Notes: a model not told the origin generated them from the sequence alone. A DNA stretch of 64,000 nucleotides from Pedosphaera sp. (GCA_009695195.1 SIBJ01000005.1:1-64000); one strand, 5' to 3'. Counted from the first letter of the stretch, positions 1-64,000 are shown. Numbers and translations: made by a program.

Positions 1-111
1 CCGCGCATGAGGAAACGGAGGCCGAAAAACTTTCCCTTGTTGATGCGCCCCCGGCAGGAAATCATTGCCGAAGCCACCCAGAAAAAATCAACGACACATG
101 CCCTTAACTAA
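1..111 (+). CDS. IS4-family transposase, C-terminal fragment (cut by window start)
   Basis: Frame 1 is open from the first base to a TAA at 109-111 and would encode about 36 residues. The stretch KRRPKNFPLLMRPRQEI resembles the basic C-terminal tail of IS4-type DDE transposases, which often ends in a KRRPK-x-(5)-PR motif. The catalytic DDE core would lie upstream of the window, so I cannot see it or the left end of the element. No clear terminal inverted repeat is visible in the 100 bases after the stop. The call rests on one short motif. Confidence 0.5.
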   Translation, partial: PRMRKRRPKNFPLLMRPRQEIIAEATQKKSTTHALN

Positions 112-211
112 GCGCCATTCCCCTCACCCGTTTTTAATCACACCCGGGCGCACCCCATTGACCGTGCGCACCTTGACATCGCGGTGCGGCTGACAAACAC
201 TCACCGTCCCT

Positions 212-1831
212 ATGGTCGAGCCAAAAGAAATTCCGCTCATGGAAAAGATCGTGTCGCTGTGCAAGCGGCGCGGGTTCATTTTTCAGTCGTCCGAGATCTA
301 CGGCGGCATCAACGGCTTTTGGGATTACGGCCCGCTCGGCGCGGAACTCAAGCGCAACGTGAAGGAGCTTTGGTGGAACACCATGACCCGTCAGCGCGAG
401 GACGTCGCCGGGTTGGAGGCCACGATCATCATGTCGCCGGAAATCTGGAAGGCGAGCGGACACGTGGCGACGTTCAGCGATCCGATGATTGATTGCAAAA
501 CGTGCAAGGGACGGTTCCGTGCCGACCAGACCAACGAAATTCCTTGTCCGCAGAAACCGAGCAAGCTCGTCAGCGAATGTCACGGCGAGAAGACGGCACC
601 GCGGGCGTTCAACCTGATGTTCCAGACTTACGTCGGCCCGGTACAGGATGACTCATCCATCGCGTATCTCCGCCCGGAAACCGCGCAGGCCATCTTCGCG
701 CAGTTCAAAAACGTTTTGGAAACCTCGCGGCAAAAAGTTCCGTTCGGCATCGGGCAGATCGGCAAGGCGTTCCGCAACGAAGTCACGCCGCGCAATTACA
801 CGTTCCGCTCGCGCGAGTTCGAGCAGATGGAACTGGAATTCTTCATCAAGCCGGATGAAGTCATCGAGGCCATCTCCGGCAGCGTGGCGACCGTGCCCGA
901 AACCGGTCATCCCGGTGAGCCGCAGCCGGACTGGGGCTGGCAGGCGTGGCATCAATACTGGGTCGAGGAACGCGTGCGCTTTTACGAAGGCATCGGGCTG
1001 GACCGTTCGACGCTCGGTTTTCACCGGCAGACGCCGGCGGAACTCGCGCATTACGCCCGCGCCTGCGTGGATATTTTGTTCAAGTTCCCGTTCAGCAAAA
1101 GGGACGAGCAAGGCAATGTAGCCGGCGACGAACTTGAAGGCATCGCCGCGCGCAGCGATTTTGATCTGAGCCAGCACGCGCGTTTCTCCGGCAAGCCGAT
1201 GGGCGTGTTCGACGACGAACTCCGCGGCGCGTGGGGCAAGTTGCCGAAGGAAAAACAGGACGACCTTTGGAAGCGCTACTACGACAACCGGAAGAATTAT
1301 CTGACGAAATCCGGCGTCGAAGCCGAACCCGCGTCGAAGCAGGCGACGGAGGACGCAAATGGTCTGGCCAAGGGCCAATACATCCCGCACGTCATCGAGC
1401 CGTCGGCGGGTGTAGACCGTTTGATCCTCGCGCTCATCGCGAATGCGTATTCCGAAGTCGTCAAGACGGATGACAAGGGCAAGAGCGAGACGACGTTCGT
1501 GATGAAATTTCATCCGCGGGTCGCGCCGATCAAAGTGGGCGTCATGCCGTTGCTGAAAAACAAACCAGAGCTCGTCGCCAAAGCCATCGCTGTGCGCGAC
1601 TTGTTGCGCCCATGGATGAACGTGTATTACGACGACGGCGGCAGCATCGGCAAACGCTACGCGCGCCAGGACGAAGCGGGCACGCCGTTCTGCGTGACGA
1701 TTGATTTCGACACGCTGGGCGAGAAACCTGAGTTGCTGGACACGGTGACCTTGCGCCATCGCGACGACGGGCGGCAGGATCGCCTGAAGATTTCCGAGTT
1801 GCGGGACTGGCTGCTGGAGCGGGTTCGATAA
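212..1831 (+). CDS. glyS: Glycyl-tRNA synthetase (class II, single-chain type)
   Basis: This cytosolic enzyme charges tRNA-Gly with glycine. The 539 residues match the single-polypeptide homodimeric GlyRS rather than the split alpha/beta GlyQ+GlyS form. The N-terminus reads FIFQSSEIYGGINGFWDYGP, typical of the family. A class II motif 2 region with FRNE begins near residue 187 and is followed by EFEQMELEFF. Motif 3 (SAGVDRLILAL) lies near residue 397, and the anticodon-binding domain starts near residue 430 (HPRVAPIKVGVMPL). The ATG at 212 is used; an ATG at 239 (MEKIV) is equally plausible because homology begins there. A degenerate heptamer repeat follows the stop codon. Confidence 0.96.
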   Translation: MVEPKEIPLMEKIVSLCKRRGFIFQSSEIYGGINGFWDYGPLGAELKRNVKELWWNTMTRQREDVAGLEATIIMSPEIWKASGHVATFSDPMIDCKTCKGRFRADQTNEIPCPQKPSKLVSECHGEKTAPRAFNLMFQTYVGPVQDDSSIAYLRPETAQAIFAQFKNVLETSRQKVPFGIGQIGKAFRNEVTPRNYTFRSREFEQMELEFFIKPDEVIEAISGSVATVPETGHPGEPQPDWGWQAWHQYWVEERVRFYEGIGLDRSTLGFHRQTPAELAHYARACVDILFKFPFSKRDEQGNVAGDELEGIAARSDFDLSQHARFSGKPMGVFDDELRGAWGKLPKEKQDDLWKRYYDNRKNYLTKSGVEAEPASKQATEDANGLAKGQYIPHVIEPSAGVDRLILALIANAYSEVVKTDDKGKSETTFVMKFHPRVAPIKVGVMPLLKNKPELVAKAIAVRDLLRPWMNVYYDDGGSIGKRYARQDEAGTPFCVTIDFDTLGEKPELLDTVTLRHRDDGRQDRLKISELRDWLLERVR

Positions 1832-1843
1832 GAACAAACGGAA

Positions 1844-1976
1844 TGAACATCCAACAACCAACTCCGATAAATCGCGAGCAGGCATCCTACATCGAACATC
1901 CAATTGAACGGATGGCGCGAACGCACCGGCGGCGGTTTGGGCGTTGGAGGTTGGAGGTTGGAGGTTGGAGGTTTTC
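1844..1976. repeat. Heptamer inverted-repeat element (family A, copy 1)
   Basis: The left arm (about 1845-1865) has GAACATCCAACAACCAACT. The right arm (about 1940-1975) is four to five tandem copies of the 7-mer TTGGAGG. The arms are roughly complementary, so the transcript could fold into a long imperfect hairpin between glyS and the permease gene. Confidence 0.75.
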
Positions 1977-1985
1977 CAGTTCCTT

Positions 1986-2999
1986 ATGACCACTTCCGTC
2001 CGCATCTCCTACGTCATCATGGCGGTGTTGCTGGTGCTCATCGGCTGGTTGCATCTGGCGACGCTGGTGTTGACGGGGTTGTTCGGTTACTTCGCGCTGA
2101 ACTTTCTGAGCTTCGGGCGGAGCAAAATCCTCGGCGTCGCGCTTTACGTCATCGCCGTGGTGGGCATTGGCTACGGGTTGGTTTACTTCTCACGGCAGGC
2201 GTACAAAACCCTGCCGGAAATCGCGGACTCGACGATTCCGGCGGTGGTTAATTTCGCGGAGGAAAAAGGGATCGAATTGCCGTTCTCGGATTACGCCAGC
2301 GCCAAAACCCTGGCGATTCAACGCGTCAAGGACAGCGTGGCCAACATCGGCCGTTACGCGAAGGAAGCGACGCTGCAAGTGGCGATGCTGCTCATCGGTC
2401 TGGTCGTGGCCGTCAGCCTGTTCCTCAACGCCCGCTGGGAAACCGAGAGCGATCCGGACGTGGTGAAGGGCAGCCTGTACTCGACGGTCGTGCGGGAGCT
2501 GACGCAGCGGGTTGAAACTTTTTACGCCAGCTTCGCGCGCGTGATCGGCGCGCAAATCGTCATCTCGATCATCAACACCGGCCTGACTGCGGTATTCCTG
2601 ATGTGGAACAATTTCAAATACGCCACGGTGATCATCGTGCTGACATTTCTCTGCGGCCTGCTGCCGATCATCGGCAACATTTTGAGCAACATCTTGATCG
2701 TGGGAGTGGCGTTCACCATTTCTCCGCAGATGGCGTTGATCGCGCTCGTGTTTCTCGTCGTCATCCACAAGCTGGAATATTTTCTCAACAGCAAGATCAT
2801 CGGTGATGCGATCAAGAATCCGATGTGGCTGACGTTGATTGGCCTGGTCATCGGCGAGAAGTTGATGGGCGTGCCGGGCATGATCCTCGCGCCGGTCGTC
2901 CTGCATTACATCAAGGTGGAGTCGTCGCGCAACCGGCCAGGCGAAGCCGCGCCTGCGCCCGCCGTGACCGCCAGGGCCGCGGTCAATCCGCCGACTTGA
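1986..2999 (+). CDS. AI-2E family transporter (PerM/YdiK-like permease)
   Basis: A 337-residue polytopic inner-membrane protein. Paired hydrophobic helices occur at the N-terminus (residues about 5-65). A soluble segment with PEIADSTIPAVVNFAEEKGI precedes a helix-rich C-terminal half containing GLLPIIGNILSN and IGEKLMGVPGMILAPVVL. This matches the UPF0118/AI-2E exporter family, which exports small molecules or takes part in Na+/H+ exchange; the substrate is not predictable. I start at the ATG at 1986. The 14 extra in-frame codons upstream are simply a translation of the TTGGAGG heptamer repeat. The stop codon overlaps the next start (TGATG), so the two genes are probably translationally coupled. 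Confidence 0.8.
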   Translation: MTTSVRISYVIMAVLLVLIGWLHLATLVLTGLFGYFALNFLSFGRSKILGVALYVIAVVGIGYGLVYFSRQAYKTLPEIADSTIPAVVNFAEEKGIELPFSDYASAKTLAIQRVKDSVANIGRYAKEATLQVAMLLIGLVVAVSLFLNARWETESDPDVVKGSLYSTVVRELTQRVETFYASFARVIGAQIVISIINTGLTAVFLMWNNFKYATVIIVLTFLCGLLPIIGNILSNILIVGVAFTISPQMALIALVFLVVIHKLEYFLNSKIIGDAIKNPMWLTLIGLVIGEKLMGVPGMILAPVVLHYIKVESSRNRPGEAAPAPAVTARAAVNPPT

Positions 3000-3484
3000 T
3001 GTCCACCGACCCGACATTCGTCAAAAAACGCGCCCCGACGCTTTACGTCATCATCGGGATCAAGCTGATCAAAGGCGTGCTGCTCCTGCTGCTGGGGTTG
3101 GGCGTTTACAGTCTTTCCGACAACAACCTGCCGGAGGAATTCCGCGCCCTGTTGCAAACGCTGCACATTGATCCCGAAAAAAAATTCTTCACCGACCTCG
3201 CCGCGAAGATCGGCCGGATCACCCCGACCAACGTGGTCTGGGTTGCGGCGGGCACCGTGCTCTACAGTCTGTTCTCGCTGGTGGAAGGCGGCGGGCTGGT
3301 CTTCCGCGCGTCGTGGGCCGGCTGGCTGGCCATCGGGGAATCGGCGTTTTTCATCCCGATTGAACTTTACGAACTCATGCACCGCTTTACGTGGGGCGTG
3401 ACGATCATCCTGGGCCTGAACATCATGATCGTTTGGTATTTGTTCCGAAACCGCCAGTGGCTGTTCCGCCATCATCATCACTGA
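2999..3484 (+). CDS. DUF2127-like small membrane protein
   Basis: A 161-residue protein with four predicted membrane segments. The first (near residue 13) has YVIIGIKLIKGVLLLLLGLG, the second lies near residue 75, the third has a WLAIGESAFFIPIELYEL core, and the last is near residue 135. The layout 'IGIKLIKG...GLYxLFxLVEGxGL' and the ELYEL motif resemble DUF2127 membrane proteins of unknown function. Its ATG overlaps the preceding TGA, so it is co-translated with the AI-2E permease. The protein ends naturally in four histidines. No function is assigned. Confidence 0.65.
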   Translation: MSTDPTFVKKRAPTLYVIIGIKLIKGVLLLLLGLGVYSLSDNNLPEEFRALLQTLHIDPEKKFFTDLAAKIGRITPTNVVWVAAGTVLYSLFSLVEGGGLVFRASWAGWLAIGESAFFIPIELYELMHRFTWGVTIILGLNIMIVWYLFRNRQWLFRHHHH

Positions 3485-3623
3485 GCAGCGGCGTCCGGCT
3501 GACTCAAAATATACGAGGACCGAAACACCTAAAGTCTGGTGGGCGGAAGCTTGACGGACGGACGGGAGGTCCCCAGTCTTATTGAACGAAATCAGCCGCC
3601 CTCGTTCAAATCACTGCACTACC

Positions 3624-6600
3624 ATGAAAACCATCCTTCGCTTCTGCGGCGTTCTGCTTGCCGCCGCGTTTGTCGCGCCGTTCCCAAGCCGGGCGGCGGA
3701 TAATTACGTCGGCGCGGCCACCGTGCTCCAAAAACTGACCGAGGCCGCCAGCCCGGGCGCCAAACCCAAAAACGAAACTTCGACAACCGCGCTGCTCAAG
3801 AACGACGCTGACGCTTTCAAAAAGCAGGCGGCGGGACTCAAACCGGAGGAAGCCGCGCAAGCCTGGCTCGCGTTGCTGGACCGGCAAATGAATTTGACGC
3901 CGGCAGATCTGCGCAGCGTTTCCGAACGCCCCGGCAACAAGGACGCCTTCAACCCGCAGAACATCTGGAACGCGCTCCCGTCGCCGGCTGCCTGGGATGC
4001 GTTGCGAAAAATCATCGAAGCCCGCCCGCCGGCCAAGGGCAAGGCGCAGGCCCGCGAACAGGCTTTGCGTCTGTTTGCCCACACGCTCGTGAACGACCGC
4101 GCCGCGCAGAACAAGGATGTCGCTGAACTGGAAGCGGTATTCGCCAAGCTGAGCGACGACGAAAGCTACGCCCTGGCGGGTACGCTCGACCGCATCGGCG
4201 AGGTGATGATGGCGAATACCGACGACACTAATGCCACGATGAAAATGCTGGAGCGCCGGCTGGCCCGGTTGGCGGGCCAGAATTACCAGCAGGAGTTATC
4301 CGTGCCGGACCTGGTCGCGCTTGTTGGCAAAGAGAAAGCCGAGGCGTTTCTGCGCCGCGCTGTGGTGAAAGCCAACGTGGAGATCAAAGTGGAACAGGGC
4401 GAGGAAACCCAAAAGCTCGCGCGCAAACTCGCGCTGGAATTGATGGAGCAGTTGAAGACCCCGCAATGGAAACTGGCGCATTCACTGGAGGCCGGCGCGC
4501 TCTATGAGGCGTTGGAAAAAAAATTCGCGACGGTGGAGGAAACCGTCACCAACGCGCCCGCCGAGCCGGGAGTGCCGTCGTTGGATCATCGCCGGCTGTT
4601 GAATCGCGGCTATGGCTCGGAGCAACAGGCGCAGACGTATTATTTCCTTGGGTTGATCGCCTCCGGCCGGACGAAAGACGCGGTGGCCCACGCTCAAAAA
4701 TTGGGCCGGGGCGACGAGGCCTACCTGCCGGCCGACGCGCTGAAATCACTGGAGCGCGCGGGGCACACACGCGCGATTCATGATTTCTTCCGCGAACTGA
4801 TCTCGAAGAATCCCGACCTGCCGTTCTGGGATGAATACATTCAACTGGCCGCCAAGGTCGGCGAAACGGACAAAATGTTGGAACTGGCCCGCGCCGCCGC
4901 CGCGCGCGACGATTTAAGCAATCGGCGCCGCAGTCTCATCCGGCAGAATCTCTATCGCGCACTGCTCGCCGCGGACCAGGTGGAGGAGGGCATCAAGGAA
5001 ATCCGCCAGACCTTGGGCAGCAAGGACGTCAAACTGGCGCGGCCGTATCAGGCCGAGAGTGCCGAGCGCGGCGGGCTGGCGTTGACGCTGGTGGAACTGG
5101 GCCGGCTGCTCAACCGTCCGGAACTCGTGGAAGAAGGACTGCGCCTCTCACGCGAAGCCATTGCCGACAAGAGCGCGCCACCGGGCTACAATTCTTCCGG
5201 CACACAAGTCCGGCTGGCGAAAGTGCTGGCCGATCTGGGGCGCGGCCCGGAAGCGGAAGCGGTCCTCGTTGAAGTCCTCACGTCCGCAGTCCAGAACAAA
5301 CCGCAGGATTCCTACCCGAACAGCGGCGAATCCGTCGCGGCTCTAACCGCGCTGGCGGAACTCTATCATCAGGCGGGCCGGCACGCAGATGTGCTTTTGC
5401 TCCTCGACCAATCTCCCGATTGGGGCGCAAAAGATCTCAAAGCTGTCAGAGCCGGCGGTTTTGGCGATTTTGGTCGCGGCGGTCACGAAGACCCGCCAAG
5501 TTTCAAGCTCTCACAGATTGTCGCCAGTTCCCTGCTGGCCGCCGGCCGCAAAGACGAAGCGCGCAAAATTGTTGCCGACCTGCTCGACACTGCGGGCGGA
5601 TTTGATCCGGCTTACGAGTTGTTGATCAAAATCGGCGGCGACGATCTGGTCGCGCGGCTCGACGCGCTTTTCGCCCGCGATCAATTCGAAGAGCGCCCGC
5701 TGATCTGGAAGGCGTACTTGCTCAAATTGGACGGCAAGCTCGAACCCGCCGAGGCCGCCGCGCGCCGCGCCATCTCCATTGATCCGTCGGACGGCGAACA
5801 GGGGCCGGGCCGGCGCATGCGGGCTTACGCGGTACTGGCGGACATTCGCGAAATGCTGGGCGACCAGAAACAGGCGGACTTTTTCCGCGGTGCCGTGAAG
5901 GCCATCCGCCTTTCCGAGGATGCCGACCGTTTCTACGAAGCCGGTTTGCTCAAGCAGGCGGTGAAAATGTACGAGAACTCGCTCACGCATTTCGCGGACG
6001 CCTATTGCATCCAGTCGCGGCTGGCCCTGCGGCTTTCGGAACTAGGTTTGCACGAGGCGGCGGAGGAACATTACCGGCGCGCCTACGAATTGATGCCCGA
6101 CAGCTTCGGCCGCGTGGAGAGTCATTGCTTCGGCTGCGAACGCGCCTTCGACGGCGAACGCGCGCAGGGCATCGCGGATAAAGTTTTTACCCGGCTCGTG
6201 CAAAACACGCCGGAGAAACCGCAGGTCCATTATCTGCTCGGCTTTCTGCGTGAAGAACAGGGCCGCTACCCGGAGGCGCTGGCGCGTTACCGCGCAGCCG
6301 TGAAATTGGACGCGGATTACTTGAACGCCTGGAAAAAGATTCAGGAGGTCGGCTCGCGCCACCGGCTGGCAGCGACTGACAAGGACGCCGTCGCCTTGAA
6401 CTTGTTGCGATTGGATCCCTTCGGCCGACACGGTGGCAGCGGCAACCTTGGCGATGTCACCAACCTGCGCGCGCTCTGGAACGCGGTGGAGACCGCGGTG
6501 AAAAATCAACCGCCGCCCGTCGAATCGCTCTACCCGCTCGCCGCGAGCAAGGCCAAATTGGAGAAGGCCGAGAACGAACCGAAAGGGCGCGGTGGTTTCC

Positions 6601-6752
6601 GACACGGCGGTGAATATTTTGACGACGATTACAGCGGCGTTTATCGCAGTGAAAGACGGCTTCACCCGGCCACGGCCATCCTGCAAAACAATCTCATCGC
6701 CGCCGCCCATGCGATCCTGGCCGACAACAACGGACAGTTCATGGATGAATGA
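3624..6752 (+). CDS. Large secreted tetratricopeptide-repeat protein
   Basis: A 1042-residue protein with a signal peptide (MKTILRFCGVLLAAAFVAPF, cleavage near SRAAD), so it should act in the periplasm or be membrane-tethered. The body is alpha-helical and TPR-like. Repeats are clear around residues 340-480, 560-700 and 760-930, including PQVHYLLGFLREEQGRYPEA with YPEALARYRAAVKL. TPR arrays mediate protein-protein contacts; no catalytic domain is visible. I use the internal ATG at 3624 because the signal peptide starts there. The C-terminus has an acidic Gly-rich patch (HGGEYFDDDYSGVY). Partner and role are unknown. Confidence 0.75.
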   Translation: MKTILRFCGVLLAAAFVAPFPSRAADNYVGAATVLQKLTEAASPGAKPKNETSTTALLKNDADAFKKQAAGLKPEEAAQAWLALLDRQMNLTPADLRSVSERPGNKDAFNPQNIWNALPSPAAWDALRKIIEARPPAKGKAQAREQALRLFAHTLVNDRAAQNKDVAELEAVFAKLSDDESYALAGTLDRIGEVMMANTDDTNATMKMLERRLARLAGQNYQQELSVPDLVALVGKEKAEAFLRRAVVKANVEIKVEQGEETQKLARKLALELMEQLKTPQWKLAHSLEAGALYEALEKKFATVEETVTNAPAEPGVPSLDHRRLLNRGYGSEQQAQTYYFLGLIASGRTKDAVAHAQKLGRGDEAYLPADALKSLERAGHTRAIHDFFRELISKNPDLPFWDEYIQLAAKVGETDKMLELARAAAARDDLSNRRRSLIRQNLYRALLAADQVEEGIKEIRQTLGSKDVKLARPYQAESAERGGLALTLVELGRLLNRPELVEEGLRLSREAIADKSAPPGYNSSGTQVRLAKVLADLGRGPEAEAVLVEVLTSAVQNKPQDSYPNSGESVAALTALAELYHQAGRHADVLLLLDQSPDWGAKDLKAVRAGGFGDFGRGGHEDPPSFKLSQIVASSLLAAGRKDEARKIVADLLDTAGGFDPAYELLIKIGGDDLVARLDALFARDQFEERPLIWKAYLLKLDGKLEPAEAAARRAISIDPSDGEQGPGRRMRAYAVLADIREMLGDQKQADFFRGAVKAIRLSEDADRFYEAGLLKQAVKMYENSLTHFADAYCIQSRLALRLSELGLHEAAEEHYRRAYELMPDSFGRVESHCFGCERAFDGERAQGIADKVFTRLVQNTPEKPQVHYLLGFLREEQGRYPEALARYRAAVKLDADYLNAWKKIQEVGSRHRLAATDKDAVALNLLRLDPFGRHGGSGNLGDVTNLRALWNAVETAVKNQPPPVESLYPLAASKAKLEKAENEPKGRGGFRHGGEYFDDDYSGVYRSERRLHPATAILQNNLIAAAHAILADNNGQFMDE

Positions 6753-6797
6753 CTTTTCGGGCGTGACCGGCCTCCGGCTTCCTGCCAACTTCGGCGG

Positions 6798-7553
6798 GTG
6801 ACGACCACTGAAGCCATCCAACTGCTCGAAAAATTCCGCGCCGGTGGCGTGGGCCGCGATGAGGTGTTGCGCGCGTTTCAAGCCGCACCCGTGGCGGACC
6901 TCGGCTTCGCGCAGGTGGACATGCACCGCGCGCTGCGGAAAGGTTTTCCCGAAGTCATCTTTGGCGCGGGCAAGTCGCCGGCGCAGGTGGTGAAGATCGC
7001 GGCGAAGCTGGTCGCTCGCGAACAGCGCGTGCTGGTCACCCGCCTCGCCGCCGAACACGCGCGGGCGTTGCGGAAAAAATTCAAGCACGCCGTCCATCAC
7101 GAACTCGCCCGTTGCGTGACCATCGAAAAAAAGCCGGCGACCAAACGTCCCGGCTTCATCGCCGTGATCTGCGCGGGCACGAGCGATCTGCCGGTGGCCG
7201 AGGAAGCGGCGGTGACGGCGGAGATCATGGGCAATCGCGTCGAACGCATCGTGGACGTGGGCGTGGCGGGGTTGCACCGGCTGCTTTCACGGTTGGAAAC
7301 GATTCAGCGCGCGAACGTGCTGGTGGTCGTGGCCGGGATGGAAGGCGCGTTGCCGAGCGTGGTGGCGGGCTTGGTGAGCAAGCCGGTGATCGCGGTACCG
7401 ACCAGCATCGGTTACGGCGCGAGCTTCGGCGGGATTGCGGCGCTGCTCGGGATGTTGACCAGTTGCGGCAGCGGCGTGACGGTGGTGAACATTGACAACG
7501 GCTTCGGCGCCGGCTACGCGGCGAGCCAGATCAATGCGCTGAGAGAAAAATGA
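6798..7553 (+). CDS. larB: Nickel pincer cofactor biosynthesis protein LarB
   Basis: LarB carboxylates and hydrolyses nicotinic acid adenine dinucleotide, the first step toward the nickel-pincer nucleotide cofactor of lactate racemase and related enzymes. The 251 residues have the family N-terminus (VADLGFAQVDMHRALRKGFP, then EVIFGAGKSPAQV). An AIR-carboxylase-like (PurE-like) C-terminal domain from about residue 118 contains VICAGTSDLPVAEEA and AGMEGALPSVVAGLV. The start is GTG at 6798. larC follows after a 133-nt gap filled by a heptamer inverted repeat. LarE, the sulfur-insertion enzyme, is not in the window. Confidence 0.93.
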   Translation: MTTTEAIQLLEKFRAGGVGRDEVLRAFQAAPVADLGFAQVDMHRALRKGFPEVIFGAGKSPAQVVKIAAKLVAREQRVLVTRLAAEHARALRKKFKHAVHHELARCVTIEKKPATKRPGFIAVICAGTSDLPVAEEAAVTAEIMGNRVERIVDVGVAGLHRLLSRLETIQRANVLVVVAGMEGALPSVVAGLVSKPVIAVPTSIGYGASFGGIAALLGMLTSCGSGVTVVNIDNGFGAGYAASQINALREK

Positions 7554-7556
7554 AAT

Positions 7557-7686
7557 TCCAAGCACCAAGCACCAAGCTCCAGAGAAACTTCAAGCACCAA
7601 GCTCCAAGAGGCGGCGTTGCGGCGCGAAGGTTTGAGATTTGGAATTTGGTGCTTCTCTGGTGCTTGGAGCTTGGTGCTTGGAGCTT
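7557..7686. repeat. Heptamer inverted-repeat element (family A, copy 2)
   Basis: Two opposing arms fill the larB-larC gap. The left arm (7557-7607) is tandem CCAAGCA/CCAAGCT heptamers interrupted by the core CCAGAGAA (7579-7586). The right arm (7639-7686) is TTGGTGC/TTGGAGC heptamers interrupted by the complementary core TTCTCTGG (7653-7660). A GC-rich loop (GAGGCGGCGTTGCGGCGCG) separates them. The right arm ends at the larC start codon. Confidence 0.9.
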
Positions 7687-8994
7687 ATGAATACCCTTTA
7701 CCTCGACATCTTCAGCGGCATCAGCGGCGACATGTTCATCGGCGCGTTGATTGATCTCGGTGTGGACGCGCGCAAGCTCGAACGTGAACTCGCCAAGCTC
7801 AAACTCGATGGCTACCACTTGCACGTCTCGCGGCAGGAGCGGCAGGGCATCGCGGGCGTGAAGTTCGATGTTCACCTCGCGCACGAGCATGGGCACGGGG
7901 ATGAACATGAACACGATCATCACCATGACCACGGCCATGAGGAACATCACCACGGCCACGGCCACGAGCATCATCACGACGACAGCCGGAACTTCGCCGA
8001 AATCAAGAAGCTCATCGCGCGCAGCAAACTTTCGTCGTGGGTGAAAAAGAAATCGCTCGCCGTGTTTCAGCACATCGCAGAAGCGGAAGGAAAAATCCAC
8101 GGGATGCCGCCGGCGGAGGTTCACTTCCACGAAGTCGGCGCGGTGGATTCCATCGTGGACATCGTGGGCGCGTGCGTCGGGTTGGAAATGCTCGGGAAGC
8201 CGCGCGTGCTCGCCGCGCCGGTGACGGAAGGCACGGGTTGGATTCGTTGTGCGCACGGAAGGTTTCCGATTCCCGCGCCGGCCACGTTGGCGATCCTCGG
8301 GGCGCGCGGCATCGGCGTCACGCAATGCGACGAGCCGAACGAACTCGTCACGCCGACGGGCGCGGCGTTGCTGGCCGAGTTCGCCGAAAGCTTCGCGCCG
8401 ATGAGCGGCATCGTGGCGGAGAAGATTGGTTTTGGTCTGGGCACACGGGAGAACAAGACGCGGCCGAATGTGTTGCGCGCCGTGCTCGGCGCGGAGTCTA
8501 AAGTCCAGAGTCCAAAGTCCAAAGTCGCCAGCAAGTCCGCATTGGATTGGGAAACGGATCGCGTGGCGGTGTTGGAGACGAATCTCGACGACATCAATGC
8601 GGAGATCCTCGGGCACTTCGTCGAGGCGGCGCTGGCGGCGGGCGCGCTGGATGTTTTTCACACGCCGATTCAGATGAAGAAAAACCGGCCGGGTGTTTTG
8701 CTCTCGGTCCTGTGCGCGGAGGTGGACGCGGACAAGTTCAGCGAAATGATTTTGCGTGACACGAGCGCGTTTGGCGTTCGCCGCACCGTCGCTGAACGGC
8801 GAAAATTGCGACGCGAATTGGTCACGGTTAAAACCAGGTTCGGCAGCGCGACGGTGAAACTCGGCAAGCTGAACGGCCAGCTTGTTCAAGCCGCGCCGGA
8901 GTTTGAATCGTGCAGGAAGCTGGCGGCGCAAAAGAAAGTTCCGTTGAAACAAATTTACGAAGCGGTGGCGAAGAAAATGGAGCGCGGGCTTTAG
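7687..8994 (+). CDS. larC: Nickel pincer cofactor biosynthesis protein LarC
   Basis: LarC inserts nickel into the pincer precursor in a CTP-dependent reaction. The 435-residue protein starts with the family signature YLDIFSGISGDMFIGALIDL. Residues about 63-98 form a very His-rich segment (over 20 His) for nickel binding. HFHEVGAVDSIVDIVGA follows, and the C-terminal LarC2 part has LETNLDDINAEILGHFVEA. In some bacteria larC is split and joined by ribosomal frameshifting; here it is one continuous frame. Residues about 269-280 are encoded by a heptamer repeat and look inserted. The ATG at 7687 directly follows a repeat arm. The stop codon lies inside a GCGGGCT hairpin. Confidence 0.93.
   Translation: MNTLYLDIFSGISGDMFIGALIDLGVDARKLERELAKLKLDGYHLHVSRQERQGIAGVKFDVHLAHEHGHGDEHEHDHHHDHGHEEHHHGHGHEHHHDDSRNFAEIKKLIARSKLSSWVKKKSLAVFQHIAEAEGKIHGMPPAEVHFHEVGAVDSIVDIVGACVGLEMLGKPRVLAAPVTEGTGWIRCAHGRFPIPAPATLAILGARGIGVTQCDEPNELVTPTGAALLAEFAESFAPMSGIVAEKIGFGLGTRENKTRPNVLRAVLGAESKVQSPKSKVASKSALDWETDRVAVLETNLDDINAEILGHFVEAALAAGALDVFHTPIQMKKNRPGVLLSVLCAEVDADKFSEMILRDTSAFGVRRTVAERRKLRRELVTVKTRFGSATVKLGKLNGQLVQAAPEFESCRKLAAQKKVPLKQIYEAVAKKMERGL
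8493..8527. repeat. Heptamer repeat inside larC (family A)
   Basis: Five tandem degenerate copies of AGTCCAA (AGTCTAA, AGTCCAG, AGTCCAA, AGTCCAA, AGTC) lie in frame within larC. They encode SKVQSPKSKV between the LarC core and its C-terminal part. There is no opposite arm nearby. Confidence 0.75.
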
Positions 8995-9062
8995 CCCGCT
9001 TCACCGCACGACTCCACGGGGATTCGATCCGGAGAGTTGCAGCGGCGTAAACGCTACGCTCC
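8984..9062. repeat. Double-hairpin repeat (family C, copy 1)
   Basis: GCGGGCT and AGCCCGC (8984-8999) form a 7-bp hairpin that contains the larC stop codon. It is followed by a second weaker palindrome, AGCGGCGTAAACGCTACGCT (about 9041-9060). The same pair of palindromes, in another order, occurs at 19509-19558. It could help terminate the larC transcript but has no T-tract. Confidence 0.6.
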
Positions 9063-9087
9063 AGGCAGCCGATGAAGATATTTTGAA

Positions 9088-10284
9088 ATGAAAAAATTCG
9101 ACAGCATCGAGTCCGTCATCGCCGACGTCCGTAAAGGGAAAATGGTCATTGTGGTGGATGACGCGGACCGCGAGAACGAAGGCGATCTCATCATGGCGGC
9201 GCAACACGTCACCCCGACGGCGATCAATTTCATGGCCAAGCACGGGCGCGGTTTGATCTGCGTGCCGACGACAAGCGAGCGGCTGCAACAGCTCGGTATC
9301 GGCCGGATGGTGAAGGAGAATCGCGAGGTGTTCACCACGGATTTTCAGGTGAGCGTGGACGCGGCGCGAGGCATCAGCACCGGCATTAGCGCCGCGGATC
9401 GGGCGAAGACCATCGCGATCATGGCGTCGCCGACGGCGGTGACGAACGATCTCGTGCAGCCGGGCCATGTGTTTCCGTTACGCGCGAAAGCCGGCGGCGT
9501 GTTGCAACGCGCGGGGCACACCGAGGCGGCGGTGGATTTGACGGTGCTCGCCGGCTGCCGGCCCATCGGCGTGATCTGCGAAATCATGAACGACGACGGC
9601 ACGATGGCACGGCTGCCGGAGTTGTTGAAGTTTGCGAAACGTCATCGAGTTAAAATTTGCACGATGGCGAATCTCATCGAGTATCGGCGCACGCGGGAGA
9701 AATTGGTGGAGCGCGTGGAAGCCGTGAAGATGCCGACGGAATACGGCGAGTTTGATCTGTATCTCTACCGTTCGAAGCTCGACAACCAGCATCACCTCGC
9801 GCTGGTTCACGGCGACGTGGCGGGCAAGGCCGGCGTGCTGGTGCGCGTTCACAGCGAGTGTCTGACGGGCGACGTGTTCGGCTCGCGCCGGTGCGATTGC
9901 GGTTCGCAACTGCATCAAGCCATGCGGCAGGTCGCGGCGGCGGGGCGCGGCGTGATCGTTTACATGCGGCAGGAAGGGCGCGGCATCGGGCTGGCGCCGA
10001 AGATCAAGGCTTACAAATTGCAGGAGCAAGGATTGGACACGGTCGAGGCGAATGAGAAACTCGGCTTCAAGATGGACCTGCGCGAATACGGGTTGGGCGC
10101 GCAAATTCTCGTGGACCTCGGGCTGCGAAAGATCCGTTTGCTCACGAACAACCCGCGAAAAATTGTCGGGCTGGATGGCTACGGTCTGGAGATCGTCGAG
10201 CAGGTGCCGATCAAGACGAAACCGAATCCGCACAATGCACGGTACTTGAAAGCGAAGCGGGAGAAGATGGGGCACCTCCTCTGA
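9088..10284 (+). CDS. ribBA: Bifunctional riboflavin enzyme RibBA
   Basis: This enzyme makes 3,4-dihydroxy-2-butanone 4-phosphate from ribulose 5-phosphate (RibB, residues 1-200) and opens the GTP ring (RibA, GTP cyclohydrolase II, residues about 205-398). Both are first steps of riboflavin synthesis. The RibB part has VIVVDDADRENEGDLI and RAGHTEAAVDL. The RibA part has the zinc-binding C-x10-C-x-C motif in SECLTGDVFGSRRCDCG and the GTP-binding RQEGRGIGL. The 398-residue length is standard. ribH follows 45 nt downstream. I find no FMN riboswitch upstream, which is notable for a rib operon. Confidence 0.97.
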   Translation: MKKFDSIESVIADVRKGKMVIVVDDADRENEGDLIMAAQHVTPTAINFMAKHGRGLICVPTTSERLQQLGIGRMVKENREVFTTDFQVSVDAARGISTGISAADRAKTIAIMASPTAVTNDLVQPGHVFPLRAKAGGVLQRAGHTEAAVDLTVLAGCRPIGVICEIMNDDGTMARLPELLKFAKRHRVKICTMANLIEYRRTREKLVERVEAVKMPTEYGEFDLYLYRSKLDNQHHLALVHGDVAGKAGVLVRVHSECLTGDVFGSRRCDCGSQLHQAMRQVAAAGRGVIVYMRQEGRGIGLAPKIKAYKLQEQGLDTVEANEKLGFKMDLREYGLGAQILVDLGLRKIRLLTNNPRKIVGLDGYGLEIVEQVPIKTKPNPHNARYLKAKREKMGHLL

Positions 10285-10286
10285 AT

Positions 10287-10319
10287 TTATGATTTCCGAT
10301 TTCCGATTTACGATTGGGA
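10287..10319. repeat. Heptamer tandem repeat between ribBA and ribH (family A)
   Basis: Four degenerate copies of the 7-mer GATTTCC (last copies GATTTAC and GATTGGG) fill most of the short ribBA-ribH gap. Single arm only. Confidence 0.7.
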
Positions 10320-10329
10320 AGGGTTTCAA

Positions 10330-10824
10330 ATGTTGAAGCGAATAAAAACCGCCGGAAGTTTTTCTGCGAATGGCACGTTCGCCATCGTCGCATCGAAATA
10401 CAACGCGCGGTTCGTGGACTCGATGGTGCGCGCGGCGACGGCGGAATTGAAACGAGCCGGCGCAAAGGTTCGCATCGTGCGCGTGCCGGGAGCGTTTGAG
10501 ATTCCCGCCGTGGCCGCGAAGCTCGCGGACTCAACTCTCAGCTCTCAACTCTCAACTCGTCCCTCCGCCATCATCTGCCTCGGGGTTATTTTTCAGGGAC
10601 AGACGAGCCACGCGCAACACATCGGTTGGGGAGTGACCCACGCGCTGGCGCAGATTCAAATCCTGCACCGGCTGCCGGTGATCCACGGCGTGTTCGTTTT
10701 TGAAAAACAGGAGCACGCCCGCGTCCGTTGCCTGGGCCGCAAGCACAATCGCGGTCGCGAGGCGGCGCACACCGCGCTGGCAATGGCGAAAATCATGGCG
10801 GGGCTTGAACCGCGGACGTTTTGA
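10330..10824 (+). CDS. ribH: 6,7-dimethyl-8-ribityllumazine synthase
   Basis: This enzyme condenses the RibA and RibB branch products to lumazine, the penultimate step of riboflavin synthesis. The 164 residues include FAIVASKYNARFVDSMVRAA, the VPGAFEIP substrate loop, and GVIFQGQTSH with the catalytic His. NRGREAAHTALAM lies near the C-terminus. Residues about 67-77 (STLSSQLSTRP) are encoded by a 7-bp tandem repeat and have no counterpart in typical enzymes. They sit in a loop before the central beta strand, so activity may be retained. Co-directional with ribBA. Confidence 0.95.
   Translation: MLKRIKTAGSFSANGTFAIVASKYNARFVDSMVRAATAELKRAGAKVRIVRVPGAFEIPAVAAKLADSTLSSQLSTRPSAIICLGVIFQGQTSHAQHIGWGVTHALAQIQILHRLPVIHGVFVFEKQEHARVRCLGRKHNRGREAAHTALAMAKIMAGLEPRTF
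10528..10560. repeat. Heptamer repeat inside ribH (family A)
   Basis: Tandem copies of the 7-mer CTCTCAA (CTCTCAG, CTCTCAA, CTCTCAA, CTCG) lie in frame in ribH and add about 11 residues. Confidence 0.75.
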
Positions 10825-10950
10825 AGCGGCGGGGATTAGCCGGCGTCAAAGGCATAATGAGCGGCGTTGAAAGAATGAATGCAGTATTGCCCCGCGGGTG
10901 CCGGGCTGATAAGTTCGCGTCCGTTTTTCGATCCCAAAAATAAAAAAAAT

Positions 10951-11682
10951 ATGAAACTGAATCAAACTCTCGCCCTCGTCGCCGGCTTTGCCGCCGCGCT
11001 GCAACTGGCGACCGCAGGCAACATCACCGGCAAGGTCACGCTCAAGGGCACACCGACGCCGGATAGAGACATCTCTGACGACATGAAAACGGACTCCAAC
11101 TGCGGCAAGCTGCACACCGAACCGGTCAAGATCCGCTACTGCATCGTGGGCGAGGGCGGCGCGCTGGCCGACACCGTCGTGATGCTGAAGAGCGTTCCCG
11201 GCGCGAAATCCACGGGCGCTTCGGCGGCTCCGCTGGTTATGGATCAGAAAGGCTGTGAGTACGTTCCCTACGTGGCGGTGGCACAGACCGGCCAAAAAAT
11301 CGTTGTGAAGAATTCCGACCCGACGCTCCACAACGTCCATCCCAGCCCGGTCAATACGACGGGTGGAAACAAGGAAGACAACAAGGCCCAAGCCTCGGGC
11401 GCGGCGGACCTGACGTTCGAGTTTCCCGCCGCCGAGAACTTCCTCAAATTCGTGTGTAATGTGCATCCGTGGATGTTCGCCTATATCACAGTGACGGATC
11501 ATCCTTACGTCGCGGTGACGGGCAAAGACGGCACGTTCACCATCAAGGACGTTCCCGCCGGCAAATACACGCTCGTGGCGATGCACCGTAAAGCCGCTGC
11601 AACCGGCGTCGAGAAGGAAATTGAAGTTACTGCGGCTGGCGCGAAGGCGGACTTCGAGTTGACCATGCCGGGGGCCAAGTAA
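10951..11682 (+). CDS. Secreted cupredoxin-like protein with a carboxypeptidase-regulatory-like tail
   Basis: A 243-residue exported protein with a signal peptide (residues 1-22). Residues about 100-185 look like a cupredoxin: H127 in TLHNVHP, then C169-x2-H172-x2-M175 in VCNVHPWM. This is the His-Cys-His-Met ligand set of blue type 1 copper sites. Residues about 190-240 (GKDGTFTIKDVPAGKYTLV) match a CarboxypepD_reg-like beta sandwich. It may be a small electron carrier or copper carrier for the oxidase genes downstream; that role is inferred from context. The ATG at 10951 is chosen because the signal peptide starts there. A strong terminator follows. Confidence 0.8.
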   Translation: MKLNQTLALVAGFAAALQLATAGNITGKVTLKGTPTPDRDISDDMKTDSNCGKLHTEPVKIRYCIVGEGGALADTVVMLKSVPGAKSTGASAAPLVMDQKGCEYVPYVAVAQTGQKIVVKNSDPTLHNVHPSPVNTTGGNKEDNKAQASGAADLTFEFPAAENFLKFVCNVHPWMFAYITVTDHPYVAVTGKDGTFTIKDVPAGKYTLVAMHRKAAATGVEKEIEVTAAGAKADFELTMPGAK

Positions 11683-11699
11683 CCGGGAAATTTTTCAGG

Positions 11700-11742
11700 A
11701 AACCGCTGCGGTTGGGAAGCGCCGCAGCGGTTTTGCTTTTTT
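11700..11742 (+). terminator. Rho-independent terminator
   Basis: The 12-bp perfect stem AAACCGCTGCGG / CCGCAGCGGTTT with a 10-nt loop is followed by TGCTTTTTT. It lies 18 nt after the cupredoxin-like gene and separates its transcript from ctaA. Confidence 0.92.
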
Positions 11743-11745
11743 GTC

Positions 11746-11829
11746 ATGGAAACATCCAACATCCAATGGGCGCGGCCGGTGTTCGTTGGGCGTTGGATGT
11801 TGGATGTTGGATGTTGGATGTTCTTCAAT
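11746..11829. repeat. Heptamer inverted-repeat element (family A, copy 3)
   Basis: The left arm AACATCCAACATCCAA (about 11750-11766) opposes four tandem TTGGATG units (about 11792-11821). It lies between the terminator and the ctaA start codon. Confidence 0.85.
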
Positions 11830-11837
11830 TCCCAACC

Positions 11838-12974
11838 ATGAACCGGTCTTCCGTCAACCACATCTGGCTGCATCGCTTTGCCGTGTTCACGGCGCTGGCG
11901 ACGCTGGCACTGCTCGCCGTCGGCGGCGTGGTGACGAGCAAGGGCGTGGGCATGGCGGTGCCGGACTGGCCGAACACCTATGGCTACAACATGTTTTTGT
12001 TTCCACCGTCGAAATGGGTCGGGGGAATTTTTTATGAACACACGCACCGGCTCGTGGCGTCGGGCGTCGGTTTGCTGACGACGATTCTGGCGGTGTGGCT
12101 GTGGATTGTGGAATCGCGGCGCTGGCTGCGGTGGCTGGGGGTGATTGCGTTTTTTGCCGTCGTGCTGCAAGGCGTGCTCGGCGGACTGCGCGTGGTGTTG
12201 TTCAAGGATGAGATCGGAATTTTTCACGCGACGCTGGCGCAGTTGTTCTTTGCGCTGGTCTGCGCGATGGCGGTGTTCACGAGCCGCCGCTGGACGGAGC
12301 GCCGAGCACCGTCTCGGCTCGTTTCTGAAAACACAAACCATCGAGCCGAGGCGGTGCTCGGCGCTCCGGTGCGGCGGCTGGTGCTCGCGACGACGGTTTT
12401 GATTTTCCTGCAACTGGTTCTCGGCGCGACGATGCGGCATCAGCACGCCGGGCTGGCGATCTCGGATTTTCCGCTCGCGCACGGCAAGCTCTGGCCCGCG
12501 ACGGATGCGGCTTCCGTTGCGCGATACAACTCGAACCGCGCCGAGGTGACGGGGGCGAACCCAATCACTTCGGTTCAAATCGTTTTGCAAATGGCGCATC
12601 GGTTGATGGCGCTGGTGATTTTGGTTTGTGTCAGCGTACTCGCGTGGCGGGTTCGGAGTTCCGGAGCGCCGAGCAACGCCTCGGCCCGAAGCAAAAACGG
12701 ATCGCAACGAGCCGAGACGGTGCTCGGCGCTCCGTTGCGTCGGCTCGCTTTCGGCTGGCTGGCGCTGATTTTCACGCAAATCGCCCTCGGCGCGTGGACG
12801 ATCTGGTCCAACAAAGCGGCGGACGTGGCCACGGCGCACGTTTTGGTGGGCGCACTTTCGCTCGTGACAGGCGTGCTCGGTTGCCTTATTTGTTTCCGCC
12901 GTTCTCCACAGGACGAACGGTCACCGGTGGCCGCCTTTTCAGAAACGGCCCCGGTCCATGGGGTTTCGGTCTGA
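11838..12974 (+). CDS. ctaA: Heme A synthase (CtaA/COX15)
   Basis: An integral membrane enzyme that oxidises the C8 methyl of heme O to make heme A for the oxidase encoded downstream. The 378 residues show eight hydrophobic segments. Family motifs include MAVPDWPNTYG, YEHTHRLVASGVGL (heme-ligand His pair), GVLGGLRV, a second RHQHAGLAISDFPL block and MAHRLMALVIL. Two 71-72 nt palindromic repeats (12296-12367 and 12663-12733) are inserted in frame and encode about 24 residues each, both ending in RAExVLGAP. They fall in loops between helices. The ATG at 11838 follows a repeat arm. Confidence 0.92.
   Translation: MNRSSVNHIWLHRFAVFTALATLALLAVGGVVTSKGVGMAVPDWPNTYGYNMFLFPPSKWVGGIFYEHTHRLVASGVGLLTTILAVWLWIVESRRWLRWLGVIAFFAVVLQGVLGGLRVVLFKDEIGIFHATLAQLFFALVCAMAVFTSRRWTERRAPSRLVSENTNHRAEAVLGAPVRRLVLATTVLIFLQLVLGATMRHQHAGLAISDFPLAHGKLWPATDAASVARYNSNRAEVTGANPITSVQIVLQMAHRLMALVILVCVSVLAWRVRSSGAPSNASARSKNGSQRAETVLGAPLRRLAFGWLALIFTQIALGAWTIWSNKAADVATAHVLVGALSLVTGVLGCLICFRRSPQDERSPVAAFSETAPVHGVSV
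12296..12367. repeat. Palindromic element (family B, copy 1) inside ctaA
   Basis: Arms beginning GGAGCGCCGAGCACCG and ending CGGTGCTCGGCGCTCC pair over about 26 bp with a single G-U wobble. The central loop is about 20 nt. The length is 72 nt, so the reading frame is preserved. Confidence 0.92.
12663..12733. repeat. Palindromic element (family B, copy 2) inside ctaA
   Basis: Same arms as the copy at 12296, with two mismatches in the 23-bp stem. It lies in frame in ctaA and encodes GAPSNASARSKNGSQRAETV, immediately before LGAP. Confidence 0.9.
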
Positions 12975-12983
12975 GATTTTTTG

Positions 12984-13886
12984 ATGAACGCAACAACACA
13001 AAACATTGCCGCCGTCGCGACGCCGGCGAAGGGCTGGTTCGCCGTCTATGCCGACCTCGTGAAGGCGCGGCTCACTTTGCTGGTGTTGCTGACAACGCTC
13101 GTGGGATTTTACGTCGGCGGGCGCGGGGCGATGGATTATTGGCTGATGTTCCATGCGCTGTTCGGCACGGCGCTGGTGGCGAGCGGTGCGGCGGCTTTGA
13201 ACCAATTGCTCGAACGCGAATACGACGCGCGGATGCGGCGCACGGCCAGTCGCCCGCTGCCCTCGGGCCGGTTGCAACCGGTGACGGTGATGCTGTTTGG
13301 CGGCGTGTGCGCGCTGGTGGGGACGATTTATCTCGCGCTGCTGGTGAATCCGCTGACGAGCGTGCTCGGCGCGGTTTCGCTGGTGAGCTATCTGTTCATC
13401 TACACGCCGCTGAAACGGCTGACGTGGCTCAACACCGCTGTGGGCGCGATTCCCGGCGCGTTGCCGCCGCTGATGGGCTGGGCCGCGGCGCGCGGAGAAT
13501 TGAGCGCGAGCGGCTGGGCGCTGTTCGCCATCCTCGCGTTCTGGCAAATGCCGCATTTCTTCGCCATCGCCTGGATTTACAAGGACGAATACGCGAAGGC
13601 CGGCTTTCAAATGTTGCCCGCCGTGGACCCGGACGGCAGCCGGACGGCGCGACAAGCGGTGAGCCACACGCTCGGGCTGTTGCCGATCAGTTTGTGTCCG
13701 TTCGTGCTGCATCTCGCCGGGCCGGTTTATCTGGTGGGCGCGCTGGTGCTGGGGGCGGGGTATCTGTGGTACGCGATTCAATTCGCGAAACAATTGAACG
13801 TGCCGAGCGCCAGGAAACTTTTCTTCGCTTCGATCATTTATCTGCCGTTGCTCCTGACCGTTTTGGTTTTGGACAAGCGGCATTGA
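12984..13886 (+). CDS. ctaB: Protoheme IX farnesyltransferase (CtaB/COX10)
   Basis: A membrane prenyltransferase that converts heme B to heme O, the substrate of CtaA. The 300 residues have many hydrophobic helices. The first prenyl-diphosphate motif is NQLLEREYDARMRRTASRPL, with Glu in place of the first Asp, a variant I believe occurs in homologs. The second loop contains AIAWIYKDEYAKAGFQMLP. The gene starts 9 nt after ctaA. The ATG at 12984 is preferred over an in-frame TTG just upstream. Confidence 0.95.
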   Translation: MNATTQNIAAVATPAKGWFAVYADLVKARLTLLVLLTTLVGFYVGGRGAMDYWLMFHALFGTALVASGAAALNQLLEREYDARMRRTASRPLPSGRLQPVTVMLFGGVCALVGTIYLALLVNPLTSVLGAVSLVSYLFIYTPLKRLTWLNTAVGAIPGALPPLMGWAAARGELSASGWALFAILAFWQMPHFFAIAWIYKDEYAKAGFQMLPAVDPDGSRTARQAVSHTLGLLPISLCPFVLHLAGPVYLVGALVLGAGYLWYAIQFAKQLNVPSARKLFFASIIYLPLLLTVLVLDKRH

Positions 13887-13899
13887 GACGAATCGGAAA

Positions 13900-13928
13900 T
13901 TGACACGCAGCGGAAACGCCCGTTTACT
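13900..13928 (+). promoter_or_regulatory. Sigma-70-like promoter for the oxidase operon
   Basis: TTGACA (13900-13905), a 17-nt spacer and TTTACT (13923-13928) lie in the 109-nt gap between ctaB and ctaD. The predicted start near 13935 would leave a leader of about 60 nt. The -35 is perfect; the -10 is partial. Confidence 0.55.
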
Positions 13929-13995
13929 CTCGCGCTTTAGTTTCCGGGCGAGACGGTTGGATTTCGGTGAATTAACAGACTAAAACTCGAAAAAC

Positions 13996-15801
13996 ATGCA
14001 GGCAACAACTCATACCGCGCCGCACGTCGGCGACCACAAGCCCCATCACGAGGAGCCGGGCTTCTGGAGCAAATACATTTTTTCGACCGACCACAAAATC
14101 ATCGGCATCCAGTACGGCGTCACGGCGCTGGCTTTCCTGCTGTTTGGATTCTGCCTGATGTTGTGCATGCGCTGGCAGATCGCGCATCCGAACCAGGTGG
14201 TGCCGCTCGTGGGTCCGTTGCTCGACAAGTTTCTCGAAGACGGCAAAGGCGGAATCATGACGGCGAATCTCTACAATTCCTTCGGCGCGATGCACGGGAC
14301 GATCATGGTGTTCCTCGCGATCGTACCGCTGGCGTTCGCCGCGTTCGGCAACTACGTCGTGCCGCTGCAAATCGGCGCGCCCGACATGGCGTTTCCGCGC
14401 GTGAACATGGCCAGCTACCAGTTCTACGTGCTGGGCGGCATCGTGATGTTCGTGAGCTTCTTCATTCCGGGCGGCGCGGCGCAGGCGGGGTGGACGTCGT
14501 ATTCGCCGCTGGCCACTTCGATTGCCACGCACGGGCAGGCCTTCTGGCTGATCGGCATGGTTTGCTTGATCAACTCCTCGCTGCTGGGCGCGGTGAATTT
14601 CATCGCCACCATCATCCAGCTTCGCGCGCCGGGCATGACGTGGATGCGGCTACCGTTTTTCGTCTGGGCGCAATTCGTCACGGCGTTTCTGTTGCTGCTG
14701 GCGTTTCCGCCGCTGGAAGCCGCCGGCGTGATGCAGCTCGCGGACAATCTGCTCGGCACGAGTTTCTTCCTGCCGACGGGTCTCGCGGTGGGCGGCAAGT
14801 TGGCGGACATCAGCGGCGGCGGCAGTCCGTTGCTTTGGCAGCACTTGTTCTGGTTTCTCGGTCATCCTGAAGTTTACGTGTTGATTCTGCCGGGCATGGG
14901 CATCGTCGCCGAGGTGATCGCCAACAACACCCGCAAGCCGCTCTGGGGTTACAAGTCGCTGGTGTATTCGGTCCTCGCCATCGGCTTCCTCTCGTTCATC
15001 GTCTGGGCGCACCACATGTATCTCACCGGCATGGGCACGAAGATTTCCGCGTTCTTCCAGACGACGACGATGATCATTTCGATTCCGTCGGTGATCATTC
15101 TGACGTGCCTGTTCATTTCGCTCTGGGGTGGCTCGATCCGCTTCAATACGCCGATGCTCTTCGCGCTGGCGTTCCTGCCGATGTTCGGCATCGGCGGCCT
15201 GACCGGATTGCCGCTGGGCTTCGCGGCGGCGGACCTGCACCTGCATGACACTTACTACGTCATCGCGCACTTCCATTACGTCGTGGCGCCGGGAACGATC
15301 TTTGCGCTGTTCGCGGGAATTTATTATTGGTTCCCAAAGATGACCGGGCGGATGATGAATGAGTTCTGGGGCAAGGTGCATTTCTGGGGCTCGTTCATTT
15401 TCATGAACGTGGTATTCCAGCCGATGTTTTTCCAGGGCATGCAAGGCATGATCCGGCGCATGGCCGACGGCGGCCTGAATTATACCTCGGCGCTGCATCC
15501 CGAAACGATTGGCGGCTTGAGCCAGACCATGATGAGCCTGCACACGGTCATTCTCTGGGGCGCGGTCGGGCTGGGCCTCTGCCAGATTCCTTTCATCATC
15601 AATGTTTTTGCGAGCATGAAATCCGGCCGGAAGATCACCAGCGACAACCCGTGGAATGCCACCACGCTCGAATGGCAGACGCCCACACCGCCGCCGCACG
15701 GCAATTTCGAGCATGCCCCGACCATCCATCGCGACCCCTACGACTACAGCGTGCCCGGCGCGGCGCAGGACTTTACTCCGCAGAATCAGGCCAAACCGTA
15801 A
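13996..15801 (+). CDS. ctaD: Cytochrome c oxidase subunit I (heme-copper oxidase, A type)
   Basis: The catalytic subunit, carrying the low-spin heme and the heme-CuB site where O2 is reduced and protons are pumped. Of 601 residues, ligands seen include H100 (GAMHGT), the CuB motif GHPEVY (H290, E292, Y294, whose Tyr crosslinks to His), H339-H340 (AHHMY), and H425/H427 (IAHFHYVV). E292 in HPEVY fits the A1-type proton-path arrangement. The His-rich N-terminus (residues 6-19) is unusual. No subunit III is fused. A promoter-like sequence lies just upstream, and subunit III follows 11 nt after the stop. Confidence 0.97.
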   Translation: MQATTHTAPHVGDHKPHHEEPGFWSKYIFSTDHKIIGIQYGVTALAFLLFGFCLMLCMRWQIAHPNQVVPLVGPLLDKFLEDGKGGIMTANLYNSFGAMHGTIMVFLAIVPLAFAAFGNYVVPLQIGAPDMAFPRVNMASYQFYVLGGIVMFVSFFIPGGAAQAGWTSYSPLATSIATHGQAFWLIGMVCLINSSLLGAVNFIATIIQLRAPGMTWMRLPFFVWAQFVTAFLLLLAFPPLEAAGVMQLADNLLGTSFFLPTGLAVGGKLADISGGGSPLLWQHLFWFLGHPEVYVLILPGMGIVAEVIANNTRKPLWGYKSLVYSVLAIGFLSFIVWAHHMYLTGMGTKISAFFQTTTMIISIPSVIILTCLFISLWGGSIRFNTPMLFALAFLPMFGIGGLTGLPLGFAAADLHLHDTYYVIAHFHYVVAPGTIFALFAGIYYWFPKMTGRMMNEFWGKVHFWGSFIFMNVVFQPMFFQGMQGMIRRMADGGLNYTSALHPETIGGLSQTMMSLHTVILWGAVGLGLCQIPFIINVFASMKSGRKITSDNPWNATTLEWQTPTPPPHGNFEHAPTIHRDPYDYSVPGAAQDFTPQNQAKP

Positions 15802-15812
15802 CCCACCAATTC

Positions 15813-16679
15813 ATGGACATCCCCTACACAGTTCAAACGCGTCCGGACACCGGCATCTACAACGCGAAGGTCGGCGTCTGGCTGTTCCTCGCGTCCGAAG
15901 TGATGTTGTTCGGCGCGCTGTTCTCCTCGTACATCCTGTTGCGCGTCGGCGCGGCGACGGGCACCTGGCCGCACGGCCTGCTGAACATTCCCATCGGCAC
16001 CTTCAACACCGCGGTGCTCATCACCTCGTCGGTCACGGTCGTGCTCTCGTGGGCCTCGCTCAAGCTGGGCAACTTCGGCCGCTACAAATTATACCAGGCC
16101 ATCACCCTCCTCTGCGCGCTCGGCTTTCTCGGCATCAAGTCCTATGAGTATCGCGAGAAGTTCAGCCACTACGAAGTCTGGTTGAAGACCCCCGTGATCG
16201 TGAAGCACGGCACCGAAGAGATCAAAGTTGACCGCCTGCTCGGCCACATTGAACACGACGGCCACCACCCCTTCTTCTGGACCACCCAGACGCTCACCGA
16301 CAAAAAAGTCGCTTCCTTCAAGCTCCTGCCCGACCCGGTCCACTACACGATGACCTCGAAGGAAATGGCCCACGCCCGCGCCGAGGCCGCCGGCAAGCCG
16401 CACGAGGAAATCGAGATCAAGTCCGCCGACGTGAAACGTCTCTCCGCCTTCGTGCCGGGGCACAGCACTTATTTCGCGGTTTATTTCACGCTCACAGCGC
16501 TGCACGCGTTGCACGTGCTGTGCGGGGCCGCGGTCATCTTCTACATCTGGGGGCCGGGCGCCAAGATGTGGCAGACCGATCCCGAGCGTTACATCAACCG
16601 CGTCGAAATCTCCGGCCTGTTCTGGCACTTCGTTGACCTGGTCTGGATTTTCCTGTTCCCCGTCCTATACTTGCTGTGA
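15813..16679 (+). CDS. ctaE: Cytochrome c oxidase subunit III
   Basis: A membrane subunit that stabilises subunit I. The 288 residues have the family core: KVGVWLFLASEVMLFGALFS near residue 20 and SGLFWHFVDLVWIFLFPVLY at the end. Residues about 115-210 form a long hydrophilic insertion rich in His, Lys and Glu (HIEHDGHHPFFW, EMAHARAEAAGKPHEE) between membrane segments. The ATG at 15813 follows the ctaD stop; the longer reading frame upstream overlaps ctaD and is not needed. Confidence 0.93.
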   Translation: MDIPYTVQTRPDTGIYNAKVGVWLFLASEVMLFGALFSSYILLRVGAATGTWPHGLLNIPIGTFNTAVLITSSVTVVLSWASLKLGNFGRYKLYQAITLLCALGFLGIKSYEYREKFSHYEVWLKTPVIVKHGTEEIKVDRLLGHIEHDGHHPFFWTTQTLTDKKVASFKLLPDPVHYTMTSKEMAHARAEAAGKPHEEIEIKSADVKRLSAFVPGHSTYFAVYFTLTALHALHVLCGAAVIFYIWGPGAKMWQTDPERYINRVEISGLFWHFVDLVWIFLFPVLYLL

Positions 16680-16683
16680 TTTT

Positions 16684-17004
16684 ATGAGCGACCACTCCTC
16701 TCCCGAAGCCATTGCGAAGCACGTCAAAGTGTACATCACGGTCTTCGTCGCGCTGCTCGTCGGCACGGTCGTGACCGTGGGGTTGAACTACCTCCACTTC
16801 GACAACCTCGTGCTGACCGTGTCCATCGCGCTGTTCGTCGCCATCATCAAGGCCTCGCTCGTCGCCTGCTACTTCATGCACCTGATCTCCGAGAAGAAAA
16901 TGATTTACCTCATCCTCGGCGTCACCGCTTTCTTCTTTGTCAGCCTGATGTTCATCACGCTCGGCGCGTACAGCGATTTCCCGGCCCTCACCACCACCCA
17001 CTGA
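16684..17004 (+). CDS. ctaF: Cytochrome c oxidase subunit IV family protein
   Basis: A 106-residue protein with three membrane segments (YITVFVALLVGTVVTVGL; LTVSIALFVAIIKASLVACY; YLILGVTAFFFVSLMFITL). The motif IIKASLVACYFMHL is the hallmark of bacterial oxidase subunit IV. This small subunit aids assembly. It starts 4 nt after ctaE and is 4 nt before the next gene. Confidence 0.9.
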   Translation: MSDHSSPEAIAKHVKVYITVFVALLVGTVVTVGLNYLHFDNLVLTVSIALFVAIIKASLVACYFMHLISEKKMIYLILGVTAFFFVSLMFITLGAYSDFPALTTTH

Positions 17005-17008
17005 GTTT

Positions 17009-17215
17009 ATGTCCCTCAAAGCCTTTCACGTCATCTTCATCACCGCCGCGAGCATCCTGGCGTTTGCCTTCGGTGTCTGGATGATTCGCGCCTACCGGGC
17101 GGAAGGCGTGACGAGTGATCTGGTTTACGGCATCGCGTCACTCCTGGCGGGCGTGGGCCTGCTGGTGTACGAGGGGTTCTTTTTGAAGAAACTCAAGAAC
17201 GTGAGCTATCTGTGA
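17009..17215 (+). CDS. Small membrane protein of the oxidase operon, unknown function
   Basis: A 68-residue protein with two predicted helices (about residues 7-27 and 38-58) and a basic C-terminus (FFLKKLKNVSYL). Tight packing with ctaF (4-nt gap) and overlap with the next start codon (TGATG) indicate co-translation. It is plausibly an oxidase accessory subunit. I recognise no family. Confidence 0.7.
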   Translation: MSLKAFHVIFITAASILAFAFGVWMIRAYRAEGVTSDLVYGIASLLAGVGLLVYEGFFLKKLKNVSYL

Positions 17216-17550
17216 TGCAAAACACCCAACCTCAAACACCAAACCCCAACCGAAAACCGAGCCGCGGACGCGGCGGTGCGGCGGCGGCTTTGAAGTTTGG
17301 AGTTTGGAAGTTCCTTGGTGTTTGGTGTTTGGTGTTTGGGATTTTGCCCTCGGCGCTCGCCTGCGCCGCCTGCTACGGCGCGTCGGATTCGCCGCTCGCG
17401 CAGGGCATGAACTGGGGCATTCTCGCGCTGCTCGGCGTGGTGGGATCGGTGCTGTTGGGCATCACCGCTTTTTTTATCCACGTGGGTATCAAGTCGTCCC
17501 GCCTCAACGCCGGCGCGCCCGCTCAAAATCCAACTGACAACAATCCATGA
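17215..17550 (+). CDS. Small membrane protein with repeat-encoded N-terminal helix
   Basis: A 111-residue protein. Residues about 30-48 (KFLGVWCLVFGILPSALA) form a hydrophobic signal-like segment followed by CAACYG. Residues about 62-85 form a second membrane helix. The DNA for the first helix is a family A heptamer array (TTGGAGT and TTGGTGT units at about 17290-17340), so a repeat supplies the export signal. It starts at the ATG overlapping the previous TGA and overlaps ctaC by 4 nt (ATGA). It probably belongs to the oxidase; no family is recognised. Confidence 0.65.
   Translation: MQNTQPQTPNPNRKPSRGRGGAAAALKFGVWKFLGVWCLVFGILPSALACAACYGASDSPLAQGMNWGILALLGVVGSVLLGITAFFIHVGIKSSRLNAGAPAQNPTDNNP
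17220..17342. repeat. Heptamer inverted-repeat element (family A, copy 4) inside a gene
   Basis: The left arm has CAAACACCAAACCCCAACC (about 17233-17251). The right arm (17290-17340) has TTGGAGTTTGGAAG, TTCCTTGG and TTGGTGT units. Both arms are translated as part of the 111-residue membrane protein. Confidence 0.8.
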
Positions 17551-18317
17551 TCGAACTATTCAGCAAACTGCTCGGCTTGCCCGTGCTGGCGTCCGAAAAC
17601 GGCCAGGCCGTGGACGAACTGATCATTTACATCCACTGGCTGATGATCGCGCTGTTCGTCGGCTGGTTCGGCTACTTCGTCTATTGCCTCTGGCGCTTCA
17701 ACGCCCGCCGCCACGCCAAGGCCGACCACCACGGCGTCCGCGGCCACATGTCGAATTACATCGAACTCGCCGTCACCGTCATTGAAGTCGTGCTGCTCGT
17801 CGGCTTCGCCATTCCCATGTGGATCTACGCTTCGGACGTGACCAAGATTCCCAACGCGAAAGACGCCATCTCGATTCAGATCGTCGCCCAACAGTTCGCC
17901 TGGAACGCCCGCTACGCCGGCAAGGACGGAAAATTCGGCCAACAAAGCATGGACCGTGTCACCGGCGACAATCCCTTCGGCGCCCTCGCCGAAGACCCGA
18001 ACAGCAAGGACGACGTGCAGGTGCTGAATGAAATGCACGTGCCCGTCGGCAAGCCCGTCATCTGTTATGTCAGTTCGAGGGACGTGATCCATTCGTTCAA
18101 AGTCATCGCGCTGCGCGTGACGCAGGATGCGATTCCCGGGATGCGAATTCCCTGCTGGTTCAAACCCACGATCGTGGGCCGTTACCAGATAAACTGCGCT
18201 CAACTCTGCGGCAACGGCCACTCCAGCATGGCCGGCGGCACCATCGTCGTGGACAGCCAGGAAGATTATGACAAATGGCTCGCCACCAAGACGCCCGGCG
18301 GCGGCAGCTACGAGTGA
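17547..18317 (+). CDS. ctaC: Cytochrome c oxidase subunit II (CuA)
   Basis: A membrane-anchored subunit that takes electrons from cytochrome c through the binuclear CuA centre. The 256 residues have two N-terminal helices (about 25-48 and 72-95), then a cupredoxin domain. CuA ligands are all present: H182, then C217-AQL-C221-GNG-H225-SS-M228. There is no fused C-terminal cytochrome c domain. In this operon subunit II comes after I, III and IV, whereas it usually comes first. It overlaps the preceding gene by ATGA. Confidence 0.96.
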   Translation: MIELFSKLLGLPVLASENGQAVDELIIYIHWLMIALFVGWFGYFVYCLWRFNARRHAKADHHGVRGHMSNYIELAVTVIEVVLLVGFAIPMWIYASDVTKIPNAKDAISIQIVAQQFAWNARYAGKDGKFGQQSMDRVTGDNPFGALAEDPNSKDDVQVLNEMHVPVGKPVICYVSSRDVIHSFKVIALRVTQDAIPGMRIPCWFKPTIVGRYQINCAQLCGNGHSSMAGGTIVVDSQEDYDKWLATKTPGGGSYE

Positions 18318-18381
18318 TTTGAATTTCCGCCGCGGTTTCGTCTGGCGCCGGACCCGGATTCGTCGCCAATTTTTTTGAACC

Positions 18382-19041
18382 ATGGACCCAACCACTGAAC
18401 GTCTTTCGCGAACCATCTGGGTTGGCGTCGGGCTGCTCATCGTCATCCTCTGCCTCACCTTCGTGCTTTCGCGGCTGCAATCGCCACCCCGCCCGGCGGC
18501 CCAACTCCCGATCCTCGGCCAGGTCGCCGATTTCTCTCTCACAAATCAGGACGGTCGCGCGGTCACGCTCACCGATCTCCGCGGTCACGCCTGGGCCGCC
18601 GACATCATCTTCACCCGCTGCCCCGGCCCGTGTCCGCGCATGACGCGGCAGATGGCCTCGTTGCAAGCTGCCCTGCCGAAGGAGAGCGGCGCGAAACTCG
18701 TCACGCTCACCACCGATCCGGAATTCGATTCGCCGGGCGTGTTAAAAAAGTATCCCGAGCGCCTCGGCCTGAACGCGAGCGACCGCTGGATTTTCCTGAC
18801 CGGCGCGAAAAAAGAAATTGCCGGCCTCGCGATCGGCAGCCTCAAACTCACCGCCATCGAACAGCCCGCGGACCAGCGCACGAACGAAGCCGACCTCTTC
18901 ATCCACAGCACCATCTTCGTCGTCGTGGACAAACAAGCCCGCCTGCGCGCGGTGTTTGAAACCGACGGCGACGGCATCACATGGACGAACGTGCAACCCG
19001 CCATCATCGCCACGCTCCAACAACTCGAACGCGAACGATGA
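18382..19041 (+). CDS. SCO1/SenC copper chaperone
   Basis: A membrane-anchored thioredoxin-fold protein that delivers copper to CuA of subunit II. The 219 residues have an N-terminal helix (about 10-30), the copper-binding C80-PGP-C84 motif in FTRCPGPCPRM, and the distal His H175 in LFIHSTIF. DFSLTNQDGRAVTL at residue 50 is the usual entry strand. It lies 64 nt after ctaC and overlaps the next gene by 4 nt, so it is part of oxidase assembly. Confidence 0.92.
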   Translation: MDPTTERLSRTIWVGVGLLIVILCLTFVLSRLQSPPRPAAQLPILGQVADFSLTNQDGRAVTLTDLRGHAWAADIIFTRCPGPCPRMTRQMASLQAALPKESGAKLVTLTTDPEFDSPGVLKKYPERLGLNASDRWIFLTGAKKEIAGLAIGSLKLTAIEQPADQRTNEADLFIHSTIFVVVDKQARLRAVFETDGDGITWTNVQPAIIATLQQLERER

Positions 19042-19466
19042 GCGCCAACGATCTGCCGGCCTGCAACGCGTTCTTCAACGGGATGGCCGCCGTCTTCCTG
19101 ACCGCCGGTTTCATATTCATCCGTCGGAAAAATCGCGTGGCGCACCAGCGTTGCATGATCGCGGCGGTCTGTTCGTCCATTCTGTTCCTGGTCGGCTACT
19201 TGACGTACCACTTCGGTTTCCACGGCTTGACGAAATTTCAGAATCCGGCCTGGTTTCGGCCGATCTACCTTGCGTTGCTCCTCACCCACACGGTCCTCGC
19301 CGTAGCCATCGTGCCGCTCATCCTTGTCACGCTGACGCGCGCGTTGCGGGAACGCTTCGACGCGCACCGGAAAATCGCCCGTTGGACGTGGCCGCTGTGG
19401 ATGTACGTCTCCGTCACCGGCGTCATCATTTATCTTTTGCTCTACCAGATTTTCCCGCAGAAATAG
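19038..19466 (+). CDS. DUF420 (YozB-like) membrane protein
   Basis: A 142-residue protein with four membrane segments. Family features include an N-terminal PACNAFFNGMAAVFLTAGF, the HQRCMIAA motif and a YHFGFHG loop with several His. LLLTHTVLAVAIVPLILVTL and HRKIARWTWPLWMYVSVTGV follow. DUF420 genes are commonly linked to SCO1 and cytochrome oxidase and may help copper or heme insertion; the function is not established. It overlaps SCO1 by ATGA. Confidence 0.88.
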   Translation: MSANDLPACNAFFNGMAAVFLTAGFIFIRRKNRVAHQRCMIAAVCSSILFLVGYLTYHFGFHGLTKFQNPAWFRPIYLALLLTHTVLAVAIVPLILVTLTRALRERFDAHRKIARWTWPLWMYVSVTGVIIYLLLYQIFPQK

Positions 19467-19508
19467 TTTAGTCCCACGTGAAATCACACCTCGCAGTCGG
19501 TCGGAGGG

Positions 19509-19558
19509 TGAAGCGGCGTGAACGCCGCGCGCCGGGGCGCGGGCTTCAGCCCGCTTCA
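19509..19558. repeat. Double-hairpin repeat (family C, copy 2)
   Basis: TGAAGCGG and CCGCTTCA form an outer pair. Inside are GCGGCGT-GA-ACGCCGC and GCGGGCT-TC-AGCCCGC. It lies in the gap between the DUF420 gene and the dehydrogenase gene. Same palindromes as at the end of larC. Confidence 0.75.
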
Positions 19559-19600
19559 ACGTCCAATCCGGAGAAACCCGAGCCATCAGCCTGAACCTCG

Positions 19601-20755
19601 ATGCAATTTGAATTCGCAACGGCCACGCGGATCGTTTTCGGCGCGGGCAAGCTCCGTGAAGCTGGGGCCATCGCAAAGGAGTTCGGTTTGCACGCGCTCG
19701 TCGTGACCGGACGCGACTCGCGACGCGCGGAGGCGCTGTTGAAAATCCTTCGCGACGCCGGCGTGACCGCCACGAACTTTTCGGTTTCCGGCGAACCCGA
19801 GATTTCCACCATCGAAGCCGGCGTCGCGCAGGCGAAGCGCGCCGGTTGCGAACTGGTCATTGGCTTTGGCGGCGGCAGCGCGCTCGATGCGGGCAAAGCC
19901 ATTGCCGCGATGCTCACGAACGACGGCGAACTGCTCGATTATCTCGAAGTCATCGGTCGTGGCCAACCGCTGACCAAATCGCCCGCACCCTTCATCGCCA
20001 TTCCGACGACTGCCGGCACCGGTTCGGAAGTCACCCGCAATGCGGTGCTGGCTTCGCCCGAACACAAAGTAAAAGTCAGCCTGCGCAGCCCGCTGATGCT
20101 GGCGAAGGTCGCGCTCGTGGACCCCGAGTTGACGTACGACCTGCCGCCCGCGCTCACCGCGAGCACTGGTCTCGACGCGTTGACGCAACTCATCGAACCG
20201 TTCGTTTGCTCGCGTGCGAATCCGACGACGGACGGTCTGTGCGTGGAAGGCATTCAGCGCGCCGTGCGTTCGCTGCGGGTTGCGTTCACCGACGGGAAGA
20301 ACGCACGCGCGCGCGAAGACATGGCGCTCGCCAGTTTGCACGGCGGCCTGGCGCTGGCGAACGCGGGCCTCGGCGCCGTTCACGGTTTCGCGGGGCCGAT
20401 TGGCGGAATGTTTCCCGCGCCGCACGGCGCGATCTGCGCCGCGCTGTTGCCGCACGTCATGGCCGCGAACCTCCGCGCGTTGCGCGAGCGCGCTCCGGAT
20501 GGCGAAGCCTTGCGGCGTTACGACGAAGTGGCGCACTGGTTGACCGGCCAGACTCAAGCGACCGCGGACGAAGGTGCGAAGTGGGTCGCCGAGCTCGTGC
20601 GCGATCTGCAAATCCTGGGATTGTCGCGCTACGGCGTGAGGGCCGAACACATCAGCGACGTCGTGGCGAAAGCCGCGAACGCCAGCAGCATGAAGGCAAA
20701 CCCAATCGCGCTCACGGCGGAGGAACTGGCGGAGACCTTGCGGGCGGCGTTGTGA
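19601..20755 (+). CDS. Iron-containing (group III) alcohol dehydrogenase
   Basis: An NAD(P)-dependent dehydrogenase of the Fe-ADH superfamily, 384 residues. The N-terminal domain binds nucleotide (GFGGGSALDAGKAIAAM near residue 88; PTTAGTGSEVTRNAV near 135). Metal ligands expected from FucO are D192, H261 (AVHGFAGP) and H275 (APHGAICA). The fourth position is Q196 (LDALTQLIEPF) instead of His, a variant I associate with uncharacterised family members. The substrate cannot be predicted and maleylacetate reductase-like activity is possible. It is probably transcribed alone. Its 3' end faces the PQQ gene across a family B palindrome. Confidence 0.88.
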   Translation: MQFEFATATRIVFGAGKLREAGAIAKEFGLHALVVTGRDSRRAEALLKILRDAGVTATNFSVSGEPEISTIEAGVAQAKRAGCELVIGFGGGSALDAGKAIAAMLTNDGELLDYLEVIGRGQPLTKSPAPFIAIPTTAGTGSEVTRNAVLASPEHKVKVSLRSPLMLAKVALVDPELTYDLPPALTASTGLDALTQLIEPFVCSRANPTTDGLCVEGIQRAVRSLRVAFTDGKNARAREDMALASLHGGLALANAGLGAVHGFAGPIGGMFPAPHGAICAALLPHVMAANLRALRERAPDGEALRRYDEVAHWLTGQTQATADEGAKWVAELVRDLQILGLSRYGVRAEHISDVVAKAANASSMKANPIALTAEELAETLRAAL

Positions 20756-20757
20756 AC

Positions 20758-20828
20758 GGAGCGCCGAGCACCGCCTCGGCCAGTTTCTATTGCCTTCACC
20801 AACGAGCCGAGGCGGTGCTCGGCGCTCC
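20758..20828. repeat. Palindromic element (family B, copy 3)
   Basis: A perfect 23-bp inverted repeat: arms start GGAGCGCCGAGCACCGCC and end GGCGGTGCTCGGCGCTCC. The loop is 25 nt. It lies exactly between two convergent stop codons (20755 and 20831) and could act as a bidirectional transcription block, though without T-tracts. Confidence 0.95.
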
Positions 20829-20830
20829 CA

Positions 20831-22261
20831 TCACTTCGCCAAATCCATGCAAACTAAATGGTCCTCGCTCCGCAGGAAAAGTTTCTTGTCCGCCAGCACC
20901 GGGCCGGCCCAGCACGGATATTTCAACGCCGGCACCTGCCAGGCGCAGATTTCTTCGGCTTGCTTCTGGTTCGGTCGAAACAACCCCAGCCGCCCGCCCT
21001 CGCCGAGCACGATGAGTTTCCCATCCGCCAGAATCGCCGAGCCGCGGCCATACGCCTGCGGTTGCCGCGTACTGTGCGCCGGCCAGCTTTCGTCGCGCGT
21101 CCACATCAGCTTGCCGGTCTTCAACTCGACGCAACGGAACGACGCATCCGGTTCATTGCGCCCGCTGAACGCGTAGAGAAATCCGTCGAGTAGCACCGGC
21201 GTGTTGAAGTGAAGTTCCAGCACGGGCGATGGATAACCACCGGTCGCCGGGTCGCGCGCGAACGGATCTTGCGGACTGCGCCAGGCCTCGTCGAACGATT
21301 TGCCGTCCGGCTTCACCCGCAGCGCCACCGAGCCGACGCGATAGTACGCGGCGGAGATGAAAACCAGATCGTCCGAGACGACGGGCGACATGGCGTTCAC
21401 CGATTCGTTCACCGGACATTGAAACCAGCGTTTGAAATTCACGTCGCCGTTCGTCGGATTGAGCGAGACGAGGCCCTGCCGCGTCAGGCAGAACAAATGC
21501 CGCTGGCCATGAATCGTCGCGGCGACGGGTGACGAATAGCTTGCGAGCATTTCCGATCCGGTCCACGCGTAAGGTTTCGTCGCGCGCCAGCCGATGGGCG
21601 CGACGCCGTTCCAGGTTTTTTTGCCGACGCTTTCCCAAATCGTTTTTCCCGTCGCCGGATCGAGCGCCACCACGCCGGCGTCCGGTTGTCCGCCGACCAT
21701 CACAATGAGTTTCCCATCCTCAAGCAAAGGCGTGCTGCCGACGCCGAAGAATGCTTCAGGGACGTTCCAATCCTTCGCCGTGGCGCGCTGCCAGACGATT
21801 TCGCCGTTCGTGAGATCGAAGCAGAGAAGTTTTCCCTCCGCGCCAAAGGTGTAACAGCGGTTCGAGGTAAGCAGCGGCGTGCACCGCGGGCCGTTGTTGT
21901 AACCGAACGGGTCGGTGAAGTGACTTGGATTCTTGCGCTGCCATTTGGTTTTACCCGTGGCCGCGTCCATCGCTTCGACGATCTCTTCATCGCCCAATCG
22001 GTGATGCAGCACCACCAGACCACCGCGCACCGACGGCGCGCTGTAACCGGAGCCGATGGATTTTTCCCAGGCGATGGGCGGCCCGTTGGTGGACCAGCGT
22101 TCGAGCAGGTTCGTTTCGGCGGAAGTATTGTCGCCGCGCGGTCCGAGGAAACGCGGCCAGTCGGCGGCGTGGGTGAATAAGACCCAGGAGACGAAGGCGA
22201 CGCCTGGGATTCCGCGCTTCAGCGCGTCCCGCAACCAACTGAAACTTGGACGCGGGATCAT
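20831..22261 (-). CDS. PQQ-binding-like beta-propeller protein, secreted
   Basis: A 476-residue protein. An N-terminal hydrophobic segment (GIPGVAFVSWVLFTHAADW) acts as a signal. A propeller follows with repeated tryptophan-docking blades, such as VALDPATGKTIWESVGKKTW, VEAMDAATGKTKWQ and VELKTGKLMWTRDESW. These resemble the quinoprotein or outrB-type propellers common in Planctomycetes and Verrucomicrobia. PQQ binding itself is not shown. I start at the ATG at 22261, whose ATGA overlaps the yebC stop codon, so the two are translationally coupled. Confidence 0.85.
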   Translation of the reverse strand: MIPRPSFSWLRDALKRGIPGVAFVSWVLFTHAADWPRFLGPRGDNTSAETNLLERWSTNGPPIAWEKSIGSGYSAPSVRGGLVVLHHRLGDEEIVEAMDAATGKTKWQRKNPSHFTDPFGYNNGPRCTPLLTSNRCYTFGAEGKLLCFDLTNGEIVWQRATAKDWNVPEAFFGVGSTPLLEDGKLIVMVGGQPDAGVVALDPATGKTIWESVGKKTWNGVAPIGWRATKPYAWTGSEMLASYSSPVAATIHGQRHLFCLTRQGLVSLNPTNGDVNFKRWFQCPVNESVNAMSPVVSDDLVFISAAYYRVGSVALRVKPDGKSFDEAWRSPQDPFARDPATGGYPSPVLELHFNTPVLLDGFLYAFSGRNEPDASFRCVELKTGKLMWTRDESWPAHSTRQPQAYGRGSAILADGKLIVLGEGGRLGLFRPNQKQAEEICAWQVPALKYPCWAGPVLADKKLFLRSEDHLVCMDLAK

Positions 22262-22989
22262 TTCATTGCCGCCCAGACACGATGCACGTCGTCGTGATCG
22301 TCCAGCGCTTGAAGAAATTCTCCAGCCTCGGCCTTCTGCGGCTCGGTGAGTTCGGGAAATTGTTTCGGCACGTAGCCGAGTTCGCTCGTCACCACCGTCC
22401 AGCCGTTGGTCGAAAGCCATTTTGAAACCGTGTGGACCGCGGTGCGGTCGCAAATGAACCGCGCGCCGACCGCGCCCTCGGGAATGTCGTCGTTCTGCTG
22501 GTGTGTTAACGACTCGACTTCGTTCGCGCCGGCTTCGATGGCGGCGGCTTCACGGTCGCTGCTCGCGTCGGGATGATGCGCTTCGACGAGGCCGACGTGA
22601 TCGAAGAGGAACTTGTTGCTGCCCGCGTTGCCGAGGTGGCCTTTTTTGAAAAGCACACGGACTTCCGGCGCGGTGCGGTTCACGTTGTCGGTGTAAACTT
22701 CGACGATGACGGCGACCTTGTGCGGCGCGTAGCCCTCGAAGACGACGTGCTCCATGACGAGTTTCTCGTCGCCGATGCCCGCGCCTTTGTTGATGGCGCG
22801 CTGGATGGCGTCCTTCGTGACGCTTTCCTTCTTCGCCTTCTCGACGGCGGTGAAGAGGCGGGGATTCATCGCGGGATCCGGCCCGCCCATCTTGGCGGCG
22901 ACGGAGATTTCGCGAACGAGTTTGCCGGTCGTGCGGCCTTTCTTCAGGCCGGCGACCAGGCGCTTGGCATGCAACCATTGACGTCCCAT
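22258..22989 (-). CDS. yebC: YebC/PmpR family regulator (TACO1-like)
   Basis: A cytosolic protein of 243 residues in the YebC/PmpR family, known as DNA-binding regulators and more recently linked to translation of difficult sequences. Family features: KRLVAGLKKGRTTGKLVREI, then NKGAGIGDEKLVMEHVVFEG, and AVIVEVYTDNVNRTAPEVR. The usual MAGHSKW start is replaced by MGRQWLHAKR. The ATG at 22989 is chosen over an in-frame TTG at 22995. Coupled to the PQQ-type gene downstream. Confidence 0.9.
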   Translation of the reverse strand: MGRQWLHAKRLVAGLKKGRTTGKLVREISVAAKMGGPDPAMNPRLFTAVEKAKKESVTKDAIQRAINKGAGIGDEKLVMEHVVFEGYAPHKVAVIVEVYTDNVNRTAPEVRVLFKKGHLGNAGSNKFLFDHVGLVEAHHPDASSDREAAAIEAGANEVESLTHQQNDDIPEGAVGARFICDRTAVHTVSKWLSTNGWTVVTSELGYVPKQFPELTEPQKAEAGEFLQALDDHDDVHRVWAAMK

Positions 22990-23150
22990 GGCCAAAGAGT
23001 AACGGTGCGCGGGCGCAGCGACAAGCGGCGGTTTCCCCTTCGCGCGGGCGGCTTTTCGGGAAACAGTTTCTTGTCATTGCGGAAAAAACCGTGTGAAAAT
23101 GCCGCGACGAATGGCAGCCATCCAATTCATCGAAATTCAAGGGAGGCAAA

Positions 23151-24479
23151 ATGCAACCGGATAATCCGCCCGCAGACTGGCGCCGATGGGCCGCTGCGTT
23201 AGCGGGGATTTATTTCGTTCTGGTCTTCCCGGTTCTGTTCCTGGCCCACGGGATGACGGATGAAGCGGGCGATCAGCAGAGTTACCACGAGCCATTCATT
23301 GTCCAACTGGCGGCGGACTGGCCGCACGTGGACCTGGTGAACACTCACGGCCTGGCCATGACGCCGGGTTACTATCTGCTCATGGCCGCCATCAAACATT
23401 ACTTCAGTGCGAGCATCCTCGAGCTGCGCGTCGTCACCGCGCTCCTCGGCCTGCCTTTGATTCTCGTGGTCTTTCGATTCTGCTGCCAGTGGACGACGGC
23501 CGTGACGGCTTTTGTTTTGTGTCTGCCGTTTCTGCTTTCGTCTTTCGTCCTCGGTTCTTCCATGTGGCTGCGGTCGGACAACGTCTGGCTGGCGTTGGTG
23601 GCGCTGGCGCTGGGGACGACGGCGGTGCATCCGGCGAGTCCGGCGCGGATCTTCGGTTTGGGCATCGTCACGATGCTCGCCATTTCGGTCCGCCAAATCT
23701 GCATCTGGCTGCTCGCGCCGCTGGCGCTCTCGAGTTTCCTGGAATTATTTTATGCGCGGCTGTCCGGGTCCAGCGCCAGCGATCCGCCGGGACCGCGGCG
23801 ATCCGCGGGACTGATTCTGGCAATGCTGTTTGCCGTCGCCGCCCCGATGGCCGTGCTCTGGTATTTCTACCGGCTCTGGGGCGGGCTGCTGCCGCCGCAA
23901 GTCGCGCAGGCGCACCCAGTGGGTAATGGGTTCAAGATCGTGCCGGTCATTCTGGCCCTGACGGGTTTCCTCGGTCTCTTCTTCGCGCCGGCGGCATGGG
24001 ACGGCCCGCTCAAAAACCTGCTCAAAGACTGGCGGGTTTGGGCGGCCTCGGCGCTGGCATTGCTCGTGGCGGTCGTTCCGCGCACGGCCGGCCATCAGGA
24101 CCCGAGCGGGATGCTGGTTGAATTGCAGAAGACGCCGGTCGCGTTCGACCGGATTCTCGGCTTGCTGCCGTTCGCGGCGCTGGCGGGCGGGGTGGTGATG
24201 ATTTTATTTCTGGCGGCGGTTCGTGCCGGTCGGACCCGGGCCGCGTGTTTTGTCCTGCTCGGGTTTGCCAGTTGGTCCGCGGCGATGACCGCCAACGTCT
24301 ATGTCCTGCGCCGTCATTGCGAACCGTTCATCCTGCTGACGCTGATCTGGCTGACGGCCCTCGGTCTCCCATCGGGGAACAATCGCAAGCGTTTCTGGAT
24401 CGGAATGAGCGCGCTCGTGGCGGTTCAACTGGTCATGTTGGTGGTAAAAATTTACCGCCCCGCGTTCTTTCCCCATTGA
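23151..24479 (+). CDS. Polytopic membrane protein, GT-C/ALG10-like glycosyltransferase candidate
   Basis: A 442-residue inner-membrane protein with about ten hydrophobic helices. After the first helix there is an acidic loop, MTDEAGDQQSYHEPFIVQL, and later NTHGLAMTPGYYLLMAAIKH. GT-C enzymes such as the ALG10/DIE2 glucosyltransferases have a comparable 'DExxH/Y...PxxxxxQxY...TPPGxY' loop that carries the catalytic acid. This resemblance is by motif only. A GT-C transferase using a polyprenyl-linked sugar is a reasonable guess. It is transcribed alone, divergent from yebC. Confidence 0.55.
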   Translation: MQPDNPPADWRRWAAALAGIYFVLVFPVLFLAHGMTDEAGDQQSYHEPFIVQLAADWPHVDLVNTHGLAMTPGYYLLMAAIKHYFSASILELRVVTALLGLPLILVVFRFCCQWTTAVTAFVLCLPFLLSSFVLGSSMWLRSDNVWLALVALALGTTAVHPASPARIFGLGIVTMLAISVRQICIWLLAPLALSSFLELFYARLSGSSASDPPGPRRSAGLILAMLFAVAAPMAVLWYFYRLWGGLLPPQVAQAHPVGNGFKIVPVILALTGFLGLFFAPAAWDGPLKNLLKDWRVWAASALALLVAVVPRTAGHQDPSGMLVELQKTPVAFDRILGLLPFAALAGGVVMILFLAAVRAGRTRAACFVLLGFASWSAAMTANVYVLRRHCEPFILLTLIWLTALGLPSGNNRKRFWIGMSALVAVQLVMLVVKIYRPAFFPH

Positions 24480-24520
24480 TCTCAAAACTGACGGGAAGGA
24501 GAAGTGGCCGAACCCCGGCT

Positions 24521-25135
24521 TCAATTTCCTTCCTTGAGCACGATGTCAATCGAAAGCCCCGCCGCGAGCAGCAACGCGCTGAGGTCCGGGTGCGCGCCGG
24601 CGCCGTCGGCGAGCGAGATGACGTAATTGTCCGCCGAGGTGAACAACTCCTTGCCGAGGCCGGCCCATTTTTTGGTCACGCTGCCGATCTCGCGTCCGCT
24701 TTTGCTGAGGAACTTGAAATCCCAGCCCTTCCAGTTGCCCTTCACCTGCGCGACCTGCTGGTTCGCGTTGTCGAACACGTTGAACCCGCCGCCAATGGAG
24801 ATGAGCTTGCTCTTGAAATAACCGAGTTGCTTCCCGCCCGCGCCCACGACCTTGATCTTCGAGCGCAGAATCGTGAAACCGCGCCGGATCGAAACCACCG
24901 GCGGCTGGCCTTCGTCCTCGTAGATGTTCACGGCGGTCGGCAACATCTGTTTGTTCACCACGAGCCGCAGCCACTTGGCCCAGGCCGGCGGTTCTTCCTT
25001 CGCAATGCCAATCTGCCCGCCCGTGACCGGGTCGAGGATGTCGTAGGTGTCGGTCAATTTCAAAATGGCGACGCGTTCCTTCACGAAAAAAATACTGCGG
25101 TCCAGCAACGACCGCGGCGCGTGCGAAGGAACCAC
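24521..25135 (-). CDS. Scramblase/LURP-one-like protein (possibly cut off from its N-terminus by a frameshift)
   Basis: A 204-residue frame beginning at GTG 25135. DRSIFFVKERVAILKLTDTY, LDPVTGGQIGIAKEE and FKFLSKSGREIGSVTKKWAG match the beta-barrel of scramblase/tubby-like (LOR) proteins found in bacteria, whose function there is unknown. Its first residues overlap the out-of-frame C-terminus of the zinc-ribbon frame upstream (25081-25386). In related proteins I expect a Cys-rich N-terminal domain, a Pro-rich linker and then this domain in one chain. A -1/+2 shift in the Pro/Ala-rich linker (about 25135-25200) would join the two. Confidence 0.6.
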   Translation of the reverse strand: MVPSHAPRSLLDRSIFFVKERVAILKLTDTYDILDPVTGGQIGIAKEEPPAWAKWLRLVVNKQMLPTAVNIYEDEGQPPVVSIRRGFTILRSKIKVVGAGGKQLGYFKSKLISIGGGFNVFDNANQQVAQVKGNWKGWDFKFLSKSGREIGSVTKKWAGLGKELFTSADNYVISLADGAGAHPDLSALLLAAGLSIDIVLKEGN

Positions 25136-25386
25136 CGCGTCTGACGGCGCCCCGGCGCCGCAACCGGTGGCGGCGGTGGTGGCGCCAGGGGCGCGGCGGC
25201 AGGCGGCGAGATCATCGTGAAGGTGACGGGCGCGGTCGGGGTTTGCGCGGCGATGAAGGCGTTGGCGGCATCGGTGGCGTCGGTGTTGCAGGCGGGACAG
25301 GCCACCCGCTGCGGCATGCGGCCCAGATGCGGTTCGACGTCGAACTTGAAACGCGTGCCGCAGGCACAGTTGACTTTGACTTCCAT
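25081..25386 (-). CDS. Zinc-ribbon N-terminal domain, probable first part of the scramblase-like gene
   Basis: A 101-residue frame. Residues 7-9 (CAC) and 30-33 (CPAC) give the four cysteines of a small zinc ribbon. An Ala/Thr/Pro-rich linker (about 50-78, including a run of six prolines) follows. The last 23 residues are Arg/Trp-rich and unlike any domain, consistent with a frameshift just before them. The frame ends inside the scramblase frame. It may be a real short protein overlapping the next gene, or the broken 5' half of one gene. Confidence 0.5.
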   Translation of the reverse strand: MEVKVNCACGTRFKFDVEPHLGRMPQRVACPACNTDATDAANAFIAAQTPTAPVTFTMISPPAAAPLAPPPPPPVAAPGRRQTRWFLRTRRGRCWTAVFFS

Positions 25387-25535
25387 AAGCGCGGTGAAAT
25401 CCGGCGCGGCGGAGTTAAACCATCACCTGCGGACGAAGCAACAGATTTGTGAACGCCCGTCGGTGGGCTCGACGCGAATTGTTTGCTTGTTTCACCTTGC
25501 GGCCCGATTAGAGTGCGTTCGGCAGAAAACAAATC

Positions 25536-26401
25536 ATGAGTCCACAAGGCATCGCGCGGTTGGTCGGGGTTGGCATTCTCATCTTCGTCGTGGTCATCAT
25601 GGCGGCGGCGGGCACGTACGTCGTGCACCCCGGTTTTCGCGGCGTGCAGGTGACGATGGGGAAGGTTTCCCCCGCGTTCAAGCCCGACGGTTTCGGACTC
25701 AAGGCGCCTTTCATCACCGCAATCCATCCGATTTCCATCCGCCAACAGACCGCCGAAGACAAGGCCGAGTGTTATTCGGCCGACTTGCAGCAGATCAACA
25801 TTGACCTGCGCGTGCTCTTCCGCATTCCCGAAAGTTCGGTGGTGAAGTTGTTCCAGGAATATTACGGCGAGCCGTTCGAGAATCTCATCGCGCCGCGCGT
25901 GCATGAAGCCCTCAAGGAGGTCACGGCCTTGCAGAGCGCGGAGCAAATCGTCAAGAACCGCGAGCAGATCAAAACCCGCGCCCTGGAAATCGCCCGCAAG
26001 AAAATCGGCCCATTGCTCGTCATCGAGGACATCGTCATCCAGAACATCGCGCTGACCAAGGAACTCGAACACGCCATCGAAGCCAAGATGGTGCAGGAAC
26101 AGGACGCGTCGAAATCAAAGTATCTCCAGCAGCGCGCGCAGATCGAAGCCGACACCTCCGTCATCAAGGCCAAAGGCGAAGCCGAGTCCATCCGCATCCG
26201 CGGCCAGGCTTTGAAGGAGAATCCCACCTACATTGATTTGCAGGTCGTGGACAAGTGGGACGGCTCACGCCGCTGGTCATCGGTAGCAGTGATAATTTCG
26301 TCATTCCGTTGCAGGACCTCGAACGCCTGCGCGAATCAAAGCACAATGCCAATTCCCCACAATCCGCGCCCGCCCCTGGGCGGCGCCCGACACCCCGCTG
26401 A
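25536..26401 (+). pseudogene. SPFH/prohibitin-family protein, first copy, frameshifted near its end
   Basis: A membrane-anchored SPFH (stomatin/prohibitin-like) protein. There is an N-terminal helix (residues 10-30), the SPFH domain (about 31-190) and a coiled-coil region with KAKGEAESIRIRGQALKENP. After VVDKWDG (codon ending at 26264) the frame goes wrong. Reading from 26270 in the +2 frame gives PLVIGSSDNFVIPLQDLERL and a proper TGA at 26399-26401. Without correction this frame runs through into the second copy. One base missing near 26265-26269 explains it, either as a true mutation or as a sequence error. Such proteins form ring scaffolds in membranes, often with proteases. Confidence 0.75.
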
Positions 26402-26405
26402 CCCG

Positions 26406-27227
26406 ATGAACCCGTCGTTCCTGCCGAAGGTCATTGGCGTGGGCATTCTGGTGTTCGTGCTCGTCATTTTGGGCGCGACCACGAGTTATATCGTCGAGCC
26501 GGGCACGCGCGGGATCAAGGTCACGCTCGGCAAGACGGCGGACAAATTCCTGCCGGAAGGGTTTGGCTTCAAGGCGCCGTTCGTCACCAGCATCGTGCCG
26601 GTGAACATCCGGCAGAAGACCCAGGCCGTGCGCGCGGAATGTTTTTCCTCCGACCTGCAACAAGTCATCCTGGATTTGCGGGTGCTATATCGCGTGCCAG
26701 AGCAGGCGGTCGTGGAAATTTACAAACAGTTTGCCGGCGACCCGTTCGACAGCCTCATCGCGCCGCGGGTGCAGGAGGCGCTCAAGGAAGTCACCGCGTT
26801 GATGACGGCCGAGTTGATCGTGAAAAGTCGGGAAGAAATCAAACAGAAGGTGCTCACGGCGGCGAAACTAAAAATTGGCGACCTGCTCAAGGTCGAAGAC
26901 ATCGTCATCCGCAACATTGAACTCTCGAAGGAACTGGAGCGGGCCATCGAAGCGAAGATGGTGGCGGAACAGCAGGCGGCCCAGGCGCGCTTCACCCAGT
27001 TGCAGACGCAGGTGGAAGCCGAGACGGCCGTCATCAGCGCGCGGGGCGAGGCCGAAGCCATCAAGGTGCGCGGCGACGCGCTCAAGCTTAACCCGGCGTT
27101 TCTGCGGTTGAAAATTGTCGAGCGGTGGAACGGCAAATCGCCGCTCGTCGTTCCCGCCGACGTGAACAACACCTGGGCCGCGCTGCTGCTCCCGCTCGGT
27201 CGGACGGAAAACCCGGCGGTCCCATGA
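26406..27227 (+). CDS. SPFH/prohibitin-family protein, second copy
   Basis: A 273-residue paralog of the preceding gene. The N-terminal helix (VIGVGILVFVLVILGATTSY) is followed by an SPFH domain with YIVEPGTRGIKVTLGKTADK and DPFDSLIAPRVQEALKEVTA. A helical tail contains AISARGEAEAIKVRGDAL-like repeats, and the protein ends in LVVPADVNN. The ATG at 26406 lies 4 nt after the reconstructed stop of copy one. The next small membrane-protein gene overlaps its stop by ATGA, so the three form an operon. Confidence 0.88.
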   Translation: MNPSFLPKVIGVGILVFVLVILGATTSYIVEPGTRGIKVTLGKTADKFLPEGFGFKAPFVTSIVPVNIRQKTQAVRAECFSSDLQQVILDLRVLYRVPEQAVVEIYKQFAGDPFDSLIAPRVQEALKEVTALMTAELIVKSREEIKQKVLTAAKLKIGDLLKVEDIVIRNIELSKELERAIEAKMVAEQQAAQARFTQLQTQVEAETAVISARGEAEAIKVRGDALKLNPAFLRLKIVERWNGKSPLVVPADVNNTWAALLLPLGRTENPAVP

Positions 27228-27427
27228 ACCTGCATCCGCGAGCGAAGGCCGGCTGCCAGGTTCTGGTCTTGCTGGCGGTGTTGGTGTCCTTGGTGCTGTT
27301 GTTCAAGCCCGCGTATGCCTTCGTCGAAATGGCCGCGCGCGAGTTGCGTTACTTTTGGTGGCTCGTGCTGCTGGTGGCGCTCGCCCTCTGGTTGATCTGG
27401 GGACTCGGGCGAAAAAAGAAGGATTAG
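27224..27427 (+). CDS. Small membrane protein of the SPFH operon
   Basis: A 67-residue protein with two hydrophobic helices (about residues 11-32 and 43-60) and a basic tail GRKKKD. Its start overlaps the stop of the second SPFH gene (ATGA), which implies translational coupling and a role at the same membrane complex. No family recognised. Confidence 0.65.
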   Translation: MNLHPRAKAGCQVLVLLAVLVSLVLLFKPAYAFVEMAARELRYFWWLVLLVALALWLIWGLGRKKKD

Positions 27428-27540
27428 TTCAAGCGAGAATTTCCTTCACCACTTACGACCCCTAACCTCCAGTCCCCCAGAGCGCGCACCCAGCCGGTGG
27501 GCGAAGTTGACTTCGCCGGCCAACGTGGTTCAATGCCTCC

Positions 27541-27789
27541 ATGACGGCGACCTTGGAACAAACTCAATCCGACCTGTTGAAACTGGTCAACTTGGTCCAG
27601 CAAGGCGAGGAAGTGGTCATCACCAGCCAGGGTCGGGCGGTGGCCAGGCTCAGCGCCGTGCCGTCAAGCGCGCCTGCGCCCAACCGGCAGGCCTGGCTAG
27701 CGCGGCTGGCCGAGTTGCGCGCGCGGTTGTCCACCGGGAAGACGGGCGCCACTGTGGAGCAAATTCTCGACGAAGACCGGGGCGACTGA
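27541..27789 (+). CDS. Type II antitoxin, Phd/YefM family
   Basis: An 82-residue protein. The N-terminal half (LLKLVNLVQQGEEVVITSQG then RAVARLSAV) is the Phd/YefM DNA-binding fold. The C-terminal tail (LRARLSTGKTGATVEQILDE) should wrap the toxin. It lies 4 nt before the PIN toxin gene, and such pairs are normally autoregulated by the antitoxin. Confidence 0.85.
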   Translation: MTATLEQTQSDLLKLVNLVQQGEEVVITSQGRAVARLSAVPSSAPAPNRQAWLARLAELRARLSTGKTGATVEQILDEDRGD

Positions 27790-27793
27790 GCGC

Positions 27794-28231
27794 ATGAGCT
27801 ACTGGGACACTTCCACCCTCGGCAAACTTTATTTCCCGGAAGCCGACTCGCCTGCCTTCGCTCTGAAGGCAGCCAGCGCGACGCTCATTGTCACGGCCAA
27901 ACTCGCCCTGCTCGAGATGCGGCGGGTCGCCTTTCGCAAGGAGAGCGATGGGCTGATTCCGGCGAACACGGCAGAAACCGTTTTGAGCCAGGTGGACCAG
28001 GACATCGCTGCCGGTGAAATCCGAGTCGTGGAAATGGACAGTCAGGTGGAGGCGGAGTTCAACGCGATTATGGCTCGTTGCTACCGAGAAGCGCCGCCAA
28101 TTCCCATTCGTACGTTTGACGCCCTGCATCTGGCGACCGCACGCGTTGCCGGCGCGACTGAGCTTGTGGCCGCCGACAAACGGATGCGCGACGCCGCCAA
28201 GCTGCTTGGCTTCGATTTGTTCCCTCCATGA
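27794..28231 (+). CDS. vapC: PIN-domain toxin, VapC type
   Basis: A 145-residue PIN ribonuclease, the toxin partner of the preceding antitoxin; VapC enzymes typically cleave tRNA or rRNA. The four acidic residues of the active site are present: D5 (YWDTS), E41 (LLEMRR), D109 (TFDALHLA) and D128 (VAADKRM). The gene looks intact, so the toxin is predicted to be active. Confidence 0.9.
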   Translation: MSYWDTSTLGKLYFPEADSPAFALKAASATLIVTAKLALLEMRRVAFRKESDGLIPANTAETVLSQVDQDIAAGEIRVVEMDSQVEAEFNAIMARCYREAPPIPIRTFDALHLATARVAGATELVAADKRMRDAAKLLGFDLFPP

Positions 28232-28249
28232 GGCCGTGTCGGTTGGGCG

Positions 28250-29692
28250 TTACGCCAGAATTTCCTTCACCACCTCGCCACTCACGTCGGTCAGCCGGAA
28301 ATCTCGACCCGCGTAACGATACGTCAGTTTCTCGTGATCGAAGCCGAGGAGATGGAGCATCGTGGCGTGCAGGTCGTGGACGTGAACCGGATTTTCCACC
28401 GCGCGATAACCGAACTCATCCGTCGCGCCGTAAACGTGTCCGCCCTTCACGCCGCCGCCCGCGAGCCAGACGGTGAAACCGTAATGATTATGGTCGCGGC
28501 CTTTTCCCTTGCCCGGTGTGCCGGGCGAGGGGATTTCCACGGCAGGCGTGCGGCCGAATTCACCGCCGCAGATCACCAGCGTGTCCTTCAGCAGACCGCG
28601 CTGCTTCAGATCCGTCAGCAACGCCGAGATGCCCTGGTCCACTTCACCCGCGAGCCGGCGGTGTTCCGCCTCGACCTCGTTGTGGCTGTCCCACGGTTGC
28701 ACGTCGCCGTGATAGCATTGCACCACGCGCACGCCGCGCTCGACCAGCCGCCGGGCGATGAGCAACTGCCGCGCTTGCACCGTGTCGCCGTACATTTTGC
28801 GGACGTGCTCCGGCTCTTTGGCAACATCGAAGGCGTCCGTGGCTTCGAGCTGCATGCGATAGGCGAGTTCGAACGACTGGATGCGGGCTTCGAGTTGCGG
28901 ATCGTCGCCGCGCGTGCGCTGATGTTCGGCGTTGAACTGCGCGAGCAAATCCAGTTGCCGCCGTTGCGCCGGGCGCGAGACGCGGGCGTTCGTGATGTTC
29001 TCGATCAACTCCTCGGGCTTGGTTTTCTTCGTGTTGATGTGCGTGCCTTGATAAATCCCCGGCAGAAATGCCGACCGCCAGTTCGATACATCGGAAACCG
29101 GCAGGCCCGGACACATCGCGATGAAGCCGGGGAGATTTTCGTTCTCCGTCCCCATGCCGTAGGTGATCCACGCGCCGTAGCTCGGACGCGAGAGCCGTTC
29201 GTCGCCACAATTCATCAGCCGCATGGACTGCTCGTGGTTCGGCGTGTTCGCCTGCATCGAGCGGATGACACAAAGGTCGTCGGCGTGCTCCGCCGTCTTC
29301 GCAAAGATCTCGCTGATCTCCAAACCGCTTTGCCCGTACCGCTGAAACTTGAAGGGCGAGGGCAACGCCGCGCCGGTGGGCCGCTCGGTGGTAAGGTTGC
29401 CGGTGGGAATGATTTTGTCCGCCCACTTCGCGAGCGCGGGCTTGGGATCGAACGTGTCCACCTGCGACGGCCCGCCGTTCAGGTAGATGTGGATGATGTG
29501 TTTCGCTCGCGGCGGAAAATGCGGGGGCCTGGCGGCGAGCGGGTTCGCACTCGCGGCGTGTGCCGTCGGCACGAGCAGGCCGGCCTGGTTCATAACTCCG
29601 GCAAAACCCAGCAGACCCAGACCCGTTCCCATCTGCCGGAGCATCTGGCGGCGCGTGAGCAATCGCGGCGGGAGATGTTCGAAGGGATTCAT
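28250..29692 (-). CDS. DUF1501 domain protein, Tat-exported
   Basis: A 480-residue protein of the DUF1501 family, abundant in Planctomycetes and Verrucomicrobia. The fold is alkaline phosphatase/sulfatase-like and the substrate is unknown. The N-terminus has a twin-arginine signal (TRRQMLRQMGTGLGLLGFAG). Family motifs are HIIHIYLNGGPSQVDTFDPK, MNCGDERLSRPSYGAWITYG, ICGGEFGRTP and GRDHNHYGFTVWLAGGGVKG. I start at the ATG at 29692. It lies 10 nt after the DUF1549/DUF1553 gene on the same strand, the usual two-gene arrangement. Confidence 0.93.
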   Translation of the reverse strand: MNPFEHLPPRLLTRRQMLRQMGTGLGLLGFAGVMNQAGLLVPTAHAASANPLAARPPHFPPRAKHIIHIYLNGGPSQVDTFDPKPALAKWADKIIPTGNLTTERPTGAALPSPFKFQRYGQSGLEISEIFAKTAEHADDLCVIRSMQANTPNHEQSMRLMNCGDERLSRPSYGAWITYGMGTENENLPGFIAMCPGLPVSDVSNWRSAFLPGIYQGTHINTKKTKPEELIENITNARVSRPAQRRQLDLLAQFNAEHQRTRGDDPQLEARIQSFELAYRMQLEATDAFDVAKEPEHVRKMYGDTVQARQLLIARRLVERGVRVVQCYHGDVQPWDSHNEVEAEHRRLAGEVDQGISALLTDLKQRGLLKDTLVICGGEFGRTPAVEIPSPGTPGKGKGRDHNHYGFTVWLAGGGVKGGHVYGATDEFGYRAVENPVHVHDLHATMLHLLGFDHEKLTYRYAGRDFRLTDVSGEVVKEILA

Positions 29693-29702
29693 GATGAGTT
29701 TC

Positions 29703-32204
29703 TCAATCAATGAAAGCGGCTTCGTTGGAAGCCAGCAAGACTTGCGCGAACTGTTCCCACGGCGACAAGCTGTCTTTCGGTTGCTCGTCCGCGCTGGCGG
29801 CGGTAACAAAACGGAGCGCGGATGCCACTTCCATCTTCGTCGGCTTGCGGTCGAGCACGCGCCGGAACAAGGCGTCCACGCGTTGCGCGGGTTGCTTGGC
29901 CCCGGCGATTTCTTCGCGCGCCACCAACGCCCGCGCCTGTTCCAACACGAACGGCGAGTTCATCGCAAAGAGCGCCTGCTGCGGAACGGAGGTGCGCGGG
30001 CGGCGCTCGATACATTGATCGGGATTGGCGAAATCGAACGCGCGATAGAACGGCGGCAGGTTCTGGCGGTCCACCAGGCCGTAAACGGTGCGGCGATGAT
30101 TCAGCGGATCGCTCGCGCCTTCCACCGAACGGCCGCCCACCGTGAGATCGAGCTGCCCGGAAACTGAAAGGAGCGAGTCGCGCATCGCTTCGAGGTCGAG
30201 CCGGCGACGGGGGTAATGGGAGAGGGGAAAGTTTTCAGTGTTCAGTGTTCGGTGTTCAGTAGCGCGCGACTTTCCACTGAACACTGAAGACTGAATACTT
30301 CCGCCCTGTTGATACGCGCTGCTCAAAACCATGACGTGATGGAGATGTTTCACGCTCCAGCCCGAGCGGATGAATTCCGCCGCGAGCCAGTCGAGCAACG
30401 CAATATTGGCCGGCGGTTCATTGCGCGCGCCGAAGTCGGTGGTCGAGTTGGCGAGCGGTTCGCCGAAGTGATGCATCCAGACGCGGTTCACGAAGACGCG
30501 CGCCGTGAGCGGGTTGGCGGTGGAACTGATCGCGCGGGCCAATTCAAGTCGTCCGCTGCCGTGCGCAAATGGAACCGGCTGACCGCCGCTCAGCACCGTG
30601 AGAAAAGCGCGCGGCACGGCGTCGCCCAAGCGCGACGGATTGCCGCGTTTGAAAATGTGCGGCTCGTAAAGTTCGGACAGATCGGCGACCACCATCGCAC
30701 GGGCGGCGGGCGCATTCGTGGCGTTCGCGGCGAGCTTGTCGAGATTCGAGACGAGCCCACCGTACCGATCTTTCTCGACGCGCGACATGTGGTTCGGCGT
30801 ATCGCGCAGCGGAAACCAGATGGGACTTTCCCTGCCCGTGACCAGTTCCAGCAATTCCCGCTGATCGGCGCTCAAACCGGGGCTGCCCGCCGCGGGCTTT
30901 TTGGATTCCTCATAAATGTCGTGCAGCAAATTTCCGTAAGCGCGCGCGACGGCGGCCTTGTTCGTGAGCGCGGATTTCGCGAGCGCTTCGAGGACGAGCG
31001 GGTTGAATGACGACGCGGCATTTTGTTGCTTCGCCGCGAGCGGGGCAGCGGCGTCGGCGAAAAACTTTTCTTCCGGCAAGGCCATCAATTCCGCCCACGG
31101 GCCGAAGACATGATCGCCGGGTTGCGCCCGCTGCTGGAGGAAGCGGCGCGTGCGCAACATCAGCGTGGGACGGAAATCCTCCGGGATTAACGACAAACCA
31201 AACTGCGTCGTCTCGGTGATGTCCGGCTCGGTCGTCGCGGCGCGGACGAGATAGTCGCCGATGCGCTGGCGGAAAACTTCCGTGAGCTTCCCGAAGTCCG
31301 CCTCAATGTGTTGCTCTAGTTCCTTGCGCGCAGCGGCGAGTTTTTCCTCGAACTCGACGCCGCCCGCGACCTGCTTCGGGTCCTCGATCAGCGGCAGGTC
31401 GTAAGGCCGCTCCGTGCTCGCGAACACGCCGTAGAGCGCGTAGTAATCCTTCTGAAGAATCGCGTCGTATTTGTGATCGTGGCAGCGGGCGCACGCGACC
31501 GTCAGGCCGAGAAACCCGCGAGTCGTCGTGTCAATCTGATCGTCAATCTGGTCGTGCGGATTGGTGTCGAACAACCGGCCGAGCGTCAGGAAACCCAGCG
31601 CGGTCAGTCGCCACGCTGGAACTTTTGGCTCCACCTGATCGGCGGCAAGCTGGTCCTGGATGAATTGATCGAACGGCAAATCTTCGTTGAACGCGCGGAT
31701 CACATAATCGCGGTAGGTGTAGGCGAACGGTCGCAACGCGTCCTTCCCGTAGGCCAGCACCTGGTCTTTCGTGTCGGCGTAACGCGCCACGTCGAGCCAG
31801 TGCCGTCCCCAGCGCTCGCCGTAACGCGGCGAAGCGAGCAACCGATCCACCACCTTCGCAAACGCCTCGCGCGAGTGGTCGCGCTCGAAGGCTTGAAGTT
31901 CCTCCATCGTCGGCGGCAGGCCGATAAGATCGAAATAAACCCGCCGCAACAGCGTGCGTTTGTCGGCGGGCGGCGCGAAGGAAAGTTTTTTCTCCTCCAG
32001 CTTCGCCAGCAGGAACGCATCTACCGGCGACTGGACGCGCCGCGCATTCTTCACCTTCGGCGCCGCGGGAGAATGAACCGGCTGATAGGCCCAATGTTTT
32101 TTCGCGTCCTCAAAGGATTGTCCGGGCGTGGCGAAAGTCGCGCGGGCGGCCAAAGCCAGCAGCGCGGCGAGCGCGACCGAACACGTTTGTGAAAATGGGT
32201 TCAC
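29703..32204 (-). CDS. DUF1549/DUF1553 (PSCyt2/PSD1-type) secreted protein
   Basis: An 833-residue exported protein. The signal (VALAALLALAARATFA) is read from a GTG at 32204; the frame is open up to another GTG at 32303. The DUF1549 domain (about residues 45-245) has PVDAFLLAKLEEKKLSF, LLRRVYFDLIGLPPT, YGERWGRHWLDVARYADTK and ARCHDHKYD. The DUF1553 domain (about 520-790) has NPLTARVFVNRVWMHHFG and LSSAYQQ. It lacks the N-terminal cytochrome domain seen in many relatives. Residues about 634-658 are encoded by an inverted heptamer repeat and look like an insertion. Function is unknown; it always pairs with DUF1501. Confidence 0.9.
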   Translation of the reverse strand: MNPFSQTCSVALAALLALAARATFATPGQSFEDAKKHWAYQPVHSPAAPKVKNARRVQSPVDAFLLAKLEEKKLSFAPPADKRTLLRRVYFDLIGLPPTMEELQAFERDHSREAFAKVVDRLLASPRYGERWGRHWLDVARYADTKDQVLAYGKDALRPFAYTYRDYVIRAFNEDLPFDQFIQDQLAADQVEPKVPAWRLTALGFLTLGRLFDTNPHDQIDDQIDTTTRGFLGLTVACARCHDHKYDAILQKDYYALYGVFASTERPYDLPLIEDPKQVAGGVEFEEKLAAARKELEQHIEADFGKLTEVFRQRIGDYLVRAATTEPDITETTQFGLSLIPEDFRPTLMLRTRRFLQQRAQPGDHVFGPWAELMALPEEKFFADAAAPLAAKQQNAASSFNPLVLEALAKSALTNKAAVARAYGNLLHDIYEESKKPAAGSPGLSADQRELLELVTGRESPIWFPLRDTPNHMSRVEKDRYGGLVSNLDKLAANATNAPAARAMVVADLSELYEPHIFKRGNPSRLGDAVPRAFLTVLSGGQPVPFAHGSGRLELARAISSTANPLTARVFVNRVWMHHFGEPLANSTTDFGARNEPPANIALLDWLAAEFIRSGWSVKHLHHVMVLSSAYQQGGSIQSSVFSGKSRATEHRTLNTENFPLSHYPRRRLDLEAMRDSLLSVSGQLDLTVGGRSVEGASDPLNHRRTVYGLVDRQNLPPFYRAFDFANPDQCIERRPRTSVPQQALFAMNSPFVLEQARALVAREEIAGAKQPAQRVDALFRRVLDRKPTKMEVASALRFVTAASADEQPKDSLSPWEQFAQVLLASNEAAFID
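30231..30302. repeat. Heptamer inverted repeat inside the DUF1553 gene (family A, CAGTGTT subtype)
   Basis: The left arm has CAGTGTT/CGGTGTT heptamers (30236-30260). The right arm has ACTGAACACTGAAGACTGAA (30276-30295). The loop is about 15 nt. It is 72 nt long and in frame, so the gene is not broken. Same subtype as at 38876-38971. Confidence 0.85.
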
Positions 32205-32360
32205 GAGGCGATGGACGAATCGTGCCTTTGCCCGGCGCGCAGCGTCAACGGGAAGTTGTGGAATTTTTGGTTGGCCGACGGGGATATCGCGCAGGGTTGA
32301 CACGGCGTGGGCCTGGGTTTCAGATGTTCACGGAAACCAGACGGGCCATCTCAATTCGCC

Positions 32361-33767
32361 ATGAGCATAAAATGCATTTCTCCGCGCGCCTGCTGGTTGT
32401 TCGCTTTCATGTTTGCTTCGACAGCGCTGCTTGCGGCGGACAAATCCAAAGCCGGCGTTTGCCGCATCGAAGTGACCGAGCAAGGCAGCGGCTGGCCGGT
32501 GCCGCTCGTCGAGTTGCGCACGACGCACAACGCGCGCTTCGTCACCGACAATGCGGGCGTGATCGCGTTCGACCTGCCGGAGTTGATGGGGCGCGAGACG
32601 TGGTTCGACGTGATCGGGAACGGCTACGAAGTGGCGAAGGATGGTTTTGGTTATCGCGGCGTGCGCTTGATTCCGCAGCCGGGTAAAACGCTGAAGTTCG
32701 CCGTCGCGCGCACGATCATCGCAAAGCGGCTCGGGCGGTTGACGGGCGCGGGCTTGTTCGCGGAAAGCCAGAAGCTCGGGCGTGAACTCGACTGGCGCGA
32801 GTCCGGCGTGGTCGGTTGCGACAGCGTGCAGAACGCCGTGCATCGCGGAAAACTTTTCTGGCTTTGGGGCGACACGACGCTCGCGCGCTATCCGCTCGGA
32901 ATTTTCGACAGCACCAGCGCGACGACCGCGATCCGGCCGTTGAAGAAATTCGAGCCGCCGCTGCGGATGCAGTTCGATTATTTCACCGACGCCAAAGGCG
33001 CGCCGCGCGGCGTGGCGAAAATGCCCGGCGAGGGGCCGACGTGGGTTTCCGGTTACGTCAGTCTGCCGGACAAGAATGGAAAACCGCATCTCGTCGCCAC
33101 GTATCTCAAGGTGAAGCCGCCGATGGAAGGTTACGAACGGGGACTCTGCGTTTGGAATGACGCGACTTCGAGCTTTGAAAAATTGCGCGTGCTGTGGACA
33201 AAGTCCGACGCCACTCCGGAATCACCACCCACGCCGGACGGGCATCCCATTTTCTGGATAGACACCGCGGGCAGGGAGTGGTTGCTCCTCGGCAACCCGC
33301 TGCCGACGTGGCGTTGCCCCGCCACTTTCGAGGCGTGGCAGGACACGAACCGATGGGAAGTGCTCACGCCGCAGGAAAGTTTGTCCGCCGCGGTGGATGG
33401 CCAGCCCGTGAAACCGCACAGCGGTTCGCTTGCGTGGAATCCGTTTCGCAAACGATGGGTGACGGTTTTCATGCAAGTGTTCGGCAAGCCGTCGGCGTTT
33501 GGCGAGTTGTGGTATGCGGAAGCCGACGCGCCGACCGGGCCGTGGGGCACGGCGGTGAAAATCCTGAGCCACGAAAACTACACGTTCTACAACCCGCGCC
33601 TGCATCCCGAGTTTACGGCGGCGGATTCGCCCATCCTGATCTTTGAGGGGACTTACACGCAGCTCTTCGCGGATCGTCCGCCGCCCACGCAACGTTACGA
33701 TTACAGCCAGATTCTTTACCGGCTCGATTTGGACGACCCGGCGCTGAAACCGGCGCAGAGAAAGTAG
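32361..33767 (+). CDS. Secreted protein with N-terminal carboxypeptidase-regulatory-like domain, unknown function
   Basis: A 468-residue exported protein (signal peptide FAFMFASTALLAAD). Residues about 33-110 look like a beta-sandwich (VTEQGSGWPVPLVELRTTHN then FVTDNAGVIAFDLPEL). The remainder resembles a five-bladed propeller of glycosidase-like type: GKLFWLWGDTTLARYPLGIF, GPTWVSGYVSLPDKNGKPHL, HSGSLAWNPFRKRWVTVFMQ. No catalytic residues can be named. A role in extracellular carbohydrate handling is only a guess. The ATG at 32361 is chosen for the signal peptide. It is divergent from the DUF1553 gene. Confidence 0.6.
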   Translation: MSIKCISPRACWLFAFMFASTALLAADKSKAGVCRIEVTEQGSGWPVPLVELRTTHNARFVTDNAGVIAFDLPELMGRETWFDVIGNGYEVAKDGFGYRGVRLIPQPGKTLKFAVARTIIAKRLGRLTGAGLFAESQKLGRELDWRESGVVGCDSVQNAVHRGKLFWLWGDTTLARYPLGIFDSTSATTAIRPLKKFEPPLRMQFDYFTDAKGAPRGVAKMPGEGPTWVSGYVSLPDKNGKPHLVATYLKVKPPMEGYERGLCVWNDATSSFEKLRVLWTKSDATPESPPTPDGHPIFWIDTAGREWLLLGNPLPTWRCPATFEAWQDTNRWEVLTPQESLSAAVDGQPVKPHSGSLAWNPFRKRWVTVFMQVFGKPSAFGELWYAEADAPTGPWGTAVKILSHENYTFYNPRLHPEFTAADSPILIFEGTYTQLFADRPPPTQRYDYSQILYRLDLDDPALKPAQRK

Positions 33768-33788
33768 AATCGTCCGTGAACGCGCCAT

Positions 33789-33925
33789 GCGTCTTGGAGT
33801 GCGGTGGGTGAAGGGCGAAAGGGCACACACCGCTTTGGCTCACATGGCGGGTTAATACGATGCCACAGGCTCCGTCGAAAGCGGTGTCAGCCCCGTTCCC
33901 CGCCAGCCACCGCACTCCACGACGC
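33789..33925. repeat. Long palindromic element (family D, copy 1)
   Basis: The outer stem GCGTCTTGGAGTGCGGTGG (33789-33807) pairs with CCACCGCACTCCACGACGC (33907-33925) with one mismatch. An inner pair, ACACCGCTTT and AAAGCGGTGT, nests inside. It fills most of the gap before the MOSC gene. A second copy is at 61238-61370. Confidence 0.9.
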
Positions 33926-33945
33926 TTCGCGTTCACCTGCGTCAC

Positions 33946-34500
33946 TCAGATTTTTTCGATTCGGTCGCCAATCGCGATCGTTCCGGCCTGAACGACCAGC
34001 GCATGGATGCCGCGCAAGCGGAGCTTTCTTCCCTCGGGCGAGTTAACGAAATTCAATGCGTCTTCTCCAAATCTCTTCAAAAATTTCACGCACCCGGTGT
34101 GCGGCTGGGCGGTGATCTCCAAAATTGCGCCGCCGATTTTCAGTCTTTGCCCGGCGGACAGATTGGTTTCGCTCAAATCCAGATCAACGAGGAGATTGTC
34201 GCCCGCCAACGCCCAGCGTTCTTTTTCACCCGCGACGAGCGCGATGGCCCGCGAACTCATCAGCGTCAATTGCGTGTCGGGATTCAAAGTGCCATCCGGC
34301 AGCCGGCGCGAACAATAGCGCGCCCAGCGATCGCCCGGCAGGCCGGCCTCGGGCGTGACTTCGCTGCGGTCGCGGAGTTCGCGCAATTCCTTGTCCGGCC
34401 GCGCGACGATCTGCACGAGCGTGCCGCCATCCGCGGGCGACCGAAAAACTTCCGGCAAGCGCGCGGCGAGTTCGGTTGCGGAAAAACGAACCTCTGGCAT
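33946..34500 (-). CDS. MOSC domain protein
   Basis: A 184-residue cytosolic protein with a MOSC (molybdenum cofactor sulfurase C-terminal) beta-barrel domain. It contains AGLPGDRWARYCSRRL, NPDTQLTLMSSRAI, LDLSETNLSAGQRLKIG and HTGCVKFLKRFGEDAL. The Cys in the HTGC motif is the conserved sulfur-carrying residue of the family. Related proteins handle sulfur or detoxify hydroxylamines with the molybdenum cofactor; the substrate is unknown here. The ATG at 34500 is chosen. It is divergent from pgk. Confidence 0.85.
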   Translation of the reverse strand: MPEVRFSATELAARLPEVFRSPADGGTLVQIVARPDKELRELRDRSEVTPEAGLPGDRWARYCSRRLPDGTLNPDTQLTLMSSRAIALVAGEKERWALAGDNLLVDLDLSETNLSAGQRLKIGGAILEITAQPHTGCVKFLKRFGEDALNFVNSPEGRKLRLRGIHALVVQAGTIAIGDRIEKI

Positions 34501-34579
34501 GACGAAAGGTTTACAGCAATTGCCGGAAAACTCCAGCGGGATTGCGCGTTGGCGTTCGCCACGCACGGCTGAAATCCTT

Positions 34580-34607
34580 TTGACTCGCGTTGTTCTCTGG
34601 CTATCCT
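34580..34607 (+). promoter_or_regulatory. Sigma-70-like promoter for pgk
   Basis: TTGACT (34580-34585), a 16-nt spacer and TATCCT (34602-34607). The start would be near 34614, about 33 nt before the pgk ATG. Confidence 0.5.
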
Positions 34608-34646
34608 GTGCGGCCCGGTTTGGGGAAGGGTCTGGCCTGGAAATTT

Positions 34647-35903
34647 ATGGCAACACTCACAGTTCGCGATCTGAACGTCAGCGGTAAACGCGTGTTCCTG
34701 CGCGTGGATTACAACGTCCCGCTCGAAGAGCAGGGCGGCGCGATGGTCATCACCGATGCGACGCGCATCGTCGAGACGCTGCCCACGCTGCGGCTGTTGA
34801 TTCAGCAGGGCGGCCGATTGATTTTGACCGCGCACCTCGGTCGGCCCAAGGGCAAGCGCGAACCCTCGATGTCGCTGCGGCCCGTCGCGGCGAAGCTCGC
34901 CGATTTGCTCGGCTGCAATGTGAACTTCGCGGACGACTGCATCGGCGAAGCCGTCGAGAAGATGGCCAACGCCCTGCCGCCCGGCGGCGTGTTGCTGCTG
35001 GAAAACGTCCGTTACTACAACGAAGAGGAAACCAACGATCCCGTGTTCGCGGAGAAGCTCGCGAAGGTCGCGGATGTCTATGTGAACGACGCGTTCGGCG
35101 CGGCGCATCGCGCGCACGCCTCGACCGAAGGCGTGGCGCGCATCGTCGCGAAGCGCGGCGGGCAGTGCGCGGCGGGTTTGTTGATGGAACGCGAACTCAA
35201 GTTCCTCGGCGAGGAGTTGGAGAATCCGGCGCGGCCGTTCGTCGTGATCCTCGGCGGCGCGAAAGTTTCCGACAAGATCAAGGTCATTGACCGGCTGCTC
35301 GAAAAGGCGGACGCGATTCTCATCGGCGGCGCGATGGCCTACACGTTCAAGCTCGCGCAGGGTTTCAAGGTCGGGCAATCGCTCGTCGAGAAGGACAAGA
35401 CGGACGTGGCACTCGCGGCGCTGGCGAAGGCGAAGCAACGCGACGTGCAGTTCCTCCTGCCGGTGGACAACACGATCGTCACGCCGGTGAAGACCGAGAA
35501 GCTCGACAAGAAAGGGCGCGCCGTCATTGATTTCCAGAACCCGCACAACTGGACGGAGAGCAACATCCCCGACGCCGAGGAAGGCGTGGACATCGGCCCG
35601 GCGACGGTGGCGCAGTTCAGTGAAGTGTTGTCGAAGGCCAAGACGATTTTGTGGAACGGCCCGATGGGAATATTTGAGGACAAGCGCTTCGCCACCGGCA
35701 CGAACGCCGTGGCGCGGGCCGTGGTGGATGCGACGCAAAAGAACGGCGCGAAGAGCATCATCGGCGGCGGCGACAGTGTGAAGGCGCTGAATCAGGCGAA
35801 GCTCGGCGACAAGGTGACGTTCATGAGCACCGGCGGCGGCGCGAGTCTGGAATTCTTGGAAGGCGCGGTGTTGCCCGGCGTGGCGGCGCTCTCGGAGAAA
35901 TGA
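34647..35903 (+). CDS. pgk: Phosphoglycerate kinase
   Basis: A glycolytic/gluconeogenic enzyme transferring phosphate between 1,3-bisphosphoglycerate and ADP. It is 418 residues long. Motifs: [15 protein letters not shown] at residue about 17, [48 protein letters not shown] and the nucleotide-binding [10 protein letters not shown] and [13 protein letters not shown] at the C-terminus. The start at 34647 follows the predicted promoter. tpiA and secG follow on the same strand, a common bacterial pgk-tpiA-secG order. Confidence 0.98.
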
Positions 35904-35929
35904 AGCGTTGAACCGTCGCCTAATTCTCA

Positions 35930-35975
35930 GTTACCGATTCAACGATTCAACGATTGAACAGTTTTAACGATTTGA
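35930..35975. repeat. Short tandem repeat between pgk and tpiA (8-bp units)
   Basis: CGATTCAA, CGATTCAA and CGATTGAA units, followed by a degraded copy (ACGATTTGAA). This is the only array here with an 8-bp rather than 7-bp period. Confidence 0.65.
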
Positions 35976-35979
35976 ACAA

Positions 35980-36744
35980 ATGAACAAAGCACGCAAACTC
36001 ATCATCGCCGGCAACTGGAAGATGAACAAAACCGTCGCCGAGGCGCTGGCGCTCGTGAACGGGCTCAAGCTCGACCTCGCCAACGTGAAGGAAGTGGACC
36101 TCGTCATCTGCCCGCCGTTCACCGCGCTGGAATCCGTCTCGCGGGCCACGCTCGATTCCAACCTCAAGCTCGGCGCGCAGAACATGAGCGAGAATAATTT
36201 CGGCGCGTTCACCGGCGAGGTTTGCGCCGGAATGCTCAAAGAGTTTTCCGTGCGCTACGTCATCCTCGGCCACAGCGAACGGCGGCAGTATCAAAAAGAA
36301 TCCGACGCGCTCATCGCGAAGAAAGCGGCGGCGGCGCACGCCGGCTCGCTCAAACCGATCGTGTGCGTCGGCGAAACGCTGGCCGAACGCGAGGCGAACC
36401 AGACGGAGAAAGTTTTGGAAACGCAAGTGCGCGGCAGCCTCGCCGGTTTGACGAACGAGCTGATGGCGGAAACCATTGTCGCTTACGAACCGGTCTGGGC
36501 CATCGGCACCGGCAAGACCGCGACCACGCAGCAGGCGCAGGACGCGCACGCATTCATCCGCGGCGTGCTGGCGAAAATGTTCGACGACGCCACCGCGAAG
36601 AAGGTCCGCATCCAATACGGCGGCAGCGTCAAACCCGCCAATGCCAACGAGTTGATGAGCCAGCCGGACGTGGACGGCGCGCTGGTGGGCGGGGCGTCGC
36701 TGGAGGCGCGAAGTTTTGCTGACATCGTGAAGAATTCCATTTAA
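35980..36744 (+). CDS. tpiA: Triosephosphate isomerase
   Basis: Interconverts dihydroxyacetone phosphate and glyceraldehyde 3-phosphate. The 254-residue protein has IIAGNWKMNKT (catalytic Asn and Lys), the catalytic His in VILGHSERR, and the catalytic Glu in AYEPVWAIGTGKTAT. The phosphate-binding QYGGSVKPANA and LVGGASL are at the end. It is 76 nt after pgk and 15 nt before secG. Confidence 0.98.
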   Translation: MNKARKLIIAGNWKMNKTVAEALALVNGLKLDLANVKEVDLVICPPFTALESVSRATLDSNLKLGAQNMSENNFGAFTGEVCAGMLKEFSVRYVILGHSERRQYQKESDALIAKKAAAAHAGSLKPIVCVGETLAEREANQTEKVLETQVRGSLAGLTNELMAETIVAYEPVWAIGTGKTATTQQAQDAHAFIRGVLAKMFDDATAKKVRIQYGGSVKPANANELMSQPDVDGALVGGASLEARSFADIVKNSI

Positions 36745-36759
36745 CCTGTAATCAAGCTT

Positions 36760-37194
36760 ATGATCATCTTTATCGGATTTTTGACCGTCGTTCTGGTGCT
36801 GGACAGCCTGCTGCTGATCCTGCTCGTGCTGATTCAACTGCCGAAGAAGGAAGCCGGCGCCGGCGTGGCGTTCGGCGGCGCGGCCACGGACGCATTATTT
36901 GGCGCGGGCACGGGCAACGTGCTCACCAAGACGACGAAGATCGCGACCATCGTGTTCTTCGCGCTGCTGCTCGTGATCGGCGTGACGCAAGGCAATTACT
37001 ACAACAAGACCAAGACGGCGAAAAAGATCGCGGAGAGCGTGGATAAAGCCGCGGCGGCGGCGCCCGCAGCGGCACCCGTCACCACGCCGGCGGTCACGCC
37101 AGCATTGTCGAATGCGCCGGTCTCCGCCCTCCCGGTGCTGACCAATCTTCCCGCCGCGACTTCGACGAACTCCGCTCCGGTTGCGCCGAAATAG
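36760..37194 (+). CDS. secG: Protein translocase subunit SecG
   Basis: A small subunit of the SecYEG channel. The 144 residues show two membrane helices (about 2-25 and 65-82) joined by the conserved loop with LIQLPKKEAGAGVAFGGAAT, then DALFGAGTGNVLTKTT. The C-terminal 60 residues are Ala/Pro/Thr-rich and longer than in the E. coli protein. Located directly after tpiA. Confidence 0.93.
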   Translation: MIIFIGFLTVVLVLDSLLLILLVLIQLPKKEAGAGVAFGGAATDALFGAGTGNVLTKTTKIATIVFFALLLVIGVTQGNYYNKTKTAKKIAESVDKAAAAAPAAAPVTTPAVTPALSNAPVSALPVLTNLPAATSTNSAPVAPK

Positions 37195-37274
37195 CAGACG
37201 GAACTTTTTTCATCAATCGCCGCCCGTGGATTTTTCCGCGTGCGGCGTCTGGCTTTCGGCGATAGTTTGCGCGC

Positions 37275-38954
37275 GTGGCAAACCCGGTTCGTTTCCTCAC
37301 GCGCGGTGTCTTGGCACTGGCCGCGGGTTCGATGCTGGCTTCTTGCGCTCGCCGCGAACCGCCCGCCGACCTCACCATCGTCAACGGCAGTGAACCCGAG
37401 TCGCTCGATCCACAGATTGTCAGCGGCATTTCGGAGATGCGCATCACGAAGGCGTTGTTCGAGGGACTCACGAAACTCGACGCGCGCACGGCGCTGCCGG
37501 TCCCCGCACTCGCTGAGAAGTGGGAGATTTCGCCGGACAAACGCGTTTACACTTTTCACCTGCGCACCAATCTCGTCTGGTCCACCGGCGAGCCGATCAC
37601 CACCGCTGACTTCGTCTGGTCCTGGAAGCGCGCGCTCGACCCGGCAACCGCGAGCGATTACGCCGGACAACTTTTCTACATCAAAGGCGCGGAGGATTAT
37701 TTCAACCGCGTGCTCACGAACGATGCGCAATTGGGATTTCAAGCGCTCGACGCCTTCACGTTGCGCGTGGAATTGAATTCGCCGCTCGCGTTCTTCCTCG
37801 ACCTCTGCGCGTTCCCGACGCTCGCGGTGTTGCCGCAAAAAATCATCGAGCAACATGGCGACCGTTGGCTGCACGCGCGGCCGCTGCCGGTGAGCGGCGC
37901 GTTCCAACTCGGCGCGTGGCGCATCAATGACAAGGTCCGGCTCATTCGTAATCCTCGTTACTGGGACGCCGCGAACACCGCTTCCGAAATCATTGACGTG
38001 CTGCCCGTGAACTCCGCGAACACCGCGCTGAATCTTTACGAGACTGGCGTGGCGGACATCGTGTGGGACAAGGACCTCAAGCCCGTTGAGTTGATGGATG
38101 TGCTGAAATCGCGGCCGGACTTTCACAGCTTCGCGTATTTCGGGACTTACTATTACCGCTTCAACGTCACCAAGCCGCCGTTCAACGACCCGCGCGTGCG
38201 GCGGGCGTTCGCGATGGCGACGGACAAGGAACATCTCGTCCGCAAACTCACCGCCGGCGGCGAGCGGCCCACGAACCATTACGTCCCCGACGGCGTGGCG
38301 AACTACGAACCGCCCGACGGCCTGCATTACGACGTAGCAGCCGCGCGCAAACTGCTGGCCGAAGCCGGCTTTCCCGGCGGAAAGAATTTCCCGCGCATCA
38401 GCTACACATTTTTTGCCGGCGGCGGTGGCGCGCAGTTGCAGGGCAAGATCGGCGTCGAACTGCAACAGATGTGGCGCGAGGCGCTGGGTGTGGAACTGGA
38501 ACTGCGCCAGATCGAGCGGAAGATTTTTTACAGCGCGCAGTCGAAGCTCGATTACGACATCTCCGCCTCCAGTTGGGTCGGCGACTACAACGACGCAAAC
38601 ACTTTCCTCGACATGTTTCTCAGCCCGAGCGGCAACAACCGCACCGGCTGGAAAAACCCGCGCTACGACGCGCTCATCCACGACGCAAACCTGCAAACCG
38701 ATCTGAAGAAGCGCGCGGAGATTTTGCGCCAGGCGGAATTGATTCTGGTCGCCGAGGAAGCGCCAATCGTCCCGCTGTATTTCTACGCCGGCTTCAATTA
38801 TTTCGACACGAACAAAATCTCCGGCATCTGGGAGAACCTGCTGGATGAGCATCCGATGCAGTATTTGCGGAAGGGGAAAGTATTCAGTGTTCAGTCTTCA
38901 GTTTTCAGCGCCAGCACGCAGCGAGCAACCAACCGAGTGATGACTGAACACTGA
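37275..38954 (+). CDS. oppA: Oligopeptide ABC transporter substrate-binding lipoprotein
   Basis: An SBP_bac_5 (OppA/DppA) family protein of 559 residues. The lipobox GSMLASC (Cys near residue 24) anchors it to the membrane. Motifs: GSEPESLDPQIVSGISEMRI, WEISPDKRVYTFHLRTNLVW, PVSGAFQLGAWRINDKVRL and NDPRVRRAFAMATDKEHLVR. The start is GTG at 37275. The last roughly 25 residues come from a heptamer repeat that supplies the stop codon, so the C-terminus is repeat-derived. OppB and OppC follow; the ATPases OppD and OppF are not in this window. Confidence 0.93.
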   Translation: MANPVRFLTRGVLALAAGSMLASCARREPPADLTIVNGSEPESLDPQIVSGISEMRITKALFEGLTKLDARTALPVPALAEKWEISPDKRVYTFHLRTNLVWSTGEPITTADFVWSWKRALDPATASDYAGQLFYIKGAEDYFNRVLTNDAQLGFQALDAFTLRVELNSPLAFFLDLCAFPTLAVLPQKIIEQHGDRWLHARPLPVSGAFQLGAWRINDKVRLIRNPRYWDAANTASEIIDVLPVNSANTALNLYETGVADIVWDKDLKPVELMDVLKSRPDFHSFAYFGTYYYRFNVTKPPFNDPRVRRAFAMATDKEHLVRKLTAGGERPTNHYVPDGVANYEPPDGLHYDVAAARKLLAEAGFPGGKNFPRISYTFFAGGGGAQLQGKIGVELQQMWREALGVELELRQIERKIFYSAQSKLDYDISASSWVGDYNDANTFLDMFLSPSGNNRTGWKNPRYDALIHDANLQTDLKKRAEILRQAELILVAEEAPIVPLYFYAGFNYFDTNKISGIWENLLDEHPMQYLRKGKVFSVQSSVFSASTQRATNRVMTEH

Positions 38955-38971
38955 ATACTGAATACTTTCCC
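38876..38971. repeat. Heptamer inverted-repeat element (family A, CAGTGTT subtype) at the oppA-oppB junction
   Basis: The left arm GTATTCAGTGTTCAGTCTTC opposes the right arm GAACACTGAATACTGAATAC. The loop is about 40 nt. It covers the last codons of oppA and the start region of oppB. Confidence 0.85.
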
Positions 38972-39919
38972 ATGTATTTCCTCAAACGCCTCCTCGGCCT
39001 GATTCCGCTGCTGCTGGTGATCAGCTTCGTGGCGTTCGTGCTCGTGCGGTTGACGCCGGGCAGTCCGTTCGATCGTGAGCGAAAACCGGCGTCGCCGGAA
39101 GTCGAGCGAGCGGTGAAAGCCAAGTTCCACCTCGACGAGCCGATCTGGAAACAATACCTCCGCTACCTCGGCGCGCTGTGGGAAAAAGACACAGACGGCA
39201 AATGGCATCACGCGGCGCCGAGCTTCGACATTTCGCTGCGTTACCGGAATCACAACGTCTCGGACATCGTCGCGCAAGGGTTGCCGATTTCGATGATGCT
39301 CGGGGGATTGTCGTTTTGCTTCGCGATGGGCATCGGGATTCCGCTCGGCTTCATCACGGCGGCGCGGCGCGGGCGGTGGGAAGACTATGCGGGCGGCGTC
39401 TCGGCGGTGCTGATGGTTTGTGTGCCGGGTCTCGTCGTTGGCCCGGCGCTCGTGATGTTCTTCGCCATCCAACTGCGCTGGCTGCCGGTGGCGCTGTGGA
39501 TTTCACCGTGGCATGTGATTCTGCCGACCTCGGCGCTCGGCCTTTACTACTCGGGCCGCATCGCACGGCTGATGCGCGAAGGAATGCTCAACACGATGAA
39601 GGCCGAGTTCATCACCGCCGCGCGCGCGAAAGGTCTTGGTGAAAACGCGCTGCTGCTCAAACACGCCTTCCGGCTCGCGGTGCTGCCGGTGGTTTCGTAT
39701 TCCGGGCCACTGCTGGCGGACTTGTTGACCGGCTCGTTTGTGATTGAAACCATTTTCCAGATCCCCGGCCTTGGACCGCACTTCGTCAACAGCTCGCTGA
39801 ACTCGGATTACACGGTGACGGTCGGGCTGGCGCTGCTCTACGCCGCGCTGCTCGTCGTGCTGAATCTGGTGGTGGATTTTGCCTACACGTTGCTCGATCC
39901 GCGCGTGAAATATGAGTGA
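38972..39919 (+). CDS. oppB: Oligopeptide ABC transporter permease OppB
   Basis: A BPD_transp_1 family permease, 315 residues, six helices. The N-terminus MYFLKRLLGLIPLLLVISFV is family-typical. The EAA loop is in FITAARAKGLGENALLLKHA near residue 212. It ends with VDFAYTLLDPRVKYE, as expected for OppB/DppB. It overlaps oppC by 8 nt. Confidence 0.94.
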   Translation: MYFLKRLLGLIPLLLVISFVAFVLVRLTPGSPFDRERKPASPEVERAVKAKFHLDEPIWKQYLRYLGALWEKDTDGKWHHAAPSFDISLRYRNHNVSDIVAQGLPISMMLGGLSFCFAMGIGIPLGFITAARRGRWEDYAGGVSAVLMVCVPGLVVGPALVMFFAIQLRWLPVALWISPWHVILPTSALGLYYSGRIARLMREGMLNTMKAEFITAARAKGLGENALLLKHAFRLAVLPVVSYSGPLLADLLTGSFVIETIFQIPGLGPHFVNSSLNSDYTVTVGLALLYAALLVVLNLVVDFAYTLLDPRVKYE

Positions 39920-40826
39920 GCGAACCGACAGCCCCGGCCGCCGCGCGTGGCAACGATTCCGGCAAAACAGATTTACCGTCATCAGCGCGTGGTTCTTGCT
40001 CGCCGTCGTCGCGCTCGTGTTGGTCTGGCCGCTGGTTGCGCCGCACAATCCCGATGCGCTGTCCGATGAACAATTCCGTCCGCCCAGCTTGAAGCACTGG
40101 TTTGGGACGGATGTTCACGGGCGCGATGTTTTTTCACGCGTACTCTACGGCGCGCGGATTTCATTGCTGGTCGGCATCGTCGGCGCGGGTGTGAGTCTGA
40201 TCATCGGCGTCACGTGGGGCGCGACGGCGGGCTACGTCGGCGGTCGCGTGGATGGCGCGATGATGCGCGTGGTGGACATCTTGTATTCGTTGCCTTCGAT
40301 CATTTTCGTCATCGTGCTCATCACGACGCTGGAAGGCGTTTTCAAGAACTGGCTCGCGCACACCGGGTCGGCAGCGCTGGTGAAACATGCGCGTCTGCTG
40401 TTCCTCTTCGTCGGGCTGGGAGCGGTGTCGTGGCTGACGATGGCGCGCATTGTTCGCGGACAGGTGCTGTCGTTGCGCGCGCGTCCGTTTGTGGAAGCGA
40501 GCCGCGCGCTCGGGGCGGGGACGCTGCATATTCTCTCGCGGCACATCATCCCGAACGTGCTCGGCGTAGTGATCGTTTATCTCACGCTCACCGTGCCGGC
40601 GATCATCCTCTACGAAAGTTTTCTGAGCTACCTCGGCCTCGGCATTCAGCCGCCGATGGCGAGCTGGGGTTCGTTGATTTCCGAGGGCGCGGACCAGATC
40701 AATCCCATCCGCATCTACTGGTGGCTGATCGTCTTCCCCGGCGGCGTGATGGTGGCGACGCTCCTCGCGCTGAATTTTCTCGGCGACGGATTGCGCGATG
40801 CGTGGGAGGTACGCGGGCAGGCCTGA
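39912..40826 (+). CDS. oppC: Oligopeptide ABC transporter permease OppC
   Basis: A 304-residue permease, partner of OppB. The N-terminal OppC_N region has RFRQNRFTVISAWFLLAVVA; then GTDVHGRDVFSRVLYGARIS. The EAA loop is in PFVEASRALGAGTLHILSRH and the C-terminus has LALNFLGDGLRDA. It converges with the giant secreted-protein gene 15 nt downstream. Confidence 0.94.
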   Translation: MSERTDSPGRRAWQRFRQNRFTVISAWFLLAVVALVLVWPLVAPHNPDALSDEQFRPPSLKHWFGTDVHGRDVFSRVLYGARISLLVGIVGAGVSLIIGVTWGATAGYVGGRVDGAMMRVVDILYSLPSIIFVIVLITTLEGVFKNWLAHTGSAALVKHARLLFLFVGLGAVSWLTMARIVRGQVLSLRARPFVEASRALGAGTLHILSRHIIPNVLGVVIVYLTLTVPAIILYESFLSYLGLGIQPPMASWGSLISEGADQINPIRIYWWLIVFPGGVMVATLLALNFLGDGLRDAWEVRGQA

Positions 40827-40841
40827 GGGAGCAGCGGAATG

Positions 40842-43800
40842 CTACGGCACGACGGCGCGATAGAACTTCCGGTCCGCGGGTGGCGACGCCCCGTCCTCGA
40901 AATACATCAGCGGGTTGGTGCTGCGGAAGTTCGTCAGCGGGTTCCAGTTCAATAGATTCGAGGAACTCTCAACGCGGTAATCGAATCCCGGCACCCCTTC
41001 GAGTGTGAGGCTGACGCGATTGGAGAGGACCGGCGTCGGAGCGACGAATCCCAACCGCGGCCCCGGCACAACGGACACGGGCGCGACGCGATAGAAACGG
41101 CGGCCGAAATTCGTGCTCGCGGGATCAATGAGAATCGTGAGCACATCGGTGCAGGTGAATTTGAGAATGGGCGTCCAGTCCACGAGGTTTGTGGTGGCGA
41201 GCAGGGCGTAGCTGTTGCCCGGTTGGCCGATGACTTCGAACTGGAACGAGCCATCCGGGAGCGTGCGGGCGTTGAGGAGACGCAGGTTGTCGAACTGGTG
41301 CGGATTCAACCCGGCGCGCGCCTCCTGAAAATTATTCAAGCCATCGTGATCGGGATCGTCGTTCGGTCCGCTATCGGGTGCGTTGAGCGAGCCGAAGTAT
41401 TGAAGCTCCCACGAATCCGCGAGGCCATCCTGATCGCGATCATCGGCGAGCGTGGTGCGGATCAGGAAAATCTGTCCGCCCGTGGTGCGGAAGGCGAGGC
41501 CGTCCGCGCCCCAGCGAATCAAACTGGTCGGCGTCCCAGCCACGTTTGAGATGGAGAGCGAACCGACGAACTGGAGGTTGGTGAAGTTCAGGCTCGTGAG
41601 CGTGTAGGTCGTCCCGCTGCCGGTCAGGTAAAACACGCGGCCACTGTTCACGTCCGGCGCGACGAGTCCGCTGTAGGGCACGGTGCCGATGAACGTGTGC
41701 GTTTCCGGATCGAACACCCGCCCTCCCGAAGTGAAGACGCGCGCTCCGTTGCAACGCATGTCGCGATCGAAACCGCTGATCATTCCACCGACGCCCTCCA
41801 GCACCGTGGCGCCGTTGGTGGTGATCTGGATGCGGAGAAATTCATCCACCGGCGCGCAATACAGGAGGTCGGGCGACACCGAGGAGAACTCGACGTAGCG
41901 ATCCCAAAGGGAGGCACCCGGGTCAACCGTGTTGGGCAATTGCACGCCGTCGCGATAGACCAGCACTTGCGGCCAGGAGGCGTCCGTCGCGACCACTACT
42001 GCGGGATCGTCCGGCTTCACGGCGAGGTCAGTGGCGGGATGCGGCGGAGTGAATTTCAAATCGGCCACGCGATTCGCCAGGTCAACGCGCGTGATGGCGG
42101 ATTCGCCATCAAGGCCCGCATAAACGTAACGCCCCGCAGGATGAACTGCGAGGTGGTTCGGGCCGCGACCAATGGGCACGGGCGAAGCGAAGCGACCCGT
42201 CGTCGGATCAAGCAGGAGCAGCGAGCTGCCGGCGTTCAGCGGGATGTTGTGGGCCGAGATCACGATGCGCCCCGCGTTCGAATTCCACGCCAGGTCGAGT
42301 GAAGGCTGGTGCAACTCCACGACGCGATCCGGCGGAAACACGTAGCCCACCTGGAAATTCACCGTGAGCAGGTTGTTGCTGCGGTTCAGGTCGGCATTGT
42401 CCCCGGTGAGGCTCACCCGCGCGCTGCTCGCGCCGGGCAGGCCGCCGAGCAAAGTCAGGTCAACTACCGCAGTCCCGCCGACGGGCAGATTCGTCACCAC
42501 GCAAACCACGCTGCTCACCGACTGGCTCTGGACGACGCCCTTGGCGCAGGTGACGGCCGCCAGCGTTACGTTTTCCGGCAGCAGCACCGCGAGCACGGCG
42601 TTGGTGGCGAAAGCCGGCCCGGCGTTGGAAACGGTCAGCGTGCAATGGACCGCGTTGCTCGTCAGCAGAAACTGGTTGGTGAGGGAAGCGCTGACCGCGA
42701 GATCGGTCACCGGCGCGGAGGGCAACAGCGTGGAACGCAGCACGATGACTTTGCTGTTTGAGCAAAACGCGAGGCCGTTCGTGCCCCAACGAATCAGCGC
42801 GCTGACGCTGAATGGCCCCGGCAGATTCACCGAGCCGACGGGCAACATGGTCGCGAGATCGTAAGCCGTCAGCGGTCCGATGGTGAAGTAGCCCACTGTG
42901 CAGAATCGGCCCGCGGCCTTGTCGCCTTGCCCGCCCCACCAGCCATTCGCGCTCGCGAACATCACCGCGGTATCCGGATCGAAGGCCCCGCCCGATTGCG
43001 AGAAGAGGGTGCCGCCCGTGATCATGAAACTGTCGCCCCACCAGCCCATGATCGGCAGCGTGCCTTCGTCCACGAGCCCCGACGCATCCACGCGCGCGGT
43101 CCGGAACGAAACGCCATACACGTCGTTGTTGTAGCCGTAAAGCCGGTCGGGCGATTCGCCGAACTCAATCAGGTTCACGCCGAACAAGTTGCTCCGCGCC
43201 ACGCCGCCTTCGTAGAGCGTCACGCCGCGTCCGCGCGGGCTGCAACCGGGACACGCCCACGAGACGGCGACGACGTTCGGATTGCCCGGTTGCGCGGCGA
43301 TGTCCTCGACTGACAGGCCGCCGTTGGTCCAACTCAAATCCACCGCACGTGTCAGCGTGTCGAAGCGCCGCACAACGGTCCCGGAGTTGCCGACGATGTG
43401 GAGGTAGCGGCCATCGCCCGATGTGACGATGCGACCGGCGCCGGGGCCGGCGGAAACCGCCGGCTCAACGAAACTGCGGAGCGGATCAATGGGCACCAGC
43501 GTGCTGTTCGAGCCGACCAACGCCCAGAGCCGCTCCGAGATTGGGCTGAACGCGAGGTCGCCGCCCGCGACGTTCAACGCGAGCATCGCCGGAGGCGCAA
43601 CATTGATCGGGTTGCTTTGGCCGCTGAGGCCGTTTGTGCCGGTGGCCTGGAGCGTGACCAGCGGCTCGGCGGTGAACAGCGTCACGTTGCCAGACCATTG
43701 GCCACCGCTGAACGTAACGTTCGTCGGCTGCACGATCACGGCACCGGGCGCGAGGCCGGTCAGCGTCACCAGGCCGTTGAACGAAGTGATCGGGCCGTCG

Positions 43801-46800
43801 TTGAGGTCGCGCGCGTAAATCATCACACTGAACGGGACGGAACTCGTTTTGACTCCCGAGACGGCGGCGAAGCTCAAGTGGTGAACTTCGTTGTCCAGCA
43901 CGGTCACGTTCGTTGCGGCGCTTGTGAAGCCGGGCGCGCTGCCTACGAGCGTCACCAGTTTTACGCCGTCAAAGATTCCGTTGTCCAGCGCTGTTGCCGT
44001 GAACACGACGGATGTCTGGCCCGCCACGATGATCGCGGTCTCCGGCACAACCAGCGTGTTCGTCGCGGTCGAAGCCAGCGCCACGGTCAGGTTCGTGGTC
44101 AAAGTGCCGGAGATGCGCGCGGTGTAGGCGATCGCGCCGGAATCCTCGCTCACTTGCGCGGGGCCGGTGAGCCGAAGATCGGTGTTCTCGTTGTCCGTCA
44201 CCGTGATGGTTTTGCTGTCGTTGGTCCAGTTGACGACGCTGGCGGTGACGGTGGCGGACTGCGGGCCGTCAATTTTTTGATCGTCCACGATCGTGAGGTT
44301 GAACGTGGCCGAAAGTTGATTGGACGGAATGAGGACCGACGCGGGTACCTGGACCACGTTCGTGTCGCTGGAGGTCAGCGCGACCGTGACGGGTTTGTTC
44401 GGCGGCGCGCTGGCGGTCACGAGGCCCTGGCCGGCCAGCGTGCCGGCGTTTTCGACGGCGGTCGCCGGAAGCGCGAGCGTGAGGAAAGCGGGTTCGTTGT
44501 CTTGCACGGCAACGATATTCGTGGCGCTGACGAAATTGGTGGCCCGCGCGATGACGGGCACGAGTTGGGTCCCGTCGAGGAAAGTGTCGTCAATGATTGT
44601 CAGATTGAAACTGGCGTTGGTCTGGCCTGCGGAAATGATCACGCTTGCGGGCACGGTCAACTCCGACGGCACGCTCGACGTGAGCGTCACCGTGATTGCT
44701 TGCGGGAAGGGAACCGGAATTTGCACCTGCACGGCGACCGGCGCGCTGCCTTCGGTGACCGACGCGGGCGTGATCAATTTCAACTCCGCTTGCAGCAGGT
44801 CAAAGAAGCCGCTCGTGCCGACATGCTCGAGGCTGTCATCGGCGCTGAGAAATGTATTCGTGCCCGTGCCGGTGCCGCTGAGGGTCACAAGGTTCGATTT
44901 CACGCCGCTGACGAACGCGGTGAAGTTGCTCGGCGTGAGGCTGAAGTTGTTCGTCAGATTGTCGTGGAAGACGCGGATGTCGTCCCACCACGAGGTCGTG
45001 TTGTCCTGGTTGGCGAGCAGGACGGAGTCAATGCTCGGGACGCTGCTGTCGGGGAAAGCGATATTGGTCAGCACCAACGCGCCGTCCACGCGGCAGTCAA
45101 TTTTTTGAGTCGCCCAGTTCAGCGCGAGTTCGACCTGATACCAGCGGTTGCTTTGGTAAGGCACGCCGCGAAAGCCGAGCTGGCGATCCAGCAGCCCCAT
45201 CTGGCCGTTGTTGTTGAAGTAGAAAACCGCCGAGCGGTAGAAGGCGCTGGCGTAGGCGGTGAGACGTCCGGCGATCTGATTCGTCCGGCTGGCGCGAACG
45301 GAGAACGTGATCTTGTTCGGCTGGCTGTTGCTGATCGCGCGGCGCAGGCCGCCGCCAAGGTTCGCGGTGCTGCCGGTCAGGCGCAGTGATCTCACGCCGC
45401 CGGCGGCGGTTTCGTTCGTCACTGTCGCCGTGAAGCTGGCGTTGATGTTTGTCCAGCCAATCGAGTCGCCGTCCTCAAAATCGTCCTGTAGGCGTTCGAG
45501 GAATCCGCTTTCGGTGCGGGCCTTCACGGGAATGGTGCCGAGCGTGTTGGTGGCCGGGTTGCCGAGATAATCCACCGCGCGCAGAATGACGGGGAACGGC
45601 CAGTCCTTGTAGCGCGGCGACGGAATCGCGTCCCAGGCGAAATGATCCAGCCGCCCCGGCACGGCGTCATCGTTGACGATGGTGCCAACGGCCTGAGTGC
45701 GCGCGATGGTTGCGTTGACCGGCAGCGTGAGGTTCACGAAGAAAGTTTCGTCTGGCTCGCTCACCGTGTTGCCGCGCACCGGCACGGCATAGGTCGCGTT
45801 GGTCGTCCCCGTGGGAAAAGTCACCGTGGTCACGGTGTGGGTGTAGTCGTTGGTCGTCGCGGTGTTGGGAGCGGTGGTGCAGCGGACGGACACGTCCACG
45901 ATCGCGAGCTTTGACAGCGTGAGTTGGAAGACCGCGTTCGTCGTGCCGCTGTCGCCTTCGAGTAGGGCGGTGTCCGCAATCGTGATCGTGGGCGGCGGGT
46001 CGTCGTCCAGCACCGTGCCCGCGCCCGAGCCGTCGCTGATGATCGCGTTGACGACGTTGGTCAGCAGCACGGTGAACGAGCGGTTCGGTTCATCGAGAAT
46101 GTCCTCGATGGCGTAAACCACGATGACGGCGTTCGTCGTGCCGGGCGCGAACGTGACCGTGCCGTTCGTCGAAGCGAAGTCGAGGTTGTTCGTCGCTGTG
46201 CCGTCCACGGTGAAGTAATCCACGGTAATGGTCTGCCCGCTGGGGCCGGAGAGCGTGACCGCGAAGACGATGCCGGTGGCGGCTCCGTTGGTTTCAAAAG
46301 CGGAAGCATCGCTGATCGTCAGCAGCGGCGGAAACACCTGCGCCGACACGGACGCGGAGTTGTTGCTGGCGTTGACGTCAATGACGGTGTTCGTCAGCGT
46401 GAAAAAATTGGTGAACAGGCCGGGAAGATCCGCGCGCGCCTGCAAGGTCGCGGTGACATTTGACCCGACGGCCAACGAGCCAAGGGTCCATCGCAAGACG
46501 CCTCCTTCATTGGTGACCGTTCCCATCAGGTTGCTGGCCGAAAGGAAGGTCAAGTTAGGTGGCACGGCCCATTGCACCATGACATCGCTGGCGGCCGTTG
46601 GTCCGCGGTTGGTCACGGCCACAGTGAACGTGAGCCGGTCTCCCGTGCGCACGGTGGCGCCCCAATTCGTGGAGACGCTCAGGCCAAGGTCGGTGCTTGG
46701 CAGAACATCGAATGGATTACTGGCGCCCACGTGGGCGGCATTATCATTGGCCAGGAGGTTTATGTTCGTACCCGGTTGCAGCGCGGTTACGACTCCGGTC

Positions 46801-49457
46801 CACGTGCCGTTGACGAAGTTCGTGGCCAGGGTTGGCGTGATCACCGGATGACTGATCTGAACGTCATCCAGATAAACCCAATAGTATTCGCCCAACCAAT
46901 AGACGCGGGCGACGGTAAACCGAAGCGGGTAAATGCCGTTCGTGGGCGGCGTAAAAGACAGGGAGATTTTCGTTCGCGCATCACCGATGCACATATCCGG
47001 CAGCGCCGTCAAGGTGCTGTTCGTTCCGACCTCCAGATAAATGATGCCACCCCAACAGGTGCCACCCACGTCTTCAACGTGGATCAGGATATTGGCGCTG
47101 AAGGTGTAGGGGATTCCGCCCACCAGGAAAATGTCCTGGGCGATGCCGTTGGTGCCACCATTCGCCGACATGCGAAACGCCATCGAAGCCGGGCCCAAGC
47201 CCGAAACGTCCGCGAGTCGCTGGTCGAATGTCTTTTCAAACGGGGTGTAGTTGAAGGTCGTCCACGGCGCGAGTGTCGGCCCTTCAAAATCGAGGTTCGT
47301 GGCCGCATAGTTCGTGGTCTGAGCGGAAAGCCGCACCGGCCAGGGTACATTCGTCGCCACGCCGCCGAAATAATCCCGCGCGGTGACCGTCACGGGGAAC
47401 GGCACGGTTTGGACTTGCGGGCTGGAAATGAATGACCAATCAAAATGGTGCAACCGGCCGGGTACCGCGTCGTCATTTAGAATCGTGCCCAGTGCGCTGC
47501 CCACACCGATCGTCGCGTTCTGCGCATTGGAGAGATTGAGCGAAAACGTTTCGTCGCCTTCGGGAACCAAGTCGCCAAAGACCGGAAGTTCGACGGTCAG
47601 GGTGGTGGTGCCGGGACCGAACGCCAGCGTGCCGTTGGTCGGGATGTAATCCGAATTCGCGCTGGCGCTCACGTCGGCGGTGAAGTAATCCACCGTCACC
47701 GTGCTGGTCGTCGGAAGCGAGAGCGAAACCTGCAGGCTGATGTTCGACCGCGCCAGATCACTTTCGGTCAAGGCGGCCGGCAATACAGTGAGCACCGGCA
47801 TGGGATCATCATCCAGGATCGTGCCGGTGGCGACCGCGCGGGCAATCCACGCTTGAGTCGGAAGGCTCAGATTCAAAGTCAAAGTCTCATTGGGTTCGCG
47901 GATCAAATCGCCGAAAATCGGAACGCTCACGATCGCGCTGGTTTGTCCCGGCGAAAACGTCAGCGTGCCGTTCGTGTTGGCGAAGTCCAGGGTGGCCACG
48001 CCCCAATCCACCGTTCCCGCAGTGCCACCGGCGGTCGCGAATTTCACGGTGACCGGCAATGCCGAAGTCGTCGTCAGCCAGACAGTGAATTGCATCCAGT
48101 TCGTCCCCGAATCGCCTTCGAGGATGCTCGCGTCGCTGGCGCCGACACCGGGGACATTGATCGTTCCGTTTGGATCATAGACTTCAGCGGTGGTCAGCGA
48201 GAAAGGATCACTCTCCGACGTCATGCCTCCGGCCAGCAAGACGGTGCCGTCGGGCAGCAGGCACGCGGAGTGATGCTCCCGCGGACCGGTCAGATTGGCC
48301 GTCCGGGTGAACGTGTCGGTGATCGGGTCGTAGAGTTCAGCGCTGGAAAGCGGGCCGGTCACGGCACCCCAGGTTCCGTACCCGCCGGCGATCAGCACCT
48401 TGCCATTCTGGAGGAGCGTGGCGGTATGGTAGGCGCGCGGTTGAAGAAATCCACTGGTCTCGACCGACGTGGAAGTATTCGTGTCGTAGAGATAGGCCCG
48501 TCCGTAACCGAAGTAAAGAAACTTGCCGGTGGACAGGTAGATTCCGTTGAACGCGCATTGTTTCGTGGGAGCAAGGCTGAACGTCTCGGTGACCGGGTTG
48601 AACAACTCGTTCGTCGTCAAAGCGCCTCCGCACAAGAGCACCGTGCCGTCGGGTTGAAGCGTGGCGTAATGGTTGTAACTATAAACGAGCATGTCGCCGA
48701 CCTGGTGGAATAACTGAGTGGCAGGGTTGTAAAGCTCGGCGGTTTTTGTGCCGGTGGCAGTGGCGCCGCCCGCCAGAAGCACCAGCCCGTTGGTCAGCAC
48801 CGTTGCCGAACCGTACTCATGCACCCCCACCATCGTTCCGGCCGCGAGGCTGAAAGTACGCGTGGACAGGTTGTACAGGTCCGTGGTCTTGCCGAGATGC
48901 TGGCCGACCACGAGAACCTGATTGTTCGTCATCAGCGTCATCGTCGGCGTGGAGTAAAAAGCGATGTGGGTGCCGCCCACACCGAAACACCTGGCCTGGG
49001 TGACCAGCGTGATGAAACTTGCCTGGCTGTTAGTTGAGTTCGGATCCGGTGTCGCGGAAGCAGCGACCGCGACGTTCGTGTACGAGCCGGTGGCGATCGC
49101 CTTGAATTCCATCGTCAACGTCGCGGATTGATACGGCGGAAGATCGCCCAACGCGCAGGTCAGGAGGCCCGCGCTTTGGCTGCAGGTGCCGCGGGAACTG
49201 GTCGCCGAAACAAATTCAATACCTGCGGGCGGCCAGTTCGTGATCGTGGTGTTGGTCGCGGTTTCCCAGCCGCCGTTGTAAAGATTGATTGAGCATTTGA
49301 AATACTGCCCGGTGCTGGCCGCGAAAGCTGAGGTGTTGTTGAACGAGAGCGCCAGGTCCGCGTAACCGGGCTGCGCCACCGCCTTGCCAGAAGCGAACGC
49401 AGCGCCAGCCAGGAGGAGAGCACGAAAACTACAAATGCGCGGGAGTGAAGGTTTCAC
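40842..49457 (-). CDS. Giant secreted mosaic protein with DUF11, kelch-like, Calx-beta and propeller domains
   Basis: 2871 residues with a signal peptide (1-28). Domains in order: a DUF11/CARDB-like domain (about 31-152); a kelch/galactose-oxidase-type propeller (157-435, repeats of TVLLAGG and AELYDP); two Calx-beta domains ending in TILDDD and TILNDD (436-663); a carbohydrate-binding-like region (about 700-880); DUF11 (about 925-1045); two more Calx-beta; a second sugar-binding-like region; and three shorter Calx-beta-like repeats ending in DNE (about 1560-1860). Then come an YVTN-like propeller (1950-2245), DUF11 (2250-2375), a second propeller (2380-2665), and an Asp-rich calcium loop with DRDQDGLADSWELQY (2668-2715). 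Two 'GxPGxxYxL...TTNLVDW' modules end it. It is likely a calcium-stabilised surface or matrix protein. Confidence 0.88.
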   Translation of the reverse strand: MKPSLPRICSFRALLLAGAAFASGKAVAQPGYADLALSFNNTSAFAASTGQYFKCSINLYNGGWETATNTTITNWPPAGIEFVSATSSRGTCSQSAGLLTCALGDLPPYQSATLTMEFKAIATGSYTNVAVAASATPDPNSTNSQASFITLVTQARCFGVGGTHIAFYSTPTMTLMTNNQVLVVGQHLGKTTDLYNLSTRTFSLAAGTMVGVHEYGSATVLTNGLVLLAGGATATGTKTAELYNPATQLFHQVGDMLVYSYNHYATLQPDGTVLLCGGALTTNELFNPVTETFSLAPTKQCAFNGIYLSTGKFLYFGYGRAYLYDTNTSTSVETSGFLQPRAYHTATLLQNGKVLIAGGYGTWGAVTGPLSSAELYDPITDTFTRTANLTGPREHHSACLLPDGTVLLAGGMTSESDPFSLTTAEVYDPNGTINVPGVGASDASILEGDSGTNWMQFTVWLTTTSALPVTVKFATAGGTAGTVDWGVATLDFANTNGTLTFSPGQTSAIVSVPIFGDLIREPNETLTLNLSLPTQAWIARAVATGTILDDDPMPVLTVLPAALTESDLARSNISLQVSLSLPTTSTVTVDYFTADVSASANSDYIPTNGTLAFGPGTTTLTVELPVFGDLVPEGDETFSLNLSNAQNATIGVGSALGTILNDDAVPGRLHHFDWSFISSPQVQTVPFPVTVTARDYFGGVATNVPWPVRLSAQTTNYAATNLDFEGPTLAPWTTFNYTPFEKTFDQRLADVSGLGPASMAFRMSANGGTNGIAQDIFLVGGIPYTFSANILIHVEDVGGTCWGGIIYLEVGTNSTLTALPDMCIGDARTKISLSFTPPTNGIYPLRFTVARVYWLGEYYWVYLDDVQISHPVITPTLATNFVNGTWTGVVTALQPGTNINLLANDNAAHVGASNPFDVLPSTDLGLSVSTNWGATVRTGDRLTFTVAVTNRGPTAASDVMVQWAVPPNLTFLSASNLMGTVTNEGGVLRWTLGSLAVGSNVTATLQARADLPGLFTNFFTLTNTVIDVNASNNSASVSAQVFPPLLTISDASAFETNGAATGIVFAVTLSGPSGQTITVDYFTVDGTATNNLDFASTNGTVTFAPGTTNAVIVVYAIEDILDEPNRSFTVLLTNVVNAIISDGSGAGTVLDDDPPPTITIADTALLEGDSGTTNAVFQLTLSKLAIVDVSVRCTTAPNTATTNDYTHTVTTVTFPTGTTNATYAVPVRGNTVSEPDETFFVNLTLPVNATIARTQAVGTIVNDDAVPGRLDHFAWDAIPSPRYKDWPFPVILRAVDYLGNPATNTLGTIPVKARTESGFLERLQDDFEDGDSIGWTNINASFTATVTNETAAGGVRSLRLTGSTANLGGGLRRAISNSQPNKITFSVRASRTNQIAGRLTAYASAFYRSAVFYFNNNGQMGLLDRQLGFRGVPYQSNRWYQVELALNWATQKIDCRVDGALVLTNIAFPDSSVPSIDSVLLANQDNTTSWWDDIRVFHDNLTNNFSLTPSNFTAFVSGVKSNLVTLSGTGTGTNTFLSADDSLEHVGTSGFFDLLQAELKLITPASVTEGSAPVAVQVQIPVPFPQAITVTLTSSVPSELTVPASVIISAGQTNASFNLTIIDDTFLDGTQLVPVIARATNFVSATNIVAVQDNEPAFLTLALPATAVENAGTLAGQGLVTASAPPNKPVTVALTSSDTNVVQVPASVLIPSNQLSATFNLTIVDDQKIDGPQSATVTASVVNWTNDSKTITVTDNENTDLRLTGPAQVSEDSGAIAYTARISGTLTTNLTVALASTATNTLVVPETAIIVAGQTSVVFTATALDNGIFDGVKLVTLVGSAPGFTSAATNVTVLDNEVHHLSFAAVSGVKTSSVPFSVMIYARDLNDGPITSFNGLVTLTGLAPGAVIVQPTNVTFSGGQWSGNVTLFTAEPLVTLQATGTNGLSGQSNPINVAPPAMLALNVAGGDLAFSPISERLWALVGSNSTLVPIDPLRSFVEPAVSAGPGAGRIVTSGDGRYLHIVGNSGTVVRRFDTLTRAVDLSWTNGGLSVEDIAAQPGNPNVVAVSWACPGCSPRGRGVTLYEGGVARSNLFGVNLIEFGESPDRLYGYNNDVYGVSFRTARVDASGLVDEGTLPIMGWWGDSFMITGGTLFSQSGGAFDPDTAVMFASANGWWGGQGDKAAGRFCTVGYFTIGPLTAYDLATMLPVGSVNLPGPFSVSALIRWGTNGLAFCSNSKVIVLRSTLLPSAPVTDLAVSASLTNQFLLTSNAVHCTLTVSNAGPAFATNAVLAVLLPENVTLAAVTCAKGVVQSQSVSSVVCVVTNLPVGGTAVVDLTLLGGLPGASSARVSLTGDNADLNRSNNLLTVNFQVGYVFPPDRVVELHQPSLDLAWNSNAGRIVISAHNIPLNAGSSLLLLDPTTGRFASPVPIGRGPNHLAVHPAGRYVYAGLDGESAITRVDLANRVADLKFTPPHPATDLAVKPDDPAVVVATDASWPQVLVYRDGVQLPNTVDPGASLWDRYVEFSSVSPDLLYCAPVDEFLRIQITTNGATVLEGVGGMISGFDRDMRCNGARVFTSGGRVFDPETHTFIGTVPYSGLVAPDVNSGRVFYLTGSGTTYTLTSLNFTNLQFVGSLSISNVAGTPTSLIRWGADGLAFRTTGGQIFLIRTTLADDRDQDGLADSWELQYFGSLNAPDSGPNDDPDHDGLNNFQEARAGLNPHQFDNLRLLNARTLPDGSFQFEVIGQPGNSYALLATTNLVDWTPILKFTCTDVLTILIDPASTNFGRRFYRVAPVSVVPGPRLGFVAPTPVLSNRVSLTLEGVPGFDYRVESSSNLLNWNPLTNFRSTNPLMYFEDGASPPADRKFYRAVVP

Positions 49458-49488
49458 GGCTTATGCATCGCCACCACGATGAGATGAC

Positions 49489-49530
49489 CTTAGCAGAATG
49501 GCTAAGCGAATCAAAACGGGAATTGCCCGT
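49489..49530 (-). terminator. Weak terminator-like hairpins between dprA and the giant gene
   Basis: On the minus strand, ACGGG-CAATT-CCCGT is followed by TTTT (49530-49513). It is followed by a second 6-bp palindrome, CTTAGC-N6-GCTAAG (49489-49506). Stems are short, so this is tentative. Confidence 0.3.
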
Positions 49531-49560
49531 ATCCAGGACTCCATTCCCCAAGACAGAAGC

Positions 49561-50670
49561 CTATCGGTTCCGCACGAAAAGCTTTCCCGGAAGCTGTTTG
49601 ATGACGCGCTTCATTTCGAGACTGAGCAGCGCGACGCTCACGGCGGAACTAGGCAGGCCGCTGTGGCGGATGACTTCATCAATGGTCCGTTCGTCGTCGG
49701 TGGCGAGCGCATCGAAAGCTTTCTGCTCGTTCTCGCTAAGTTCGAGCGCGGGCAGCACGCCCGTTTCGCCGGGCGATGGTGGTTTGTTGGACGCGGGAAA
49801 CAAATACTCGAACTCGCTCAAAATATCTTCCGCGCCCTCGCACAGCTTCGCGCCTTTCTTGATGAGGTCGTGACAGCCTTTGCTCCGCGGCGAATCAATC
49901 CGCCCCGGCACGGCGAAAACCTGACGGCCATACTCGATCGCGAAGTTCGCCGTGATGAGCGCGCCGCTGTGCAGGTCGGCTTCGACGACCACGGCGCCGA
50001 GGCTCATGCCGGCTACGATGCGGTTGCGGATGGCGAAGGATTGTTTGTCGCCGTTGCGATTGAACGGAAACTGCGTGATGACCGCGCCGTTCTCCGCGAT
50101 GCGCTCGAACAACTCCGCGTTCTCCGGCGGAAAGACAATGTTGATGCCCGTGCCGAGCACGCAAACGGTGCGGCCTTTCGCCGAGAGCGCGCCCTGATGC
50201 GCCGCCGTGTCAATCCCGCGTGCGCCGCCGCTCACAACCGTCACGCCGACGTAGGCGAGTTGATACGCCAGCTTGCGCGCGGTTTCGATCCCGTAATGCG
50301 TCGTCTGCCGCGAGCCGACCATCGCGACGGCATTTTTGTCCTTTGCCGTGAGCGCGCCCTTCACGTAGAGCACGACGGGTGGGTCGTAAATCTCGCGCAG
50401 TGACGCGGGATATTCCTCGTCGGTCTGAATCACCACGCGACAACCTGAATCTGCGAGACGTTTCATTTCGCTCGCGAGGTCAATGGATTTTTCCCAATTG
50501 GAAATCGCCTCCGCCGTGTCGTCGCCGATGCCGCGAACGTGGGTGAGCTGGGAGCGGGAGGCTTTCAGGATTTCCGCCGCGTCGCCGAAATGCGCGAGCA
50601 GTTGCCGCACGCGAACCGGCCCGACGCCTTCGATGAGATTGAGCGCGACGAGCGCCTCGCGGGAATCCAT
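49561..50670 (-). CDS. dprA: DNA processing protein DprA (Smf)
   Basis: A cytosolic protein that binds incoming single-stranded DNA during natural transformation and loads RecA. The 369 residues have an N-terminal HhH/SAM-like domain (GVGPVRVRQLLAHFGDAAEI) and a Rossmann fold with VAMVGSRQTTHYG, the signature VVSGGARGIDTAAHQGAL and PFNRNGDKQSFAIRNRIVAG. A C-terminal DML1-like winged helix (about 305-365) has TIDEVIRHSGLPSSAVSVAL. Transcribed downstream of the MbnP-MbnH gene with a 37-nt gap. Confidence 0.95.
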   Translation of the reverse strand: MDSREALVALNLIEGVGPVRVRQLLAHFGDAAEILKASRSQLTHVRGIGDDTAEAISNWEKSIDLASEMKRLADSGCRVVIQTDEEYPASLREIYDPPVVLYVKGALTAKDKNAVAMVGSRQTTHYGIETARKLAYQLAYVGVTVVSGGARGIDTAAHQGALSAKGRTVCVLGTGINIVFPPENAELFERIAENGAVITQFPFNRNGDKQSFAIRNRIVAGMSLGAVVVEADLHSGALITANFAIEYGRQVFAVPGRIDSPRSKGCHDLIKKGAKLCEGAEDILSEFEYLFPASNKPPSPGETGVLPALELSENEQKAFDALATDDERTIDEVIRHSGLPSSAVSVALLSLEMKRVIKQLPGKLFVRNR

Positions 50671-50707
50671 GCGCGGGAGATATCGGGTTTTGCGGGACGA
50701 GGCAAGT

Positions 50708-52636
50708 TTACTTCGCGGTCCGTTCGCCGCCGCCCGGCGGCGTGAACTTTTCGTCCGCGAGCGTTTTGAGGAACGCCACCAACGCGCGTTTGTCCACCGC
50801 GCTCAACGGCACGCCGCCGTCGGGATGTTTGGCGATGTTGGGGTCGAGCGTGGCGCTGCGCGTCACGCCGGTGCTGTAATGATCGACGACTTCTTCCAAG
50901 GTTGTAAAACGTCCGTCGTGCATGTAGGGCGCGGTGAGCGTGACGTTGCGCAGCGAGGGAGTGGAAAATTTTCCATTGTCGGAATCTTTGCCGGAGATTT
51001 TCGCGCGACCGGGGTCGGTGAACGTCGCATCCAATCCGTTGTTGGCGAAGGTCTGGCTCTGGAACAGCGGCCCGCCGTGGCAATGGAAACAATCCGCACC
51101 GAATTGCTCGCGGCGGGGGTCGAATTCCGTCATGAACAACTCGAAGCCGCGATTCTCCTCGTCACTCAGTTGCGTTTCGCCCCGTAGCGCACGGTCGAAC
51201 TTCGAATCGAAGGAGGTGAGCGTGAGGACGAACGACTCGATGGCGAAGCCGATTTTCTCCGGCGTGATTTCCGATGAGCCGAAGGCGGAGGTGAAGAGGG
51301 CGGTATAGTTGATTGCCGATTGCCGATTGCTGATTGTCGATTGGCCGGCGAGTTTCGCGCACACGTTCGTCAGTGTTTCATCCATCTCGGTATGGTCTTG
51401 AATCGGCATCAAGGCCTGGGCGCGAAGCGAGGGCGCGCGGCCATCCCAGAAAAAGGAATTCTTCCACGCGAGGTTGAACAACGGCATGGCCTGGCGGGTG
51501 CCGACCTGTTCGCGAACGCCGATGCTGTATCGCCGCGGGTCGGAGAAGGCATGTTTGGAATCGTGGCAGGACGAACAGGAGAGCGAGCCGTCTTTCGAGA
51601 GCGCGGTTTCGCGAAAAAGTTTTTCCCCGAGCGCAACGCGTTCTTCGATAAGCGGATTGTCGCGCGGCAAATCGGGAATCGGAAACGTGGCGCTCATCTG
51701 GAAGCGATACGGCGTGAACTTCTCCGGCAGGTAGAGCGGCTTCAGGTTTTCGGCGACGATTTCGGAGGCGGTGGCCGCGCTCACGCGGCGGACGTGAAAT
51801 GCACCGGGCAGATTTGCCACGAGCGCGGCGGCAATCGGATCGCCCTCGCGCGAGTGTGTAGATGACCCGGCTTTGGCGAATGAGAGCGGGCGCGGCGCGT
51901 TCAGTAGTGTGGCGAGGTCGAAGTCGAGTTCGAGTTTTGTGTCGTGTGTGAGGTCGAGCGGCACGGCGAGGTTGATGCGTGTGCGGTTCGTGTCGCGGGC
52001 GAGGTGGTAGGACCAGCCGTCGAGTGCGGCCCCGGAGCGCGGCACTCCGGGCCGCAGCACGTCCGCTTTGGCTGGCGCGTTAAAATGTTCCGAAGACGGC
52101 TCTGCATTCGTGAGTGCTGCGGCCGGGACGGCTGCGCTCCGCCACATGCCTTCGATCGCCAGAAAAATATAACCGCCCTGCCAGCTCCAGTGCAGGCCGT
52201 TCAGATTTGGATTCAGCGGATGGTCTGCGGGGAACTGCGCCACATCGGCGTGGTTCAGCTTTTCGTCGGGGCCGATGTGAAAGCGGAGGGCGCGGTATTC
52301 GCCGGATGGGACGGATGCGACTCGATGGGACGAATGGGATTTTTCCAGGTCGAACCACGCGAGTTGATTCGTGAGTTCGAGCCACGAGCCGTCGGCGCGT
52401 TGGAGGGCGAAGCCGCTCACGAGATAGCTGACGCGGGTGATGGAAAAAGTTTCCTTCGCGGAAGTTTCGTAGCGGAGCGAGTTCGGTTGGAGCGGCTCGC
52501 CGGAGAATTTCGGAGTGACGACGATTTGCAATGAAGCCCCAAGCACCAAGCCCCAAGCTCCAGTGAACATCCAAACTCCAAACACCAAGAACCGTGCGAC
52601 GATTGGTGGTTTGATGTTTGGAGCTTGGTGCTTCAC
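50708..52636 (-). CDS. MbnP-like domain fused to a diheme MauG/MbnH-type peroxidase
   Basis: A 642-residue exported fusion. Residues about 38-245 match MbnP: YLVSGFALQR, EKLNHADVAQFPADHPLNP, then LNGLHWSWQGGYIFLAIEG and WSYHLARD. Residues about 300-642 are a diheme cytochrome c peroxidase of the MauG/MbnH group: heme sites C354-SS-CH and C516-FH-CH, WKNSFFWDGRAPSLRAQALM and the APYMHDGRFTTLEEVVDHYS loop. MbnH enzymes convert a conserved MbnP tryptophan to kynurenine for copper binding. The hydrophobic signal (RFLVFGVWMFTGAWGLVLGA) is encoded by a heptamer repeat. Residues 166-207 and 431-443 are repeat insertions. The start is GTG at 52636, 33 nt after the YHYH gene. Confidence 0.85.
   Translation of the reverse strand: MKHQAPNIKPPIVARFLVFGVWMFTGAWGLVLGASLQIVVTPKFSGEPLQPNSLRYETSAKETFSITRVSYLVSGFALQRADGSWLELTNQLAWFDLEKSHSSHRVASVPSGEYRALRFHIGPDEKLNHADVAQFPADHPLNPNLNGLHWSWQGGYIFLAIEGMWRSAAVPAAALTNAEPSSEHFNAPAKADVLRPGVPRSGAALDGWSYHLARDTNRTRINLAVPLDLTHDTKLELDFDLATLLNAPRPLSFAKAGSSTHSREGDPIAAALVANLPGAFHVRRVSAATASEIVAENLKPLYLPEKFTPYRFQMSATFPIPDLPRDNPLIEERVALGEKLFRETALSKDGSLSCSSCHDSKHAFSDPRRYSIGVREQVGTRQAMPLFNLAWKNSFFWDGRAPSLRAQALMPIQDHTEMDETLTNVCAKLAGQSTISNRQSAINYTALFTSAFGSSEITPEKIGFAIESFVLTLTSFDSKFDRALRGETQLSDEENRGFELFMTEFDPRREQFGADCFHCHGGPLFQSQTFANNGLDATFTDPGRAKISGKDSDNGKFSTPSLRNVTLTAPYMHDGRFTTLEEVVDHYSTGVTRSATLDPNIAKHPDGGVPLSAVDKRALVAFLKTLADEKFTPPGGGERTAK
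51309..51344. repeat. Heptamer repeat inside the MbnP-MbnH gene (family A, GATTGCC subtype)
   Basis: Five tandem 7-mers (GATTGCC, GATTGCC, GATTGCT, GATTGTC, GATTGGC) lie in frame in the peroxidase half. They encode about 12 residues (QSTISNRQSAIN) between the two heme sites. Confidence 0.75.
52033..52141. repeat. Palindromic element (family E) inside the MbnP-like domain
   Basis: The left arm (52033-52060), beginning CGGAGCGCGGCACTCC, and the right arm (52114-52141), ending GGACGGCTGCGCTCCG, are imperfectly complementary over 28 nt. Both outer ends match well. It adds about 40 residues (166-207) between the GGYIFLAIEG and WSYHL parts of the MbnP domain without breaking the frame. Confidence 0.75.
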
Positions 52637-52672
52637 TGGTGCTTGGATGTTGGTGCTTGGTGCTTTTCCTAC
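52535..52672. repeat. Heptamer inverted-repeat element (family A, copy 5)
   Basis: The left arm (52537-52590) has CCAAGCA/CCAAGCC units with core CCAGTGAA (52560-52567). The right arm (52602-52668) has TTGGAGC/TTGGTGC units with complementary core TTCACTGG (52632-52639). The left arm encodes the signal peptide of the MbnP-MbnH protein. Confidence 0.9.
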
Positions 52673-54111
52673 GGATCATACGTCGCCAGTGCGGTGCGGG
52701 TCACGCGGAAGAATTGATTCGTGGCCAGCTTCGCCGTCGTACTCGTGCCTTTGTTCAGCACGGCGGGGATGCCGGTGGCGTTGGTGGTCCACGTTGAAAG
52801 ATTCCCGCTGGCTTCGACGCGGTACGTGCCGCCTTCGGTCGCGCTCCAGGTGAGCGTGACGATGTTGTTGCTCACAACGGGAGCGGACATCGCGAGGGAG
52901 GAGTTCGCGCCGCCGACAAAGTTGGTGGTGACGGCTTCGGAGAGCGTAGTGGTGTTGCCGGTGGGATTGCCGAAGAAGGTGCGCGAGACGTTGTAGGGAA
53001 ACGCGGGCGTGCCGTTGCTGCTGACGCTGACGAAATAAGCCCACGTGCCGCCGGGAAATTCCGGCGTCACGCACCAGCGGGTGTTCCATTCATTGAGATC
53101 GAAGTCCACGCCTTGCACAAAGTTTGAGCCGGTGACGGGATTGATCAGGTCGCCGAGGTAGGCGTTATCTTCGAGATAGCGACCGAGCGGATACGTGGTG
53201 GAAACCGTCGGGCCGGTCGCCGCGCTCTCGCTGGCGCGCGTGGCCCAAGCGGGAATCGCGGTGCGGCCGGTGGTGGTGAGATTGTCTGCGCCATTGCTGC
53301 CGTTGCGGAGTGTGTAGCCGGAAATCATCCGGCGCACGCCGCTCGCGGGATTCGTCGCGGTCGAGTAGCCATACGGGCCGTAAACCGGAAAGCCGTCGCG
53401 CATCCAGCCGAGAATGGGTGAGTGCTTCGTCACGGCGTTGGTGCTTTCGCTGTAGGTTTTTGTCGCCGCGTTGTAATCCACGTGGTCGCCGAGTTCGTAG
53501 CGGAGCGCCGGCGGGTTGGCGTGATAATGATACGCGCCGCTGCCGGGTTGGTGCGCGTTGCCGGGATCGAAGGTGACGCCTTCGTTGACCCACGCGTCGC
53601 GATTCCAACTGCCGCTGCCCTGCACCTCCGCCGAGCCGTTCCAATAAAAGGCGTCGCGCGAATCGAACATCGCGACGCCGTCCACGAAGTAGCCGATGGC
53701 GCCGAGGCCGGTGAGCGTGTGCGTGCCGTTGGTGGCGGGCGCGCGCGGGATGCGATAAAGCGTCTTGGTGTTGATCGGCACGTTGGGAAAAAGCGTTGTG
53801 TGCCCGGCGTTGAGATACCACGGCCCCATGGTGTGCGAGCCGAGGCCGCTGGTGCGGAGGTAAACCCAGCTCGCCGAATAATAAACTTCATGCACGCCGC
53901 AATAGGCTGGCGTGCTTTGGCTGAGCGTGCCGCGGCTCCAGGTGGTGACGGCGTTGCCGGAAGATTTGTCGGCGTCAGTGGCGTAGAGACGGGCGTATTG
54001 GCCGGAGGCGGTGGTGAACCAGGAATCCAGTTGTGGATCGGCGGCGCGGGCGGTGGCGACGAAAAGAATTGTGGTGAGAACGATGGCGGGTTGAATTGAA
54101 TTCATTTTCAT
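52669..54111 (-). CDS. YHYH-domain secreted protein 1
   Basis: A 480-residue exported protein (signal VLTTILFVATARA). The central part carries the family motif at residues 194-197 in GAYHYHANPPALR, then GDHVDYNAATKTYSES and HSPILGWMRDGFPVYGPYGY. YHYH-family proteins are of unknown function; the clustered His suggests metal binding. The C-terminal 90 residues form a small module with GGTYRVEASGNLSTWTTNA, as in other surface proteins here. The start is ATG 54111 (54105 also possible). A shared operator-like sequence lies 15 nt upstream. The MbnP-MbnH gene follows after 33 nt. Confidence 0.85.
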   Translation of the reverse strand: MKMNSIQPAIVLTTILFVATARAADPQLDSWFTTASGQYARLYATDADKSSGNAVTTWSRGTLSQSTPAYCGVHEVYYSASWVYLRTSGLGSHTMGPWYLNAGHTTLFPNVPINTKTLYRIPRAPATNGTHTLTGLGAIGYFVDGVAMFDSRDAFYWNGSAEVQGSGSWNRDAWVNEGVTFDPGNAHQPGSGAYHYHANPPALRYELGDHVDYNAATKTYSESTNAVTKHSPILGWMRDGFPVYGPYGYSTATNPASGVRRMISGYTLRNGSNGADNLTTTGRTAIPAWATRASESAATGPTVSTTYPLGRYLEDNAYLGDLINPVTGSNFVQGVDFDLNEWNTRWCVTPEFPGGTWAYFVSVSSNGTPAFPYNVSRTFFGNPTGNTTTLSEAVTTNFVGGANSSLAMSAPVVSNNIVTLTWSATEGGTYRVEASGNLSTWTTNATGIPAVLNKGTSTTAKLATNQFFRVTRTALATYDP

Positions 54112-54151
54112 GGCGCAACTCTACGCGAAGCTACCTTAAGGGAAGGTGAAG
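54112..54151 (-). promoter_or_regulatory. OmpR-type direct repeat plus -10, YHYH gene 1
   Basis: On the minus strand: CTTCA (54151-54147), 6 nt, CTTAA (54140-54136), then CTTCG (54130-54126). TAGAGT follows 12 nt after CTTAA and 6 nt before the ATG. The CTTAA-to-start distance is 24 nt. The 11-bp phase resembles the PmrA-type box. The spacing suggests a leaderless transcript. Confidence 0.65.
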
Positions 54152-54156
54152 GGAAA

Positions 54157-54270
54157 AGCTCCAAGCTCCAGAGAAACTTCAAGCTCCAAGCTTCAACCGG
54201 CGCGTGGACTTTGTTTGGTGTTTGGATGTTGGTGCTTCTCTGGAGCTTGGTGCTTGGATGTTGGAGCTTC
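54157..54270. repeat. Heptamer inverted-repeat element (family A, copy 6)
   Basis: The left arm (54157-54198) has core CCAGAGAA (54168-54175). The right arm (54213-54269) has TTGGTGT/TTGGATG units and core TTCTCTGG (54236-54243). It lies between the two YHYH genes. Confidence 0.9.
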
Positions 54271-54349
54271 TGAAAAAGATTCCGCGGGCCGGGGCGACAC
54301 ACGATTTTGCCCCGACCCGCGGTTCGTCTGACGCGAGACAAATTTTAAT

Positions 54350-56110
54350 TCATGGATTGATCGTGAAGCCGCCCGTGAGCGTGAAGACCACGTTGTTCTG
54401 TGGAGCGGGCGGCGGCGGCGGCGGGAAGGTGACAATCATATCTTTCGCGCCCAAGCTGGTGCCGGCGGTGATGGCGAAGGTGGCAACGACTGTGCCTTGC
54501 ACCGCATACGAGACGCTGGTGCCAACGATGCCGCCGAGCGTGACGCTGGTGACCGAGACAGTGGTGGGAGGTGTCATCGGCGGGTTTGAACCGCCGGTCG
54601 GCAGTGTGATGCTGACGGTGATGTTGGTGCCGGAGCCGCGACTCACACTGCCGCCCGGCGCCACGAAACTCGCGCCGCCGCCGCCGGTGTAGCCGTCGTA
54701 GTTGGCGATGCCGGTGCGAGCAACGCGGTAGAAACGCATTGAGTTCGTGCCGCCGTTGGTTTCCGTGGCCGTGCCCGTAACCGTGCCGCTGACGGTGTTC
54801 GTGTTGAACGCGACCCAGTTCGAGCCGGACAAGTTGCTTTCCGCCTCGACGCGATACGTGCCGCCTTCGACCGCGCTCCACGTCAGCACGATGTTGTTGC
54901 CGGAGCGGGCCGGCGGGTTCATGGATTCGCGCAGGTCCGCGCCGCCGAGGAAATTGGTGGTCACCGTTTCGCCGATGGTTGCGGTCGCGCCGGTCGGGTT
55001 GCCGTAGAACGCGCGGCCAATGTTGTTCGGGAAAACCGGCGTGCCGTTGCTGCTCATGCTCACGAAGTAAGCGTAAGTCCCCTGCGGAAATTCCGGCGTC
55101 ACGCACCAGCGACCGTTGTATTCGTCGAGGTCGAAGTCCACGCCCTGCGTTTTGCCGAGGTCGCCGAGATACGCGTAATCCTCCATGTAGCGGCTGATCG
55201 GGTAAGTGGCGATGACGGTCGGGCCGGTTTGCGTCGTGCCGTAGAACCGCAACGCCCACGCGGGCAGGCTCGCGCGCAAGGTGTTCGTGAGATTGTCCGT
55301 GCCGTTCGAGCCGTTGCGTAAAACGAAACCCGAAATCATCCGCCGCAAACCGCTCGCCGAATTTGACGCGCTTGAATAACTATACGGGCCGTACATCGGA
55401 TAACCATCGCGCACCCAGCCGAGAATCGGCGAATGTTTCGTCACGGCGTTCGTGCTCTCGCTGTAAGTTTTCGTCGTCGCGTCGAAGTCCACGTGATCGC
55501 CCGTCAGATAGCGGAGCGCGATGGGATTCGCGTGGTAGTGATGCGTGCCGGTTTGCTCCTGATGCGCGTAACCGGGGTCGAACGTCGCGCCTTCGTTCAC
55601 GTAGGCTTCACGGTTCCAATAACCCGTGCCGTTGCCGCTCTCGGCGGAACCCGTCCACACAAAGCCGTCGCGCGAATCAAACATCGCCACGCCGTCCACG
55701 AAATATCCGATGGCACCGAGGCCCGTGAGATTCGTTGCGGTATGCACGACCGGTATGCGCGGGATGCGGTAGAGAACGTTTTGGTTCTTCGGCAGATTCG
55801 GGAAGCTGCCGTTCTGCCACGGCCCCATGATGTGCTGGCCGAGGCCGGAAGTTTTGAGATACACCCAGTTCGACGACGAATAAACCGCCTGCACGCCGGC
55901 GTAGGCGGGCGAGCTCTGCGTCTGCGTGCCGTTGCTCCACGTGGCGGCGGCGTTGCCGGCGGTCTTGGCCGCGTCGTTGGTGTAGATGCGCGCGTACTTG
56001 CTGGCGTAAGTCGTGAGCCATGAGTCTGCGTAGGGGTCGGCGGCGGGTGCGTTGGCGGTGAAAAGAAATCCGGCGAAGACGGCGGCGAGGCGGACTGAAT
56101 TTGTTTTCAT
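54350..56110 (-). CDS. YHYH-domain secreted protein 2
   Basis: A 586-residue paralog of YHYH protein 1 (signal peptide to about residue 23). The family motif is HHYH here (residues 190-193, in GTHHYHANPIALRY). The flanks are conserved: GDHVDFDATTKTYSES, HSPILGWVRDGYPMYGPYSY, and LGDLGKTQGVDFDLDEYNGR then WCVTPEFPQGTYAYF. An extra C-terminal domain (about 490-586) is Gly-rich and then IPT/TIG-like, with ITVSITLPTGG and VTLGGIVGTSVSYAVQG. The start is ATG 56110, with the same operator geometry as gene 1. Probably a recent tandem duplication. Confidence 0.85.
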   Translation of the reverse strand: MKTNSVRLAAVFAGFLFTANAPAADPYADSWLTTYASKYARIYTNDAAKTAGNAAATWSNGTQTQSSPAYAGVQAVYSSSNWVYLKTSGLGQHIMGPWQNGSFPNLPKNQNVLYRIPRIPVVHTATNLTGLGAIGYFVDGVAMFDSRDGFVWTGSAESGNGTGYWNREAYVNEGATFDPGYAHQEQTGTHHYHANPIALRYLTGDHVDFDATTKTYSESTNAVTKHSPILGWVRDGYPMYGPYSYSSASNSASGLRRMISGFVLRNGSNGTDNLTNTLRASLPAWALRFYGTTQTGPTVIATYPISRYMEDYAYLGDLGKTQGVDFDLDEYNGRWCVTPEFPQGTYAYFVSMSSNGTPVFPNNIGRAFYGNPTGATATIGETVTTNFLGGADLRESMNPPARSGNNIVLTWSAVEGGTYRVEAESNLSGSNWVAFNTNTVSGTVTGTATETNGGTNSMRFYRVARTGIANYDGYTGGGGASFVAPGGSVSRGSGTNITVSITLPTGGSNPPMTPPTTVSVTSVTLGGIVGTSVSYAVQGTVVATFAITAGTSLGAKDMIVTFPPPPPPAPQNNVVFTLTGGFTINP

Positions 56111-56150
56111 GCCGGCAAATTACGCGAAGCAACCTTAAGGGGACGTGAAG
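56111..56150 (-). promoter_or_regulatory. OmpR-type direct repeat plus -10, YHYH gene 2
   Basis: On the minus strand: CTTCA (56150-56146), CTTAA (56139-56135) and CTTCG (56129-56125). TAATTT lies 12 nt after CTTAA and 6 nt before the ATG. Again exactly 24 nt from CTTAA to the start codon. Confidence 0.65.
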
Positions 56151-56161
56151 CGGAGAAAAAA

Positions 56162-56204
56162 AACTCCAAACACCAAAAACCAAACTCCAAGGAAGTTCCA
56201 AGCG
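56162..56204. repeat. Heptamer repeat, single arm (family A, copy 7)
   Basis: Units CTCCAAA, CACCAAA, AACCAAA and CTCCAAG with the core CCAAGGAAGTTCCAAG. No opposing arm is seen; the neighbouring frameshifted gene begins its 3' end just after. Confidence 0.75.
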
Positions 56205-56227
56205 CCGAACGAGGAATGCGGCGGCGT

Positions 56228-57227
56228 TCACGGCGTTTTGTAGGCCCGATAAAATCTGCGCTGGAAACCGGAAGCGGCGGTGTCGGTGAAAACGTAAGGA
56301 TCGGTCGGCGCGGAATTGGTCAGCCGCGGCGTCCAGCTTGTCAGGTTCGTGCTGGCTTCGATCACGATGGGAGTTGCCGCGCCGGAAATCGTCATTTGAA
56401 ACTGGCCGTTCGGCAGTACCGTCGGCGCGCTCAGACGAAAGGGCTGGCGCAACGGGACGACATCAGCCCAGGTGGTGCCGAGCCGGACCTCATCCGCCGA
56501 CATTAGCTGACCGCTGCTGGCAAACATCGCGACGGTGGTGTTGTTGAAAATCATATTGAATCCACTGCGCGTGCCGATGGCGGGCGACCCGGCTTCGCTG
56601 GCGAGATTGGCCGGGTTGCGCCAGACGACGACGGAGTCGCTGTTGGTCTGGTCGCTGAGATTGAATTTGAGGACGAAGAAATTCACCGCTTCGTCGGGCG
56701 CGCCCAAATCCATCAGCCACGTGCTGGTTTCCAAAAGGCGCAGACCGAGGTGCGCGTTTCCGAAGATCGCCGAGTTCAACCCACCTCGACCGAGCTGGCC
56801 GTCCCCTGGCCCAGGCGGAGGGCGCGATAGACCGAGGGTCGGTGCTTTGCAGCCGCAGCATGAAACTGACATACACGGTGCCCGTGGCGGCGTGCGTGAA
56901 GGGCGCCGCGAACGAATGAAAGAGCCAGCCATCGGCACCGGCCTGCGCGGCGCCGCCGCTGCTGACCACCGAGTCCGCGCCGCTGGAATAAGTGAGCCCG
57001 TTCGTCGCCGCAGTGACCGAACCGACGAAGGAGTACCACGCGCCAAAAAACCCCGTGACCGTCGGATTCTGCCCCGCCAGCGCGCCCGGAGTGTATTCGC
57101 CCGCCGCGCTGTTCGCGCCGCTGAGAAACGGGTCGTGGGCGATTACCACCGCGTTCGCCGGGAGCGCTGCGAACCAGAACGCCGGAAAGGAAACGAGCGC
57201 CAACAGCCGGGGCAAAGCAGATTTCAT
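56228..57227 (-). pseudogene. Secreted protein broken by two apparent frameshifts
   Basis: The 5' part (from ATG 57227) has a signal peptide (ALPANA) and reads well to RLQSTDP. The next stretch reads sensibly only in a second frame (SVYRALRLGQGTASSVEVGG, about 56850-56795). The remainder reads in a third frame (LNSAIFGNAHLGLRLLETST to QRRFYRAYKTP). Two one-base shifts about 60 nt apart explain this. The reconstructed protein of about 330 residues has a beta-rich body and a C-terminal 'IEASTNLTSWTPRL' module like other secreted proteins here. Either a dying gene or indel errors. Confidence 0.65.
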
Positions 57228-57320
57228 CGTCGTCGCCCGCGGAGGGGCGACGTGCCATTTTCCACCGCCAGCGGCGCTTCCTCAAGGGCAATTATTCGTC
57301 CGGCAGGCAGCTGGGCGCAG

Positions 57321-57360
57321 CTTCATCTCCGCTTAAGCTTCGCCGTGCGACTTTCGGCGC
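57321..57360 (+). promoter_or_regulatory. OmpR-type direct repeat plus -10 upstream of the response regulator
   Basis: CTTCA (57321-57325) and CTTAA (57332-57336), 11 bp apart. GACTTT lies 12 nt later and 6 nt before a GTG at 57361. The CTTAA-to-GTG distance is 24 nt, identical to the two YHYH genes. If GTG 57361 is only the transcription start, the leader to the ATG at 57439 is 78 nt. Confidence 0.6.
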
Positions 57361-57438
57361 GTGGATTTGGACTGGCAAAATATCAACCTGCAATCCGTCG
57401 GGGATTATGTCAGGGTCGCGCCCGATGCCAGCACGCTC

Positions 57439-58089
57439 ATGAGAATCTTGATCGTCGAGGATGAACCGGACCTGTTGCACGGCCTCGCCCGCGCGTTCCG
57501 CGACGAGGGCTACGCCGTGGACATCGCCGACAACGGCGAGGATGGCCTCTTCAACGCCGAATCCACCGACTACGACGCCATCCTGCTCGACGTGATGATG
57601 CCCAAGCTCAACGGCTGGGAAGTGTTGGCGCGTCTGCGGAAGAAGAAAAAAACTCCCGTGCTCATGCTCACCGCGCGCGACCAATCGCGCGACCGCGTGA
57701 AAGGTCTCGACACCGGCGCGGACGATTACGTGGTGAAGCCCTTTGATCTGCCGGAAGTGCTGGCGCGATTGCGGGCACTCATCCGCCGGAGCGCCGGCCA
57801 GACCACAAATGTGATCAACCTCGGCGACGTGACGATGGATACGGCGGCGCGCATCGTTTCGTTAAAGCACAAACCGGTGGAACTCACCGCGCGCGAGTAT
57901 GCGCTGGTGGAATTCATGGCGTTGCATCGCGGCGAAGTCGTCACGCGCACGCAACTTTACGAACACTTGTTCGACGAAAACGATGCCACGCTTTCGAACC
58001 TGCTCGATGTTCACGTCTCGAACGTCCGCAAAAAACTCGGCGCGGAATTCATCACGACCCGGCGCGGACATGGGTATTGCATTGAATGA
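57439..58089 (+). CDS. OmpR-family response regulator
   Basis: A DNA-binding response regulator, 216 residues. The receiver domain (1-118) has acidic residues E8 and D9, the phospho-acceptor D51 in LLDVMMPKLNG, Thr in LTARD and Lys in VVKPFDLPE. The winged-helix domain (about 125-216) has LTAREYALVEFMALHRGEVV and NLLDVHVSNVRKKL. Homology starts at ATG 57439; the frame is open to a GTG at 57361 that sits at the conserved operator distance. The partner kinase gene follows after a hairpin repeat. Likely autoregulated, and likely regulator of the YHYH/MbnP-MbnH operon. Confidence 0.94.
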   Translation: MRILIVEDEPDLLHGLARAFRDEGYAVDIADNGEDGLFNAESTDYDAILLDVMMPKLNGWEVLARLRKKKKTPVLMLTARDQSRDRVKGLDTGADDYVVKPFDLPEVLARLRALIRRSAGQTTNVINLGDVTMDTAARIVSLKHKPVELTAREYALVEFMALHRGEVVTRTQLYEHLFDENDATLSNLLDVHVSNVRKKLGAEFITTRRGHGYCIE

Positions 58090-58196
58090 ACAGCAAAACA
58101 TCCAACAACCAACATCCAACATCGAACATCCATTGGCTGCGGCGCCGGGTCATTGGGTGTTGGATGTTGGATGTTGGATGTTGGATGTTCCCATCC
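58090..58196. repeat. Heptamer inverted-repeat element (family A, copy 8) between regulator and kinase
   Basis: The left arm (58097-58133) has ATCCAAC/ATCGAAC heptamers. The right arm (58153-58190) has TTGGGTG followed by four TTGGATG units. The loop is GC-rich. It fills the whole gap between the two-component genes. Confidence 0.9.
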
Positions 58197-58198
58197 CG

Positions 58199-59626
58199 AT
58201 GATCCTCCACTCCATCAAATGGCGGTTGCAAGCGTGGCACGGCTTCCTGCTCGTGGCGCTGGTGGCCGGTTTGATGTCCGGGTTCTACACTTTTGAGCGG
58301 CGTTCGCGGATGCAGGCGATGGACACCGCGCTGCACGAGGCCATGACGCCATTGTTGCCGAAACTCGCCCCAATGGGCGGCCGTGGCGAAGGCGAACGTC
58401 GCCGCCCGCCGCCCGAGGACGGCGATCCAGGATTCCCCAACGCGAGGCCCGAGGACCGCCCGCCAGAAAATCGCCTGCGCGAGGTGCGGCCGTTCGACAC
58501 GGGAAAATTTTACTACGCCGCCTGGTACGAAACCGGCGAACGCTTCGCCCTCTCGACGAACGCGCCCGGCGAAATTCCGCGACCTGAATTCAAGAGCGAG
58601 CAGGATAATCTCGTCCTGCGCACGCGTGACGGGAATCGTGAACTCGCCCACCACGTCCCGAACGGCCGCATCGTCCTCCTCGGCACCTCGCTCGCGCAGG
58701 CGACGGCGGAGTTGCGCAAACTCGCGGCCACGCTCGCCGGGATTGGTTGCGTCATTGTCGTTGTCGGGTTGGGCGTGGGGTGGTGGACGGTCAGTCGCGC
58801 ACTACGGCCCATCGCGGAGATCAGCCGCGCGGCGCAGGAGATCGCCGCCGGTGACCTGGCTAGACGCATCAACCCCTCGGAAACGGAAAGCGAACTCGGC
58901 CAGCTTGCCACCGTGCTGAACTCCACCTTCGCGCGCCTCGAAGCGGCGTTCGCGCAGCAGCAACAATTCACCTCGGACGCCGCCCACGAACTTCGCACGC
59001 CGGTCTCGGTCATCCTCACGCAGGTGCAGAGCACGTTGAACAAGGAGCGCACCGGCGCGGAATACCGCGAGACGCTTGAAGCCTGCCAGCGCGCGGCGCA
59101 GCGGATGCGGCGCCTGATCGAATCGCTGCTGGAACTTGCGCGCTTCGACGCGGGCCAGGAAAAGTTGAAACGGATTCCGTTCGACCTCGCTACGACCGCG
59201 CGCGATTGCGCGGAGATGATTCAACCCCTCGCGCAGGAGCGGCGCGTGAAAATCGTCACCGAACTCTCACCGACAAATTGCGCCGGCGACCCCGAACGCA
59301 TCGGCCAGGTCATCACGAATCTGCTGACCAACGCCGTGAACTACAACCAACCCGACGGCGAAGTGCGCGTAACGGCTGCGGCGCAAAACGGCAGCGCCAT
59401 CGTGACTGTGACCGACACCGGCCCGGGGATTGCGCCGGAAGATTTGTCGCGGGTGTTCGAGCGGTTCTACCGCGCGGACCCGGCGCGCTCGAATTCCCTC
59501 GGCAGCGCAGGCCTCGGACTTTCAATCTGCAAAGCCATCGTCGAGGCGCACGGCGGGACGATTGAAGTCGCGAGCGGACCCGGCCGCGGGGCGAAGTTCA
59601 CTTTGCGCCTGCCAGCTCCGGCTTGA
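58199..59626 (+). CDS. Sensor histidine kinase
   Basis: A 475-residue membrane sensor kinase. TM1 is about 14-31. A periplasmic domain of about 145 residues contains a Pro/Arg/Glu-rich stretch ([20 protein letters not shown]). TM2 is about 178-197, followed by HAMP (about 200-252). The H-box is [12 protein letters not shown] with H263, and the catalytic ATPase domain has [30 protein letters not shown] and [18 protein letters not shown] start at ATG 58199; upstream sequence in this frame is repeat. Signal sensed is unknown; copper or oxidative stress is suggested by the neighbouring operon. Its 3' end overlaps the DAHP synthase gene by 29 nt, convergent. Confidence 0.93.
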
Positions 59627-60671
59627 GCGCGGAAAGTTTTTCGTAGCCCCAGCGCAGCATCCGCTCGGTGGTTTCCCAACTCACGCAAGCGTCGGTGATG
59701 GAGACGCCGTATCGCAACTCGTTCACGGGTTTTGGAAACGGTTGCGCGCCTTCGCTCAAATAACTCTCGAGCATCACGCCGATGAGCGAGCGCGTGCCGC
59801 CGAGACGTTGTTCGATGACGTTGCGCCACACGTCTTCCTGCCGCGCGAATTGCTTCTCAGAATTCGCGTGGCTGCAATCCACCATCATCACCGGCGGCAG
59901 GTTGTGCTTTTTCAACGTCGCCTCCGCGTCGCGGATGCTTTCGGCGTCGTAATTCGTCCGCGCGCGTCCGCCGCGCAACACGACATGGCCGTCGGGATTT
60001 CCCGTCGTGCGGACGATGCTCGTCGCGCCGTCGGTGTCAATGCCGAGAAAACTGTGCGGTTGCCGCGCCGCGCCCAAGGCGTCAATCGCGATCTGGAGAC
60101 TGCCGTCGGTGGCGTTCTTGAAACCGACGGGCATCGAGATGCCGCTCGCCATTTCGCGATGCGTCTGGGATTCCGTCGTGCGCGCGCCGATGGCCGCCCA
60201 CGTGACGAGGTCAGCGATGTATTGCGGCACGATGGGATCGAGAAATTCCGTCGCCGTGGGCAACCCCAAGCTGGTGATTTCGAGCAGCAGCCGGCGGGCG
60301 ATCTTTAAACCCGCCTCGATATCCTGTGAGCCGTCGAGATGCGGGTCATTGATCAAACCTTTCCAGCCGATGGTCGTGCGCGGTTTCTCAAAATAGACGC
60401 GCATGACGATTTCCATTTGCCCGGCAAATTCCCGGCGGAGCGCGTTGAGCTTGCGCGCGTATTCGAGCGCGCCGCGTTCTTCGTGGATGGAGCACGGGCC
60501 GACGACGACGAGCAGGCGCGGGTCGGTTTGTTTGAGGATGCGGATGACGCGCTCGCGGCTTTGCGCGACGGTGGCGCTGACGGCGTCGGTGAGCGGCAAC
60601 TGGGCCTTGACCGCGCGCGGCGAAGAGAGCTTTACCAGTTCGCGGACATGCAGGTCTTGCGTTTTGAACAT
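59598..60671 (-). CDS. aroG: DAHP synthase (class I, AroG/AroF/AroH type)
   Basis: First enzyme of the shikimate pathway, condensing phosphoenolpyruvate and erythrose 4-phosphate. It has 357 residues. Motifs: [70 protein letters not shown] and [13 protein letters not shown]. The N-terminal extension (about 1-45) suggests feedback control by an aromatic amino acid, but which one cannot be said. Convergent with the histidine kinase gene. Confidence 0.96.
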
Positions 60672-60760
60672 CTTCGCCAGTATAGCGAGTCGGCGGGCGG
60701 GAAAAAGAAATTAAAAGTGGAAGGGGTAGGAAAGGATCGAGGAGGCCAAGGTTTTGAAAT

Positions 60761-61150
60761 CTATTTTGGTTCGACCTTCTTTGGAAACCCGAAGAACTCT
60801 GGTCCGGCCACGTGAACTGAACCCACGTAAATAGGCCGCGGAGGCGCTGTGCTCTCCATAAATTTCCGAAGCTCTGAAAGCTGCTCATCGGTTGCGACGT
60901 AACCGTGTGCTCCAAACATTCCGTCTCCGTCGGTATAAGCAAAAAGTTTCACTTGATCAAAACCCGGATGCTCTGCGCGAAACTTGTCCCAAAGTGGACT
61001 AATCTTCTCAATGTGTGCGTCCACCGCCCTCATGTGCCGTGTCTGTGAATTTAGCAAAGGAGTACCGTAATAAACGGCAAGGAACAGCCACGGAAAAACC
61101 ATTGCCATGATGAGTAGGCGTTTTCCGCGCGGTGTCATTTGCTCAGGCAT
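60761..61150 (-). CDS. Hypothetical membrane-anchored protein
   Basis: A 129-residue protein with one N-terminal helix (RLLIMAMVFPWLFLAVYYG, about 11-29) and an extracytoplasmic domain of about 95 residues. The domain has DKFRAEHPGFDQVKLFAYTD and MFGAHGYVATDEQLSELRKF. No family recognised. The ATG at 61150 is chosen because the frame upstream is a translation of the family D palindrome. No near neighbours on this strand. Confidence 0.6.
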   Translation of the reverse strand: MPEQMTPRGKRLLIMAMVFPWLFLAVYYGTPLLNSQTRHMRAVDAHIEKISPLWDKFRAEHPGFDQVKLFAYTDGDGMFGAHGYVATDEQLSELRKFMESTAPPRPIYVGSVHVAGPEFFGFPKKVEPK

Positions 61151-61470
61151 TGTGCTGGTGTCGTTGGTGCGATTTAAGAACAGGCCTCGCGCTTGAGCAA
61201 GGTGTTTGTTTGCGGTTGTGCCAAGAGATGGTGCTACGCGTCTTGGACTGCGGTGGGTGAGGGGTGAGGGCACACACCGCTTTCGCAGTCGTGCGCGCTT
61301 CCTATCTTTGGCGCATCTCCCAAAAGCGGTGTCAGCCCCATTCCCCGCCAGCCACCGCACTCCAAAACCTCGCGGCGAATCGGACGACCCACTAAAACGT
61401 GGCGTCGTCATTTCCCATTCCATCATTGCTTTGCCCGCCACTGTTTGTTGTCTTTATCCGCCAACGAAAC
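61151..61470. other. Intergenic region containing a family D palindrome, otherwise no gene seen
   Basis: 320 nt between the 129-residue gene and pyruvate carboxylase. About 133 nt (61238-61370) is the repeat. The flanks show no convincing open frame, tRNA or riboswitch. The promoters of both divergent genes must lie here, but I cannot place them. Confidence 0.6.
61238..61370. repeat. Long palindromic element (family D, copy 2)
   Basis: The outer arm GCGTCTTGGACTGCGGTGG (61238-61256) faces CCACCGCACTCC (61352-61363). The inner pair ACACCGCTTT (61274-61283) faces AAAGCGGTGT (61323-61332). It is nearly identical to copy 1 in its arms but differs in the loop. Confidence 0.9.
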
Positions 61471-64000
61471 ATGAGTTCGCCTGAAGCATCGCCGAATCCG
61501 CCAGCCGCGCCGCCGCGCCAGCGAAAACTGCTCGTCGCCAATCGCAGCGAAATCGCCATCCGCGTTTTTCGCGCGGCGACCGAACTCGGCTTCCGCACCG
61601 TCGCGATTTACGCGCAGGAGGACCGGCTCGCGATCCATCGCTTCAAGGCGGACGAAGCGTATCTCGTCGGCGTCGGCAAAGGCCCGGTCGGCGCGTATCT
61701 CGACATCCCTGGCATCATCGCGCTCGCGCAGGAAAAGGGCGTGGACATGATCCATCCCGGCTACGGATTTCTGTCCGAGAACGCCGACTTCGCGCAGGCG
61801 TGCGAGGATGCGGGCATCACGTTCATCGGACCGCGCGTGGAATTGTTGCGCATGATGGGCGACAAAACCGCCGCGCGCGCGCTGGCGCAAAAAGTCGGCG
61901 TGCCCACGTTGCCGGGAACGGAAGAAGCCATCGAAGACCGCGACAAGGCGCTCAAGGCGGCGAAAGAAATCGGCTTCCCACTCATCGTCAAAGCCGCGTT
62001 CGGCGGCGGTGGGCGCGGGATGCGCGTGGTCACCAAACCCGGCGATCTGGCCGATTCACTTGACGAAGCGCAGGGCGAAGCGGGCCGCGCCTTCGGCAAC
62101 CCGGCGGTTTTTCTCGAGCGCTACGTCGCACGCGCGAAACACATCGAGGTGCAAATCCTCGGCGATCAGCACGGCAGCGTGATTCATTTGCACGAGCGCG
62201 ATTGCTCGGTGCAGCGGCGACATCAGAAAGTCATCGAAATCGCGCCGAGTGTTGGACTGGATCCGGAAGTTCGCCGCGAGTTGTGCGAGGCGGCGGTGAA
62301 GTTGTGCCGCGAAATCAAATACGACAACGCCGGCACGGTGGAATTTCTTTTGGACCTCGACACGAACGAGTGGTTCTTCATCGAGATGAACCCGCGCATC
62401 CAGGTCGAGCACACCGTCACCGAAGTCATCACCGGCGTGGACCTTGTGCGTTCGCAGATCCTCATCGCGGCGGGTCGCGAGATGCACACGCCGGAAGTCG
62501 GCGTCCCGCCGCAGAGCGGCATCCAGCGGAATGGTTTCGCCGTGCAATGCCGCATCACGACCGAGGACCCGGAAAATAAATTTCAACCTGATTACGGCCG
62601 CATCCTCACCTATCGCTCGTCCGGCGGCTTCGGCATCCGGCTCGACGGCGGCATGGGTTACGCCGGCTCGGTCATCACGCCGTTTTACGATTCGCTGCTC
62701 GTCAAGCTTACGGTCAGCGGCCCGACGTTCGAGACGGCGTTGTCGCGCATGGATCGCGGGCTGCGCGAATTCCGCATCCGCGGCGTCAAGACCAACATCC
62801 CGTTTCTCGAAAACGTCATTCACAACGAGACGTTCAAGTCCGGCCAGGCGACGACGACGCTGATTGATACGACGCCCGAGTTGTTCAAACTCAAAGCCCG
62901 CCGCGACCGCGCGACGAAGCTGCTCACGTTCCTCGGCGATGTGACGGTGAACGGCAATCCGCAGGCGAAAGGTCACGTCCCGAAGGAACTCTTGTTGCCG
63001 GCGCGGATTCCGGCTTACGATCACAAACAAGTTCCGCCGCGCGGCACGCGGCAACTTCTGCTCGAACTCGGCCCAAAAAAATTCGCGCAGTGGGTGCTGA
63101 AACAAAAGCAACTGCTCGTCACCGACACGACGTTTCGCGATGGGCATCAATCACTCCTCGCCACGCGCGTGCGGAGTTACGACATGCTGGCGATCGCCGA
63201 CGCCGTGGCGCGGCGCACGCCGAATCTTTTCAGCCTGGAAATGTGGGGCGGGGCGACGTTCGACACGGCGATGCGGTTCCTGCACGAAGACCCGTGGGTG
63301 CGGCTGCGGGAATTGCGGGAAAAGATTCCGAACATTTGTTTTCAGATGTTGTTCCGCGGCTCGAACGCCGTCGGCTACTCGAATTATCCCGACAACGCGG
63401 TCGCCGGCTTCGTCAAGCACGCCGCCGCGTCGGGCATGGATATTTTCCGCATCTTCGATTCGCTGAATTATCTGCCGAACCTCAAGGTCGCAATGGAAGC
63501 GGTGCAGGATACGCACGCGGTTTGCGAGGCGGCGATCTGTTACACCGGCAACATCCTCGACCGCTCGCGCAAGAAATATTCGCTGCGCTATTACCTCAAG
63601 CTGGCGAAGGAACTGGAGCGCATGGGCGCGCACACGCTCGCGATCAAGGACATGGCGGGGCTGTGCCGGCCTGCCGCCGCGTATCAACTCGTCAAGGCGC
63701 TCAAGGAACACGTCGGCCTCCCGATCCATTTCCACACGCACGACACGAGCGGCACGACCGCCGCGTCCGTGCTCGCCGCGAGCGAAGCGGGCGTGGACAT
63801 CGCGGACCTCGCCATCGCTTCCATGTCCGGCTCAACCAGCCAGCCGAATCTCAACTCCATCGTCGCGGCGCTGCAATTTTCCAAACGCGACACCGGGCTC
63901 GACCTCGACGCGCTGAACGAGTTCGCGGATTACTGGGAACACGTGCGCGGTTTCTACGCGCCGTTCGACACGGCGCCGCGCGCGGGAAGCGCGGAGGTTT
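61471..64000 (+). CDS. pyc: Pyruvate carboxylase (5' part; runs off the window)
   Basis: A biotin enzyme making oxaloacetate from pyruvate. At least 843 residues are visible, with no stop before the window end. The biotin carboxylase part (about 15-470) has KLLVANRSEIAIRVFRAATE, HPGYGFLSENADFA, the ATP-grasp loop FGGGGRGMRVV and FIEMNPRIQVEHTVTE. The carboxyltransferase part begins near 550 with TDTTFRDGHQSLLATRVRS, then MLFRGSNAVGYSNYPDN and IKDMAGLCRP. The biotin-carrier domain should follow past 64000. The single-chain order BC-CT distinguishes it from two-subunit forms. ATG at 61471. Confidence 0.95.
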   Translation, partial: MSSPEASPNPPAAPPRQRKLLVANRSEIAIRVFRAATELGFRTVAIYAQEDRLAIHRFKADEAYLVGVGKGPVGAYLDIPGIIALAQEKGVDMIHPGYGFLSENADFAQACEDAGITFIGPRVELLRMMGDKTAARALAQKVGVPTLPGTEEAIEDRDKALKAAKEIGFPLIVKAAFGGGGRGMRVVTKPGDLADSLDEAQGEAGRAFGNPAVFLERYVARAKHIEVQILGDQHGSVIHLHERDCSVQRRHQKVIEIAPSVGLDPEVRRELCEAAVKLCREIKYDNAGTVEFLLDLDTNEWFFIEMNPRIQVEHTVTEVITGVDLVRSQILIAAGREMHTPEVGVPPQSGIQRNGFAVQCRITTEDPENKFQPDYGRILTYRSSGGFGIRLDGGMGYAGSVITPFYDSLLVKLTVSGPTFETALSRMDRGLREFRIRGVKTNIPFLENVIHNETFKSGQATTTLIDTTPELFKLKARRDRATKLLTFLGDVTVNGNPQAKGHVPKELLLPARIPAYDHKQVPPRGTRQLLLELGPKKFAQWVLKQKQLLVTDTTFRDGHQSLLATRVRSYDMLAIADAVARRTPNLFSLEMWGGATFDTAMRFLHEDPWVRLRELREKIPNICFQMLFRGSNAVGYSNYPDNAVAGFVKHAAASGMDIFRIFDSLNYLPNLKVAMEAVQDTHAVCEAAICYTGNILDRSRKKYSLRYYLKLAKELERMGAHTLAIKDMAGLCRPAAAYQLVKALKEHVGLPIHFHTHDTSGTTAASVLAASEAGVDIADLAIASMSGSTSQPNLNSIVAALQFSKRDTGLDLDALNEFADYWEHVRGFYAPFDTAPRAGSAEV

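Follow-up and report, generated by a model that had tools for sequence, protein, structure and literature searches.

A fused MbnP-MbnH protein encoded next to YHYH proteins in Pedosphaera sp., a candidate self-maturing copper protein of Verrucomicrobiota

The fusion gene and its neighbours

In a 64,000-nucleotide stretch of the Pedosphaera sp. assembly (GCA_009695195.1 SIBJ01000005.1:1-64000, hereafter the window), three minus-strand genes follow one another in the order YHYH protein 1, YHYH protein 2, and a gene in which an MbnP domain and an MbnH domain form one chain. In other bacteria, the diheme enzyme MbnH oxidises a separate protein, MbnP, making a copper site. The window contains the following features:

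54350..56110, minus strand: YHYH protein 1, 586 aa (PF14240, 127 bits)
52669..54111, minus strand: YHYH protein 2, 480 aa (PF14240, 126 bits)
50708..52636, minus strand: MbnP-MbnH fusion, 642 aa, GTG start (PF20243 and PF03150 matches)
51869..52534, minus strand: MbnP domain of the fusion, residues 35-256 (PF20243; H149-W150-x-W152, H211, H261)
50744..51646, minus strand: MbnH/MauG-like diheme domain of the fusion, residues 331-631 (PF03150, TIGR04039; CxxCH at 354 and 516; Tyr587)
52534..52665, no strand assigned: copy of a dispersed palindromic repeat, encoding the predicted signal peptide of the fusion (inverted arms 52534-52588 and 52611-52665)
57439..58089 (probable start; open frame from 57361), plus strand, divergent: OmpR-type response regulator (PF00072, PF00486)
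58199..59626, plus strand: heavy-metal sensor histidine kinase, CopS/CusS type (TIGR01386)

An earlier note on this DNA had read both MbnP and MbnH into the single 642-residue chain, and Pfam profile searches bear this out. Residues 35-256 match PF20243, the MbnP family, at 107-110 bits (E 1e-30; cut-off 27), so the N-terminal domain is indeed MbnP-like, and residues 331-488 match PF03150, CCP_MauG, at 174 bits (E 4e-51). Scores against the NCBI equivalogs TIGR04052 for MbnP (39.3 bits) and TIGR04039 for MbnH (218.9 bits) fall under the respective cut-offs of 140 and 362.85. Residues 1-300 contain no Cys, and homologues average 0.42, so the four-Cys motif, a criterion taken from the name of the 7l6g molecule, is absent. 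Because it misses both curated cut-offs and this motif, the fusion is a variant of the known MbnP-MbnH. An N-terminal export signal is visible in the sequence as a predicted signal peptide, and the linker (about residues 285-310) is free of a second hydrophobic signal sequence. The palindromic repeat that encodes the signal peptide has 80 matches across this genome, counting both strands.

The genes of the two YHYH proteins do immediately precede the fusion, on its strand, as had been claimed. The proteins had also been called His-rich, which is wrong: protein 1 has 8 His in 586 aa and protein 2 has 9 in 480. YHYH protein 2 is separated from the fusion start by 32 nt and from YHYH protein 1 by 238 nt. 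The two proteins are 63% identical, and their genes therefore look like a tandem duplication. A His triad (H183, H191, H193) is present in 41/41 aligned YHYH relatives, H226 is likewise common to all, and W165, W232 and W285 are among the further invariant Trp and Tyr residues. When the AlphaFold2 model of YHYH protein 1 (pLDDT 82) was compared with the PDB by fold, no convincing match was found; immunoglobulin-like domains came up at a TM-score of about 0.12 by query and were taken as matches by chance or to C-terminal beta domains. No sequence relatives of YHYH were found in the PDB.

The two-component system reported next door is present (about 57439-59626), but it is on the plus strand, divergent, and separated from the YHYH pair by a broken gene of about 1 kb. 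Its response regulator comes nearest to the heavy-metal regulators (TIGR01387, 212 bits, under the cut-off of 279), and its histidine kinase scores 297.2 bits against TIGR01386, over the cut-off of 292.55, which makes it a putative heavy-metal sensor. Six other distinct fusion loci have strong relatives of this system on the opposite strand, no more than 8-9 kb away. On the other side of the locus, dprA lies downstream of the fusion.

Distribution, conserved residues and association with YHYH

Among 57 relatives searched, 13 genomes besides the window's own gave MbnP matches, mostly in long open frames, and the frames read out from these relatives held both domains except when a contig end cut them. 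The search for the fused pair was widened to genome contigs and yielded 244 relatives, of which 80 were kept, covering 75 distinct loci with the fused frame; all carry the label Verrucomicrobia or one of its subgroups, apart from one labelled only "bacterium". In a phylum sample of 241 Verrucomicrobiota genomes, every intact MbnP sits in a frame of 584-814 aa and is fused, and the others are broken genes, one with a split frame (genome G164) and one interrupted (G177). Neighbouring but separate MbnP and MbnH genes were seen neither here nor in the approximately 75 homologues, all of which are one chain. The fusion is the normal form in Verrucomicrobiota and is not special to the genome of the window. 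The earlier note set the fusion against separate MbnP and MbnH; that separation stands for the characterised pair, but as a special feature of this locus the fusion does not, being the rule in the phylum. An assembly or frameshift artefact was ruled out by the same fused frame in about 75 distinct homologues. A viral origin of the MbnP domain was also set aside, viral contigs having given no relative to a single-sequence query that reaches close relatives only.

The residues expected of both activities are kept throughout. H149, W150, W152, H211, H261, both CxxCH motifs (residues 354 and 516), W391, W397 and Y587 are invariant in 60/60 fusions, W150 and W152 forming the WxW motif in the HWSWQGGY block of the MbnP domain. 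Y587 is aligned to a Tyr of MbnH (6e1c) and to Y294 of MauG. In MauG, Y294 is the distal heme ligand, and the Y294H MauG structure 3orv is among the PDB fold matches of the fusion model. That AlphaFold2 model (pLDDT 86, pTM 0.84) has MbnH 6e1c as its top-ranked fold match (TM-score 0.79 by target, 34% identity), and 6e1c is the nearest solved relative by sequence as well. Solved MbnP, 7l6g, is a weak profile match (E 0.29) in which the WxW block and one His align; H149 is not kept in this weak alignment. By Pfam, residues and fold, the chain is MbnP-like plus MbnH-like, and W150, W152, H211 and H261 form a possible Kyn/His copper site.

YHYH genes co-occur with the fusion far above background, whereas the earlier note would have been refuted by rare co-occurrence. 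Fifty-one distinct loci have no less than 3 kb of flank upstream and 2 kb downstream; in 36 of them YHYH lies within 5 kb of the fusion (adjacent and on the same strand in 32), and in 15 it is absent from that range. The distance upstream is often 0-110 nt. Of the genes no more than two positions from the fusion, 20% are YHYH, vs 0.8% of those at four or more (Fisher 1e-19), and YHYH is present in 14/14 genomes with MbnP vs 13/227 without it in the 241-genome sample (Fisher 1e-15); the sampled genomes are related and not phylogenetically independent, so these p-values are too small, although the effect is still large. MbnP and YHYH lie within about 5 kb of each other in 10 of the 14. Chance neighbourhood was ruled out by the near/far gene counts together with the genome-level counts. 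Sulfatase genes, at 4.4% of near vs 1.6% of far genes (p 0.02), give a weak signal apart from the YHYH-sulfatase fusions. Paired YHYH genes, as in the window, are found in a minority of fusion loci.

The family has more than one form. The window's YHYH proteins share with PF14240 as a whole the profile match and the invariant His triad, and belong to a long subfamily whose members mostly have about 430-670 aa and C-terminal beta domains. A short type, of about 300-370 aa and scoring over 200 bits, is found by itself elsewhere in these genomes, including that of the window (locus L030), which leaves the long type as the one associated with the fusion. On plasmids, YHYH gave only two weak matches, neither of them next to MbnP.

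Copper, methanobactin and the proposed mechanism

The evidence for copper comes from loci outside the window. In four loci the fusion directly follows CusA/CusB-type efflux genes on its own strand (CusB in L057, CusB and CusA in L065 and L078, CusA in L095); only a minority of fusions have such neighbours. Multicopper oxidase genes are also there in L057, L065 and L078, and in L057 and L065 a YHYH domain and a multicopper oxidase form one chain. A Deinococcus radiodurans plasmid (L112) carries unfused MbnP and MbnH-like genes followed by CopC and CopD. Together these links point to copper better than to any other metal, and none alone proves it. With the recurrent heavy-metal two-component system, they support the copper or heavy-metal link that had been proposed.

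Independence from methanobactin, also proposed earlier, is supported. Neither PF05114 nor TIGR04159, the profiles for MbnB, had a match in the whole assembly (91% complete), control genomes being positive, and the methanobactin link is therefore rejected. A search for PmoA gave no match anywhere, which leaves methanotrophy unsupported rather than refuted.

The fusion, its export signal, its catalytic and ligand-type residues and its neighbourhood are read from the sequence, and from them we infer a mechanism. The C-terminal MauG-like diheme domain would be loaded with oxidising equivalents, from peroxide or O2, and its most likely target is W150 or W152 of the MbnP domain in the same chain. 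Oxidation would turn this Trp into kynurenine, which with H211, H261 and perhaps H149 would complete a Cu(I) site. A copper site of two His plus Kyn has precedent in MopE and CorA (PMC3423442, PMC3912023). Having enzyme and substrate in one chain would secure maturation at a fixed ratio. The fusion would be co-transcribed and made alongside one or two exported YHYH proteins, acting jointly with them in copper handling at the surface or in the periplasm, with the divergent heavy-metal two-component system probably in control. We give a probability of about 0.55 to the fusion being an exported, self-maturing Cu(I)-binding protein, its Trp oxidised in cis, made with one or more YHYH partners. The distribution of the fusion and YHYH suggests that such a copper-handling system is widespread in Verrucomicrobiota. 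A broader proposal is more tentative, and we would not bet on it: that the YHYH proteins handle copper as partners of a cis-acting fusion, or are additional substrates for it, in a methanobactin-independent, kynurenine-based system found across Verrucomicrobiota, with variants using a YHYH-multicopper oxidase and a CusBA pump.

The role of YHYH could differ in several ways. The diheme domain might act in trans on the adjacent YHYH protein or YHYH-fused enzyme, the MbnP domain serving as a docking or metal-delivery module. YHYH is the dominant neighbour, often 0-110 nt upstream, it carries Trp and Tyr residues that never vary (W165, W232, W285) in addition to the His triad, and several loci have it joined to a sulfatase or a multicopper oxidase. 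However, a conserved fold alone would also give invariant aromatic residues, the cis WxW is invariant in 60/60 fusions, as expected of a substrate, and the D. radiodurans MbnP-MbnH pair exists without a neighbouring YHYH; we consider action in trans quite unlikely. Alternatively, the fusion may be a copper protein while YHYH is a Zn-dependent hydrolase that shares with it only regulation or a secretion niche among surface enzymes such as sulfatases. A Zn site of three His and one Asp, with hydrolase activity, has been predicted for YHYH (PMC7824862), and three invariant His are found here (H183, H191, H193). Single-chain YHYH-sulfatase fusions occur at L027, L053 and L089, and YHYH is present without MbnP in 13/227 genomes. 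We judge this division of roles rather improbable, as it leaves unexplained both the presence of YHYH in all sampled MbnP genomes and the YHYH-multicopper-oxidase fusions beside CusA/CusB.

It is very unlikely that the chain scavenges peroxide as a cytochrome c peroxidase whose N-terminal domain is decorative. PF03150 does include ordinary peroxidases, many of which match the fusion model by fold, but the best fold match is MbnH, a Tyr occupies the distal-ligand position as in MauG, and the MbnP pattern of WxW and His never varies.

Comparison with known systems and significance

Several known systems come close to the fusion. The MbnP-MbnH or "metallo-mystery" pair (TIGR04052/TIGR04039; 7l6g, 6e1c) shares with it both domains, the WxW, the diheme motifs, the MauG-type Tyr and export. 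Unlike that pair, the fusion is one chain below both cut-offs, with YHYH neighbours and neither the four-Cys motif nor methanobactin genes. MauG (3l4m; about 28% identity in the structural match) is likewise a protein-oxidising diheme enzyme with a distal Tyr, but it has a separate substrate protein and makes a different cofactor. In methanotrophs, MopE/SACCP and CorA/CorB likewise combine a copper protein bearing a Trp-derived kynurenine with a diheme peroxidase-like gene (PMC3423442, PMC3912023), the kynurenine of the fusion being a prediction. Their genes are separate, unlike the fusion, the MopE motif is Kyn130-x-His132, and MopE and CorA, according to PMC3621798, lack any marked similarity to MbnP. 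The D. radiodurans MbnP-CCP-CopC-CopD cluster resembles the fusion in its adjacent MbnP and MbnH and its conserved WxW, but differs from the window in being unfused and in having no YHYH in that stretch. A literature search of incomplete coverage found no treatment of YHYH in the context of MbnP/MbnH and a single paper dealing with MbnP and MbnH in any depth; the fusion itself may have been noticed before.

Some bearers of the fusion have strain names, Chthoniobacter flavus Ellin428 (L087, with YHYH 12 nt upstream) and Rubritalea marina DSM 17716 (L106), and experiments can already put the claim to the test. If it is true, a single chain would serve as a model for a protein making its kynurenine copper site by itself, and how MbnH recognises its substrate could be examined with no complex to assemble. 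The cellular members of the YHYH family, which have no functional context, would gain one. The fusion also shows that MbnP chemistry, should it take place here, is independent of methanobactin.

Genes and repeats around the fusion in the window

Two further minus-strand features are found near the MbnP-MbnH fusion and its paired YHYH genes:

40842-49457, (-): protein of 2871 aa with DUF11, Calx-beta and Kelch repeats (profile search)
56228-57227, (-): frames 56490-57227 and 56228-57046, which overlap

The 2871-aa product is probably a surface protein. The two frames, which lie between the YHYH pair and the two-component system, look like a single exported protein interrupted by a frameshift and had no match in a Pfam profile search; the split reflects either a sequencing error or a broken gene. 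Within the two-component system, a simple inverted repeat of the TTGGATG type separates the response regulator gene from the kinase gene (58097-58190).

Neighbours of fusion and YHYH genes at other loci

At six loci (L027, L053, L089, L086, L100 and L105), a single ORF adjoining the fusion combines YHYH with a sulfatase or sulfatase-like domain. At L101, L107, L108 and L093, the gene after the fusion, on the same strand, encodes a protein of about 850 aa that resembles glucose/sorbosone dehydrogenases. The stand-alone short YHYH gene of the window's own genome (L030, 8362-11795) adjoins a further pair of two-component-like genes, encoded on the other strand, and on a plasmid of Deinococcus sp. 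KNUC1210 (L111, 6779-8855) a HupE/UreJ_2 gene starts 4 nt after the YHYH gene.

A dispersed repeat and the export signal

A palindromic repeat of ~135 nt has 80 matches in the Pedosphaera sp. genome, counting both strands, and occurs in the window at:

52534-52665: copy spanning the coding sequence of the fusion's predicted signal peptide
54156-54270: further site

The N-termini of family-level relatives L020 and L021 resemble that of the fusion. The export signal of the fusion, itself a prediction, appears to be a co-opted dispersed repeat.
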